From: Thermoplasmata archaeon
GTDB lineage: Archaea > Thermoplasmatota > Thermoplasmata > Sysuiplasmatales > Sysuiplasmataceae
DNA length: 44,315 nt
Direction of reading: 5' to 3'
NCBI GenBank assembly: GCA_021817225.1
Contig: JAKAVR010000011.1
Location: 1-44,315 of the forward strand
Under the pieces are notes generated by a model that worked only from the letters and a program-made list of their open reading frames with translations, searched no databases and was not told the origin of the DNA. A program made the translations under genes and the position numbers. Every line of letters begins with the position of its first letter. The first letter of the stretch is position 1. Positions 1 to 44,315 of this stretch are shown here, one piece after another.

Positions 1-1
1 C

Positions 2-55
2 CCTTATGAAGTCGACAAGAAGCTTCCTTGGTTCGACTTCGGCCGATACGTCTGA
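2..55 (+). CDS. C-terminal end of an unidentified protein (partial)
   Basis: An open frame enters from the left edge and ends at TGA 53-55, giving 17 residues that finish in WFDFGRYV. The aromatic, charged tail looks like a real protein end, and the next gene on this strand starts only at 285. Too little is present to name a family. The other two forward frames either stop at once or run on as low-quality sequence. A strong GC-rich inverted repeat lies about 50 bases downstream. Confidence 0.4.
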   Translation, partial: PYEVDKKLPWFDFGRYV

Positions 56-105
56 ACCGTTAACCTTGAGGCTGACACGAATCCTGTTCGACAAGTGCGT
101 TACAC

Positions 106-127
106 CCCTGCGGCAACTACCGCAGGG
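106..127. terminator. Perfect 8-bp inverted repeat after the truncated first gene
   Basis: CCCTGCGG (106-113) and CCGCAGGG (120-127) are perfect inverted arms around a 6-base loop. The site lies in the 229-base gap between the truncated gene and the cupin gene. No T-run follows, so it is not a classic oligo-T archaeal terminator. It could be an RNA 3'-end hairpin or a protein-binding site. I see nothing else in 128-244. Confidence 0.4.
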
Positions 128-246
128 ATGCCGCAATTGCATCGCACCAATTAACACTTTCCGTCCGTGACAAGGCAAGTCCGGATGACGGATGCAGTAA
201 ACTGGTTCGATCGGGAAAGAACTTCAAACAAGACTGCAACCAAAGG

Positions 247-254
247 ATATTAAG
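247..254 (+). promoter_or_regulatory. TATA-like box for the cupin gene
   Basis: ATATTAAG is centred about 35 nt before ATG 285. This predicts a transcript with a very short leader that carries the weak ribosome site CAGGAA. Confidence 0.4.
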
Positions 255-284
255 TCCAATCTGGAATGTGGCACGGGCAGGAAA

Positions 285-635
285 ATGAAGCAGGAATCCG
301 AATTTCATCTTCTGGACAAGCTCGAGTGGAAACAGGTGACCGCTGGCATTCGCACCGGAAAGGCATGGGAGAAGATATTGAGCCTGGATCCTGACACGGG
401 GGCGCATTCCCGCCTGTACATGCTAGAGCCTGGATGCGAGACGGATACTGTCCTGACGCACGATTTCTGGGAGGAAGTCTACATACTGGAGGGAAGCCTT
501 GTGGATACAAGGCTTAGAGACAGGGAATTCGTGGCCGGCTCATACGCGTGCCGCCCCCCGGGAATGGTGCATGGACCCTACAAAGCACCCGGCGGGTGCA
601 AAACATTTGAAGTCAGGTACTACTCCAGGGAATGA
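285..635 (+). CDS. Small cupin-domain protein
   Basis: A 116-residue single-domain protein with the pattern of a ChrR/AraC-type cupin. A first half ends in EEVYILEGSL (about residues 65-74), where the acidic residue plus the following G is the usual cupin turn. The second motif, PPGMVHGPY (about 91-99), carries a metal-binding histidine. The canonical HxH of motif 1 is replaced by THDFWEE, so metal binding is possible but not assured. Cupins of this size act as dioxygenases, isomerases or ligand sensors, and the substrate is unknown. The gene lies 24 nt before the DUF2848 gene on the same strand, so the two probably share a transcript at the edge of the catabolic cluster. The start at ATG 285 is supported by a TATA-like box and CAGGAA. 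Confidence 0.8.
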   Translation: MKQESEFHLLDKLEWKQVTAGIRTGKAWEKILSLDPDTGAHSRLYMLEPGCETDTVLTHDFWEEVYILEGSLVDTRLRDREFVAGSYACRPPGMVHGPYKAPGGCKTFEVRYYSRE

Positions 636-659
636 AGAATCATTTGGCAGGTTCCAGCC

Positions 660-1334
660 ATGAAGACAGTCCAGTTTGTTATCAGGTCAAGGGAAGGCAG
701 CGGTGAACTGAAGTTCGCCATGAAACATGTTATTTGCGCCGGTTTCACTGGAAGGGATCAGGCATCCGTACAGGAACATGTGAGGGAGCTCGCAAGGATG
801 GGAGTGATGCCTCCTGCATCCATACCGGCAGCCTATAACGTCCCTGACAGTCTCGTCACTTCGGAAGACAGCATAACGGTTGATGGAAATATGACCTCAG
901 GTGAGGTCGAGTGTGTAGTCCTCTACGAAGGCAACAGGGCTTACGTGACAGTTGGCAGCGATCACACCGACAGAGAAATGGAAAAGAGGGACATACTGAA
1001 ATCCAAGGAAGCGTGCCCGAAGATTCTCGCGGCTGAAGTCTGGCCATACGAAGATGTGAGCGATCACTGGGACAGGATTGAGCTGAAATCGACTGTCACA
1101 GACGGGGGCAGAGAGAGCATCTACCAGGAGGGAACGCTGGGAGATCTGATGAAGCCGGAGGACATACTGGCAAGAGTAGGCGGAAAGAGTGAGGGCCTCG
1201 TGCTTTACTGCGGAACAATGCCGGTACGCGGCGGCCAGCTGAAATTTGCCGGAAGATTCAGGATGGAGATGCGGGATCCCGTTCTGAACCGTGCCATATC
1301 CCATGAATACGAGATTGTCCTCTCGCCTGAGTGA
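660..1334 (+). CDS. DUF2848 family protein
   Basis: A 224-residue protein that matches the DUF2848 family along its length. The match includes an AGFTGRD motif near residue 28, HVRELARMGV near 40, SGEVE near 80, GSDHTDREME near 99, SKEACPK near 114, and a C-terminal CGTMPVRGG near 183. The biochemical role of the family is not established. From memory its members often occur beside enzymes of carboxylic-acid and ring-compound breakdown, and here it follows the cupin by 24 nt and faces an amidohydrolase. The conserved GSDHTDRE stretch, with clustered Asp, His and Glu, suggests a metal or acid-binding pocket; that is inference. The length is normal for the family. The start ATG 660 has AGG about 12 nt upstream. 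Confidence 0.85.
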   Translation: MKTVQFVIRSREGSGELKFAMKHVICAGFTGRDQASVQEHVRELARMGVMPPASIPAAYNVPDSLVTSEDSITVDGNMTSGEVECVVLYEGNRAYVTVGSDHTDREMEKRDILKSKEACPKILAAEVWPYEDVSDHWDRIELKSTVTDGGRESIYQEGTLGDLMKPEDILARVGGKSEGLVLYCGTMPVRGGQLKFAGRFRMEMRDPVLNRAISHEYEIVLSPE

Positions 1335-1363
1335 GCGAAAAGCGGATCCGGCGCGGCATCGAA

Positions 1364-1404
1364 CTGACTTCGTTTGGGCCTCCGCCGGATGGAGGCTGAG
1401 TCAG
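1364..1404. terminator. Two-part hairpin between convergent genes
   Basis: GCCTCC (1378-1383) pairs with GGAGGC (1391-1396). An outer arm CTGACT (1364-1369) pairs with AGTCAG (1399-1404). The structure lies between the convergent DUF2848 and amidohydrolase genes, so it could end or stabilise transcripts from both sides. No long T-run is present. Confidence 0.45.
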
Positions 1405-1426
1405 TCTGTCTACACTCCGAAGTCAA

Positions 1427-2455
1427 TCACTTCACTTTCAGCACTTTCAATGCATTGAGCCCAAATATCCTTGCCCTGTCCTCTTCATGTATTTTCAATT
1501 CCTGAATGCATTTGATTGAGCGTTCAATGAAATCCATTCCACCACCGTCTCCATAAGGATAGTCGGACGCGAAGACACATCTCTCCGGAGTAAAGAAAGA
1601 GATGGCACACTCGACAGCCGGGGTATAGTAGATGGCTGTATCTGCATAAACATTCTGGAAGATGGAAAGCGGATCTTCAAACGAACTCAGACCTGCAAGA
1701 TCCCTCGCGTAGCTTGAGAAGAGAACTTTCAGGCGCATGTTGAAAAAGGGGAACATTGCGCCGCCGTGAGGCACTATTATCTTCAGGTTGGGCAGCTTTT
1801 TCAACTTCCCGCTAAGGGCAAGTCTTGAAACAGTCAGAGTCACGTCGAACGGCCAGCCGAAAACAAGGTTGAGGTTGTACTGGGCGCCTACGGACTTGGC
1901 GGACACCGGGACTGTAGGGTGCACATACAGGGGGACGCCGAGCGAATCTGCCGCTTTCAGTATCGGTTCAAACTCGGGGGCATCAAGGAATTTGCCGTTT
2001 ATGTTTGCGTAAGTCATTATTCCCTTCAGTCCGAGCTCGTTAACGGCCCTCTTCAATTCATCCACCGCTTCCGCAGGTTTTGAGAATGGCAGGGAAGCCA
2101 GTCCGGTGAAGTGGCCAGGATACTTTTCAATCATGCCGGATATTTCATCGTTTATCGCTCGTGAAACCGGCAGCGCAAGCCGTTCGCCGAAAATATCCGG
2201 CCCCGGGGAGGGAAATGACAGTACTTCCATGTCGATCCCCGCCTTGACCATCTTCTTCACCCTTGACTCCGGCTCTTCGAAGAGGTTGTCAGGAAGCGCG
2301 TTGAAACGTTCCTTTGTTGCTTCGTCATAGAGAAGGAGACCACCGCTGGAATCGGTCTGAACCTTGATCTGGCCATTTTCCTTTAGTGCAAGATCAACAG
2401 CCTTTTTCGGAAAGACATGCGTCTGGAAGTCGACTACAACATTTCCCTGTATCAT
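1427..2455 (-). CDS. Amidohydrolase, ACMSD-like (Amidohydro_2 family)
   Basis: About 342 residues of the metal-dependent TIM-barrel family that includes aminocarboxymuconate-semialdehyde decarboxylase and resorcylate or carboxyvanillate decarboxylases. Visible landmarks are VDFQTHVFP near the N-terminus, YVHPTVPVS in the middle, IVPHGGAMFPF at about two thirds, and FASDYPYGDGG near the end, which carries the catalytic Asp. The first metal motif, normally DxHxH, reads DFQTH, so one His ligand is Gln. Family members decarboxylate or hydrolyse ring-derived acids, which fits the neighbouring hydroxylase and aldolases. I prefer ATG 2455 because a TATA box at 2478-2485 lies 26-27 nt upstream, giving a leaderless mRNA. 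An in-frame TTG at 2473 is the alternative. Confidence 0.85.
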   Translation of the reverse strand: MIQGNVVVDFQTHVFPKKAVDLALKENGQIKVQTDSSGGLLLYDEATKERFNALPDNLFEEPESRVKKMVKAGIDMEVLSFPSPGPDIFGERLALPVSRAINDEISGMIEKYPGHFTGLASLPFSKPAEAVDELKRAVNELGLKGIMTYANINGKFLDAPEFEPILKAADSLGVPLYVHPTVPVSAKSVGAQYNLNLVFGWPFDVTLTVSRLALSGKLKKLPNLKIIVPHGGAMFPFFNMRLKVLFSSYARDLAGLSSFEDPLSIFQNVYADTAIYYTPAVECAISFFTPERCVFASDYPYGDGGGMDFIERSIKCIQELKIHEEDRARIFGLNALKVLKVK

Positions 2456-2477
2456 CCGGTAAGTATCCGGCAAGCAG

Positions 2478-2485
2478 ATTATATC
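2478..2485 (-). promoter_or_regulatory. TATA box for the amidohydrolase gene
   Basis: GATATAAT on the minus strand is centred about 26 nt before ATG 2455, the spacing expected of an archaeal leaderless gene. It helps choose 2455 over the TTG at 2473. Confidence 0.55.
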
Positions 2486-2590
2486 TTTTCTTCTTTGTGC
2501 GGAGGATACAATTTCTCCGAAGAGGCGATGTTCACGCAGAGTATTCTCGTAAAGCAGACAAGAAGCAATTGAATATCACCGGCATGACAA

Positions 2591-2600
2591 GTTTAAAAAC
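2591..2600 (+). promoter_or_regulatory. TATA box for the molybdenum hydroxylase large subunit
   Basis: GTTTAAAAAC is centred about 23 nt before TTG 2619 and 35 nt before GTG 2631. It shares a divergent intergenic region with the amidohydrolase promoter. Confidence 0.5.
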
Positions 2601-2618
2601 GGATTCGGTGCATGAGGG

Positions 2619-5081
2619 TTGGGGCTCAGCGTGGAGACTATCACAAGGCATCAGCACATCAAGGATTCTTCAGCCGCAGCGCAGCCTACCGAGAAACTCG
2701 TCGGGAAAGATCTTCCTAGACGTGAGGGTTACAGGTTTGTACAGGGCAAAGGGGAGTTTACTGCCGATATCGGCTTTCCTAACGCGCTCCGCATCGCAAT
2801 ATACAGGAGCCCGTACGCACACGCCAGGATTGTGGAAATAGACAAGTCGAAGGCTCTGGCGATACCGGGAGTGGTTGCAGTCTTCACCGGCATGGACATG
2901 ATGGAAAGGGGCCTGAAGAAAGGCAGGATGGGGATGGCGGGGCAGGCGCAGGATCAATATCCCCTTGCAATAGGGAAAGTAAGGTACTTCGGAGAACCGG
3001 TGGCTGCGGTGGTTGCAGACTCGCAGTATACCGCGGAGGACGGTGCAAGTGCCATCGAGGCGAAATTCGAACCACTGGAACCAAGCCTGGATCCGTACAA
3101 GTCTGTCGAGGGAAAGGACACATCGCTTATCCATGAAGAGACGGATAGCAATGTTGCATTCCAGAAAGTGTACACTTACGGCGATGTTGACGGCGAATTC
3201 GCAAAGGCGCAGAAAATAATCAAATTGAACAGGCTGCACGTGCCCAGGTTCACTTCGGCCCCGCTAGAGCCCACCGCAATACAGGCAGACTACAACTGGA
3301 GGCAGAACAGCCTGTACGTGATCGGCAGCCTCAAGTCTTCCGAGGCTACAAGACAGATGCTTGCCAACAACCTTGGAATTCCGTTCACCTCAATCCACAT
3401 GTACATCCCCGATGTAGGCGGTTCGTTCGGAGTGAAGAATCACGGCGAATGGACCCTCCTCATCGCCTGGATAGCAACACAGATGAAGAAACCGGTGAAG
3501 TACGTGTCCGCCCAGTCTGAAATGCTGACCGCATCTCAGCATGCAGAAGAGATATGGTGGGATGCTGAACTTGCAGTGGACCTTGATGGGACAATACGTG
3601 GATTCAGGGCCAGATGCATACACGACCAGGGAGCGTACGGCAGCCTCCGCGGAATAGCAAACCAGCTTCGCAATCCTGCCGAGCAGTACAGGTTCAGGTG
3701 TTTTCAGCTTGACATAAGTGAGGTTCTGACGAACAAGGTGCCTTGTGGTTCCAACAGAGGTTATGCAAAACTCCATCATGTCTTCATGCTGGAAAGACTG
3801 ATCGACGCAGCTTCTCATGAGCTTGGCATCGATCCGGTGGAGATAAGGCGGAAGAACCTTGTCCGGCCGGATGAGATGCCGTATATCGCGCCAAACGGTG
3901 CTGTTTACGACGGAGGTGACTACCCGGAACTTCTGAAGCGAACAATGGAACTGTTTGACTATTCTGGCTTCAGGACGAAGCAGGCCGAACTCAGGAAACA
4001 GGGCAGGTACATTGGAATAGGGGTTGCGCTTGGCATGGAGTCGAACCCTTCAACAGAGGCGAAGGAACTCAACGTCCTCCCCCTTGAGCTTGTGTCCAGG
4101 GGTACAGGGAATCAGGAGGCTGCCTCCGTGAAGATAGACCAGTTCGGCAAGGTGCTCGTTACCGCCGGTGATATACCACAGGGCCAGGGGCATGAAGTGA
4201 CAAACGCACAGATAGTGGCCGACACGCTTGGGATGCCCTATGACGACATAGTGGTGACAAGCGGCTATGATTCCTGGCGCGATGCTGCAACACCTTTCTC
4301 AATAACAGCCAGCTGCAGATGGGCCGTGCTCGGAACTGGCGCACTCCTGGGAGCTTCAAAACTTGTCAGGGAGAAGGTGCTCAGGGTCGGGGCATATGTG
4401 CTCAACTCGAACGACGTCGACCTGATCGGCGGCACAGTTGTGGACCGCGCATCCGGCAACAGCGTTACAGTGAAGGAGATAGCGCGCCTTGCATACGTCG
4501 ACCTTGAAAAGCTGCCGCCCGGAGTGGAACCCGGTCTGGAGGCAAGATATGTTTACAAGGCAAAGTACGACATGGCGGGTGGAAGGGCGATTCCTGACGA
4601 AAAGGGATATTCGAATCTTTCGATGTCGTATGCGGCCGAGGCTACATTCGTTGCGGTTGAGGTTGATTCCGAAACGCATGAAATCAAATTGCTCAACATA
4701 AGCAAGACCGGGGACTGCGGCAGGCAGATAAACCCGGGAGTGGTCGCCTCGCTGGAGCACGGGGCAATCGCAGACCAGGTCGGTTTCGCCCTGTTCATGC
4801 AAATGGTCTACGACGACAACGGCCAGCTGCTAACCTCGACTTTCAAAGACTACGTCGTTCCTCTTGCCGCCGATCTGCCCGGTTACAATCTTGGCCACAT
4901 GGAGACACCGTCGCTGTTCACACCCCTCGGTGTAAAGGGAATGGCTGAAGGGGCCGGGACGCCTGCGGTGGCAACGATTTCTGCCATTGAGGATGCCCTC
5001 GGACCACTTGGGATAAGACTGAGCAGGGTCCACATCTCACCAAGCGACCTTCACGCAATCCTGGGCAGGAAATCGGCGTAG
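2619..5081 (+). CDS. Molybdenum hydroxylase large (Mo-cofactor) subunit, xanthine dehydrogenase/CoxL family
   Basis: Up to 820 residues; usual family length is 760-800. The N-terminal a/b-hammerhead domain (about 25-140) shows the RREGYRFVQGKGEF and YRSPYAHARI patterns. The Mo-cofactor domain follows, with DVGGSFGVKN near 265, an active-site loop reading CGSNRGYAK near 380, ERLIDAASHELGIDP, and a C-terminal GVKGMAEGAGTPA whose Glu matches the catalytic glutamate. The loop lacks the AYRCSFR signature of copper-containing CO dehydrogenase, so a ring or aldehyde hydroxylase is more likely than true CODH. The FAD subunit (7516-8442) is on the other strand and no 2Fe-2S subunit is in the window. 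The start is TTG 2619, or GTG 2631, which has GGTTGGGG upstream. Confidence 0.9.
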   Translation: MGLSVETITRHQHIKDSSAAAQPTEKLVGKDLPRREGYRFVQGKGEFTADIGFPNALRIAIYRSPYAHARIVEIDKSKALAIPGVVAVFTGMDMMERGLKKGRMGMAGQAQDQYPLAIGKVRYFGEPVAAVVADSQYTAEDGASAIEAKFEPLEPSLDPYKSVEGKDTSLIHEETDSNVAFQKVYTYGDVDGEFAKAQKIIKLNRLHVPRFTSAPLEPTAIQADYNWRQNSLYVIGSLKSSEATRQMLANNLGIPFTSIHMYIPDVGGSFGVKNHGEWTLLIAWIATQMKKPVKYVSAQSEMLTASQHAEEIWWDAELAVDLDGTIRGFRARCIHDQGAYGSLRGIANQLRNPAEQYRFRCFQLDISEVLTNKVPCGSNRGYAKLHHVFMLERLIDAASHELGIDPVEIRRKNLVRPDEMPYIAPNGAVYDGGDYPELLKRTMELFDYSGFRTKQAELRKQGRYIGIGVALGMESNPSTEAKELNVLPLELVSRGTGNQEAASVKIDQFGKVLVTAGDIPQGQGHEVTNAQIVADTLGMPYDDIVVTSGYDSWRDAATPFSITASCRWAVLGTGALLGASKLVREKVLRVGAYVLNSNDVDLIGGTVVDRASGNSVTVKEIARLAYVDLEKLPPGVEPGLEARYVYKAKYDMAGGRAIPDEKGYSNLSMSYAAEATFVAVEVDSETHEIKLLNISKTGDCGRQINPGVVASLEHGAIADQVGFALFMQMVYDDNGQLLTSTFKDYVVPLAADLPGYNLGHMETPSLFTPLGVKGMAEGAGTPAVATISAIEDALGPLGIRLSRVHISPSDLHAILGRKSA

Positions 5082-5141
5082 GCGCACGGCTGAAAGTTGG
5101 ACTGTCAGTGATAGGAAGCAGATGCCAACGGTATGACTTTC

Positions 5142-5927
5142 TCAATTGCCGGGCTGGCGCACTCCCGAAACTGCCTTCTTGAATTCCCTGGCGAGTATAG
5201 CCGTATCGACGCCGAGCCTCACAATCCTGTAACCTGCCGAAACTGCCTTCCTCGCAGACTCTGTGTCTGTTGCAAGATACGCAACGGCAGCCCCCATTCT
5301 CTTTGCCGTTTCGAATGCCAATTCAGACTGCCTCTTCACTTCATCGCTTGTGCGCTGGAAATGGACACCAAGGGAAATGGACAGATCCAGGGCGCCTACG
5401 ACCATGAACTCTATGCCTGGAACGGAAAGTATGCTCTCGAGGTTGGCAACCGTTTCGGCGCTTTCAACCATTACACCTATCATTGTTTCGTCATCGGACT
5501 GCCTGCCCATTTCAAGCGTGGGATGGTTCCAGCCGAAAGATCTGCCTGTGCCACCGCTCCTGAGTGTTCTGCCGTCAAAGGGAAAGAATTTGGTGGTCTT
5601 TACCGCCCTTTCGGCGTCTGACCTGTCCCTTACATCTGTGAAGAGTATGTTGAGTATGCCGCAATCAAGCACTTTTCCGATGAGCTTGTCGTCGCTCAGA
5701 GGTATCCTGACGAGCGGTGAAATGCCAGCTGCCTCGCATGTCCTTGCAAGGTCCTCAAGGGAATAGATGTCGTAAGGGCTGAAGCCGTTGTGCTCAAAAT
5801 CGAGCCATACAAAATCCATACCTGAACTGCCAGCAAGTTCAATTACAGTATGATTGAAAGTCTGGACAGCAACACCGAAAGGCACGCCGCCCGCCTTTAG
5901 TATCTCCTTCATCCTGTTCCTGCCCAT
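5142..5927 (-). CDS. HpcH/HpaI-type aldolase
   Basis: About 261 residues of the class II pyruvate aldolase family, whose members cleave 4-hydroxy-2-oxo acids such as 4-hydroxy-2-oxoheptanedioate, an end step of meta-cleavage pathways. Landmarks are MDFVWLDFEHNGFS near the N-terminus (the acid-His pair), PLVRIP (active-site Arg), MVESAETV (metal-binding Glu) and GALDLSISLG (metal-binding Asp region). The open frame continues 77 codons upstream into the preceding gene. ATG 5927 is chosen because GGAGTGA lies 5 nt before it and the protein then has family length; ATG 5912 is the alternative. It faces the hydroxylase large-subunit gene and follows the DapA-like gene by 62 nt. Confidence 0.85.
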   Translation of the reverse strand: MGRNRMKEILKAGGVPFGVAVQTFNHTVIELAGSSGMDFVWLDFEHNGFSPYDIYSLEDLARTCEAAGISPLVRIPLSDDKLIGKVLDCGILNILFTDVRDRSDAERAVKTTKFFPFDGRTLRSGGTGRSFGWNHPTLEMGRQSDDETMIGVMVESAETVANLESILSVPGIEFMVVGALDLSISLGVHFQRTSDEVKRQSELAFETAKRMGAAVAYLATDTESARKAVSAGYRIVRLGVDTAILAREFKKAVSGVRQPGN

Positions 5928-5989
5928 TCGCGTCACTCCGATGATATAAACGTCCCTGCCATATGTTGAACTGCCCCCAACGGCGCGGT

Positions 5990-6898
5990 TCACATCCTGC
6001 CCGCAAAGGCAGCCAGGCCGATATTGTCGAGCATCTTCCTTATCCCTTCGGTATCCGATTTTGACATGCCCCCGAAGGGAGGATAAGGCTCTCCAAGCTC
6101 TATTCCGAGCAGGCCCATTGCATATTTCAATATCGGAGTCAGCCCGAGATCTGCCCACTTTCCGGGGAACTGGTGGAACTTGCGCTGGAGCTCGGCCGCC
6201 CGGCCGAAATCCCCTTCGGTGTAGGCTTTCACTATGCCTGCTGCAATGGCGGCAAGCGGTGGCGGCATTGTCGCCCCCGAACCACCGAGCATAAGTGTCG
6301 GCAGCAGCATTTCATTGGTTGTAAAATACCTGGCAAGTCCCGCATGGTCTATCTCCTCGATGAGTCTCCCGATCCTGCGCATGTCCCTTGAACTCTCCTT
6401 GAAATATTTCACAGAATCAATGGATGCTATTTCAACCATGGTTTCAGGCGGCACATCTGCTCCCGGACCCGCATTGAGGTAGCACACGATAGGCAGGCTC
6501 GTGTTCTTGGCAGCCTCCTTGAAATATTCGACCATTTGCCTGCCCGAGGGTTTTCCCCCGAAAGGCCTGAGTGGAGCAAGAAGCTGCACAGCTTCGGCGT
6601 TGACATGCTCCGCTTCCCTGCACAGTTCGACAACCGTTTTTATTGATGGGTGGGAAACACCGACAACGACAGGGCACCTGTTGCCTGTGAGTTCCACCGT
6701 CTTTCGTATGAGCTCCTTCCTCTCATCCATCCCAAGGTATTGGTATTCCTGGGCCTCGACACCGGCTGCCGTTATTGCGCTGGGACTGCACTTTTCAATG
6801 ATATAGTCGATTTCGGCCCGAAGGGCGTCATAGTCGACCATGTACCGGGCCGTGAAGGGGGTTAGCGGCGGAATGATCAGGCCAGGGACCTTTATCAC
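5990..6898 (-). CDS. Dihydrodipicolinate synthase/N-acetylneuraminate lyase (DapA) family protein
   Basis: About 302 residues of the class I, Schiff-base aldolase family. Seen are GLIIPPLTPF at the N-terminus, AAGVEAQEY where family members bind the keto acid, VCYLNAGP with the conserved Tyr, and SVKYFKESSRD with the Schiff-base Lys. The usual GxxGE glycine motif is modified, so this is unlikely to be the lysine-biosynthetic DapA. Family relatives act as hydratase-aldolases on ring-cleavage products, which fits the cluster; that is inference. The frame has no ATG at the correct N-terminus. It starts at GTG 6898 or TTG 6901, directly after the stop of the CoxG-like gene (6903-6905), indicating translational coupling. 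Confidence 0.8.
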   Translation of the reverse strand: MIKVPGLIIPPLTPFTARYMVDYDALRAEIDYIIEKCSPSAITAAGVEAQEYQYLGMDERKELIRKTVELTGNRCPVVVGVSHPSIKTVVELCREAEHVNAEAVQLLAPLRPFGGKPSGRQMVEYFKEAAKNTSLPIVCYLNAGPGADVPPETMVEIASIDSVKYFKESSRDMRRIGRLIEEIDHAGLARYFTTNEMLLPTLMLGGSGATMPPPLAAIAAGIVKAYTEGDFGRAAELQRKFHQFPGKWADLGLTPILKYAMGLLGIELGEPYPPFGGMSKSDTEGIRKMLDNIGLAAFAGRM

Positions 6899-6902
6899 CA
6901 AT

Positions 6903-7361
6903 CTACGAAGCCCCCGCCGTTCCGCTCTTCTCGATAGCCTCCTTGATTGCTTCAATGAACCTGCCCGCATTCTTCTTCACGGCAGGGCTGATCATGCCAC
7001 CGGCGATTGTTGCTATCTTGCCGTGCATGTCGGCACTCGCAGCCCATGCGACTTTTGTCCCGGGATCCAACCTCGTAAGGTTGAATTCAAAAAGAATATC
7101 CACGATGCTTCCAACTCCGCTGCCCTTTCCAACAACGTTTGCCTTCAGTGGGGGCTCCTTGCTTTCGATCCTGAAGCTGAAGTTCATCGTTCCCTTGATA
7201 AAGCCGACACCCACCTTGAGCTTCAGCTGGATATTGTTCTCGTCAACTATGTTGTAGGACTCCACATCAGGGAGCTTTGTGCATACAAAGTTTGGGTCGG
7301 TTATCAGGCTAAACACACGTTCCGGTTCAGCTGAAATGCTGAATTCTCCTCCGAATTTCAT
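6903..7361 (-). CDS. CoxG-like SRPBCC protein (carbon monoxide dehydrogenase subunit G family)
   Basis: A 152-residue START/SRPBCC-fold protein. The N-terminal MKFGGEFSISAEPERVFSLI and central GKGSGVGSIVD...FNL, followed by GTKVAWAASADMHGKIA, are the CoxG pattern. CoxG proteins accompany molybdenum hydroxylases; in CO dehydrogenase systems one has been linked to membrane attachment of the enzyme. This copy lacks the long C-terminal membrane tail of some CoxG proteins and ends in a short helix. It lies between the FAD-subunit gene (154 nt upstream) and the DapA-like gene, which begins 4 nt after its end. The minus-strand sequence GAGGTAGCTTGA before ATG 7361 gives a ribosome site. Confidence 0.85.
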   Translation of the reverse strand: MKFGGEFSISAEPERVFSLITDPNFVCTKLPDVESYNIVDENNIQLKLKVGVGFIKGTMNFSFRIESKEPPLKANVVGKGSGVGSIVDILFEFNLTRLDPGTKVAWAASADMHGKIATIAGGMISPAVKKNAGRFIEAIKEAIEKSGTAGAS

Positions 7362-7515
7362 TCAAGCTACCTCATATAGATTACAAGTTCTGTCTCTGAT
7401 TCCCATCGGTAAACTTCCAATTGCCTTGACACTTTCGGCTGTCTTCAGAAATAAATTCGTATCTTCCATCCTTTCATCCCGGCGATTGTTCCCGTAAGGC
7501 AGAGGAAAGGCGCTT

Positions 7516-8442
7516 TCAGTCCCTGTGCGCACCTGACTTCCCCTCAGTCGACTGGCGGGTTACCGCACTGATGATGGATCTCTTCACTATAACAGGAACC
7601 ATGGCTGTCCTGTATTCAGCTGATGCCTTTACATCCGACAGAATATCCGCACCCTCGAGATCATTCTTCGATTTTTCGGCGGCCGAGGCTATTGTCGATT
7701 CATTGAGAACTTTGCCTGCCAGTTCTTTTTCAGTGCTGACGGCTCTGACTGGAAGAGGGGACACAGCCCCAATTACTATTCTCGCCTTTGAGCATTTTCC
7801 GCTTCCATCGAGTGTCAACTGACAGGCGGCTATTGCAACTGCGAAATCGCCGGTCCGCCGCTCGATCTTGATGTGGGCACCATGAGTCTTGCCCTTCGGC
7901 AATGGTATCCTGATTGAAGTGACAAGCTCATCAGGAGCAAGGACAGTAGTGTATGGCTCTACAAGGAAATCTCCAGCAGCCACTGTCCGTTCACCCTTGA
8001 CACCCCTTATTACTATGTCAGACTCAAGGGCTATGAGAGTGGGAAGCCAGTCCAGTGACGGGTCTGCGTCTGATATGTTACCGCCTATGGTGCCAAGATT
8101 CCTCACCTGAACATCACCTATCAGATGAACCGTGTCCCGAATAAGCGGAAATTCGCTAAGGAGCCAATCGGTGTCCTGAATTTCCGAATTTGTGGTGATT
8201 GCACCTATCTCCACGTGGGAGGAGGTCTTCCTGATTCCCCTGAGTTCCTTGATCTTGCTTATGTCCACAATGTACTGCGGCTGGATGAGTCTCAACTTCA
8301 TCAGGGGGACAAGGCTCATTCCACCAGCAAGGGGCCTGGCGTCTTCCTTGTACCTGTCAAGGAGAGCAACTGCCTCTTCAATACTCGCAGGCTGTTCATA
8401 AACAAATTGTGCCGGATACACCTTCTTCGCCCTGAGGGGCAT
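7516..8442 (-). CDS. Molybdenum hydroxylase FAD-binding (medium) subunit, CoxM family
   Basis: A 308-residue protein of the FAD_binding_5/CO_deh_flav_C type. The FAD pyrophosphate loops are clear: ARPLAGGMSLVPLMKLRL (about 36-53) and VRNLGTIGGNISDADPSLD (about 113-131). The C-terminal half carries the flavoprotein C domain (AVAIAACQLTLD, IVIGAVSPLPVRA). It passes electrons from the Mo and 2Fe-2S subunits to an acceptor. It is most likely the partner of the large subunit at 2619-5081 although the genes are on opposite strands and 2.4 kb apart. No gene for the roughly 160-residue 2Fe-2S subunit lies next to it; the gaps on either side (119 and 154 nt) are too short. Confidence 0.92.
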   Translation of the reverse strand: MPLRAKKVYPAQFVYEQPASIEEAVALLDRYKEDARPLAGGMSLVPLMKLRLIQPQYIVDISKIKELRGIRKTSSHVEIGAITTNSEIQDTDWLLSEFPLIRDTVHLIGDVQVRNLGTIGGNISDADPSLDWLPTLIALESDIVIRGVKGERTVAAGDFLVEPYTTVLAPDELVTSIRIPLPKGKTHGAHIKIERRTGDFAVAIAACQLTLDGSGKCSKARIVIGAVSPLPVRAVSTEKELAGKVLNESTIASAAEKSKNDLEGADILSDVKASAEYRTAMVPVIVKRSIISAVTRQSTEGKSGAHRD

Positions 8443-8561
8443 TGGCTGACATAATATTAATCTTGTCCCTTGCCTGCTTCCAGAATTCAGAGAATTTTCC
8501 CGGCTCTAGCGAATGTGTGGAAATACTGTAGCGGAGCGGGCCCAACCAGTGGTTGTTCTTA

Positions 8562-9302
8562 TCAATGATTGCCCTTTGCCTGACGGGAGGCGTTCCACTC
8601 GGATAGAGACACAAGCCCGTAATTGGTGGCATCTTCGAAAGTCATGTTCCTTGTTGTCCTGGCAAACGACTTTAACATCTTGAGCGCACTTGGACTCTTT
8701 CCCAGAAGGTTTTCCATCCACCATGATATTCTGCCGCTGAAATCCCTGTCGGGGACAACCTGGCTCACGATGCCGATGCGCTCAGCCTCTTCTGCACCTA
8801 CGTCCCGGCCTGTCACTATGAGCTCAAACGCCTTTTTCCTGGAAATCCACCTCGGGAGGTACGAGCCGACAACAGTGGGGGGGAGGTTTCCCTTCATTTC
8901 AGGGAAACCGAAAACCGAGGTCGAGGATGCAACGGAAATGTCAGAGAGGAGGGATAACCCGCAGCCGAAACCAAGCGCTTTGCCGTTTACCTCGGAGAAT
9001 GTAATCTGAGGCGCCTCCAGCAGAAGACTGTTGAGCGAGATGATTTTGCCTATCACTGTCTTGAACGGTGAATAGGAAGAACCGGGGGAATTGTCCCTTC
9101 CGGCACAGAAATTGCCTCCATTGCCCTTCAGATGAAGCACGACTGCTTCACTGCCAATGACTTTCCTGAGCGCAGCTGTAACCTCATCTATCATCGTCTC
9201 ATCCACTGCGTTTTCCTTTTCGGGCCTGTTCAATGTTATTGAGGCCACCGCTCCTTCCTTTGCAGGGTACGCGTTTGGTTCGAAGACTACATGTTCACTC
9301 AT
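8562..9302 (-). CDS. Enoyl-CoA hydratase/isomerase family protein
   Basis: A 246-residue crotonase-fold protein. The oxyanion-hole segments are GNFCAGRD (about 65-72) and GKALGFGCGLSLLSDISVA (about 106-124). A Glu in FPEMKGNLPP sits where crotonase has a catalytic acid. The first crotonase Glu region is less clear, so hydratase, isomerase or ring-opening hydrolase activity cannot be told apart. It is the first well-defined enzyme of the minus-strand run that continues with the FAD subunit, CoxG, DapA-like and HpaI-like genes. This suggests a CoA-thioester step in the same pathway. ATG 9302 overlaps a 24-codon open frame by ATGA. Confidence 0.85.
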   Translation of the reverse strand: MSEHVVFEPNAYPAKEGAVASITLNRPEKENAVDETMIDEVTAALRKVIGSEAVVLHLKGNGGNFCAGRDNSPGSSYSPFKTVIGKIISLNSLLLEAPQITFSEVNGKALGFGCGLSLLSDISVASSTSVFGFPEMKGNLPPTVVGSYLPRWISRKKAFELIVTGRDVGAEEAERIGIVSQVVPDRDFSGRISWWMENLLGKSPSALKMLKSFARTTRNMTFEDATNYGLVSLSEWNASRQAKGNH

Positions 9303-9368
9303 TTGAAACCAGCCTTGACATACTCGTCGCTAGAAGGAAGACGGATACTTGGTGATTTCGTCAGCCCT

Positions 9369-9380
9369 GGCATAAATGCC
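9369..9380. repeat. 12-bp palindrome upstream of the enoyl-CoA hydratase gene
   Basis: GGCATAAATGCC is a perfect palindrome with a TATA-like core. It lies 67-78 nt before ATG 9302 in the 129-base gap behind the SRPBCC gene. It may be an operator or only a chance sequence. Confidence 0.3.
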
Positions 9381-9431
9381 GGAGAAGCCGAATGTGATTC
9401 CGCCCGTGCCGGAGAGAGCAGGTGATGTCTT

Positions 9432-9884
9432 TCAATCCAATGGCCCCTTGCCTTCGGAATAGTCTCTCTCGAGGGCTGCCCTGTACTTCAGCCAGTTCCC
9501 GCTTACCCTGCTCTCCCATGATGCTTTCGGCTCGGGTTGCGCCGATTTGTAGCTTATGACGAATTTCATTTTCAGCTGTGTCCTCTTTTTTCCCAGCGGC
9601 TTAAGGACGTATGTTCCAACTTCGTTGAGCTCTTCCCCGTAACCTGCTACCCTCCACTTGTTCGGCGGACTGAGAGTAACAGTCCTGATATTCTCGATTT
9701 CCCTCCCCTCCTTTGATGTATGGGTGATCCAGGCTACGCAATTCTTTGTCTTTTCAACAAAGTGCCTTCTGGCAAGACCGCCTGTTATGAGATTGTCATC
9801 CTCCCTGTAGTCTGTGCACCATCTGTAGACATAATTCAGGGGCGCCTCGAAAACAGTGGTGACGTTGTATGTTTTCACTGCCAT
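9432..9884 (-). CDS. SRPBCC (START-like) domain protein
   Basis: About 150 residues beginning MAVKTYNVTTVFEAPLNYVYRW, the usual N-terminal strand and helix of polyketide-cyclase/START proteins. Then come alternating strands (NIRTVTLSPPNKWRVAGYG, GTYVLKPLGKKRTQLKMKF) and a long C-terminal helix. These proteins bind hydrophobic ligands in a deep cavity, and no catalytic residues can be assigned. The open frame runs 31 codons further upstream, but ATG 9884 begins exactly at the conserved first strand. The gene is 129 nt before the enoyl-CoA hydratase gene and divergent from the cyclodeaminase-like gene. It is the second SRPBCC protein of the cluster, distinct from CoxG. Confidence 0.75.
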   Translation of the reverse strand: MAVKTYNVTTVFEAPLNYVYRWCTDYREDDNLITGGLARRHFVEKTKNCVAWITHTSKEGREIENIRTVTLSPPNKWRVAGYGEELNEVGTYVLKPLGKKRTQLKMKFVISYKSAQPEPKASWESRVSGNWLKYRAALERDYSEGKGPLD

Positions 9885-10034
9885 GGTTGATGGGAAATAT
9901 ATGATCGATATTTGTAACAATCGCAGCAAAGCTGCAACATGCCTGAATGATGAAGGCAGTGCATTGCATGCATCCATATCTCACGGGAATATACTCCGCC
10001 CTTTTGATTCGCAGCTTCGCCAACTGCCGAAAAT

Positions 10035-10044
10035 GATTTTAACG
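10035..10044 (+). promoter_or_regulatory. TATA box for the cyclodeaminase-like gene
   Basis: GATTTTAACG is centred about 27 nt before ATG 10067 and 21 nt before GTG 10061, which favours a leaderless mRNA starting at ATG 10067. Confidence 0.5.
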
Positions 10045-10066
10045 GACAACGGGCTTACGCGTGGCA

Positions 10067-11131
10067 ATGTTGCTCATAGATGACGCTCTGGTTCAGGAGG
10101 CACTCAACATGCAGGAGTGCATAGAAGTGATGGACAGGGCTTTCGTGGAAGAAGCCAGGAAGATTGCAGCCAATCTGCCAAGGATGAGGTACAAGGTGCC
10201 ACGGGGCAAATCTGAAAAAGCGTGGCAGGCAAATATCATCGGCGGCGCACTTCCTTCTGAGAACGTTGCAGCATTGCGTTACAACTCTGACCGAATAGAG
10301 TTGTCTGGCACCGAGGGAATGACAGGGACATACGAGCATGTCCATCCGGACAACAGAAGGTGGGGACTTGTTCTTCTCTCCAGCCTGGTTACGGGAGAAT
10401 TGCTTGCAATACTGCAAGATGAGGTGCTCCAGACAATGAGGGTGGGAGCGACGACGGGCGCTGCCATGCGGGCGCTTGCAACTCGTTCCTCAAGCACCGT
10501 CGGGATTCTCGGTTCAAGCATTCAGGCGGAGAAGAACCTGGAGGCAATCTGCCTTGTAAGGAATATCAAAAAGGTGCGTGTTTTCAGTCCCAACGCTTCG
10601 CACAGGGAGAGGTTCGCTAGGCGAATGGGTGAGAAGCTGAAGGTGGACATTGAGGCTGTTGGTTCATCCAGGGATGTGTTCTGGGGAGCGGATATAATAC
10701 TCTGTGCCACAAACGCCCTCCGCCCTGTTTTCGAAGGATCCTGGCTTGAGGCTGGGCAGACTTTGATCACTCTTGCGACCACCAGCTCAGTCCTCAGAAG
10801 GAGCGAAGCAGATGAAAACGCGTTCACAAGATCAGCAAGGATCGTTCTCAACAGCTTTGAAACAGCCGTTGCAAACAATCAGAGAGAGCTGCTGGATCTT
10901 ATTGACTCAGGCAAGGTTCCAAGTGAAAGAGTCGTTAACCTGGGAGAAGTGCTTCTGGGCGAGAAACGGGGACGGGAGAACGACAGTGAGATCATATTCT
11001 ACAGATCAAACGGCGGGGTGGGAATACAGTTTGCAGCAGCTGGCTCGATTGTGTACCATTACTGCCGAAAACATGGAAAGGGTAGAGAGATTCCATCGGA
11101 TTGGTTCAGCTCACCCGTAATACAGCCCTGA
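10067..11131 (+). CDS. Ornithine cyclodeaminase/mu-crystallin family dehydrogenase
   Basis: About 354 residues. The N-terminal substrate domain shows LLIDDALVQEALNMQECIEVMDRAF and EVLQTMRVGATTGAAMRAL, the latter with the conserved Arg. A Rossmann domain begins at TVGILGSSIQAEKNL, followed by KKVRVFSPNASHRERFARRM. Family members are ornithine cyclodeaminases, archaeal alanine dehydrogenases and ketimine reductases. The dinucleotide loop reads GSSIQA instead of the common GxGxQA, so the cofactor loop is slightly altered. The substrate cannot be fixed. In this cluster an NAD(P)-dependent imine or hydroxyacid step is plausible, which would suit a nitrogen ring compound. GTG 10061 is an alternative start. 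Confidence 0.85.
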   Translation: MLLIDDALVQEALNMQECIEVMDRAFVEEARKIAANLPRMRYKVPRGKSEKAWQANIIGGALPSENVAALRYNSDRIELSGTEGMTGTYEHVHPDNRRWGLVLLSSLVTGELLAILQDEVLQTMRVGATTGAAMRALATRSSSTVGILGSSIQAEKNLEAICLVRNIKKVRVFSPNASHRERFARRMGEKLKVDIEAVGSSRDVFWGADIILCATNALRPVFEGSWLEAGQTLITLATTSSVLRRSEADENAFTRSARIVLNSFETAVANNQRELLDLIDSGKVPSERVVNLGEVLLGEKRGRENDSEIIFYRSNGGVGIQFAAAGSIVYHYCRKHGKGREIPSDWFSSPVIQP

Positions 11132-11452
11132 TACAGACGGTCGTGAAACCAAGCTGAAAAGCGCATCATGCCATTCACACCCACCGTGATAGACGTGCCT
11201 GAATAGTTGCCACGGCAGAAAAGGCAGGGCATGATTTCGCGTGAGAAATAATTTTCACCTGAATGTGGTAATCGAAGGTGAAAATTGCTCAGGAACAGGC
11301 AGTTCAATAGTTTAATATCCACCTTGTCCCGTTCATGCATCCCATACCATTGCCGGGCCGAGTCCATACACCTGGATGGAAACCTGAGTGAATTGCTGAA
11401 CCGTTCAAAAGAGCGGGTCGATGGTAGTTTGAAACTGTACGGGAGTGAGAGA
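11132..11452. other. 321-base gap between the cyclodeaminase-like and alpha/beta hydrolase genes
   Basis: I find no convincing small gene here. It contains a perfect 11-bp inverted repeat (11250-11286) and a TATA-like GTTTAATATC at 11311-11320, which would give a hydrolase mRNA with a leader of roughly 110 nt. The hydrolase reading frame is open back to 11285, but the preferred start with a ribosome site is 11453. Confidence 0.5.
11250..11286. repeat. Perfect 11-bp inverted repeat
   Basis: AATTTTCACCT (11250-11260) and AGGTGAAAATT (11276-11286) are perfect inverted arms separated by 15 bases. The site is about 30-60 nt before the putative hydrolase TATA box at 11311-11320. It may be a regulator-binding site or an RNA hairpin at the 3' end of the cyclodeaminase-like transcript. 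Confidence 0.6.
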
Positions 11453-12331
11453 ATGCAGAAGCGCGATGTAAAGTATACTGAAATCGGAAAAGTGAAAACA
11501 AGATACACCGAGAAGGGTAAAGGCGAACCTCTGATCCTGATACATGGTGGTTATGTTGGGCAGAACAGCACTTTTTTCTGCTGGGACCACAACTTTGACA
11601 GGTTGGCTGAAGAGTATCACGTCGTTGCATTCGACAAGCTTGGTATGGGATTCACCGACAATCCGCCTGAAAAGGGTCCATTCACCACAGCCGCCACGAC
11701 AAAACATGCCTATGACTTCCTAAAGAGCCTGAAGCTTGACAAGGTCCATATTGTCGCGCATTCGAGGGGTGGCCTCACTGCAATAAGGCTCGCGCTCGAA
11801 TATCCGGATTTTGTGCGGAGCATGACGCTCATCGACTCTGGTTCAGTGGCGCCGGACAACCCGCCTCGTATCGTTGACTTTTACAAGGATCTTGAAAACA
11901 GCATCAAAGATCTGCCTACGAGAGAAGCAATAGTATCCAGGACCATAGGTAATTCCTACTCCAAGGACCACATAACTGATCTCTGGATAGATGACCTGGT
12001 CGAGGCATACAACCTACCAAAGTCAATTGAGGCAAAGAAGAGAACAAGCGGGCTCGGGTCGCTGGATACGATGCCGGACACACGTGAACAGCGCGCAGAC
12101 ACAAACAAGCAAGTCGCGGCAGGAAAGTTGAAGGCGCCCACTCTTCTTTTCTGGGGCTACAACGATCCGTCTGCACTGGTAGAAAGAGGAATAAACCTTT
12201 ACAGGCAGATGTGTGAAACAGTGCCCAGGGTCCAGATGCATGTCTTCAATCACGCGGGACACTATTCATTCAGGGAGCATCCGGTGGCATTCAATGAAAC
12301 GCTTCTGGGGTTCCTGAAGTCTGTAAAGTAA
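11453..12331 (+). CDS. Alpha/beta hydrolase
   Basis: About 292 residues with the classic fold order. The oxyanion segment is LILIHGGYVG (near 26-35). The nucleophile elbow is VAHSRGG (Ser near 102), the acid is in FWGYNDPSA, and the catalytic His is in FNHAGHYSF near the C-terminus. FDKLGMGFTDNP is the usual turn after strand 4. The nearest known relatives by pattern are C-C bond hydrolases and esterases of aromatic degradation (the MhpC/BphD group), which fits the island, but the substrate is not readable. ATG 11453 has GGGAGTGA 4 nt upstream and places the first strand normally. The frame is open for 56 more codons upstream. Confidence 0.88.
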   Translation: MQKRDVKYTEIGKVKTRYTEKGKGEPLILIHGGYVGQNSTFFCWDHNFDRLAEEYHVVAFDKLGMGFTDNPPEKGPFTTAATTKHAYDFLKSLKLDKVHIVAHSRGGLTAIRLALEYPDFVRSMTLIDSGSVAPDNPPRIVDFYKDLENSIKDLPTREAIVSRTIGNSYSKDHITDLWIDDLVEAYNLPKSIEAKKRTSGLGSLDTMPDTREQRADTNKQVAAGKLKAPTLLFWGYNDPSALVERGINLYRQMCETVPRVQMHVFNHAGHYSFREHPVAFNETLLGFLKSVK

Positions 12332-12466
12332 GCGTAACCCGGACGCGCAGAATTCTGGCACTCCTGCAAGCAGGTTCGACCCTCCTGACTAAATGGCGCG
12401 CATTTGAGAAAGGAAAGCTTTGAAGCACAATGCAGGTCGGATTGCGCAACGGTCAATGCATGCCAA

Positions 12467-13316
12467 TCAGGACTTCTTCTCATAAACCAGAATCCTGCCC
12501 TGTGGGTTGAAACCGGAGGAGGCATAGAGTCTCCCGGCAGGCATATTGGAGCTTGAATTGTGGACAAGGGCCCTTTCCATGCCAAACGACTACATCCTGA
12601 CGACTGCTTCCAGTGTAATGGCCCTCGCTATCCCCATCCTCCTGTAGCCGGATTCTACCTGAAGCGGTTCTATCTCGCCAATCCTGTTCACGTGTGTCCG
12701 GCCAGCAGATGCAGGATCCGGCAATGCGCCCACCATCCGTGACAACAGTCGGATTCAGTTCCTTTGCATACCCCGGGTGCCTTGTCACTCTGCGATGCGC
12801 TTCAACTGAATAAGTGCTGCCAGGACCCCAGGCGCTTCTGTGCATTCGAACGTATTCATCGAACATTTCCTCACCAGGTCCGTCCATGATTGAGAATCCT
12901 TCAGGCAAAACAGGTTCCTGACCGTGAAGGTCCGTGTTTCGTTCCATTGCGGTGAAGAAATTGCCGCTTCCCTTGAACCCGCTCTGCTCAAGAAGATGTA
13001 TTCTTTCTACATTGTCCTCCCTGACCTGCGTCTGCAGCGGATCGTGCGGGTGGGAGAGACGGGCTCTTTTCTCGGCCCATTCCAGCAGTGCTACATCGTT
13101 GTCGGCAGCCGAATCCGGTAATGTTCTGAATGTCAGGTATGTCCCCTCGATCATGCCAAACCCTTCAATGGCATTCCTTTCGACAATGAAGCACACATTC
13201 TTCTTCTCGTCAGCCTCAGGGTTTCTCATTGCCCAGAGCACGTCACCAATGTGTTCGAAGTCGCCATGAGGCTTGATTCTCCGACAGTTCTGAAGAAATT
13301 GCAGCAGCTTCTGCAA
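12467..13316 (-). pseudogene. Decayed tandem-GNAT acetyltransferase
   Basis: The first 200 or so codons encode an N-terminal GNAT-like half and the start of a second GNAT domain ending GGRIAGSCICWPD. The reading frame then breaks in an ACACAC run at about 12691-12697. The family sequence continues in another frame with NRIGEIEPLQV, the acetyl-CoA loop GYRRMGIARA and, at the end, LYASSGFNPQGRILVYEKK, finishing at TGA 12469-12467. That second frame also holds an in-frame TAG at 12592-12590, probably from a TGG codon. The unbroken frame is 278 codons and ends in non-family sequence. The frame is also open upstream to about 13364 with no ATG or GTG, and family-like residues LTLRPH precede the TTG at 13316, so the start codon may be lost too. 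Confidence 0.8.
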
Positions 13317-13345
13317 GTCGTCGCCGGAACTGTGTGGTCTCAGCG

Positions 13346-13957
13346 TCAGCTCGCCTGTAATGAGTCACCTGGACTGCACTCCTGCTGTCCATGTCCGAGT
13401 CTGAGGCGCATCACAATAATCTTCTGGCCAGGACTGTGGGACAGTTCCTCCACAACTCCTGTGGGAGCAAATCCCCTGCTTCTGTAGAGTTCCACAGCCG
13501 TTGTCTGGACCGGATTGACACCGAGTAGAATGTCGCCCTGCATTTTCCGGGCCCTGACCCACGCTATTGCCGTATCGACAAGTCTCGAGGCTATGTGCTT
13601 TCCTCGAAATGAGGGCTCGACCCATACACCCCACATGTGGAAAATCGGGTCGTCAAAGAAGATGCCAACTGTTCCGACAAACATGTCGGCGGAAATCGCG
13701 ATCCAGACGCCATCGTTGGCGGAAGAAGCATATTTCTTTGCCCTCTCAATCCACAGTTCGTCATCGTACGCCAATTCCCTTGCCAGGGTGCTTCCGAAGG
13801 CATTTGGATCCGCCTCGAGCGCCCTGAGCCTTATTGTCCTGAATCTGGACCACTCCCCTTCGTGCAGGCGGCGCACAGTGATTTTCTGATTCGATGATTC
13901 ATGTGAATCTGGATGTGCAGGCATGCGGGAAAGCAGGTCGTGAAGATATTTGGACAT
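13346..13957 (-). CDS. GNAT family N-acetyltransferase
   Basis: About 203 residues. The GNAT core begins at ITVRRLHEGEWSRFRTIRLRAL. It shows a substrate-side segment FGSTLARELAYDDELWIERA, then GTVGIFFDDP, the acetyl-CoA loop VEPSFRGKHIASRLVDTAI (R-x-x-x-x-A) and the C-terminal ELYRSRGFAPTG. The pattern resembles RimI-like or phosphinothricin-acetyltransferase-like enzymes; the target is unknown. ATG 13957 is chosen because a TATA-like CATATAC lies about 38 nt upstream. ATG 13924 would still keep the whole domain. Its stop (13348-13346) overlaps the probable 5' end of the decayed GNAT gene, so the two once formed an operon. Confidence 0.8.
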   Translation of the reverse strand: MSKYLHDLLSRMPAHPDSHESSNQKITVRRLHEGEWSRFRTIRLRALEADPNAFGSTLARELAYDDELWIERAKKYASSANDGVWIAISADMFVGTVGIFFDDPIFHMWGVWVEPSFRGKHIASRLVDTAIAWVRARKMQGDILLGVNPVQTTAVELYRSRGFAPTGVVEELSHSPGQKIIVMRLRLGHGQQECSPGDSLQAS

Positions 13958-14134
13958 TGTGAATTCTGCCACATGCCGGGACGGTCCGATGTATATGCAA
14001 AACTTGTCCGGCCGGCCTGGATCTGCCATTACCAGAACGCAAAGCCCCCGGAGTGAACTGAGGAAATTGTACTTATCGACCAAAGGCAAGGCATTTAGCA
14101 CTTTGTAATGCTGAACATGAATCACGGATATGTT

Positions 14135-14662
14135 ATGAAAAGCATGCACGTTCTCGTCGCCTACGCTACGAGGAACGGATCTACCGCCGAAATAGCAAGA
14201 GCGATCGCAAACGAACTTACCATGCTTGGACTCGACTCAACTTTTCTCTCCGCTGATCAGGCCGGAGATGTCAGTAAGTATGATGCCATCATTCTTGGAA
14301 GCGCTGTTTACGTGTGGAAATGGGAAAAGAGCGCACTTGAGTTTGCGGAGAACAACCTTGCAGAGCTCAGGCATAAGCCCGTATGGCTCTTCAGCAGCGG
14401 ACCACTTGACTTTTCTGCGGAAAAGGAAGGGATCAAGCCTGTAAGGGCCGTGAGAAGGATCTCGAAGCTCATAGGTGCAAGAGGGCATGTCACCTTTGGC
14501 GGCAAATTGCCTCCCGAAACAAAAGGCTTCCTGGCAAAGCAGTCCTCAAGGGCAGGAAGTGAAGGAGACTTCAGAAACTTTGACCAGATAAGGGAGTGGG
14601 CCAGCCATATAGGGATGGAGATAGCAAGCAGGCACAAGCATGAAACAGTGATCGCGCGGTGA
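14135..14662 (+). CDS. Flavodoxin-domain protein (HemG-like)
   Basis: About 175 residues of the Flavodoxin_5 type. MHVLVAYATRNGSTAEIARAIA is the FMN phosphate loop. Next come DAIILGSAVYVWKWEKSALEFAENN and PVWLFSSGPLD, which match the flavin-contact loops of menaquinone-dependent protoporphyrinogen oxidase. VTFGGKLPPETKGFLAK follows in the C-terminal half. The family oxidises protoporphyrinogen IX or works as a general flavodoxin-like quinone reductase; no haem genes are nearby, so the specific role is open. Candidate starts are ATG 14108, 14117, 14135 and 14144. I use 14135 because upstream codons do not belong to the fold. It is divergent from the GNAT gene. Confidence 0.8.
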   Translation: MKSMHVLVAYATRNGSTAEIARAIANELTMLGLDSTFLSADQAGDVSKYDAIILGSAVYVWKWEKSALEFAENNLAELRHKPVWLFSSGPLDFSAEKEGIKPVRAVRRISKLIGARGHVTFGGKLPPETKGFLAKQSSRAGSEGDFRNFDQIREWASHIGMEIASRHKHETVIAR

Positions 14663-14787
14663 CTCGAATGCAATGTCCGTCAATATCGCATCTGTCCCGA
14701 CAATTTTCGAAGCTTCAGGGGTATATGCACCAATGCCGTTTGAAAAGGTGTTGAATGGGATAATGGATTCAGTGCCCCGGTGCACAC

Positions 14788-14795
14788 TATATAAG
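14788..14795 (+). promoter_or_regulatory. TATA box upstream of the sulfocyanin-like gene
   Basis: CTATATAA would start transcription near 14820, leaving a leader of about 130 nt. A second A/T-rich candidate, GTAAATAT, lies at 14823-14830. The 285-base gap 14663-14947 shows no convincing gene. Confidence 0.4.
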
Positions 14796-14947
14796 CGGCT
14801 TGCCTGACACCATCGGCTATTGGTAAATATAATCGGTAGGTCAAAACGATAACATAAGCCCTTCACTCACTATGCATCAATATCGTAGCCGGTGCTGGTA
14901 TACGCGGTGACAGTGCTGGCAAGGGCGGTTCTTGGATTGGTGATGAC

Positions 14948-15649
14948 ATGGATGGAAAAGAAAATGCCGGGACTGAAGACGCGAGCTCGTCCAATGGCAT
15001 GATACCCGGTAGAGGAATGAAGGGACACATGAGACGGAATACAGCCGTGATAGTCGTTTCAGTGTTGACTGTATGTGTGCTTGTAGTTGCATCTCTTACA
15101 GTGCTTTTCGCATGGAACAGCGCATCTTCGTTCGGAGCTTCTGCAACCATAAGCTACTCTTCCTTCATCGATTCAGGTGCCCCGCCGGGGGGAGTCACGG
15201 TCGTTGATTCTACAAACTCAATCTATGTCAACGGGTCAGGCATCACAATATACATCGTGTCCACACCGGAGTGGCTAAACCGCTCGGGCGATTTCTTCAC
15301 ATGTTACGGACTCGTCAACCCGACCTTCCATATCAGGGATGGCATATCCGTGAACTTCGAGCTGATAAATGCAGATACCGAGTACCACAATCTTGTCATC
15401 ACTAGTGAAGCGCCGCCGTATCAGTACATGCCCATGGCGGGGAGCGGCATGGGAATGATGTGGGGTGGCAGTCAGTGGGCCAGAAGCACACCGATGCTCA
15501 GCGGGGTCTATGGCAACTTTACAGGGAGCACCAGGATGCCGATGGCTGCAATTGATATCGGATTTCAGAATACCGGGACATACTGGTACCTCTGCGGCTA
15601 CCCCGGCCACGCTCAATCGGGAATGTATGGAAGAATAGTAGTCGCCTGA
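14948..15649 (+). CDS. Sulfocyanin-like membrane-anchored blue copper protein
   Basis: A 233-residue protein with a cytoplasmic N-terminus, one membrane anchor (about 32-55) and an external cupredoxin domain. The type-1 copper ligands are visible: His147 in EYHNLVITSEAPPY, then Cys216, His221 and Met226 in YLCGYPGHAQSGMYGRIVV, matching the sulfocyanin (SoxE) C-terminal motif. Sulfocyanins carry electrons in terminal-oxidase chains of acidophilic archaea, including iron- and sulfur-oxidisers. An insertion at about 160-175 is very rich in Met and Gly (MPMAGSGMGMMWGG), and three N-glycosylation sequons suit an external site. The start ATG 14948 is set by GGTGAT at 14939-14944. No oxidase genes are near, so it is a stand-alone copy. 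Confidence 0.88.
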   Translation: MDGKENAGTEDASSSNGMIPGRGMKGHMRRNTAVIVVSVLTVCVLVVASLTVLFAWNSASSFGASATISYSSFIDSGAPPGGVTVVDSTNSIYVNGSGITIYIVSTPEWLNRSGDFFTCYGLVNPTFHIRDGISVNFELINADTEYHNLVITSEAPPYQYMPMAGSGMGMMWGGSQWARSTPMLSGVYGNFTGSTRMPMAAIDIGFQNTGTYWYLCGYPGHAQSGMYGRIVVA

Positions 15650-15650
15650 T

Positions 15651-16448
15651 CTATTTTTCCCTCCACCTCGCCTTGCTTCCGGCAATCAGGAAGAGGACCG
15701 CTGTGACAGAAGCAAGAACCACCCAGCTTACTAGCACCATCTCCGGAGACAGCTGTATGTACCCTCCTTCGTACTGGGCAAGCTGGGCTGCATAGGTGGT
15801 TGGTGAAAGATATGCAAGGTACCTGTACGGCAGGGGTATGTAGGTGATAGGGTAGTAGACCGGCGGTATTGTGGAAAAAAGAGTGGATATAAGCCTTGAG
15901 AAGGCAAAGCTTTGGACAATGTCCGTCGAGAAGGTCGCGAAGGTGTATCCTATGGCCATTGATGTGGCAAACACCAGCATTAGAACAGCGATGAAAGAGA
16001 CAAGGCCCACTGCGCTCAGGTGGACGAAGTAGACGGAAAGCACGCCGAGGACAATTAGCGCCGGGAGGGAATAGACAAGCTCCGAAATGGCCATCCCCGA
16101 AACATATGTTATCCAGCTGGTGGGAGAGCTAACGACCATGTCCTGAAGCTTGAAATCATTCTTCAGGTGCGACAGATCTGCCTGAAGGGACGTCCCCGCG
16201 CCGAACATGCTCATGATGAAACCACCCTCCACAGCTTCTCCCACCAGCGAGCCATGGCTGACGAACACAATGAGCAGAAGGAAGGAGATGGGGGAGAGAA
16301 CGGTGTTAACCAGCACCACCGGGTAGTTCTTCATCTCATAGAGAGAGTTGACCAGTATTGATGCGGTAAACTGGCTGAACCTATTCCTCTTCCTTATAGT
16401 GTTGATGTAGCTGTTCCAAATCCGCTCCCTGGTTTCCAGCATACTCAA
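15651..16448 (-). CDS. ABC-2 type transporter permease
   Basis: A 265-residue, very hydrophobic protein with about six membrane segments, for example VVLVNTVLSPISFLLLIVFV near 45 and a last one near 240-258. The soluble part before the fourth helix shows LQDMVVSSPTSWITYVSG, and the PVYYPITYIPLPYRYLAYLSPTTYA stretch is typical of ABC-2 exporters. It is the partner of the ATPase gene just upstream, whose end it overlaps by 68 nt (or 62 nt if ATG 16442 is used). Such a long overlap implies tight translational coupling. The transported substrate is unknown. It ends 1 nt from the convergent sulfocyanin-like gene. Confidence 0.88.
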   Translation of the reverse strand: MSMLETRERIWNSYINTIRKRNRFSQFTASILVNSLYEMKNYPVVLVNTVLSPISFLLLIVFVSHGSLVGEAVEGGFIMSMFGAGTSLQADLSHLKNDFKLQDMVVSSPTSWITYVSGMAISELVYSLPALIVLGVLSVYFVHLSAVGLVSFIAVLMLVFATSMAIGYTFATFSTDIVQSFAFSRLISTLFSTIPPVYYPITYIPLPYRYLAYLSPTTYAAQLAQYEGGYIQLSPEMVLVSWVVLASVTAVLFLIAGSKARWREK

Positions 16449-17340
16449 TACCCTCCCTGTTTACCAGATAGAAAAAAATATCGTCCAGAGACACAGGGTT
16501 GATGCTGAACCTGATACCATCCTTAATCAGATCCCTTGATATCCTGAATGCCTCTTCTTCGCCCGTGAGTATTCTCGAACCGTAACTTCCGCGCATTACT
16601 TCACCGTCGCCAACCCTCAGGACAGGCTGTTTCTGGCCCGCCGGGATGACAACACTGTAGCTGTACCTGACGCTGTGTCTCAGGTCTTCGAGAGTCCCCA
16701 TCCTGACAAGTCTCCCGCTCTCAAGCATGCCGATCCTGTCACCGAGGGCCTCCGCTTCTTCCAGGTAGTGGGTGGTGAGGAAGGTGAACCTCTCCTTTTC
16801 TATCTCCCGCATCAGTTCCCAGAATTCCCGTCTCGAAACAGGATCCAGACCAGTCGTTGGCTCGTCAAGAAATATTATTTCCGCATCCGAAGAAAGCACT
16901 GCGGCAACAAGTACCTTCCTCTTCATGCCGCCTGACAATGTGCGGTTCAGCCTGTCCATGTACACCTTCATGCCAAGGCTGTCAAGAGCATCCGCTGCCC
17001 GGTGTCTTGCCTCTGAGTAGCCGAATCCGCGCCATAGAAGATAAGACGAGACGGTCTGCATCGGCGTCATCCATGGAACGGTCCGCGCCTCCTGGGGAAC
17101 TATTGCAATTTTCTCCCTGAGCCTCACTGCGTCCCTCATCACATCGAGCCCATCGAACGACGCCCTGCCGGATGTCGGTTCAAGCTCAGTCGCGAGGATC
17201 CTGATGAGCGTTGTCTTGCCAGACCCGTTCCTGCCGATAAGGACAAATGTTCCAGATGCAGGGACGGAATAGCTGACGGAACTGAGTGCCTCCCTCGTTC
17301 CTGCCGAATACGTCTTTGACAGCCTGTCGCAGGTGAGCAT
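16381..17340 (-). CDS. ABC-2 exporter ATP-binding protein
   Basis: About 319 residues. Walker A is GRNGSGKTT, the Q-loop lies in AIVPQEAR, the ABC signature is TLSGGMKRK, Walker B is IIFLDEPTTGLDP, and the switch His lies in TTHYLEEAE. A C-terminal extension of about 90 residues (SYSVVIPAGQKQPVLRVGDG and on) is of the kind seen in drug and lipid exporter ATPases of the DrrA/CcmA type. It powers the permease encoded by the overlapping gene downstream. The frame is open back to TTG 17439; ATG 17340 (MLTCDRLSKTY) begins at the conserved first strand, while ATG 17361 and 17394 are possible, the last being about 21 nt from a TATA-like CATATTC. Confidence 0.88.
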   Translation of the reverse strand: MLTCDRLSKTYSAGTREALSSVSYSVPASGTFVLIGRNGSGKTTLIRILATELEPTSGRASFDGLDVMRDAVRLREKIAIVPQEARTVPWMTPMQTVSSYLLWRGFGYSEARHRAADALDSLGMKVYMDRLNRTLSGGMKRKVLVAAVLSSDAEIIFLDEPTTGLDPVSRREFWELMREIEKERFTFLTTHYLEEAEALGDRIGMLESGRLVRMGTLEDLRHSVRYSYSVVIPAGQKQPVLRVGDGEVMRGSYGSRILTGEEEAFRISRDLIKDGIRFSINPVSLDDIFFYLVNREGIEYAGNQGADLEQLHQHYKEEE

Positions 17341-17505
17341 ACTTGCATCCAGTGCGCCCATCAGTCTACCAGCCATTATCATTGCCGACCCCATAGATAA
17401 TCTCGATGCAGAATATGTGAGCTCGGCGAGATCAGGCAAAGTCAGGAGGCATTCCAGCGTGTCCCCGCAGCCGGCTTCGCACCGATGCAGTCATAAGGGA
17501 TGACT

Positions 17506-18339
17506 TCAACCCGATATCTGGAATTTCGTTCCCCAGTACCAGAACACAAGTCCGACAAGAAAAACATTCAGCAACACGCAGCCTGCGACGAGCCATGGGA
17601 ACACGGAAATGAAACCCGATGGGGTGCTTATCAAGCTCTGGCCGGAGGGAATGTATCCGAATGTGAAGTAGACATATACCGAACCTGCGGGGAAAAGCAG
17701 GCCCAGGAGAAGAAGAGGAAGGATGGAGTGTGTGTTTGCCATAAAAAGCGTGTTTTCGCCGAGGAAGATGCCTAGCAGGAAGAATGCCACAACGGTGACG
17801 CCCAGGGTTGCAAGCGAGCTTCTTGATTTCATTGCTACAAGAAGGGCGATTGAGCTTACAAAAAGCAGCGGGAGAAAATCAAGCAGGGCGACAGACAGGG
17901 CCGCATTTAAGTTCATAGAGTAGTGGACAAGATAGAGGGCGTAGAAGACGGAGGCCGAGGCCAGGGCATATGGAAAAACAACGCCTATGAGATATACGGG
18001 GATCAGCAGCCTGCTCCTCTTCACTGGAAGAAGAATGTATGATGTCTCAATTCCCTGCTCCAGGTTTGCCGCGAAATCAAATACAACAACCTTCAACACG
18101 AAAATGGCCATGACAATTATGGTAATGAAAAACTGGTAGTAGGCATAATCGAGCGTGATAAAAGACTGGAACTGGCTGCTTATGCCTTGCTGCGGTCCCG
18201 ACAAAGGCGGGAAGGATAACAGCCCGACGGAAATGACAGGGGCTGTGGATGCAATAATCATGAAAACAAGAGCCTCCCAGAAGCCGAATGCCAGGAACTG
18301 CTTTGCCTTCATTACAAAGACTTCAAGCGATCTGTTCAT
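17506..18339 (-). CDS. ABC-2 type membrane protein of a second exporter
   Basis: About 277 residues with six to seven hydrophobic segments. These include ALVFMIIASTAPVISVGLL, FFITIIVMAIFVLKVVVF and two C-terminal ones, GLLFPAGSVYVYF and WLVAGCVLLNVFLVGLVFWYW. A long external loop, about residues 45-70 from the chosen start, precedes the second helix. The gene overlaps the end of the ATPase gene 18323-19216 by 17 nt when ATG 18339 (MNRSLEVFVMKAK) is used, so both subunits are translated from one message. An in-frame start at 18393 would add 18 residues. The sequence is clearly different from the first permease, so the two exporters probably move different substrates. Confidence 0.8.
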   Translation of the reverse strand: MNRSLEVFVMKAKQFLAFGFWEALVFMIIASTAPVISVGLLSFPPLSGPQQGISSQFQSFITLDYAYYQFFITIIVMAIFVLKVVVFDFAANLEQGIETSYILLPVKRSRLLIPVYLIGVVFPYALASASVFYALYLVHYSMNLNAALSVALLDFLPLLFVSSIALLVAMKSRSSLATLGVTVVAFFLLGIFLGENTLFMANTHSILPLLLLGLLFPAGSVYVYFTFGYIPSGQSLISTPSGFISVFPWLVAGCVLLNVFLVGLVFWYWGTKFQISG

Positions 18340-19216
18340 TCGATACAAACTCCGAGAAAACCTCGCCCAGATCAAAGCGTTCCTTCTCGACACTCAACAC
18401 GGTTACGCCCGCACTCTCAATTGCGGATATCAACCTGCCGAGCTGTCCCGGTTCTGCACTTACAACTATGGCATTTCCTTCAACTGCAAGTACCCGAACG
18501 GCGGTCGATGCTGCCTTTATATCCGACACATGAATCCTCAAGGCATTGACACCGTACTTGCCGGAGGCGCGTAACTTGAAATCAGCGATCTTCGACTGTG
18601 TGAGCTTGCGACCTCCACCTATGATTATCACGCTGTCTATTACCCTTTCAAGCTCGGTGAGTATGTGAGATGATATGAAGAAGGTTGTCTTTCTCTCCCT
18701 GTTTGTCCTGGTTATTGTTTCATAAAGCTGCATCCTCGCGGTAGGGTCCATGTTCGATGCGGGTTCATCGGCAATTATCAAGTCTGCACTGGCACAGAGG
18801 GCGATAGCAAGCTGTGCTTTCTGTTTCATTCCGGCAGAGAGTTGCCTGACAGTCCTGTTTCGTGCGGGCCATATGTCAAGTGACTTGAATGCATCCTCGA
18901 TGGAGGAAGAATCGAAATGATAAATCTTCGAAAGATGGAGGAAATAGTCATATATGCTGACACTCGCAGGAATGTTAATCGTATCCATTATGAAAAAGGT
19001 CCTTTCCCTCATCTTGATTGAAGAAAATGGATTCTCTCCATTGATCCGCACCGATCCTCTTTCAGGGAGAAGGAGGCCGGCCATTATCCGTATTGATGTC
19101 GTTTTGCCGGCCCCGTTTGGTCCAACGAAGCCGGTGATGCTTCCGTTTTCGACCTCGAATGATATTGAGTCAAGTGCCTTGATGTTTCCATAGCTCTTTG
19201 TGACGTTATCAAACAC
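18323..19216 (-). CDS. ABC-2 exporter ATP-binding protein (second exporter)
   Basis: A 297-residue ATPase. Walker A is GPNGAGKTT, the signature reads QLSAGMKQK with Ala for the usual Gly, Walker B is LIIADEPASNMDP, and the switch His is in FISSHILTELE. The C-terminal 80 residues form a regulatory domain (ALRIHVSDIKAASTAVRVL, GRLISAIESAGVTVLSVE). It energises the membrane protein 17506-18339. The start is GTG 19216, because no in-frame ATG exists upstream. The G of this GTG is the last base of the TAG stop of the 49-codon gene before it (TAGTG), so ribosomes probably restart here. Confidence 0.88.
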   Translation of the reverse strand: MFDNVTKSYGNIKALDSISFEVENGSITGFVGPNGAGKTTSIRIMAGLLLPERGSVRINGENPFSSIKMRERTFFIMDTINIPASVSIYDYFLHLSKIYHFDSSSIEDAFKSLDIWPARNRTVRQLSAGMKQKAQLAIALCASADLIIADEPASNMDPTARMQLYETITRTNRERKTTFFISSHILTELERVIDSVIIIGGGRKLTQSKIADFKLRASGKYGVNALRIHVSDIKAASTAVRVLAVEGNAIVVSAEPGQLGRLISAIESAGVTVLSVEKERFDLGEVFSEFVSNEQIA

Positions 19217-19365
19217 TATTGAGGCCGTCGTCTTCGCCTCCAGAACACAAGTGCAATTTCAACCGCGAACAAGGCCGCCATAACGGCAAGGCCGGTCACT
19301 ATGACTTCCTGGTAAGGCGGCATTTGTATTTCACCCACCCGTGGAGCGTGCAGATATTCTGCCAT
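19216..19365 (-). CDS. Small single-pass membrane protein coupled to an ABC exporter
   Basis: A 49-residue open frame. The N-terminal 20 residues are polar. A hydrophobic helix runs from about residue 21 to 42 (EVIVTGLAVMAALFAVEIAL is its core). The tail after FW holds five arginines and ends RPQ, a classic positive-inside stop. Its TAG overlaps the GTG start of the ABC ATPase gene by one base. AAGGAAG lies 3 nt before the ATG and a TATA-like ATTTATTAAT is at 19440-19431. The frame, the start signals and the coupling argue for a real gene. It may be a small exporter subunit or regulator; no family is recognised. Confidence 0.65.
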   Translation of the reverse strand: MAEYLHAPRVGEIQMPPYQEVIVTGLAVMAALFAVEIALVFWRRRRRPQ

Positions 19366-19430
19366 AACTTCCTTGCCATATCACCATAACCAAACTCCGT
19401 CCCCAACGGAGAAATCGTAACGGTGGCTTG

Positions 19431-19440
19431 ATTAATAAAT
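19431..19440 (-). promoter_or_regulatory. TATA box of the small-protein/ABC exporter operon
   Basis: ATTTATTAAT on the minus strand is about 70 nt before ATG 19365, giving a leader of roughly 45 nt that carries the AAGGAAG ribosome site. Confidence 0.45.
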
Positions 19441-19516
19441 ATGCGTCAAAGAGACCACGTGCTCATACATGCTCGGGGGAACCCGTTCCAGTCTTTCGGT
19501 CGACAATAAATTATGC

Positions 19517-20485
19517 TCAGAATCCGTCGCCGGCAGAGCAGAAGAAATCCGCCCTCGCGGTGCCAAACTCGGTGACTGCCTCCGACTCGTCCATATCCTT
19601 CCCGAGTTGCCTGCCCATCAGCACCTTCCACTGCACTGGAAAAAGTGAGTACCCCCTGCTGAGGAAGAAATCGGTTGTACCGGCAGTCAGCATATCCCGG
19701 AACATTGCAACACCTCCCTTCTTCACCCTTGACTCTACGGCATCGACAATTTCTGCCCTTGACTGCCCCGGAAGGATGACAAGTTCCCTGCACCTGAGAA
19801 TAGAACCGTCCTTTTCTGCGTACATGTAGCCCACGTTCCCGTATCCGTTTTTTATGAGCTGGATATTTTTCAGAGCGACTCTCCCTGTTTGGACCATAAC
19901 CGGATCCAGTCCAGGGGATCTGTGGACAAATCCTGTTCCTCCCTTTGAGTAGGCCGAGTGCATGTCGCTGAAAAGGTGAACATCTGACTTCCTAGCAGTG
20001 GAGAAAGTATATGGTGTGTCTCCTTTCGTCGTGATGTTATCCTTGAATGCCAGCGGGCTGCTGAAAATATCCCTGTACCCAAGGGAAAGGTACAGGTCGT
20101 GTGCGTGCCATGACGAATTTGTCCATAGCAGCGAATGGGTGATGCCTTCCTTTCTTTCCCTCTCGTGTACCTCTTCTATGATACGCCTTGCTATCCCCTT
20201 CCTGGACTTGTCTGCCCTTGTTGTGATTCCAGCGAGGCCGGAGACTTTTCTGGTTCCCATTCCAGGGAAGGAGTAGTCTATCCTGAAAACAATGACTTGC
20301 CCGATTGTCTGCCCATCCTCGACTGCGTGCATGGCGTAGTAGCCTGAGGTGGAGCCGCTGCGCTCCCTTAGAAGCTGCACTCCTCTGATATCCGTTGCAC
20401 CGCCGAACGCGGTTGTTTCGAGGGAGATGGCCTGGATCTTCTGCGAATGTGTCAGCTCATCATAAGAGACAATGTCGATGCCCAT
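19517..20485 (-). CDS. GNAT-domain acetyltransferase, two-domain type
   Basis: A 322-residue protein. The N-terminal half is a GNAT domain: VSGLAGITTRADKSRKGIARRIIEEVHERER carries the acetyl-CoA loop (R-K-G-I-A), followed by THSLLWTNSSWHAHDLYLSLGYRDI. The second half, from about residue 150, has GNAT-like secondary structure (CRELVILPGQSRAEIVDAVES, FFLSRGYSLFPVQWKVLMGRQLG) but no clear cofactor loop. Such pairs of an active and a degenerate domain are known in Eis and related enzymes. The substrate is unknown. It is divergent from the DUF72 gene and does not touch the exporter operon, from which it is separated by about 150 nt. Confidence 0.78.
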   Translation of the reverse strand: MGIDIVSYDELTHSQKIQAISLETTAFGGATDIRGVQLLRERSGSTSGYYAMHAVEDGQTIGQVIVFRIDYSFPGMGTRKVSGLAGITTRADKSRKGIARRIIEEVHERERKEGITHSLLWTNSSWHAHDLYLSLGYRDIFSSPLAFKDNITTKGDTPYTFSTARKSDVHLFSDMHSAYSKGGTGFVHRSPGLDPVMVQTGRVALKNIQLIKNGYGNVGYMYAEKDGSILRCRELVILPGQSRAEIVDAVESRVKKGGVAMFRDMLTAGTTDFFLSRGYSLFPVQWKVLMGRQLGKDMDESEAVTEFGTARADFFCSAGDGF

Positions 20486-20667
20486 TTCTGGCTCATTTTA
20501 TGGCAGCTGTCACTTAGCCTTTAACTTATCGGACTCCTCTTCGAATGCTGGGCCATTCTTCTGCGTATGGATATCATCCTGATCCCATGGTGAGCCTGCC
20601 TGAAGATTGCATGTCAGGTATCACTCCGGATTGAACAGGCTCGATGCATAGGAAGGTGGGGAGTGCA

Positions 20668-21537
20668 ATGCTTATTCAGACGGAGTGCATACCGCACGCG
20701 CGGAAGTCTGGTATGATACGCACGGGCTGCATGGGATGGTCATACGATGACTGGGTTGGACCCTTCTATCCGCAGGGTTCCCCGCAGAAGGATTTCCTGC
20801 CCCTTTACAGCCTTGTTTTTGACACGGTTGAAATTGATTCCTCGTTTTACAGGATGCCATCGTATGAGATGGTGGCACAATGGAAGAGCAGGACACCGGA
20901 TGACTTCAGGTTTACACTGAAGCTTCCGAGGGATTTCACTCACGAAGGGCGGCTGCTGACGCATCCGGTTGCAGTGGAAGAGTTCGAAAACATTGCCATG
21001 ACTCTTGGGTCAAAACTTGCCTGTGTCCTCATCATGCTTCCACCATCAGGCAGGTATGAGCACATGTTCGACCAGCTAGAAGAACTGTCTGGACTTCTTG
21101 GCAGCCAGATAAGATACGCCGTTGAATTCAGGCACCAATCGTGGTTCAGGCAGGAGGTGTACAGGCTCCTCTCGGACAGGAACATCTGTTTTGTGTGGTC
21201 GAGCAACCAGTATGCCGAATCACCGCCAGAGTTGACAACAGACCTTGTCTATCTCAGATTCATTGGAGACAGGAAGATTACAAGGTTTGACAGAGTGCAG
21301 AGAGACAGGACAGATATCATGAAAGAATGGCTGCACAGACTTAACTCTAGAATCGAGGAAGAGAAGGTGAGGGATGCCTACGTCTTTTCAAATAATCATT
21401 TCGCCGGATTCGCTCCCGAGACGATAAACACCTTCAGGCGGATTGCTGGTATGGAAGAGAGGGACTGGCGCAGGATCATGGCTGCGAGGCAGGGCGGGCA
21501 GCAGGCAGAGTGGAGGCAGACAGGTCTTGACTGGTGA
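20668..21537 (+). CDS. DUF72 family protein
   Basis: About 289 residues with the DUF72 TIM-barrel pattern: IRTGCMGWSYDDWVGPFYPQG at the N-terminus, FDTVEIDSSFYRMPS, FRFTLKLPRDFTHEGRL, YAVEFRHQSWF, VYLRFIGDRK, and DAYVFSNNHFAGFAPETI at the end. The family is widespread in bacteria and archaea and has no settled biochemical role. The conserved E in VEFRH and the NNH motif are typical of it. ATG 20668 has GGGGAGTG 3 nt upstream, the best ribosome site. ATG 20713 would begin at the first barrel strand and ATG 20644 would extend it by 8 residues. It is monocistronic, followed by about 260 nt without a gene. Confidence 0.88.
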   Translation: MLIQTECIPHARKSGMIRTGCMGWSYDDWVGPFYPQGSPQKDFLPLYSLVFDTVEIDSSFYRMPSYEMVAQWKSRTPDDFRFTLKLPRDFTHEGRLLTHPVAVEEFENIAMTLGSKLACVLIMLPPSGRYEHMFDQLEELSGLLGSQIRYAVEFRHQSWFRQEVYRLLSDRNICFVWSSNQYAESPPELTTDLVYLRFIGDRKITRFDRVQRDRTDIMKEWLHRLNSRIEEEKVRDAYVFSNNHFAGFAPETINTFRRIAGMEERDWRRIMAARQGGQQAEWRQTGLDW

Positions 21538-21771
21538 TCATCTCCCGTCGGCAGCCCTGCGAAACAAATTCGGTGCTTTGCGTCTTTGATGCCTAAGATG
21601 ATTGGTGAAATGTACTTTCGAGTCTCAAGCAGATGCACTGGCCCTTGCAGCGAGTTGCGTTTGAATCCTGTAAAGTGAAAAGGAAATAAATTGGTCCGCC
21701 CACAGGCATCCTATAACCGCTCCAAATACCCGATTATATGTGATCGGTAGAAACTGCAAAGAGAAAATCAC

Positions 21772-21779
21772 AATATAAC
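21772..21779 (+). promoter_or_regulatory. TATA box for the 74-codon membrane-protein gene
   Basis: AATATAAC is centred 26-27 nt before ATG 21802, the spacing of a leaderless archaeal gene. This is the strongest support that the small gene is real. Confidence 0.55.
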
Positions 21780-21801
21780 AAACTGCTCCAACAAAGGTTC
21801 T

Positions 21802-22026
21802 ATGCGAATGTACAAACCTAATTTCATTGTGGGTGTGGCTGTTGTAGTTCTTTCTGCCCTTCTTATCGCGGATGGAGTGATGTCCTGCTTCGGTAACGAA
21901 CTGCTGTCACTCCCGTTATTCAGACTGTTTGTGGCAGTTGTCCTGCTTGTCAGAGCGCCCGGTTTTCTATCATCTGGCCGCGCGCCCTCATATCAGGTCA
22001 GGAACCGTAAAGCAACGGATGCATGA
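21802..22026 (+). CDS. Small membrane protein, unknown
   Basis: 74 residues. One hydrophobic segment runs from about 8 to 26 (FIVGVAVVVLSALLIADGV). A second amphipathic or membrane segment is at about 35-56 (LLSLPLFRLFVAVVLLVRAPGFL). The basic tail RAPSYQVRNRKATDA is probably cytoplasmic. I do not recognise a family. The TATA box at leaderless distance supports expression. It sits alone between the DUF72 and thioesterase genes, in a stretch otherwise poor in genes, so context says little about its job. Confidence 0.55.
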   Translation: MRMYKPNFIVGVAVVVLSALLIADGVMSCFGNELLSLPLFRLFVAVVLLVRAPGFLSSGRAPSYQVRNRKATDA

Positions 22027-22365
22027 CCTTCCGCCAAACGCTGAGGATTACAGGGCAGCCTGCGACGGTATTCTAGAAACTGCTCCAGGCTGCCTGGTGT
22101 TTTTCCAAAGTGTTGCCGACCTGGAACGCCCGTCAGCGAGCCTGAAGGCTGCAGTCGAATGCTGAAGACCGATCATCATGGAAAAAGAGTCTGTGGTTTG
22201 AGAGTCTGTATTCAGAATAAACAAGGGAGAATTGCCCGAAAAAGGCAGCGGCTTCTGAACAAAGCCAGCTGATGGTCAAGAATCGACTATGGGCCTACTC
22301 CTGCTTTCTCTTTGAGGACGCGGTGAGAATATTAAGAGGTGTAGACAATACAGCAGGCGATTAAA
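22027..22365. other. 339-base gap before the thioesterase gene
   Basis: No convincing gene is seen. A 37-codon frame at 22159-22272 encodes a basic peptide but has no promoter or ribosome site that I can support. The 10-base sequence GAGAGTCTGT recurs partly in 22187-22210. A TATA-like GAATATTAAG (22327-22336) about 35 nt before GTG 22366 is the likely promoter of the next gene. Confidence 0.4.
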
Positions 22366-22860
22366 GTGAACAGGACTAAAAAAGTAAGCGACAGTGCATC
22401 TCACATAGCTAGAGTAATGATGCCTACCGATGCCAATATTGCAGGAAACGTCTTTGGCGGAACAATACTGAAAATGATAGATGAGGTATCAGGACTTGTA
22501 GCAGTGAGGCACTGCAACTCAAATGTTGTGACTGCATCCATAGAGCATATGGATTTCCTCTGGCCGGTGCACATAGGCGATCTGCTTTCCATGGATGCCA
22601 GGCTCAGTTATGTCGGAAGGAGTTCCATGGAGGTTATTGTGAGGGTCACTTCTGAAAACCTGGTCAAGGGTGACTCGCACTATGCGGGTGATTCCCTCGT
22701 CACTCTAGTTGCTCTGGACAGGGATGGTCACCCGACTGAAGTTCCGAGACTTGTATTTCAGTCGGATGAGGAGAAGAAGCTCGCGGCTGAGGGTGAAGTA
22801 AGAAGGAAATTGAGAGAGCAAAGGGCTGTCGAAAGAGCCAAGGAATCTGGAAAGAGCTGA
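22366..22860 (+). CDS. Acyl-CoA thioesterase, hotdog fold (YciA/BACH type)
   Basis: A 164-residue single hotdog domain. VMMPTDANIAGNVFGGTILKMIDEVSGLVA is the family signature, with the catalytic Asn/Asp region followed by the hot-dog helix. VVTASIEHMDFLWPVHIGDLLSMDARLSYVGRSSMEV matches the next two strands. The protein hydrolyses acyl-CoA to free acid and CoA; chain-length preference cannot be read. The charged C-terminal tail (KKLAAEGEVRRKLREQRAVERAKE) is a helix common in this family. The start is GTG 22366, the only one that places the fold correctly. It may be cotranscribed with the orphan gene starting 32 nt downstream. Confidence 0.9.
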   Translation: MNRTKKVSDSASHIARVMMPTDANIAGNVFGGTILKMIDEVSGLVAVRHCNSNVVTASIEHMDFLWPVHIGDLLSMDARLSYVGRSSMEVIVRVTSENLVKGDSHYAGDSLVTLVALDRDGHPTEVPRLVFQSDEEKKLAAEGEVRRKLREQRAVERAKESGKS

Positions 22861-22892
22861 TGAACTTCAAGCCAAATGGATAGACAAGACGC

Positions 22893-24239
22893 ATGAACAG
22901 TGATGTATTCGACGAGAAAAATTACAGGAATCTTCTTCTAAAGGGAGGAGACGACGCCACCCTGAATGCAGTGAAAGGATTTTCGGAATTCGGTTTCAGG
23001 AAGAATCAGCTTGTTATCACTGAACTTGCCTCAACAAGGCTTGATTACGGGGAGGAAACAACGTTTGCGGCAATCAGGTCTGCACATTCATCAAGGCACA
23101 TAACACGCTTCCTTGAGGGAAGGAGGACCTGGCTGCCTGTCCTGCATACGGCGCATCTCTTCAGATTCTACCATCCGAGGGATGTGCACGACGCCAGAGG
23201 AGGATCGCTTACAGTCTCACAACTGAACATGGAGCTGCTTGAGGCATTCGACAGAGGAGTATGGTCCAGGGCCTCAGGAATCGCAAAAGAAATGGCACTC
23301 AGGGGGGAGAATGAACTCCTGCTGTCTGCCGTGAGGTCGGAAGCACTGAGGCGACTCAACTCAAAAAGCAGAGCATACACCGTCTGGAACGCCGTCCGCT
23401 GTCTTGCATCCTCCGACACTGAACTCCTCTCGGAGGCCATAGACACTGCGATCGTTGCGCTTTCGACTGGGGATATCTCGGAGAGTTACCTGGCTGCCAG
23501 GAAGTTCATGTCGGCCGAACGCCTTGTCCCAGAGAGACTTGCTGACGGTGCAGACCTGCTTGACGAGACGGAGGAAGGAAGACTGCTGGAAGCTGTAAGA
23601 AGCGGAATACCGGAAATTGCAGTTCAGTTTGTCGGCAAGCTCCTCAGGAAGGGGATATCACTGCAGCATCTTCTGAAAAACGTTGCGATCGAGGCACTCA
23701 GGCAGTCATTCAATACTGAAAGAAAGGGGTTGTTTGACACTCAAATCGAGTCTTTGGGTTCAATACTGGAGGCAAACGCCCTGGAGAGTCTGGTATCTGC
23801 ATACACCCCACTGGAATTGCTCATTTCAGTCGCTGAGACGACCCCCCTCGCTTCAGGAAGGAGGTTCAGGAGAAAAAGCGGCAAGGTCCGCACGCTGGAG
23901 GAAGCGACCGGGATGATGGAGAAGGGCCGCTCTGAACAGATGCTTGCACACATAGATGAAGCGAGAAACATGCAGGAAGCGGAAAAGATTGCATCCGCAT
24001 TGGCACTCTCATCGCTTGACTGCGATCCTGAAACGGTCAATGATCATCTTTTCGTGCATTGTTCTGCGTCATTGTACTCGGGAACGTTTGACTCAACGCT
24101 CGATGCACTCAAGATCGCGTTGAGGGAATGCGCCGATTTCATTTCTTACAGCAGAAGAGAAAGAAAGACATGTGTCCGGAATATCGGGAACCTTGTGGAG
24201 CCGCAAAAGTCAGTGAATGATAAATCGGACGAAAGCTGA
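22893..24239 (+). CDS. Conserved-looking protein of unknown function, all-helical
   Basis: A 448-residue soluble protein that I do not recognise. It is nearly all helical, with many AL, EA and RR pairs and no glycine-rich nucleotide loop. A His/aromatic-rich stretch, WLPVLHTAHLFRFYHPRDVHD (about 70-90), is the only striking motif, and could bind a metal or haem. FLEGRRTWLPVLHTAH resembles active-site helices of some oxidases, but I cannot name a family. The Arg/Lys-rich segment RRFRRKSGKVRT (about 325) splits two helical halves. It follows the thioesterase gene by 32 nt on the same strand. ATG 22893 has no strong ribosome site. A hairpin terminator lies just downstream. Confidence 0.65.
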   Translation: MNSDVFDEKNYRNLLLKGGDDATLNAVKGFSEFGFRKNQLVITELASTRLDYGEETTFAAIRSAHSSRHITRFLEGRRTWLPVLHTAHLFRFYHPRDVHDARGGSLTVSQLNMELLEAFDRGVWSRASGIAKEMALRGENELLLSAVRSEALRRLNSKSRAYTVWNAVRCLASSDTELLSEAIDTAIVALSTGDISESYLAARKFMSAERLVPERLADGADLLDETEEGRLLEAVRSGIPEIAVQFVGKLLRKGISLQHLLKNVAIEALRQSFNTERKGLFDTQIESLGSILEANALESLVSAYTPLELLISVAETTPLASGRRFRRKSGKVRTLEEATGMMEKGRSEQMLAHIDEARNMQEAEKIASALALSSLDCDPETVNDHLFVHCSASLYSGTFDSTLDALKIALRECADFISYSRRERKTCVRNIGNLVEPQKSVNDKSDES

Positions 24240-24247
24240 GCGCTTGC

Positions 24248-24273
24248 ATCCGAGTCGAAAGAATCGGATTTTC
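24248..24273 (+). terminator. Stem-loop with T-run after the orphan gene
   Basis: ATCCGA (24248-24253) and TCGGAT (24264-24269) form a 6-bp stem with a 10-base loop, followed by TTTC. It lies 9 bases after the stop codon at 24239. Confidence 0.5.
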
Positions 24274-24348
24274 TGAAAAGGCAGACACAAGGTGAACAGA
24301 TATCTGAAAACAAGTGATCTGCAGAATCAGGGCACTGATCGATCGAAA

Positions 24349-24375
24349 GAATTTATTTGCATGAAAGTATATACG
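24349..24375 (+). promoter_or_regulatory. Two TATA-like boxes before the lysine-rich peptide gene
   Basis: AATTTATTTG (24350-24359) would start an mRNA near 24380, leaving a short leader with GGAGTGAGG. GTATATACG (24368-24376) would start transcription at the TTG itself. Confidence 0.4.
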
Positions 24376-24395
24376 TTAATGTGGAGTGAGGTTTT

Positions 24396-24458
24396 TTGCC
24401 TGCAAAGAAAAAAGCAAAAACAGCAAAAAAGACTAAGAAATCAGCAAAGAAGAAGTAG
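24396..24458 (+). CDS. 20-residue lysine-rich peptide
   Basis: A TTG-initiated frame of 20 codons, 11 of them Lys, the others mostly Ala and Thr, beginning MPAKKKAK and ending KKK before TAG 24456. GGAGTGAGG (24383-24391) is placed at ribosome-site distance and two TATA-like boxes precede it. The composition resembles the tails of histone H1-like or other nucleic-acid-binding proteins, so a DNA or RNA binding role is possible; that is inference from composition. A T-rich stretch 24503-24545 follows and may end the transcript. Because the peptide is so short, it could also be an untranslated A-rich RNA. Confidence 0.45.
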   Translation: MPAKKKAKTAKKTKKSAKKK

Positions 24459-24502
24459 TTGAATATGGCGGATCTATGATCCCGTCAGATTTTGCTGTTC
24501 CA

Positions 24503-24545
24503 AATTCTCTTCCTTTCAATTTTTCATGTTTTTCTTGTTTTTCAA
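24503..24545 (+). terminator. Pyrimidine and T-rich tract, probable oligo-T terminator
   Basis: Runs TTTCAATTTTT, TGTTTTTC and TTGTTTTTC follow the lysine-rich peptide gene. Archaeal RNA polymerase terminates at such T-runs. The tract precedes the YyaL-like gene by about 45 nt. Confidence 0.4.
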
Positions 24546-24591
24546 TGCGGCTGCACAAACAATATCTATTTGCCTCCCATGATAGAAGCAG

Positions 24592-26673
24592 ATGACCGAT
24601 CTCGCGAAGAGGACAAACAGACTCGGTAAAGAGCGCAGCACTTACCTGAGGAGCGCGGCGCACCAGTCCATCAACTGGTTTCCATGGTCGATGGAGCCCT
24701 TCACCGTTGCAGGAAGCGAGAAAAAGCCCGTTCTGCTTGATGTAGGTGCGTCATGGTGCCACTGGTGCCACGTCATGGACGAAGGAACGTATGAAAACGC
24801 TCCGATCTCTGATTACATAAACGAGCACTATATTGCGGTGAAAGTGGACAGGGACGAGAGGCCGGATGTGGATGCAAGGTATCAGAGGGCAGTCAATGCA
24901 ATGACCGGCCAGGGCGGGTGGCCGCTAACCGTGTTTCTCGATGACCAGGGAAGGCCATTCTATGGCGGAACATATTTTCCGCCTGTTCAGACGGGAGAAA
25001 TGCCGGGATTCCTCGATCTTCTGAAAAGGATACTTGAATACTACACAAGCAGAAAAGAGGAGAGGGAGGAAGTCGCAAGAAGCGTCACGGAGGCTGTCAC
25101 CACCCATGAAAGATACGAGGAGGAGGATGTGGGAAGCGCCGAAATAAGGGCGGCCCTTCAGAAGACGGTTGAGCAGGCGGATACAGTGAATGGAGGCTTC
25201 GGCTACTCTCCCAAGTTCCCACATACTTCCGCAGTTGAACTGCTCATGGCACTCGGCCACAGGGGAAGGAAGGAGGCCTATGAGCCTGTAAGACTGACGC
25301 TTGACGGAATGTTAAGGGGCGGAATCCACGATCAGCTTGGTGGAGGCTTTCACAGGTATTCGACAGACGAGAAATGGATCGTCCCGCATTTCGAGAAAAT
25401 GGCGTATGATAACGCAGGACTTCTGAAGAACTACATACACGCGTACCAGATATTCCGCGAAGAGGAATACATCAAGACTGCAAAAGGCATAGTTGCATTT
25501 GTTTCAGGGACATTGAGCGGGAAAGACGGTTTTTATTCCAGCCAGAACGCGGATGCGAAGCAGGGAGATGACGGCGACTACTGGACCTGGAGTCCTGATG
25601 AGCTCGCCGATGCACTGGGCGGTGAGGAGAGAAAGGCTGCAGGCCTCCATTACCACATTCACGGAATGGCGGAATTGCACAGGAAGGACAGGCACGTTCT
25701 GTACAGGGCCATGCCCCTGGGAGAGGTGGCAGAGAATATGTCCATGTCTGAAGCAGAAGTTGCTTCGCTGCTTGATACAGCGCGGAAGAGGATGCTTGAA
25801 TCCAGGAGTAAACGGCCGACACCAATAGTGGACAGGAGCGTATTCGGCAGCCTGAACGGAATGCTGGCATCTTCATTCTTCGAGTACGCACTCTGTAATG
25901 AAGACGAAGACGCGTATGGAACGGCAAGGAAAAGCGTGGAGCATTACATCGAAAAGGGCTTCTCAGCGGGAAAGGGTTTTGTCCATTCCCTCTCAGGAGG
26001 GGGAATCTGGGGACTCCTTGAAGATCAGGTGAACATGATGCACGCTTCCCTGGATCTGTTTGAGATGGGGTCCTCCGCAATGGCAGCAGACGTCGCCCGG
26101 CAGGCAGGTGCCGTCCTTGAAGGATATGCATCCCCCGCGGGCGGCCTGTATGATGTAGATTCCTCGGTCTACAACGGTGAGGAAATTGGCCTTGTGAACT
26201 CTAGGGGCACGCCAATCCACGATACCCCGAGCCAGTCCCCGGTCTCGTCTGCCGCGCTCCTCCTTCTGAGAACCGCGGCCGTCTTCGAAGACGATGCCAC
26301 GGCGAAAAGCGCCAGAAAGATCATAAGAGCGATCGCACCGTCCTGCATCTCATCGGGAGCATATGCCGCCTCGATATTCATGGCACTAGACAGGATGGTG
26401 AACGATATTCCGCTAGTCGTTATCGCGGGCAGCGCTGCCGAGCGCAGGTTCGGAGAGTTGAAGCGGGCGGCCGCTGCAGTTTACATGCCGGGCAAGGAAA
26501 CAGTGCTCATAGACACCGATGTAGCAGATGCAGGAATCTATTCGGCAACAATGCAGTCGATAATAGCCAAGACCAGGGAGGAGGGAAAGCCTCTTGCTTT
26601 CACATGCATGGGAAGATCATGCTCCCCTCCTGCGGAGAATCCGGAAAAGCTCCTCGGGTTCCTCGCAAAATGA
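24592..26673 (+). CDS. Thioredoxin-domain protein of the YyaL/SSP411 family (DUF255)
   Basis: A 693-residue protein. The N-terminal thioredoxin-like domain begins with [12 protein letters not shown] and carries [13 protein letters not shown] (CxxC near 55-58), [12 protein letters not shown] and [24 protein letters not shown], all hallmarks of the family. The rest is an (alpha/alpha)6-barrel-like region with [34 protein letters not shown], and a last section near residue 580-690. The role is not well established; relatives are proposed to act in redox or sugar-related chemistry. Length is normal for the family. The gene is monocistronic and convergent with the small zinc-ribbon gene. Confidence 0.92.
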
Positions 26674-26694
26674 CACCGCGTAACTGCTTGCGGC

Positions 26695-26871
26695 TCAGTC
26701 CCTTGTCGCCTCTACAAGCTTGCCCTTGGCCCAGTTGAGCCCCTTGCCTTCGGCACAGTCACGGCAGAGAATCATGAAGCCTCTCGGGTTCATCAGATCG
26801 CTGAATTTCTTGAGATCTATCAGCTCAACGGGCATATTGCATTCGTCACACTGCATCCTATCAGCATTCAT
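26695..26871 (-). CDS. Small zinc-ribbon protein, 58 residues
   Basis: A 58-codon frame that encodes two CxxC knuckles, Cys8-Asp-Glu-Cys11 and Cys36-Arg-Asp-Cys39, an arrangement that binds one zinc ion. Between them is an amphipathic segment (VELIDLKKFSDLMNPRGFMIL), and the C-terminus is basic. It is convergent with the YyaL gene, ending 22 nt from it. A TATA-like CTTAAATA (26896-26889) lies about 21 nt before ATG 26871, and ATG 26856 is an alternative start. Small archaeal zinc ribbons often act in nucleic-acid binding or protein contact. I do not know this one's function. Confidence 0.7.
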   Translation of the reverse strand: MNADRMQCDECNMPVELIDLKKFSDLMNPRGFMILCRDCAEGKGLNWAKGKLVEATRD

Positions 26872-27054
26872 TGTAGTTTTTGATTACTATTTAAGATTGC
26901 CCGGAATGCGTTTGAAGTCATGGCTGTGATGAAGAGGGAAAGGCAGGCATGTGATCAGCAGCCGTCTGCCAGCCTTGGATGCCCCCCACGTCCGTATTTA
27001 AAGCACAGTCCCCACATTTCGCATTAGTCGGTTAAGTATTATACAAAAATAACA

Positions 27055-29844
27055 ATGTATGAAACAGCACGAGAGAACGGTTGCACCGTGCCCTCCGAAG
27101 TGGTGAAATTGGAGACAACAATAAAGGGCTATTCAGCCGACGTGACTATCATGGACGGGACTATGCTGAGCATAAGGCCCGTACTGCCTGAAGACATGAA
27201 CATGCTCAGCGACTTCATAAGGCGCACGTCAAGGCAGTCGTTGAGACTCAGATTTTTCGGATCATACCAGTCTCCCGAGGAGAATTCGTTTTATCTCTCC
27301 CCCGATGCTTCCACAGGCTACGCCCTGCTCGCGATGAGGAAGGGCGTAGTTGTTGGGCATGCGGCATTCTATTACACAGACAAGGAGAAGAAGACGGCTG
27401 AGGTCTCTGTGCTCGTCGGCGACGATTTCAGGGAGCGCGGCATAGGGACGGCACTTCTTCAGCTGCTGAGCGAAATTGGCTCAAATGCGGGAGTGGAGGA
27501 ATTCACGCTCGCCATGCTGCCTGAAAACATAGCGATGATCAATGTAGTGACAACACTTGGTTTCCCGTTCAAGACGGACATTTCGCCGGGAAGCATAATA
27601 ATGAGTTTCCCGACCTCCCTGTCTGATTCTGTAATACAGAAATTCGATCAGAGGGATGCCATAGCGACAAAGGCATCGATAAAGAGCTTTCTTGAACCAA
27701 GATCCGTCGCCGTGATCGGAGCGTCAAAGAGAAGGGGCAGCATTGGCTGGCAGCTGTTCAGGAACATAATTGAGGGGGAATACACTGGGATTGCCTATCC
27801 CATCAACCCTGATGCCGTTTCGATACAGTCGGTCCAGTCATTCAAGAGCGTTCTTGACTGCCCCGGTCCTGTTGATCTTGCATTCATCGTTGTTCCCGCC
27901 AGGTTCGTTATACAGGTTGCCGACGAATGCGGGAGAAAGGGAGTGCATTCGCTTGTTGTCATATCCTCCGGTTTTTCAGAAATGAGCGGAGACCAGGGAA
28001 CGAAGATGCAGGAAGATCTTCTGAACACATGCAGGAAATACGGCATGAGGCTGATCGGTCCAAACTGCATGGGCATTGTGAGCACTGAGCAGTCTGTAAG
28101 GCTGAACGGTCAGTTTGCACCCTTCAAGCCCAGGGAGGGAAACCTCTCTTTCCTGTCGCAGTCGGGCGCCTTGGGGATCGCGGTCATACAGGAGCTCAAC
28201 AGCTTGGGTCTCGGTCTCTCTTCCTTTGTTTCTGTGGGAAACAAGGCGGATATCTCTGGCAATGATCTGATACAGTACTGGGAAGACGACAGCAAGACTG
28301 ATGTGGTCCTGATGTATCTCGAGTCGTTCGGAAATCCGAGGAAGTTCTCAAGGATCGCAAGAAGGGTTTCCCAGAAGAAGCCCATTATTGTAGTCAAGAG
28401 CGGCAGGACGGTTTCTGGCTCGAGGGCAGCCAAAAGCCACACAGGTGCAATGGTTTCTGCATCTGACATTACAGTTGACGCGCTATTGAGCCAGTCCGGC
28501 ATTATAAGGGCGCAGTCGCTTCGCGAGCTGTTCGATTTCGCGTCGATACTGTCGACACAGCCTCTTCCTCAGGGGAACGGCGTTGGTATAATAACCAACG
28601 CTGGCGGTGCCGGAATACTTGCGGCCGATGCGTGCGAGGCATCCGGGCTCAAGGTCATAGAATTCAGCGAATCGGTACAGGATGAGCTTGGAAAGATGCT
28701 TCCGTCCATAGCTTCGCTGAAGAATCCTGTCGACATGACGGCGGGAGCTACCGCCGATGACTACTACAAGGCGATAATGACTGCGTGCAAGGAACCAGGC
28801 GTGCACTCACTCATTGTCCTTTTCGTGCCGCCCATTGAGATAAATGCAGAGGACGTGGGAAAAAGGATACTTGATGCAGTGAGGGATCTCAAAGGAAGAG
28901 TGACACTCGTTTCAGTATTTCTTGCATCCACAGGCCTGCCGGAGATGCTGTCCGCAGACAACCTGAAGATCCCTTCATTCAAATTTCCCGAAGAGGCCGC
29001 CAGGGCACTCGCCAGGGCGTTTGAGTATTCGAGATGGCGAAAGGAGCCGAAAGGGACGTTCGTCCACTCGAGGAACAGCAGGTTCGGGGAGGCTGCTTCG
29101 ATTGTGGCTGCCGTGATGGGAAGGGGAGAAGAGTGGCTTTCGCTCGAGGAAACCATAAGGCTCCTTTCAATCTACGGCGTGGATTTCCTGAAGACGGAAT
29201 TTGCATCCTCCCCTGAAGCTGCTTCCAGCAAGGCTGCAACGTTCGGGCAGAAGGTGGTCCTCAAGGTAGACTCAAAAACTGTACTCCACAAGACTGACGT
29301 CGGTGGTGTGAAGCTCGACCTGGAAAGCACCGAGGTGTTCAGCGAAGCGGTCAAGATGAAAGGGAGCGTGGAGGCTCTTGGACACAAGGTGGACGGATTC
29401 ACCCTGCAGGCGATGGCGGAGCCGGGACTGGAAATGTTCGTGGGCGTTACACACGACCCCGATTTCGGCCCCATAATCGCATGCGGTTACGGAGGCACAT
29501 ACGTCGAGGCAATGAAGGACATATCGGTAAGAATCACGCCGCTGACAGACATGGATGCTGACAGCATGTTGAAGTCCCTGCGGACATACACAATACTGAA
29601 GGGTTACAGGGGTGAAAAACCGTACGACACCGGTGCGCTTACAAGACTGATACTGGCAGTCAACTCCATTGTGGAGGACATACCCGAGATCCAGGAGCTT
29701 GATCTCAACCCTGTCATTGTCCGCAACCAGGGAATAACAACAGTGGACGCAAGGATCAGGGTCGGAAAGAACCGCCCCGAAGTGCCCGAGGGAGCGAAAA
29801 GGATCACTCCAATCGAGAATACAGACAGGCAAAGCGGGAATTAG
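27055..29844 (+). CDS. GNAT acetyltransferase fused to ADP-forming acyl-CoA synthetase
   Basis: A 929-residue fusion. Residues about 35-195 are a GNAT domain (MLSIRPVLPEDMNML, RERGIGTALLQLLSEI, MINVVTTLGF). Then follow the CoA-binding Rossmann domain (SVAVIGASKRRGSIGW), the succinyl-CoA ligase-like domain with FLSQSGALG, and AKSHTGAM, whose His462 matches the phospho-His of acetate-CoA ligases. A C-terminal ATP-grasp domain follows (KVVLKVDSKTVLHKTDVGGV, LDLNPVIV). This domain order, GNAT first, differs from the Pat acetyltransferases of enterobacteria, where it is last. Keeping the phospho-His suggests that the ligase half may still make or use acyl-CoA with ATP/ADP. The enzyme could sense or use acyl-CoA for lysine acetylation. 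Confidence 0.9.
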   Translation: MYETARENGCTVPSEVVKLETTIKGYSADVTIMDGTMLSIRPVLPEDMNMLSDFIRRTSRQSLRLRFFGSYQSPEENSFYLSPDASTGYALLAMRKGVVVGHAAFYYTDKEKKTAEVSVLVGDDFRERGIGTALLQLLSEIGSNAGVEEFTLAMLPENIAMINVVTTLGFPFKTDISPGSIIMSFPTSLSDSVIQKFDQRDAIATKASIKSFLEPRSVAVIGASKRRGSIGWQLFRNIIEGEYTGIAYPINPDAVSIQSVQSFKSVLDCPGPVDLAFIVVPARFVIQVADECGRKGVHSLVVISSGFSEMSGDQGTKMQEDLLNTCRKYGMRLIGPNCMGIVSTEQSVRLNGQFAPFKPREGNLSFLSQSGALGIAVIQELNSLGLGLSSFVSVGNKADISGNDLIQYWEDDSKTDVVLMYLESFGNPRKFSRIARRVSQKKPIIVVKSGRTVSGSRAAKSHTGAMVSASDITVDALLSQSGIIRAQSLRELFDFASILSTQPLPQGNGVGIITNAGGAGILAADACEASGLKVIEFSESVQDELGKMLPSIASLKNPVDMTAGATADDYYKAIMTACKEPGVHSLIVLFVPPIEINAEDVGKRILDAVRDLKGRVTLVSVFLASTGLPEMLSADNLKIPSFKFPEEAARALARAFEYSRWRKEPKGTFVHSRNSRFGEAASIVAAVMGRGEEWLSLEETIRLLSIYGVDFLKTEFASSPEAASSKAATFGQKVVLKVDSKTVLHKTDVGGVKLDLESTEVFSEAVKMKGSVEALGHKVDGFTLQAMAEPGLEMFVGVTHDPDFGPIIACGYGGTYVEAMKDISVRITPLTDMDADSMLKSLRTYTILKGYRGEKPYDTGALTRLILAVNSIVEDIPEIQELDLNPVIVRNQGITTVDARIRVGKNRPEVPEGAKRITPIENTDRQSGN

Positions 29845-29885
29845 AGGAAAAACAGGTTTTGAAAGTGGTTTGCGACGGGGCCGGT

Positions 29886-30824
29886 TCAGTTTACCTTTGA
29901 TCTTCTGCGCAGGATTAATGCAGCCGCTCCTGCAGCAAGCAGCACAACAACGACACCTGCCACTACAAGTACGCCGGGGCCAATACCGTTCGCTGGCTGG
30001 ATGTAGAGCGTGTTTCCCTTCGCATATGTGTTTCCGTCGGTGACTATCTGAGCGGACGGATCGAGGTATATTGAGAGGGCGTAGTTGCCCGAAGTGCCCG
30101 ATGTCGAATAGGAGATATTGAAGCTCCTGTTCAGTGTGACACCTGCATTGTAGCTGTACACCGTCTTTCCGGTGGCGCTGCTGTAGCTCCGGTTCCACTG
30201 AGACAGCTGTTTTGCGAACGCGCTGAAGTCAAGTGCATGATAAACAGACAGGCGTGTCTGGCTGTTTGAGACGAATGATATTATCTTTGAATATGCCAGG
30301 ACGCCGGAGGCTGAATTCACGTCTATTGTTCCACTTGTGGATGTGCTTACGTTGATGCTCTTTGTGTAGTTGAAGTCCTTCCAGGACATGTTGACAGAGT
30401 CTGCTGTTCCATTGCCTATGCCCTTAACTGCCATGTCAAAGGTAGAGGTCACTACAACGGCAAGCTTCGTCTGATTTGCCTTCCAGGTTGCGTTGTAGTA
30501 CAGCGCAAGACTGCTGATGTATGCGTGGCTGTACGCTGCAGCTATTGTTCCATTTATTGATGCAACTGTGTTCACCGAGGCGCTGCTTTTCGATGTTATG
30601 TTAAGGCTGACGCTGCCGCTCCTGTTATTGAGTGCCTGGCTGATCAGGCCTGTGCTCGGATAGGTGAAGTTGACATAGAGGTTCTTCTGAGAGTGCCAGT
30701 TTGCAGTCTGAGCGGATGGATTTACATCCACCCTGACCGAGGAGGCCGATACAGGTGCTGCCACAACGGCGAGCAATGCGACGGCCAGCAGGGAGGCAGC
30801 TGCCCTAGAAGTTGTCTTCTTCAT
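29886..30824 (-). CDS. Secreted or surface-anchored protein, heavily N-glycosylated type
   Basis: A 312-residue protein with an N-terminal signal peptide (MKKTTSRAAASLLAVALLAVVAAPVSAS) and a C-terminal membrane anchor (about 285-306, PGVLVVAGVVVVLLAAGAAALIL) followed by RRRSK. The 250-residue ectodomain is rich in Ser, Thr, Asn and Tyr and holds 13 N-x-S/T sequons (for example NFT, NRS, NIT, NAT). It has no Cys. This is the design of an archaeal surface glycoprotein; it may be a surface-layer or adhesion protein. The TATA box at 30846-30853 is 25 nt from the ATG, giving a leaderless gene. Confidence 0.75.
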   Translation of the reverse strand: MKKTTSRAAASLLAVALLAVVAAPVSASSVRVDVNPSAQTANWHSQKNLYVNFTYPSTGLISQALNNRSGSVSLNITSKSSASVNTVASINGTIAAAYSHAYISSLALYYNATWKANQTKLAVVVTSTFDMAVKGIGNGTADSVNMSWKDFNYTKSINVSTSTSGTIDVNSASGVLAYSKIISFVSNSQTRLSVYHALDFSAFAKQLSQWNRSYSSATGKTVYSYNAGVTLNRSFNISYSTSGTSGNYALSIYLDPSAQIVTDGNTYAKGNTLYIQPANGIGPGVLVVAGVVVVLLAAGAAALILRRRSKVN

Positions 30825-30845
30825 GACAGTGCCGACCTGGGCATC

Positions 30846-30853
30846 CTATAAGT
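30846..30853 (-). promoter_or_regulatory. TATA box for the surface-protein gene
   Basis: CTTATAGG on the minus strand is centred 25 nt before ATG 30824, so the mRNA probably starts at or just before the ATG. Confidence 0.55.
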
Positions 30854-30890
30854 ACGTTGTTAGACGCTTTTCGAACTTGGAATCGGTTGT

Positions 30891-31166
30891 TCATCCGCCC
30901 GAGACTGCAGGAACAACATCCACAACGGAATCGTTCCTGACTAGAGTCTGCTGCCCGTCAGAGAATCTTATGTCCTTGCCGTCGACGTATACGTTGATGT
31001 ATCTCCTTATCCTGCCGTTCTCAAATATCCTTCTGTTGAATTCCTCGCCGAAAACATCGGACAGTCTTGAGAAGAGATTGCCCACTCCACCCTGGAAGTC
31101 TATCTCCACTTCCCTGTTTCCTTTCGTTATCGACTGCATCGCGGATGAAAAATTTACCTTGACCAT
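30891..31166 (-). CDS. MoaD/ThiS-family ubiquitin-like sulfur carrier
   Basis: A 91-residue beta-grasp protein ending in VPAVSGG; the terminal Gly-Gly is the site of thiocarboxylate formation. MVKVNFSSAMQSITKGNREVEIDFQGG, RYINVYVDGKDIRF and LVRNDSVVDVVPAVSGG follow the MoaD pattern. MoaD carries sulfur for molybdopterin, but relatives (CysO, ThiS) serve cysteine or thiamine synthesis. The gene begins 12 nt after the stop of the threonine synthase gene, and its ribosome site GAGGTGT overlaps that stop (TGAGGTG), so the two are translationally coupled. This coupling suggests a role with the PLP enzyme, although supply of molybdopterin to the hydroxylase in this genome is also possible. Confidence 0.88.
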   Translation of the reverse strand: MVKVNFSSAMQSITKGNREVEIDFQGGVGNLFSRLSDVFGEEFNRRIFENGRIRRYINVYVDGKDIRFSDGQQTLVRNDSVVDVVPAVSGG

Positions 31167-31178
31167 TCCAGTTACACC

Positions 31179-32438
31179 TCACAGACCCGATCTGAACACC
31201 TGCTCCACTTCCCGAAGGTCCGGGCCCACAACGCTTGTCCTTATGGAAGATTCAAGATGGCTGGGCATCTTGAGCCCGTTCCCGGTAATCAGGCATACCA
31301 CTGTTTCGTCGCGCCGGATAGTGCCGTCATCAATCCTTCGTCTCAGGGAGGCAATCACTGTGCCGCCGGCGGGCTCTGTGAAAATGCCTTCCTCCCTGGC
31401 GAGGAGAAGCTGACCCTCGACTATTTCCGAATCCGTCGGCGCGTCGGCAAAACCGCCGGAGCCTCGTATAACACCAAGCGCCTCATCGCCAGACGCCGGA
31501 TCGCCTATTGCAAGGGATTCTGCCACCGTCTTTGGTTTCTCCACCGGAAGGACCTCACCGGTCTCATACGCGCTGGAGATTGGGGAGCAACCCTCGGGCT
31601 GCGTCCCTGATATCATGCATGAACCGCTGCTCAGGCCATACATGGACAGTTCGGATATGCCCTTGCCTACGGCGGTGAGAAGCGCACCCGAGCCCATAGG
31701 GACTATCATCCTGTCAGGCTCCTGCCATCCCAGCTGCTCAACTACCTCCATCGCAAGAGTCTTCGACCCTTCAACATAGTACGGGCGCAGGTTCACATTG
31801 ACAAAACCCACGCTGTACCTGTCAGCGATCAGATTTGCCAGCCTGTTGGCGGTGTCGTAGGTCCCCTTGACTTCAATCACGCTTGCACCGTAGGCCGAAG
31901 CCGAAAGTACCTTGTTCCTCTCCAGACCATGCGGGATGAGCACATAGCAGGGGACGCGATACTTGGCGGCCGAGGCAGCCGTTGCACCTGCCAGGTTCCC
32001 AGTAGATGCACATCCAACGCCTTTCAGTCCGAACTCGATCGCCTTGGGTATTGATGTGGCCACCGGACGGTCCTTGAACGAGTATGTAGGATTCACCGTA
32101 TCGTCCTTGACAAGGACTCTCTTCACGCCAAGCTCACTTGCCAGGTTCTGGCACTCCCTGAGCGGAGTCATGCCTGGATTTGTTCCCCTGATGCCTTCGG
32201 AAAGTGAAACGGGAAGGAGAGGCCAGTATCTCCATATGTTCTGGGGACCGTGAGAGACTGATTCCTTTGTGAAACTCTCCGCAACTGATGCTTCGTCATA
32301 TCTTACTTCTACAGGCGCAAAGCATTCATCGCATGCACTTCGGACGGAAAGCTCGAAACGCTTTCCACAGGACTTGCAGTACAGCCCTGAAGCAAATGTT
32401 TTCTTCACTTCACCTTTTGCGCATGCCGCCGAACTCAT
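31179..32438 (-). CDS. thrC: Threonine synthase-like PLP enzyme
   Basis: A 419-residue fold-type II PLP enzyme. The N-terminal zinc ribbon has Cys21, Cys24, Cys36 and Cys39. Then come GMTPLREC, VNPTYSFKDRPVATSI with the PLP Lys122, CASTGNLAGATAASAAKY (phosphate and substrate loop) and the C-terminal TEPAGGTVIASLRRRI. Threonine synthase converts O-phosphohomoserine to threonine. The coupled MoaD-like gene raises the possibility that a sulfur carrier donates sulfide and the enzyme makes homocysteine or cysteine instead. The leaderless start ATG 32438 is 25 nt from the TATA box TTTTATTA, which overlaps a 16-bp palindrome. Confidence 0.88.
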   Translation of the reverse strand: MSSAACAKGEVKKTFASGLYCKSCGKRFELSVRSACDECFAPVEVRYDEASVAESFTKESVSHGPQNIWRYWPLLPVSLSEGIRGTNPGMTPLRECQNLASELGVKRVLVKDDTVNPTYSFKDRPVATSIPKAIEFGLKGVGCASTGNLAGATAASAAKYRVPCYVLIPHGLERNKVLSASAYGASVIEVKGTYDTANRLANLIADRYSVGFVNVNLRPYYVEGSKTLAMEVVEQLGWQEPDRMIVPMGSGALLTAVGKGISELSMYGLSSGSCMISGTQPEGCSPISSAYETGEVLPVEKPKTVAESLAIGDPASGDEALGVIRGSGGFADAPTDSEIVEGQLLLAREEGIFTEPAGGTVIASLRRRIDDGTIRRDETVVCLITGNGLKMPSHLESSIRTSVVGPDLREVEQVFRSGL

Positions 32439-32449
32439 TGCTCAGACGA

Positions 32450-32465
32450 TTATTACCTGTAATAA
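32450..32465. promoter_or_regulatory. 16-bp palindromic operator over the thrC TATA box
   Basis: TTATTACCTGTAATAA is a perfect 7-2-7 inverted repeat. Its right arm overlaps the minus-strand TATA box (32466-32459) and the repeat ends 12 bases from ATG 32438. A protein bound here would block TBP/TFB or RNA polymerase, so it is placed as a repressor site. The divergent HTH-CBS gene is the obvious candidate regulator. Confidence 0.6.
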
Positions 32466-32482
32466 AACCGATTTTGTTTGTA

Positions 32483-32500
32483 ATATTCGTATGAGAATAT
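32483..32500. promoter_or_regulatory. Second inverted repeat in the thrC/HTH-CBS intergenic region
   Basis: ATATTC and GAATAT are inverted arms with a 6-base spacer. It lies about 20 bases beyond the thrC TATA box, where an upstream activator or second operator would sit. Confidence 0.35.
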
Positions 32501-32615
32501 GAAATATTGCCCCGGCCGCCTCTTTTTTCAATCCGGCAGGGGCATTGGGAAAGGAAGTTGGCCCCGTCCATTCTGCCACAGCTTCAGAAAGAAAAGCGGG
32601 TCGTATTCCAATAGG

Positions 32616-32624
32616 AATTAATAG
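32616..32624 (+). promoter_or_regulatory. TATA box for the HTH-CBS gene
   Basis: AATTAATAG is centred 27 nt before ATG 32647, the spacing of a leaderless gene; AGGTG is also close before the ATG. Confidence 0.5.
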
Positions 32625-32646
32625 TAGCCTTACGTACAAAGGTGCC

Positions 32647-33210
32647 ATGCCTTTTCCCCGGGTCGAGGAAATAAAAAAGATGCGAAAGCAACTGGATATC
32701 ACCCAGAGCGAGCTTGCCAGGATGGCAAACGTGAGCCAGTCCACAATAGCAAAGCTGGAGCGAAGCAGCATTTCAGCGAGTTACGAGATAGTCACACACG
32801 TGTTCGAAGCGATAGAGAATGAGGGTAAACTCAGGAAGCTGAACAAGACGGCAAAGGACGTTCTGCACACTCCAATAGTAAGCATACACAAAGACTCTAC
32901 CCTGGCAGAGGTTTCTGATCTCATGAAGAGACGCGGCTACTCTCAGCTTCCAGTCATGAACGGGGAGACAGTCGTGGGAAGCATCTCGGATGAGACTATA
33001 CTGAATCAGCTGAGACAGGGAACCAGCCTGGATGAGCTCTCCCATATAAGGGTGGAAGGAGTGATGAACGAAGCCTACCCGGTGATACCGGAGACGACAG
33101 CGGTTGAAATGGTTGCCACACTTCTCTCAGGCAGCCCTGCCGTCCTGGTCCAGAGAAAGGGAAAAATCTCAGGAATAATAACAAAATCAGATTTGCTCAA
33201 ACTGATTTGA
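32647..33210 (+). CDS. HTH-CBS domain transcriptional regulator
   Basis: About 187 residues. The N-terminal XRE-type helix-turn-helix (EIKKMRKQLDITQSELARMANVSQSTIAKLERSSI) occupies about 7-55. A pair of CBS domains follows: TPIVSIHKDSTLAEVSDLMKRRGYSQLPVMNG and VEGVMNEAYPVIPETTAVEMVATLLSGSPAVLV. CBS pairs bind adenosyl ligands such as AMP, ATP or S-adenosylmethionine, so the protein probably links a nucleotide or SAM signal to DNA binding. It is divergent from thrC and shares a 208-base intergenic region that contains two palindromes. The start ATG 32647 is set by the TATA box and AGGTG. The TTTTTC stretch at 33235-33240 may terminate it. Confidence 0.88.
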   Translation: MPFPRVEEIKKMRKQLDITQSELARMANVSQSTIAKLERSSISASYEIVTHVFEAIENEGKLRKLNKTAKDVLHTPIVSIHKDSTLAEVSDLMKRRGYSQLPVMNGETVVGSISDETILNQLRQGTSLDELSHIRVEGVMNEAYPVIPETTAVEMVATLLSGSPAVLVQRKGKISGIITKSDLLKLI

Positions 33211-33265
33211 AAAGAGAAAAGTGTTTGGGTTGGTGTTTTTCGGCCGGCTCATGGCTTGTCAGGCT

Positions 33266-34519
33266 TCAGGGCCACAGGCCTCTTATTCTGTGTGCGTCAA
33301 CGACCTTCTTCACCGCATACACGTAGGCTGCGGTCCTCATGTCTATGTTTTCCTTCCTGGCAATCGGGAGTATGTCGTTGTATGCCTTGCTCATCAAGGT
33401 CTCAAGCCTCTGGTTGACCTCTTCAAGTGACCAGAAGTAGCTCTGTATGTCCTGCACCCACTCGAAGTAGCTGACAGTCACACCGCCAGCATTGGCAAGA
33501 ACATCCGGCAGGAGGAAGACGCCGTTCTTGTGCAGAATCTCGTCCGCCTTGGGTGTGGTTGGCCCGTTCGCCTCTTCGATTATCATCTTTGCCTTGATGG
33601 ATGAGGCATTCTTCTCTGTTATCTGGTTCTCCAGCGCTGCCGGGACAAGCATATCGACATCGAGCTGAAGCAATTCTTCGTTTGAGATCGCCTTGCTTCC
33701 GGTGAAATTGATGACGGAGCCTGTCTTTGCCTTGTGGTCGAGGAGTTTGCGCATATCCAGCCCGTTCTTGTTGTAAATGCCTCCCTTGCTGTCGCTTACT
33801 GCAACAACCTTTGAACCCAGTTCCTCGCTGAAGAGTCTTGCGCCGATTGAACCTGCATTGCCGAATCCCTGGACAGCGACTGTGGCCTTCTTGGTGTCCA
33901 TGCCCTGAGTTTTTGCCGCAGCGCGTGCCACATACATTGCACCACGCGCGGTTGCCTCCGACCTTCCTTCTGAACCGCCGATGCTCAGTGGCTTACCAGT
34001 GACAACTCCTGGGACAGAGTATCCCTTGATCATGCTGAATGTGTCCATCATCCAGGCCATTGTCTGCGAATCGGTGTAGACATCTGGTGCTGGTATGTCC
34101 TTCTCCGGGCCGATTATAATCGATATTTCCGAAGTGTAACGTCTTGTGAGCCTTTCGAGTTCGTTGCGGCTCATTTTCTTCGGGTCCACGATGACTCCGC
34201 CCTTGGCGCCACCATATGGCAGGTTCATGACCGATGTTTTCCATGTCATCCAGGCAGCCAGAGCCCTCACTTCGTTGAGGGTGACGTTGGGGTGGAACCT
34301 GACACCGCCCTTGCACGGGCCCCTTGAGTAGTTGTACTGGACCCTGTAACCAGTGAACACCTTCACGGAACCGTCGTCCATGCGCACCGGGAAGTTGACT
34401 GTCAGCTCCCTCTTTGGCTTGCTCAGAATCTCAACCATTCCGCTGTCAAGCTTCAGTATCTCAGCAGACTTTCTTACCTGAGCGACAGCAATCTCAAACT
34501 GATCCAAATTTTCAGGCAT
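33266..34519 (-). CDS. gdhA: Glutamate dehydrogenase (Glu/Leu/Phe/Val dehydrogenase family)
   Basis: About 417 residues, the usual length of hexameric archaeal GDH. The substrate domain has GPCKGGVRFHPNVTLNEVRALA, then PYGGAKGGVIVDPKKMS with the catalytic Lys, and PAPDVYTDSQTMAWMMD. The Rossmann part shows VAVQGFGNAGSIGARLF, with the glycine-rich loop and Asp in AVSDSKGG. It interconverts glutamate and 2-oxoglutarate with ammonia and NAD(P)H. ATG 34519 is preferred over 34525: GGGGAG lies 7 nt upstream and the TATA box at 34539-34544 is about 23 nt away. It ends 55 nt from the HTH-CBS gene. Confidence 0.93.
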   Translation of the reverse strand: MPENLDQFEIAVAQVRKSAEILKLDSGMVEILSKPKRELTVNFPVRMDDGSVKVFTGYRVQYNYSRGPCKGGVRFHPNVTLNEVRALAAWMTWKTSVMNLPYGGAKGGVIVDPKKMSRNELERLTRRYTSEISIIIGPEKDIPAPDVYTDSQTMAWMMDTFSMIKGYSVPGVVTGKPLSIGGSEGRSEATARGAMYVARAAAKTQGMDTKKATVAVQGFGNAGSIGARLFSEELGSKVVAVSDSKGGIYNKNGLDMRKLLDHKAKTGSVINFTGSKAISNEELLQLDVDMLVPAALENQITEKNASSIKAKMIIEEANGPTTPKADEILHKNGVFLLPDVLANAGGVTVSYFEWVQDIQSYFWSLEEVNQRLETLMSKAYNDILPIARKENIDMRTAAYVYAVKKVVDAHRIRGLWP

Positions 34520-34537
34520 ATTCATTCTCCCCTTTCG

Positions 34538-34548
34538 GTTTAAATATT
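34538..34548 (-). promoter_or_regulatory. TATA box for the glutamate dehydrogenase gene
   Basis: AATATTTAAAC on the minus strand is centred about 23 nt before ATG 34519. A forward box, ACTTAAATAT at 34571-34580, faces the other way. Confidence 0.5.
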
Positions 34549-34681
34549 ACCCGGACTCCTTGTTCAGGCTACTTAAATATCAAAGCCGCCATATTTGAAA
34601 GCTACCGAGAGAAAGTTGAACGTAGTAGAATGACTGACATGGTTATGTCAAAGTATCTCTGCAAATACTGCGTTTCTGCCG

Positions 34682-34690
34682 AATTTTATT
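34682..34690 (+). promoter_or_regulatory. TATA box for the HtpX gene
   Basis: AATTTTATT would start transcription about 36 nt before ATG 34750, leaving a leader with the ribosome site GAGGGGTG. Confidence 0.45.
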
Positions 34691-34749
34691 AGGCAATATG
34701 TTGAAATAGTCGGGGAAAGTAGTTCCGATCCCGTCGAGGGGTGGAACTC

Positions 34750-35676
34750 ATGGGACCCAGAGTAGGAGTTGCAGTTCTGTTCACAATACTGAGCCTTCTT
34801 TTCGTCGCGCTTGGCTCTGCCGTAGGATACCTGTTCTACGGCAGCCCTGTCATCGGCGCACTTGTATTCCTTGTGATGTCGGCGATATTCAACCTGGTTT
34901 CATATTTCTTTGCAGGCAAGTTCGTCCTCAGGGCCAACAGGGCAAGAATAGTCACAGAGTCTGAACAACCGAGGCTCTACGCAATTGTGAAGGACGTTTC
35001 GTCCACCGTAGGAGCACCTATGCCAAAGGTGGCCGTCTCCGACATTTCGACACCTAATGCATTCGCAACCGGAAGGAATCCCAAGAATGCAATCGTGTGC
35101 GCCACAAGGGGCATACTAAACATACTCGACGACAACGAGCTGAAGGGTGTAATAGCGCACGAGATGGCCCACGTGAAGGACAGGGATATACTTGTCATGA
35201 GCGTTGCAGCAACAATTGCCGGGGCCATATCATGGGCGGCCAATTCACTTATCTTTGCCGCCATTTTCGGCGGCGGCAACAGGAACAACGGGGCAGGATT
35301 CATCGGCCTTCTGCTCATGGCAATAACTGTTCCAATAGCTGCAATGCTGCTGCAGCTGGCTATTTCGAGGAAGAGGGAGTCGCAGGCGGACATTGTGGGT
35401 GCGAGGTCGATAGGCGATCCGCTCTCGCTTGCTTCCGCTCTCAGGAAGCTCGAAACAGCCAACATCAGGTCTCCGATAAAGACCAGCCCAGCATCTTCGT
35501 CACTCTACATCGTCAGTCCTGGCCGCGGCAGAAGCTTCATGGTGTCGTTGATGTCCACACACCCGCCGATAGAGGCGAGGATAGAAAGGCTGCAGAAGCT
35601 CGCGCTTGACATGGGTTTCTGGTCTCCGGGCGCTGACAGGAGCGGCGTCCAGGGTTACAGCTACATCAGGCACTGA
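34750..35676 (+). CDS. htpX: HtpX-type membrane zinc metalloprotease
   Basis: About 308 residues. Two N-terminal membrane helices (about 9-30 and 35-55) anchor it. The catalytic HEMAH motif lies at about 137-141 in GVIAHEMAHVKDRD, and the third ligand is Glu in ESQADIVGA. Two further helices (MSVAATIAGAISWAANSLIF and FIGLLLMAITVPIAAMLLQL) lie between. Peptidase family M48 members cut misfolded or excess membrane proteins on the cytoplasmic side. The start ATG 34750 is set by GAGGGGTG 6 nt upstream; the in-frame GTG 34741 is part of that site. The stop codon overlaps the convergent SFM1-like gene by 11 nt. Confidence 0.92.
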   Translation: MGPRVGVAVLFTILSLLFVALGSAVGYLFYGSPVIGALVFLVMSAIFNLVSYFFAGKFVLRANRARIVTESEQPRLYAIVKDVSSTVGAPMPKVAVSDISTPNAFATGRNPKNAIVCATRGILNILDDNELKGVIAHEMAHVKDRDILVMSVAATIAGAISWAANSLIFAAIFGGGNRNNGAGFIGLLLMAITVPIAAMLLQLAISRKRESQADIVGARSIGDPLSLASALRKLETANIRSPIKTSPASSSLYIVSPGRGRSFMVSLMSTHPPIEARIERLQKLALDMGFWSPGADRSGVQGYSYIRH

Positions 35677-36253
35677 ATTCGGTTTGCCTCAGTATGTCGA
35701 CAAGACCGGGTGTCAGCAGCACCCTGCCGTCAACAACAGGGTAGCCATAAGGGAGGATCGTGCTGTGGACATCATCCCACTTCACTTCGACCTCGCTTGT
35801 TATGTCCAGTTCGCCAAGGGAGGCTCCGAGGAAAATCGCCCGAGCAACAAAGACCGCACTGTCTATGGTGAGCTGCACCTTTCCTATGTTCCTGAACTTG
35901 TTGTTCCTCCCGTCAAATCTTCTTGTAATGAACTCCCTTGTGCGACCCTTCGGCTTGTCGTAACCCAGTATGCCGCCGACAACAATGAAATCGGCATCGC
36001 TGAAATCATCCGGTCCCAGTTCCACCTCAGACTGGTGGTCCAGTATTATGCAGCCGCTGCCTCCCGTGTACTCGAGCACGTCGGCTGCGACAGGTCTGGC
36101 CATCTTCTGAAGGGCTGCCTTCATATTGCCGTCTGTAACATTTGTGAATATAGTGCCTGGCCAGATGGAAGCAGAATGCCCGTATTCTGCAAGGAGCCAG
36201 TCCGAAATGGCCGGTTCACGGTTTTCGATGACGAGCTTTGTTCTACCTGGCAA
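35666..36253 (-). CDS. SFM1-like SPOUT-fold methyltransferase (DUF431)
   Basis: About 195 residues with the family landmarks KLVIENREPAISDWLLAEYGH at the N-terminus and ADFIVVGGILGYDKPKGRTREFITRRF in the middle, the latter forming the trefoil-knot SAM pocket. IGKVQLTIDSAVFVARAIFLG follows. Yeast SFM1 methylates an arginine of ribosomal protein uS3; the archaeal members are predicted RNA or protein methyltransferases. The frame starts with GTG 36262, but TTG 36253 is preferred because GGTGAT (36264-36259) lies 5 nt before it. It is convergent with HtpX, overlapping by 11 nt, and divergent from the KaiC operon. Confidence 0.8.
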   Translation of the reverse strand: MPGRTKLVIENREPAISDWLLAEYGHSASIWPGTIFTNVTDGNMKAALQKMARPVAADVLEYTGGSGCIILDHQSEVELGPDDFSDADFIVVGGILGYDKPKGRTREFITRRFDGRNNKFRNIGKVQLTIDSAVFVARAIFLGASLGELDITSEVEVKWDDVHSTILPYGYPVVDGRVLLTPGLVDILRQTEFSA

Positions 36254-36360
36254 TGAAATCACCTTTCAATCTGGCTGGAATTGCACCATTCAGGGCTCCA
36301 TTCTACGGCCAGTGGAGCGGTCCTATAAATTATCAAGTGTGATCACTACTGTAAAAAGGT

Positions 36361-36368
36361 TATTAATC
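36361..36368 (+). promoter_or_regulatory. TATA box of the KaiC-like operon
   Basis: TATTAATC is centred about 32 nt before ATG 36397. An 8-bp palindrome, GTGATCAC, lies upstream at 36338-36345. Confidence 0.4.
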
Positions 36369-36396
36369 GCCCTGACCGTCAAACAACGAGATACAG

Positions 36397-37176
36397 ATGA
36401 GTTCAGCCAAAGAAGAGCACAAGCGTCCATCCACTCGCATCCTCAGCATTGGAAGGGAAAAGTGCATCACGGGCATAGAGGGACTGGACAGCGTCCTTGG
36501 AGGCGGCATTCCAAGGAACAACACGGTTCTCCTGACAGGCAACTGCGGCACTGGCAAGACTTCACTGTCGCTCGAATTCCTGCTTCATGGTGCGCTTGAG
36601 GGTGAAAACGGGCTTTACCTTTCGGTGACAGAGCCGTTTGAAAAGCTGATAGCCAACATGATTCCATATGATTTTTTCACAAAAGAACTCATCAAGACGG
36701 GAAAACTGACATTTATTGACATGTCGGCGATTTACGAGAGATTTGGTTTCAACAGGGACAGGATGAGCATTGAAGATGTCGATCTCCTTGTCAGCGCCAT
36801 AGGTGACCTGACACGTGAGACCAAGGCTAGGAGACTTGTCATTGATTCGATAACATCGGTAGCATATCAGGTCGATTCGCAGGAGAAACTCAGGAATCTG
36901 CTGATAGGCCTCAGCAAGGCGCTCTCCGGGCTTGGGGCAACATCGCTCATAATCTCCGAACTCACTGCGGCCGATACCTCCTATTCAAAGTACGGGGTGG
37001 AGGAGGCAATAGCAGACGGAGTGATACTCATGGGGAATCTAGAGAGGAACGGAGACATGCTCAGGACACTGCAGGTCATTAAAATGAGGGGAACATCCCA
37101 CTCAAGGGCGAAATACGTGCTTGACCTGACAACGGCCGGAATACTTCTGGTTCCCCTTCTTAAGGGGGGCAGCTGA
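36397..37176 (+). CDS. KaiC-family ATPase with intact P-loop
   Basis: A 259-residue RecA-superfamily protein. Walker A is GNCGTGKTS (48-56). Walker B lies in RRLVIDSITSVAYQ, and the C-terminal IKMRGTSHSRAKY is the KaiC-type motif that contacts nucleotide across a subunit interface. The catalytic-acid region reads SVTEPFEKL instead of the EE pair of KaiC, so ATP turnover may be slow. Such archaeal ATPases are often signalling or motor-associated switches (ArlH is one). It heads an operon: the next gene starts 3 nt after its stop. It is probably the only true ATPase of the three. Confidence 0.88.
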   Translation: MSSAKEEHKRPSTRILSIGREKCITGIEGLDSVLGGGIPRNNTVLLTGNCGTGKTSLSLEFLLHGALEGENGLYLSVTEPFEKLIANMIPYDFFTKELIKTGKLTFIDMSAIYERFGFNRDRMSIEDVDLLVSAIGDLTRETKARRLVIDSITSVAYQVDSQEKLRNLLIGLSKALSGLGATSLIISELTAADTSYSKYGVEEAIADGVILMGNLERNGDMLRTLQVIKMRGTSHSRAKYVLDLTTAGILLVPLLKGGS

Positions 37177-37178
37177 CA

Positions 37179-37745
37179 ATGGATGCAAGCGCGATGGTCC
37201 TCAAGGAGCTGAAGGATGTCGAGCCTTCGACTTCAACTTCACTCGAGATCTCTACCGAAGTTTACTTTGACGCAGTCAAGGGGCTCATGAACCTGAAGGA
37301 CGAGAGCAAGTCTCAGATCGTCTATATTGCCTCCACTGTTCCCGCAGATGCGATAATAAACGCAATGGAGATGATCGGTGTTGATTCGGATGATGTCAAG
37401 TTCATTGACTGCATTTCAAACATGATGACAGGGCAGCAGGGCAAGTATGATAACGTTATTTTCATCGAAAGCCCGACAATGCTCGAGAACATAATGCTGA
37501 AAGTCGAGTTCCTGAGGCGAAAGTCCGCCGCCAAGAGGTCAATTGTCATAATAGACTCTGTCAACACGCTGCACATACACAACGACTGGAAGATTATGGG
37601 AGAGTTTCTCCATATCCTGGTGAACAGCCTTCGGTCCAGGGGCTCTACGACAATCATACTGAGCATAAAGGAGCAGCAGTCGCCGGAGGTCAACACCCTC
37701 CTGGGACTGATAAGCGACAGGGTAGTGAAGATAGGTGGTGTATGA
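37179..37745 (+). CDS. KaiC-like protein lacking the P-loop
   Basis: 188 residues with the fold order of the KaiC core but no GxxxxGKT motif. IVYIASTVPADAIINAMEMIGVD matches the strand that follows the P-loop helix in KaiC, and SIVIIDSVNTLHIHND is a Walker B-like strand. The protein therefore begins where the P-loop domain would be truncated and cannot hydrolyse ATP by itself. It is likely a partner or decoy subunit of its neighbours. It starts 3 nt after the first gene and shares ATGA with the third. A few haloarchaeal proteins have a similar degenerate RecA layout. Confidence 0.75.
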   Translation: MDASAMVLKELKDVEPSTSTSLEISTEVYFDAVKGLMNLKDESKSQIVYIASTVPADAIINAMEMIGVDSDDVKFIDCISNMMTGQQGKYDNVIFIESPTMLENIMLKVEFLRRKSAAKRSIVIIDSVNTLHIHNDWKIMGEFLHILVNSLRSRGSTTIILSIKEQQSPEVNTLLGLISDRVVKIGGV

Positions 37746-38467
37746 TGCCTCTTACAACAGGAATAAAGGAGCTTGACGGAGTCCTGGGAGGAGGATTTGT
37801 AGAGGGGACGGTCTGTGCAATAGTCGGCCCCCCTGGATCCGGAAGCGGTGTTTTCGCAAGGAGATTTGCCACAGTCGGGGACGAGGAAAGCTACTATTTC
37901 ACGACCAACGAGGGCACAGACGATGTATACAGCTCACTGAAGAGATTCGGATGGAGTACCGACACTACCGTTGTCGACATAGGGGACAAGTATCATGACA
38001 CGGTCCTGATGAGAAGGCTCGAGATCACCAAGTACAGGCAGGAAGGATTGAAGGTGAAGGATGTCCACGAGTATGCGGAAATGAGCGACAGGCCATTCAA
38101 TTTCCTGACATACCTTACTCATGAGATTTTCGGGGTGAAACCGCCATTCAGGGTGATTGTGGACTCTCTCGACTTCTTCATTGACACGTACGGGGTGGAG
38201 GAAGTGCTCAGCTCACTCAGGACACTCAGGGCATACACAAACAAGAACAAGAGCCTCATGATTGTAACCCTCACAAAGGGAGTTTTCGATGCAAAGGTCC
38301 AGAATTCCATTGATGCGCTCATGGATACTCTTATTGAGCTTGAAAGGGAGAGAGTCGGAAAGAAATTCGAAAGCAACCTTATTGTCAGCAAGGTCAAGAA
38401 CTTCCCCGAGAGGTCCAGGATAATGCAGTATTCCGTGGGCGATAACGGCATTGCGCTTATGGACTGA
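37742..38467 (+). CDS. KaiC-like protein with a broken P-loop
   Basis: 241 residues. N-terminal TTGIKELDGVLGGGFVEG is the KaiC start motif, followed by the loop GPPGSGSGV (29-37), in which the invariant Lys and the next Ser/Thr are Ser35 and Gly36. A Walker B-like VIVDSLDFFIDTYG follows, and SNLIVSKVKNFPERSRIMQYSV replaces the KaiC KMR motif. Without the Lys it probably binds nucleotide poorly, if at all. The gene overlaps the preceding one by ATGA and abuts the convergent RDD gene with no spacer. It may be the regulatory member of a KaiC complex. Confidence 0.8.
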   Translation: MMPLTTGIKELDGVLGGGFVEGTVCAIVGPPGSGSGVFARRFATVGDEESYYFTTNEGTDDVYSSLKRFGWSTDTTVVDIGDKYHDTVLMRRLEITKYRQEGLKVKDVHEYAEMSDRPFNFLTYLTHEIFGVKPPFRVIVDSLDFFIDTYGVEEVLSSLRTLRAYTNKNKSLMIVTLTKGVFDAKVQNSIDALMDTLIELERERVGKKFESNLIVSKVKNFPERSRIMQYSVGDNGIALMD

Positions 38468-38965
38468 TCAGAAGTCGTTTGGCTGCCTTACTTTCACATG
38501 TATGAGGGACGAAGCCGGAAGCGTCGAAACCACCGTTGTCTCAAAGACCCTGTCCACAAACCTCTGCCTCGGATCGCCGTAAGTGAACATGCCCAGCAGG
38601 AGATCCAGCGGGAGCATTATGAACCAGAACAACTTCGGCACGTTCCTGAAAGCTGCCTCATGCAGCGAAACATCGCCCTTCTCGCTTGATACCCTGAGTG
38701 AGGCAAGTTTCTTGCCCAGCGTATAGCCGTAGAAGTACTCGCTGAGCGTCGAGTAAGTGAACCAGCAGATACCCGAGGCTATTCCCACAAAAAGGTCGAA
38801 GTAGGCCTTCTCAAGTCCAAATGAGAGTGCAATTGCCCATACGGGAACGAATACCGTGGCAATATCAATGAGTCCCGCACCCACCCTCTTCATCCAGTGC
38901 GCCCTGAGAACCCTGTTCTTGAAGAGCATCTCGAAAGCTATCGACATCCCAATCCCTTGCATCAT
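38468..38965 (-). CDS. RDD-family membrane protein
   Basis: 165 residues with the RDD pattern: RAHWMKRVGAGLIDIATVFVPVW contains the Arg and the Asp of the family, followed by two more hydrophobic segments and RFVDRVFETTVV near the C-terminus. Three to four membrane helices are visible. Function is generally unknown; some members are linked to ion or small-molecule transport. ATG 38965 and 38962 are adjacent, and ATG 38947 (MSIAFEM) fits a TATA box at 38981-38987 with a short leader, so the start is uncertain. It abuts the KaiC-like gene on the opposite strand. Confidence 0.8.
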   Translation of the reverse strand: MMQGIGMSIAFEMLFKNRVLRAHWMKRVGAGLIDIATVFVPVWAIALSFGLEKAYFDLFVGIASGICWFTYSTLSEYFYGYTLGKKLASLRVSSEKGDVSLHEAAFRNVPKLFWFIMLPLDLLLGMFTYGDPRQRFVDRVFETTVVSTLPASSLIHVKVRQPNDF

Positions 38966-39047
38966 ATGGCCGAAGAGAGATATAAGGATATCGAATCGTC
39001 AGACGAATGTCAGTCACAGGCACATGTCAGCGCGCCGGGCCCGCAAG

Positions 39048-41987
39048 TCACTCGATATACCGCAGCGCGGAAGATGGCTCTATTCTGGAGACCGCCCTGA
39101 CGGAACTGAGCACGGCGGCAATTGTGAGCCCTATGGATATAAGCACAAGGGCGGCTATTGTCCCGGGATAATAGTCAAATGAAAGAAGGCTGCTGAGCCT
39201 CTGAGAAATGATGTATCCATTTAGCAGGCTCATCAACACGCCTATCAGCGAGCCGGACAGTGCTATGAAAACAAATTCAAGCAGGAAGGAGGCGGAGACC
39301 ATCCTCCTGGTAAAGCCAAGGGCCCGGAGAAGCCCGATCTGCTGATACCTTTCCACCACCGAGCGCATTGCAATTATACCAAGGCCGGCGGTGCCGGCAA
39401 CCAGCCCCATGGCGATGAATATCTCCGTCATCTCCACCACGCCGTTTATGGCCATTGTAAGCTGTTCGGTGATTAGCGCAAGGTCGATCACCACCGGGTT
39501 GTAAGCCACAAGATCCCTCCTTGCCTGTATCGACACGGCGCTTGCAGATACCCCGGGCTTGACCTTCACCATGATGACTGGATATGCCTGGCTGAGAAGC
39601 CCCAGTGACTGCAAGGTGCCTTCCTTAACGAATATCCCCTGGAGCCCGAACTCGTTCAGAGTGCCAATCACAGTCACTTTCACCGATGTGTGGTTTTGTC
39701 CATACAGAGTCAGGATGCCGCCCAGGCTCACTTTCGCCGGGGCCTGTGCACCCTGGGCGAAATTGCCCGGAGAGACTCCGGCTAGTGTCATATCGATGAT
39801 GGCAAGAGAACTGTTGTGCGCAACTGCGTACCAGGCTGCCGCAGGGGAGGCATAGGCAGGCGACAGGCTATAGAAACTGTAGCTGTTGTGAGAATAGAAT
39901 GGCGCCTTGTCCCACAGCGGAAGGCCGATCAGCGGGTAGACAAAAGCCGAAAAACCGTTCCCGCTGCTCGTGACACCCGCGCCAACATCGTAGATGATGC
40001 TGGCGTATGCAAGTGACTGTGTGATGTTGGCATCTCCTTCAAGCGCCGATGTCATGTTGCCGCCGTTGGCGCTGTACATCACGAAATTGTAGCCGCCGCT
40101 CTGGTCGTTGACTGTCCTTACAGCGGCTGTGTTTATCATTGAACCAAGGATTGAGACCGAGACGATGCCGAATATGACGAACGAGAAGAGCGACAGCGAG
40201 AGGGCTGTCCTTACCTTCCTCTCCGCAGGCGTCGCAAACGCCTGCCGGAGCGTCGGCACCAATGTCCCATGGCTGTTTCTTCTCGGCTTGAGGACCTTCA
40301 GGAAAACAGGGAGAAGAGCGAAGAAGACAAGCAGCCCTCCAGTGACAAGGAAAATGCCCGATTCCACATAGACATAGTACGATGCCGTGTAGTTCGAGGG
40401 AAAAATGTTCCATGAAGCAGGGAGACCGTACTGGGCGATAAGGGCAATACCCATCAGACCCATGAATATCTCAGACGGCCTGAACACATACAGGAAGGCA
40501 AGAACAGAAATGGATAGCAGGGAAAGAGAAAGCATCGAGAAAAGCAGAGATCGTGTGTCTGTGCCTTGATAGAATGACAGTAGCGCCGCAAGGAGGAGCA
40601 GCGCGGGAAGGACGTACTTCCTCGCACTCTTCGAGGGCAGCCTTCCATAAGCAGATCTGCGGAGCGCTTCGACTATCGAGAACCTGCTTATCCTGTAGCT
40701 TGCGGCGGTTATTATTGCGTATGTCACAAGTGCACCTGCCGCAAATCCTGTGATTATGTCGGCCGGAGTGACCGTGAATGAGCCCATCAGTATGTTTGTC
40801 TCCCTTATCGGGGCTGCAAATGTGCCGCCGAAAAGCAGGATGAACCCGTAGATCATCAGGAAGCCTATGCCAATCCCGACGAATGAGCCGACAAAGCAGG
40901 AAAGAAGCGTGTAGACGAAGCCTTCTGCGATGAAGCCGCCAACGATCTTCTGCCTGGTGACGCCTATTGCCCGCAGCATGCCAAGATCCCTCATCCTTTC
41001 TTCTGCGAGCATGTAGAATATCACGACAACAAGTATCAGACCGGCAGCAATGGCGAAAAGGCTGAGGGCAAGGTACAGGTCAGATATGTCGCTTATCTGC
41101 GACCTTATAGTCGAGAGCTGGTCCTGGAGCACAGGATATGCCGACAGCGACAGCCCGAGCGCCCTGTTTGCAGAGTCACCCGCTGGGACCAAGACTGCCA
41201 TGACGGCATCCGTCTTCGAAACGGAGCCGAGGATTGAACCGGTGTTCGCGACTGCGATCAGGTTTATGCTGTTACCGATTCCAAGCAGTGACTGCGCAAA
41301 TGCAAGGCCGGTGAAGATGTTGTAGCCTGAATCAAAATAACCCCTGTAGTTGTCCTTGACCACGGCGGCAACCCTGCCTGTGAACGAGTGCCCGTTGCTC
41401 GCAAATACTGTTATTGTGTCCCCCGCGGTAGCGTTCAGCTGAGCAGCCGCAAGCTGATCAATCAGGACTTCACCGGCAGGAAGACCGGATACTGAGCTGC
41501 CGTTTGAAGCTGCGAAATTGCCAAGAATGCTGTTGCTTGACCACGGGGAGGCGACGAAACCGATGTTTGAATATGGAACGCCGCTCGTATTGTCATAGGC
41601 GCTTACTGTCGTGTAAACCATTGGAACAGCGCCCGAAACGTTGGCGTTCCCTGACAGGCTGCTGTTTATCTCCTGGAATGCCTGGTAGCTGAAAAAACCG
41701 CCAGAGAGCGGTCCTCCCAGAGTCACAGTTTCGTCTATGTGACCGTAACTCAGCGTGACCAGATTGTCGCTCAGTGTGAGCATCGTGCTGCGCATCACGA
41801 GCGCACCGCTGATCATGGCAGAGCCTATCATCAGGCCCGTGATTATAAGCACGACCCTTTTCCTATTGCCGAAGGCGCTCTTGATGAAGAGCCTGAAAAC
41901 AGGCCTGTTCAGAACTATGAGGGCTATCGATATCACGGAAGCGAGAAGAAATGCGATCTCGAGCAGCAGCAGATAGTCGAGAATCAT
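39048..41987 (-). CDS. FtsX/MacB-type ABC transporter permease
   Basis: A 979-residue membrane protein with the double FtsX layout. Two membrane helices lie near 5-27 and 45-66, with an extracytoplasmic domain from about 70 to 290. A helix triplet with MLRAIGVTRQKIVGGFIAEGFVYTLLS follows, then a second helix region and large external domain. The C-terminal triplet includes GLLRALGFTRRMVSASFLLEFVF. The A-I-G-V/A-L-G-F loops contact the ATPase. Such proteins act in lipoprotein or drug export and mechanotransmission. It overlaps the ATPase gene by 4 nt (ATGA-type). Confidence 0.9.
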   Translation of the reverse strand: MILDYLLLLEIAFLLASVISIALIVLNRPVFRLFIKSAFGNRKRVVLIITGLMIGSAMISGALVMRSTMLTLSDNLVTLSYGHIDETVTLGGPLSGGFFSYQAFQEINSSLSGNANVSGAVPMVYTTVSAYDNTSGVPYSNIGFVASPWSSNSILGNFAASNGSSVSGLPAGEVLIDQLAAAQLNATAGDTITVFASNGHSFTGRVAAVVKDNYRGYFDSGYNIFTGLAFAQSLLGIGNSINLIAVANTGSILGSVSKTDAVMAVLVPAGDSANRALGLSLSAYPVLQDQLSTIRSQISDISDLYLALSLFAIAAGLILVVVIFYMLAEERMRDLGMLRAIGVTRQKIVGGFIAEGFVYTLLSCFVGSFVGIGIGFLMIYGFILLFGGTFAAPIRETNILMGSFTVTPADIITGFAAGALVTYAIITAASYRISRFSIVEALRRSAYGRLPSKSARKYVLPALLLLAALLSFYQGTDTRSLLFSMLSLSLLSISVLAFLYVFRPSEIFMGLMGIALIAQYGLPASWNIFPSNYTASYYVYVESGIFLVTGGLLVFFALLPVFLKVLKPRRNSHGTLVPTLRQAFATPAERKVRTALSLSLFSFVIFGIVSVSILGSMINTAAVRTVNDQSGGYNFVMYSANGGNMTSALEGDANITQSLAYASIIYDVGAGVTSSGNGFSAFVYPLIGLPLWDKAPFYSHNSYSFYSLSPAYASPAAAWYAVAHNSSLAIIDMTLAGVSPGNFAQGAQAPAKVSLGGILTLYGQNHTSVKVTVIGTLNEFGLQGIFVKEGTLQSLGLLSQAYPVIMVKVKPGVSASAVSIQARRDLVAYNPVVIDLALITEQLTMAINGVVEMTEIFIAMGLVAGTAGLGIIAMRSVVERYQQIGLLRALGFTRRMVSASFLLEFVFIALSGSLIGVLMSLLNGYIISQRLSSLLSFDYYPGTIAALVLISIGLTIAAVLSSVRAVSRIEPSSALRYIE

Positions 41988-42688
41988 GACTGATTACCCG
42001 CCTGCCCGTCCACTATCCTGCCATCCATGATGTGTATACTTCTGTGCGTATAGGACGCGACCCTCTCGTCATGCGTCACAACGACGACAGTTGAAGACAG
42101 CGTCCTGTTCAGCTCCTTGAACATCTCCATGATTACCCTTCCGGACTCTGTGTCCAGGTTGCCTGTCGGTTCGTCCGCCCATATAACTTCGGGGCTGTTT
42201 ACTATCGCCCGTGCGATTGCTGCCCTCTGCTGCTCTCCGCCTGAGAGCTGTGAAGGCTTGAAATCGGCCCTGTTTCCCATGCCAACCAGTTCAAGCGTTC
42301 GCATCGCCTTCTGTCTTGCCGCCGATGCCCTTTCTCCAAGTATAAGCGAGGGAAGCTCTACGTTTTCCACCGTTGTGAAAACAGGCAGCAGAGCATAGTT
42401 CTGGAAGACGAAACCCATGTTCCTCGCCCTGAACCTGCTTATCTCGGTGTCGCTCATCTCGGCTATATTGCTGCCGTTGACAAGAACTGCGCCTTCGCTT
42501 ATCCTGTCCAGCCCCGACAGGCAATTCAGAAGCGTAGTCTTACCCGACCCGGAGGGCCCCATCACGGAAATGAACTCGCCCTTGCTGATCAGTATATTGA
42601 TATGGCTGATGGCTGCGAACCTCTCCTTGCCTGCAAGATAGTATTTGCTTACGTCCCTTGCCTCGATCACCGAATTGTTGTTCTGCAT
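41984..42688 (-). CDS. MacB/LolD-type ABC transporter ATP-binding protein
   Basis: A 234-residue ATPase. Walker A is GPSGSGKTT, the Q-loop is VFQNYALLP, the signature is QLSGGEQQR, Walker B is [12 protein letters not shown], and the switch His is in VVTHDERVA. These match the LolD/MacB subgroup. It powers the FtsX-like permease whose gene overlaps by 4 nt. GGAGAA lies 6 nt before ATG 42688 and a TATA box (42729-42739) about 46 nt upstream, giving a short leader. It is divergent from the GyrI-like gene. Confidence 0.93.
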
Positions 42689-42728
42689 AGGGGTTCTCCA
42701 GAGATCGTCTTATCCGACATCCTGCCCG

Positions 42729-42739
42729 ATAAATAAACT
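42729..42739 (-). promoter_or_regulatory. TATA box of the MacB/LolD-type operon
   Basis: GTTTATTTATC on the minus strand is about 46 nt before ATG 42688. The TATA-like CTTTTAAG at 42876-42883 on the plus strand serves the divergent gene. Confidence 0.45.
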
Positions 42740-42919
42740 ATACGAGCCATTATGGAAGCCCGGAGTTCCTCTTCAGTCTCGCAGTTTAAACCACGAATCG
42801 AAAACGCCCGTCCATTAAACCGCCGCGCTGAAATGTCAGGGATACTGTTAAGACAGAAACCCCTGAAGAGTGATTCTTTTAAGATGCGGCAGGTGCATTT
42901 CGTCCTCCGGTGTTCAGGA

Positions 42920-43402
42920 ATGGCGGTGGATTTCAAGATCAAACGTGCACCAGCCTGCAGGGTGGCATGCGTAACTGAAGAGGGCACCTACAGCGACAGG
43001 GCCATCAGATCCTCATTCACAAAGGTCGCGCAGTGGGCCGCATCGAAAGGTCTCAGGACTGGAAACTGGCTCTTCATCGAGCAGGAGGAAAAGGGGAACA
43101 GGATCAGGTGGAAAGCATGCATAGAGATTTCGGGTGATGCGGCAGCGGAGGGCGTATTCGAAATCAAGACTCTGAAGGCAACCGACGTGATAAGTGTAAT
43201 GTTCGATCCGGACGAGGTTTCGTCACGTGTGGTCTATCACGCCATCAACGACTGGGCAAGGTGGAGAAAGAAGGACGGCACCATTGCCCGGACCGGCAGA
43301 TTCAGGGAGATATACCATGGTGATCCATGGAAGGATGCATCCGCGTGGAAGGACATAGATGTACAGCTTACAATCGCAAGGCGCGGAAAGAAGGGAGACT
43401 GA
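42920..43402 (+). CDS. GyrI-like (SBMC-type) small-molecule-binding domain protein
   Basis: About 160 residues. MAVDFKIKRAPACRVACVTEEGTYSD begins the fold, IRSSFTKVAQWAASKGL is the first helix, and KACIEISGDAAAEGVFEIKTLKATDVISVMFDPDE, AINDWARWRKKDGTIARTGRFREIYHGDP and KDIDVQLTIAR follow. This is the duplicated strand-helix plan of AraC effector-binding and GyrI domains. These proteins bind hydrophobic drugs or dyes; DNA binding is absent because there is no HTH. Its place beside an efflux-type ABC operon suggests it may sense or neutralise a drug-like compound, which is inference. The frame is open 56 codons upstream, but AGGA precedes ATG 42920. Confidence 0.75.
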   Translation: MAVDFKIKRAPACRVACVTEEGTYSDRAIRSSFTKVAQWAASKGLRTGNWLFIEQEEKGNRIRWKACIEISGDAAAEGVFEIKTLKATDVISVMFDPDEVSSRVVYHAINDWARWRKKDGTIARTGRFREIYHGDPWKDASAWKDIDVQLTIARRGKKGD

Positions 43403-43479
43403 AGAGGCGGGCAAAGGTGTCTGGATTGGGAAGGAGCCGGATTGACGCGGTCCACTGAATTCTACAGTGAAGGGTTTCT

Positions 43480-44181
43480 ATGAAAATAGCGGACGGTATC
43501 TTCAGGATAGATGGAGTCAGAGGGAACGCATATGTTGTTCACAGAGAGAAAATGGTTGTCATAGACACTGGAATGCCCGGAAGCGGTCCCAAGATAGTTG
43601 ACTTCATTCAAAACAGTCTCAAAAATGACGTTCACAATGTTTCGACCATAGTCCTCACACACCAGCACATCGACCACGCGGGATCTGCCCTCTGGCTGAA
43701 GAATGCAACAGGCGCGCGGATAGCGATGCACGAGGAGGATGCAGATTACGTTTCAGGACGCAGGAAGCCGCTGAGACCGAAGGGCACGACGGGAGTGTTA
43801 TTCTCGCTTTTCTCACCTTTCTTCAAACTCAGAACATTCGAACCCGACATACTTCTGAAGGAAGGAGACGGCTTCGACGGTTTCCGTATAATGCACATAC
43901 CCGGACACACGCCGGGCAGCATAGCCATCTTCGACGTGGCAAAGGAATTTGCTTTTTCTGGTGATATAATTTCAGGGGGATCCTCAGGGGTTGAGTATGC
44001 GCCCAGCAACTTCAACTATGACAATATGCTGATGAAAAAATCATACGCCGCACTTGTTTCAATGGATTTTGCACAGCTTTTCCCGGGACATGGAAATCCT
44101 GTCAGCAGAGTGGATGCAAGGGCGCTGCTGGAAAAAAGCGGTGGAATTGCATCGGACGCAGCAGGCGCCAAACCGGAATAG
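43480..44181 (+). CDS. Metallo-beta-lactamase-fold hydrolase
   Basis: A 233-residue glyoxalase II-like protein. The metal-binding motif is LTHQHIDHAG (about 60-69). The remaining ligands are His in MHIPGHTPGS, Asp in FSGDIISGG, and His in LFPGHGNP. The N-terminus DGIFRIDGVRGNAYVVHREKMVVIDTG is typical of the family. The exact substrate cannot be told: glyoxalase, lactonase or alkylsulfatase types share this layout. ATG 43480 has GAAGGG upstream. It is not obviously linked to the GyrI-like gene, which ends 77 nt before. Confidence 0.88.
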   Translation: MKIADGIFRIDGVRGNAYVVHREKMVVIDTGMPGSGPKIVDFIQNSLKNDVHNVSTIVLTHQHIDHAGSALWLKNATGARIAMHEEDADYVSGRRKPLRPKGTTGVLFSLFSPFFKLRTFEPDILLKEGDGFDGFRIMHIPGHTPGSIAIFDVAKEFAFSGDIISGGSSGVEYAPSNFNYDNMLMKKSYAALVSMDFAQLFPGHGNPVSRVDARALLEKSGGIASDAAGAKPE

Positions 44182-44223
44182 ACGAGTGGAGTTGCTAAAA
44201 CGAAAATCTCCGCTGGCCGAAGC

Positions 44224-44315
44224 GTGGCAGAATTTGATACCAGGGGTGCATATCTCAAATCCCTTGCACTTGACGGTGACGAGATACTGCTCCTGTCAGG
44301 GGACGGCAGACAGAC
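44224..44315 (+). CDS. Start of an aldose-1-epimerase-like gene (partial)
   Basis: A frame that runs off the right edge, about 30 codons from GTG 44224. AEFDTRGAYLKSLALDGDEILL resembles the N-terminal strands of mutarotase-like epimerases, and the following GDGRQ resembles the turn before their histidine. The frame is open from the stop of the MBL gene at 44179 but has no ATG. Identity is tentative because only the first strands are present. Confidence 0.4.
   Translation, partial: MAEFDTRGAYLKSLALDGDEILLLSGDGRQ

Follow-up and report, generated by a model that had tools for sequence, protein, structure and literature searches.

Why should an archaeon keep, in one tight operon, a KaiC-family protein with an intact ATP site next to two relatives whose nucleotide sites are dead? 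The question is raised by three genes of the window, by which we mean the whole stretch of 44,315 nucleotides that was analysed. It is a contig of a genome of 1.97 Mb (95% complete, with 14 KaiC-type matches), whose closest relatives among the collected genomes are MAGs of Thermoplasmata, including Candidatus Sysuiplasma. A preliminary description of this DNA, made from its letters and open reading frames, had spoken of an operon with "stepwise loss" of the P-loop and had suggested a hetero-oligomeric ATP switch "not described under a known name".

Three KaiC-family proteins in one operon

The genes for protein A (36,397 to 37,176, 259 aa), protein B (37,179 to 37,745, 188 aa) and protein C (37,742 to 38,467, 241 aa, with another possible start at the ATG at 37,745) follow one another head to tail on the forward strand, and the spacings of 2 nt from A to B and -4 nt from B to C, already given in the preliminary description, are those of the ORF coordinates. 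A candidate archaeal TATA box, TATAAATTAT, can be read directly at 36,324 to 36,333 on the same strand, about 64 nt 5' of the start of A. At the other end, the gene for an RDD-family membrane protein (38,468 to 38,965, reverse strand) abuts C in convergent orientation. All three products, called as ORFs, match the Pfam KaiC family as had been claimed, with PF06745 scores of 192.6 bits for A, 33.5 for B and 69.8 for C against a curated cut-off of 26.6 bits.

Only protein A has the full residue set of an active KaiC ATPase (Walker A, Walker B and trans finger). Aligned with KaiC, its Walker A motif reads GNCGTGKT (K54 and T55), and the same alignment gives E79, the Walker B residue D150, the trans finger K229-M-R231 and H235; its C-terminal tail, LLVPLLKGG, is conserved too. 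The Lys, the Thr, the Asp, the finger Lys and the His are kept in 70/70 A homologs, and the finger Arg in 67/70. The nearest solved relatives of A by sequence are KaiC proteins, which could be taken in favour of a circadian or timing oscillator similar to cyanobacterial KaiABC. We find such an oscillator very improbable, since A consists of one KaiC domain and scores far under the circadian KaiC cut-offs, and since no KaiA- or KaiB-type gene was seen among the neighbourhoods read. As a candidate circadian KaiC, A was rejected for its single domain, in place of the tandem CI-CII arrangement, and for its 119.1 and 163.9 bits against the profiles TIGR02655 and PRK09302, whose cut-offs are 546 and 408 bits, respectively. 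The assignment of A or C to ArlH was rejected as well (44.2 and 43.7 bits against the NF052589 cut-off of 215).

Protein C, whose residues are numbered here from the ATG at 37,745, has GPPGSGSG at Walker A, with Ser in place of the Lys and Gly in place of the Ser/Thr, and retains the Walker B residue D140 and the finger K216-V-K218. Its AlphaFold model (pLDDT 88.5) matches KaiC and ArlH/FlaH (4yds) in Foldseek with a TM of about 0.74. The loss is a phylum-wide one: the Walker A Lys is missing in 48/49 C homologs and the Ser/Thr in all 49, mostly with Glu instead. Despite this, the finger Lys is present in 49/49, and the second finger position is Arg or Lys in 49/49. A homolog that has the Walker A Lys (GTSGAGKE, with Glu for Ser/Thr; locus L087, 4,944 to 5,705) is a possible intermediate. 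Two other C orthologs carry N-terminal extensions (L102, 4,064 to 5,014, 316 aa; L103, 3,473 to 4,453, 326 aa), and neither has an identifiable ortholog of A or B immediately beside it.

In protein B the P-loop is gone altogether, strand 19-24 of the AlphaFold model (mean pLDDT 87.7) running straight into helix 26-43. The C-terminal hairpin that bears the finger is also absent from this model, and B is left with neither half of the ATP site, where A has both and C the trans half. The best PDB matches of the model (Foldseek) are KaiC-family proteins, such as 2dr3 with a TM of about 0.72. When the profile of B was compared with those of A and C, the E-values were only marginal (0.0068 and 0.0039, at low probability), so that the KaiC membership of B stands on Pfam and on structure; the B profile had no match among PDB sequences. 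B and C also show a weak similarity to DUF835 (PF05763) and DUF7504 (PF24336), with scores under both cut-offs. B has signature motifs of its own, ESPTMLENIMLKvE and DSiNsLaIHN..kIlsEFlHI, and these private motifs (for example ESPTMLENIMLK and DSINSLAIHN) are nearly invariant. Another locus (L095, 3,651 to 5,334) has three divergent B-type paralogs whose orientations alternate. The P-loop states first read for the three proteins are therefore correct; the expression "stepwise loss" fits these states, and should not be taken for an evolutionary order, which is not demonstrated.

Conservation across the Thermoplasmatota

The trio is not a chance reading of ORFs, since B is found in 108 and C in 94 of 215 genomes of the phylum. 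A is present in 106 genomes, and A and B together in 104, being adjacent in 99 of these. A scan for B returned 54 loci, all from Thermoplasmata-type archaea (outside the Thermoplasmatota, the occurrence of B and C was covered by pattern scan only), with A directly upstream of B wherever the contig extends and C downstream in 32. The preliminary description had proposed to survey the trio in relatives, and had considered that B or C existing alone elsewhere would refute it. The association largely stands for C, which is always single copy and is found downstream of B, at most 2 kb away, in 89/94 genomes, and B without A is rare (4/108). It is not strict, however, and in part the objection foreseen there does apply: three of the 94 genomes with C have no B (G024, G034 and G035), and 17 of the 108 with B have no C. 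When 18 genomes were checked singly, a C ortholog (>340 bits) was found in exactly the nine that have C beside B and was absent from the other nine, where the best match was about 50 bits. A and B are thus the core, and C is a frequent third member. Since many genomes have A and B without C, a strict ring of three parts is not a universal feature.

In related pairs, dN/dS is 0.02-0.18 for A, B and C alike, which denotes purifying selection (in the more divergent pairs, synonymous sites are almost saturated). The claim of a conserved operon combining one intact KaiC protein with two whose nucleotide sites are dead has thus held up, all three being under purifying selection. One could still argue, from the lost P-loop motifs, that B and C arose as duplicates of A and are now decaying. 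We give this view next to no credence, because the same losses are seen phylum-wide, dN/dS is so low and the private motifs of B are strongly conserved; decay of B and C is ruled out by dN/dS and conservation.

Pilins and other neighbours

The genomic neighbourhood adds to the preliminary description, both for pilins and for a MetOD1-related gene. A type IV pilin gene (Pilin_N, PF07790) is the next downstream gene in 30/46 evaluable related loci. Grouped at 70% B identity, the loci form 14 groups, of which nine have a downstream pilin. These pilins often come as tandem pairs, usually 70-300 bp off and on the same strand, and the upstream neighbours of the pilin-linked modules vary by lineage; further pilin-adjoining cases are L079, L080, L084 and L088. 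The order in relatives such as L037 and L048 is HtpX - A - B - C - pilins - RDD, the pilin genes sitting between the module and the RDD gene, and that in the window is HtpX - SFM1-like - A - B - C - RDD. This comparison indicates that pilins were lost from this slot, or never entered it, in the lineage of the window. Beside the trio, that lineage itself has no pilin, and none was found in loci of the Aciduliprofundum type or in the members sampled from families f20 and f21.

The window genome does encode pilus components elsewhere, with an operon on contig C7 (pilin-like, T2SSE, TadC, TadC, T2SSE) and a same-type pilin standing alone on contig C38. Some 8 kb upstream of this genome's type IV pilus operon there is a KaiC-type ATPase (L097, 2,602 to 3,312). 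A tblastn search with its T2SSE and TadC found no pilus machine beside the trio in any locus tested, and matched one near B paralogs in L093. In two genomes (G107 and G093; loci L099, 2,308 to 10,548, and L100, 4,588 to 13,043), a T2SSE-TadC-pilin operon is faced, in convergent orientation, by tandem B-type pseudo-KaiC paralogs together with an active KaiC; in L100 response-regulator-like and signalling genes lie upstream. At the genome level, the co-occurrence of trio and pilins is 106/111 versus 45/104, a figure uncorrected for phylogeny and driven largely by families lacking both; we give it little weight, since it is confounded by phylogeny.

The neighbours also bear on the main rival reading, in which the trio would be a general KaiC signalling hub, switched by phosphorylation or ATP state and relaying sensory input to varied outputs such as transcription, the pilins being one client or neighbours by ancestry. 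In 18 genomes B and C are separated by a gap of about 600-1130 bp, which, where read, holds a gene for a MetOD1-related protein with an HNOB/V4R-like signalling domain. Such a gene occupies this position in L083 (5,285 to 6,400, with the domain duplicated), L094 (4,364 to 4,930) and L101 (2,807 to 3,373); MetOD1 itself has been described from methanogens. The window genome has another three-KaiC cluster (L063, on contig C61, 1,561 to 8,449 and 9,754 to 10,119), which adjoins genes for a CheY-like protein and for a GAF/histidine-kinase-like protein of 1298 aa; the third of its KaiC proteins is extended at the N terminus by a zinc-ribbon-like part. The inserted gene and this second cluster both speak for a hub, as do the non-pilin neighbours in several lineages and a published hub proposal, cited in PMC5847659. 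On the other hand, pilins are by far the commonest partner and recur with different upstream genes, and none of the three window proteins carries a fused DNA-binding or output domain. We consider the hub a real possibility, if a rather doubtful one.

A tentative mechanism

That the trio is kept across the phylum, often beside pilus genes, suggests that it is probably a switch for a cell-surface fibre and not a set of decaying copies. The reading that we tentatively prefer, and for which we would claim somewhat less than even confidence, is that A, B and C form an ATP-switched, KaiC/ArlH-like hetero-oligomer regulating type IV pilus assembly or output in the Thermoplasmatota. KaiC inserts a Lys-x-Arg/Lys finger into the ATP site of its neighbour. 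C keeps this trans finger and its own ATP motif is gone, which fits what a mixed ring needs. We infer a complex in which A would be the sole subunit able to bind and hydrolyse ATP. C would stand beside A in the ring and its finger would enter the ATP site of A; its own site would stay empty, and the ring would thereby be asymmetric. B, having neither half, may be an adaptor on the ring or in it. Binding to a regulator or to some component of the pilus would then depend on the ATP state of A, and the assembly would act on type IV pili much as ArlH does on the archaellum motor.

A different arrangement would have A as a self-sufficient homohexamer of the KaiC/ArlH kind, with B and C binding it separately and transiently from outside the ring, in roles comparable to those of KaiA and KaiB. 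A indeed retains every cis and trans residue, many genomes have A and B without C, and B has neither finger hairpin nor P-loop. Nevertheless, it is difficult to see why C should keep its finger in all homologs, despite the lost ATP motif, if the finger does not reach into the site of a neighbour, and we regard the homohexamer as unlikely. The finger residues of C might, for their part, be kept for folding only.

The mixed, pilus-regulating hetero-oligomer can be put in a bolder form: a phylum-wide KaiC ring with built-in asymmetry, one ATPase and two pseudo-ATPases (one of them finger-only), controlling the type IV pili of Thermoplasmatota. In this form we think it more doubtful than the hub. 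If true, a fixed trio with one live KaiC subunit and two dead ones would be an example of this family arriving at an asymmetric switch, as other ATPase rings have done. It would also provide a candidate pilus control unit for a large and mostly uncultured archaeal phylum, and would turn the general proposal of an archaeal KaiC hub into a specific, testable complex.

Comparison with known systems

The KaiC rings that are well studied are homo-oligomeric, their subunits having either a single domain or tandem domains. Compared with the CI domain of cyanobacterial KaiC, A has the same fold and active-site layout, including a KMRG-type trans finger, with Thr-Glu where KaiC CI has Glu-Glu. The trio differs from KaiC in that A is single-domain, the dead paralogs are separate partners, and no KaiA or KaiB appears in the neighbourhoods read.

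The preliminary statement that the system is "not described under a known name" holds for the trio as such: we found no description of it in the literature searched, an earlier mention being possible in the mBio 2017 KaiC hub paper and the J Bacteriol 2024 CirA paper. It is too strong as to kind (PMC5847659, PMC4858521), since inactivated KaiC partners and links between KaiC and pili are already known ideas. KaiC-type ATPases have been reported in the archaellum and near type IV pilus loci, and arCOG01171, arCOG01174 and other pilus-locus ATPases likewise place a KaiC gene beside pilus genes (PMC4858521; the strings "Thermoplasm" and "inactivated" have no match in its main text). CirA of Haloferax volcanii is a KaiC homolog affecting motility and shape, and is similarly tied to archaellum and motility control; unlike in our trio, a pseudo-ATPase pair is not mentioned there (PMC13286277).

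ArlH/FlaH is close in another respect, being a single-domain KaiC-type protein tied to a type IV pilus-like machine, and its structure 4yds is among the best structural matches of C; yet the trio is not part of an archaellum operon, and A and C score far under the ArlH cut-off. Finally, inactivated KaiC (iKaiC) partners are an established concept of archaeal signalling, and the iKaiC, DUF835 and DUF7504 proteins (PMC5847659) resemble B and C in having a KaiC fold with an inactivated ATP site. What distinguishes the trio from them is the fixed presence, in a single operon, of an active KaiC and two dead subunits that differ from each other.
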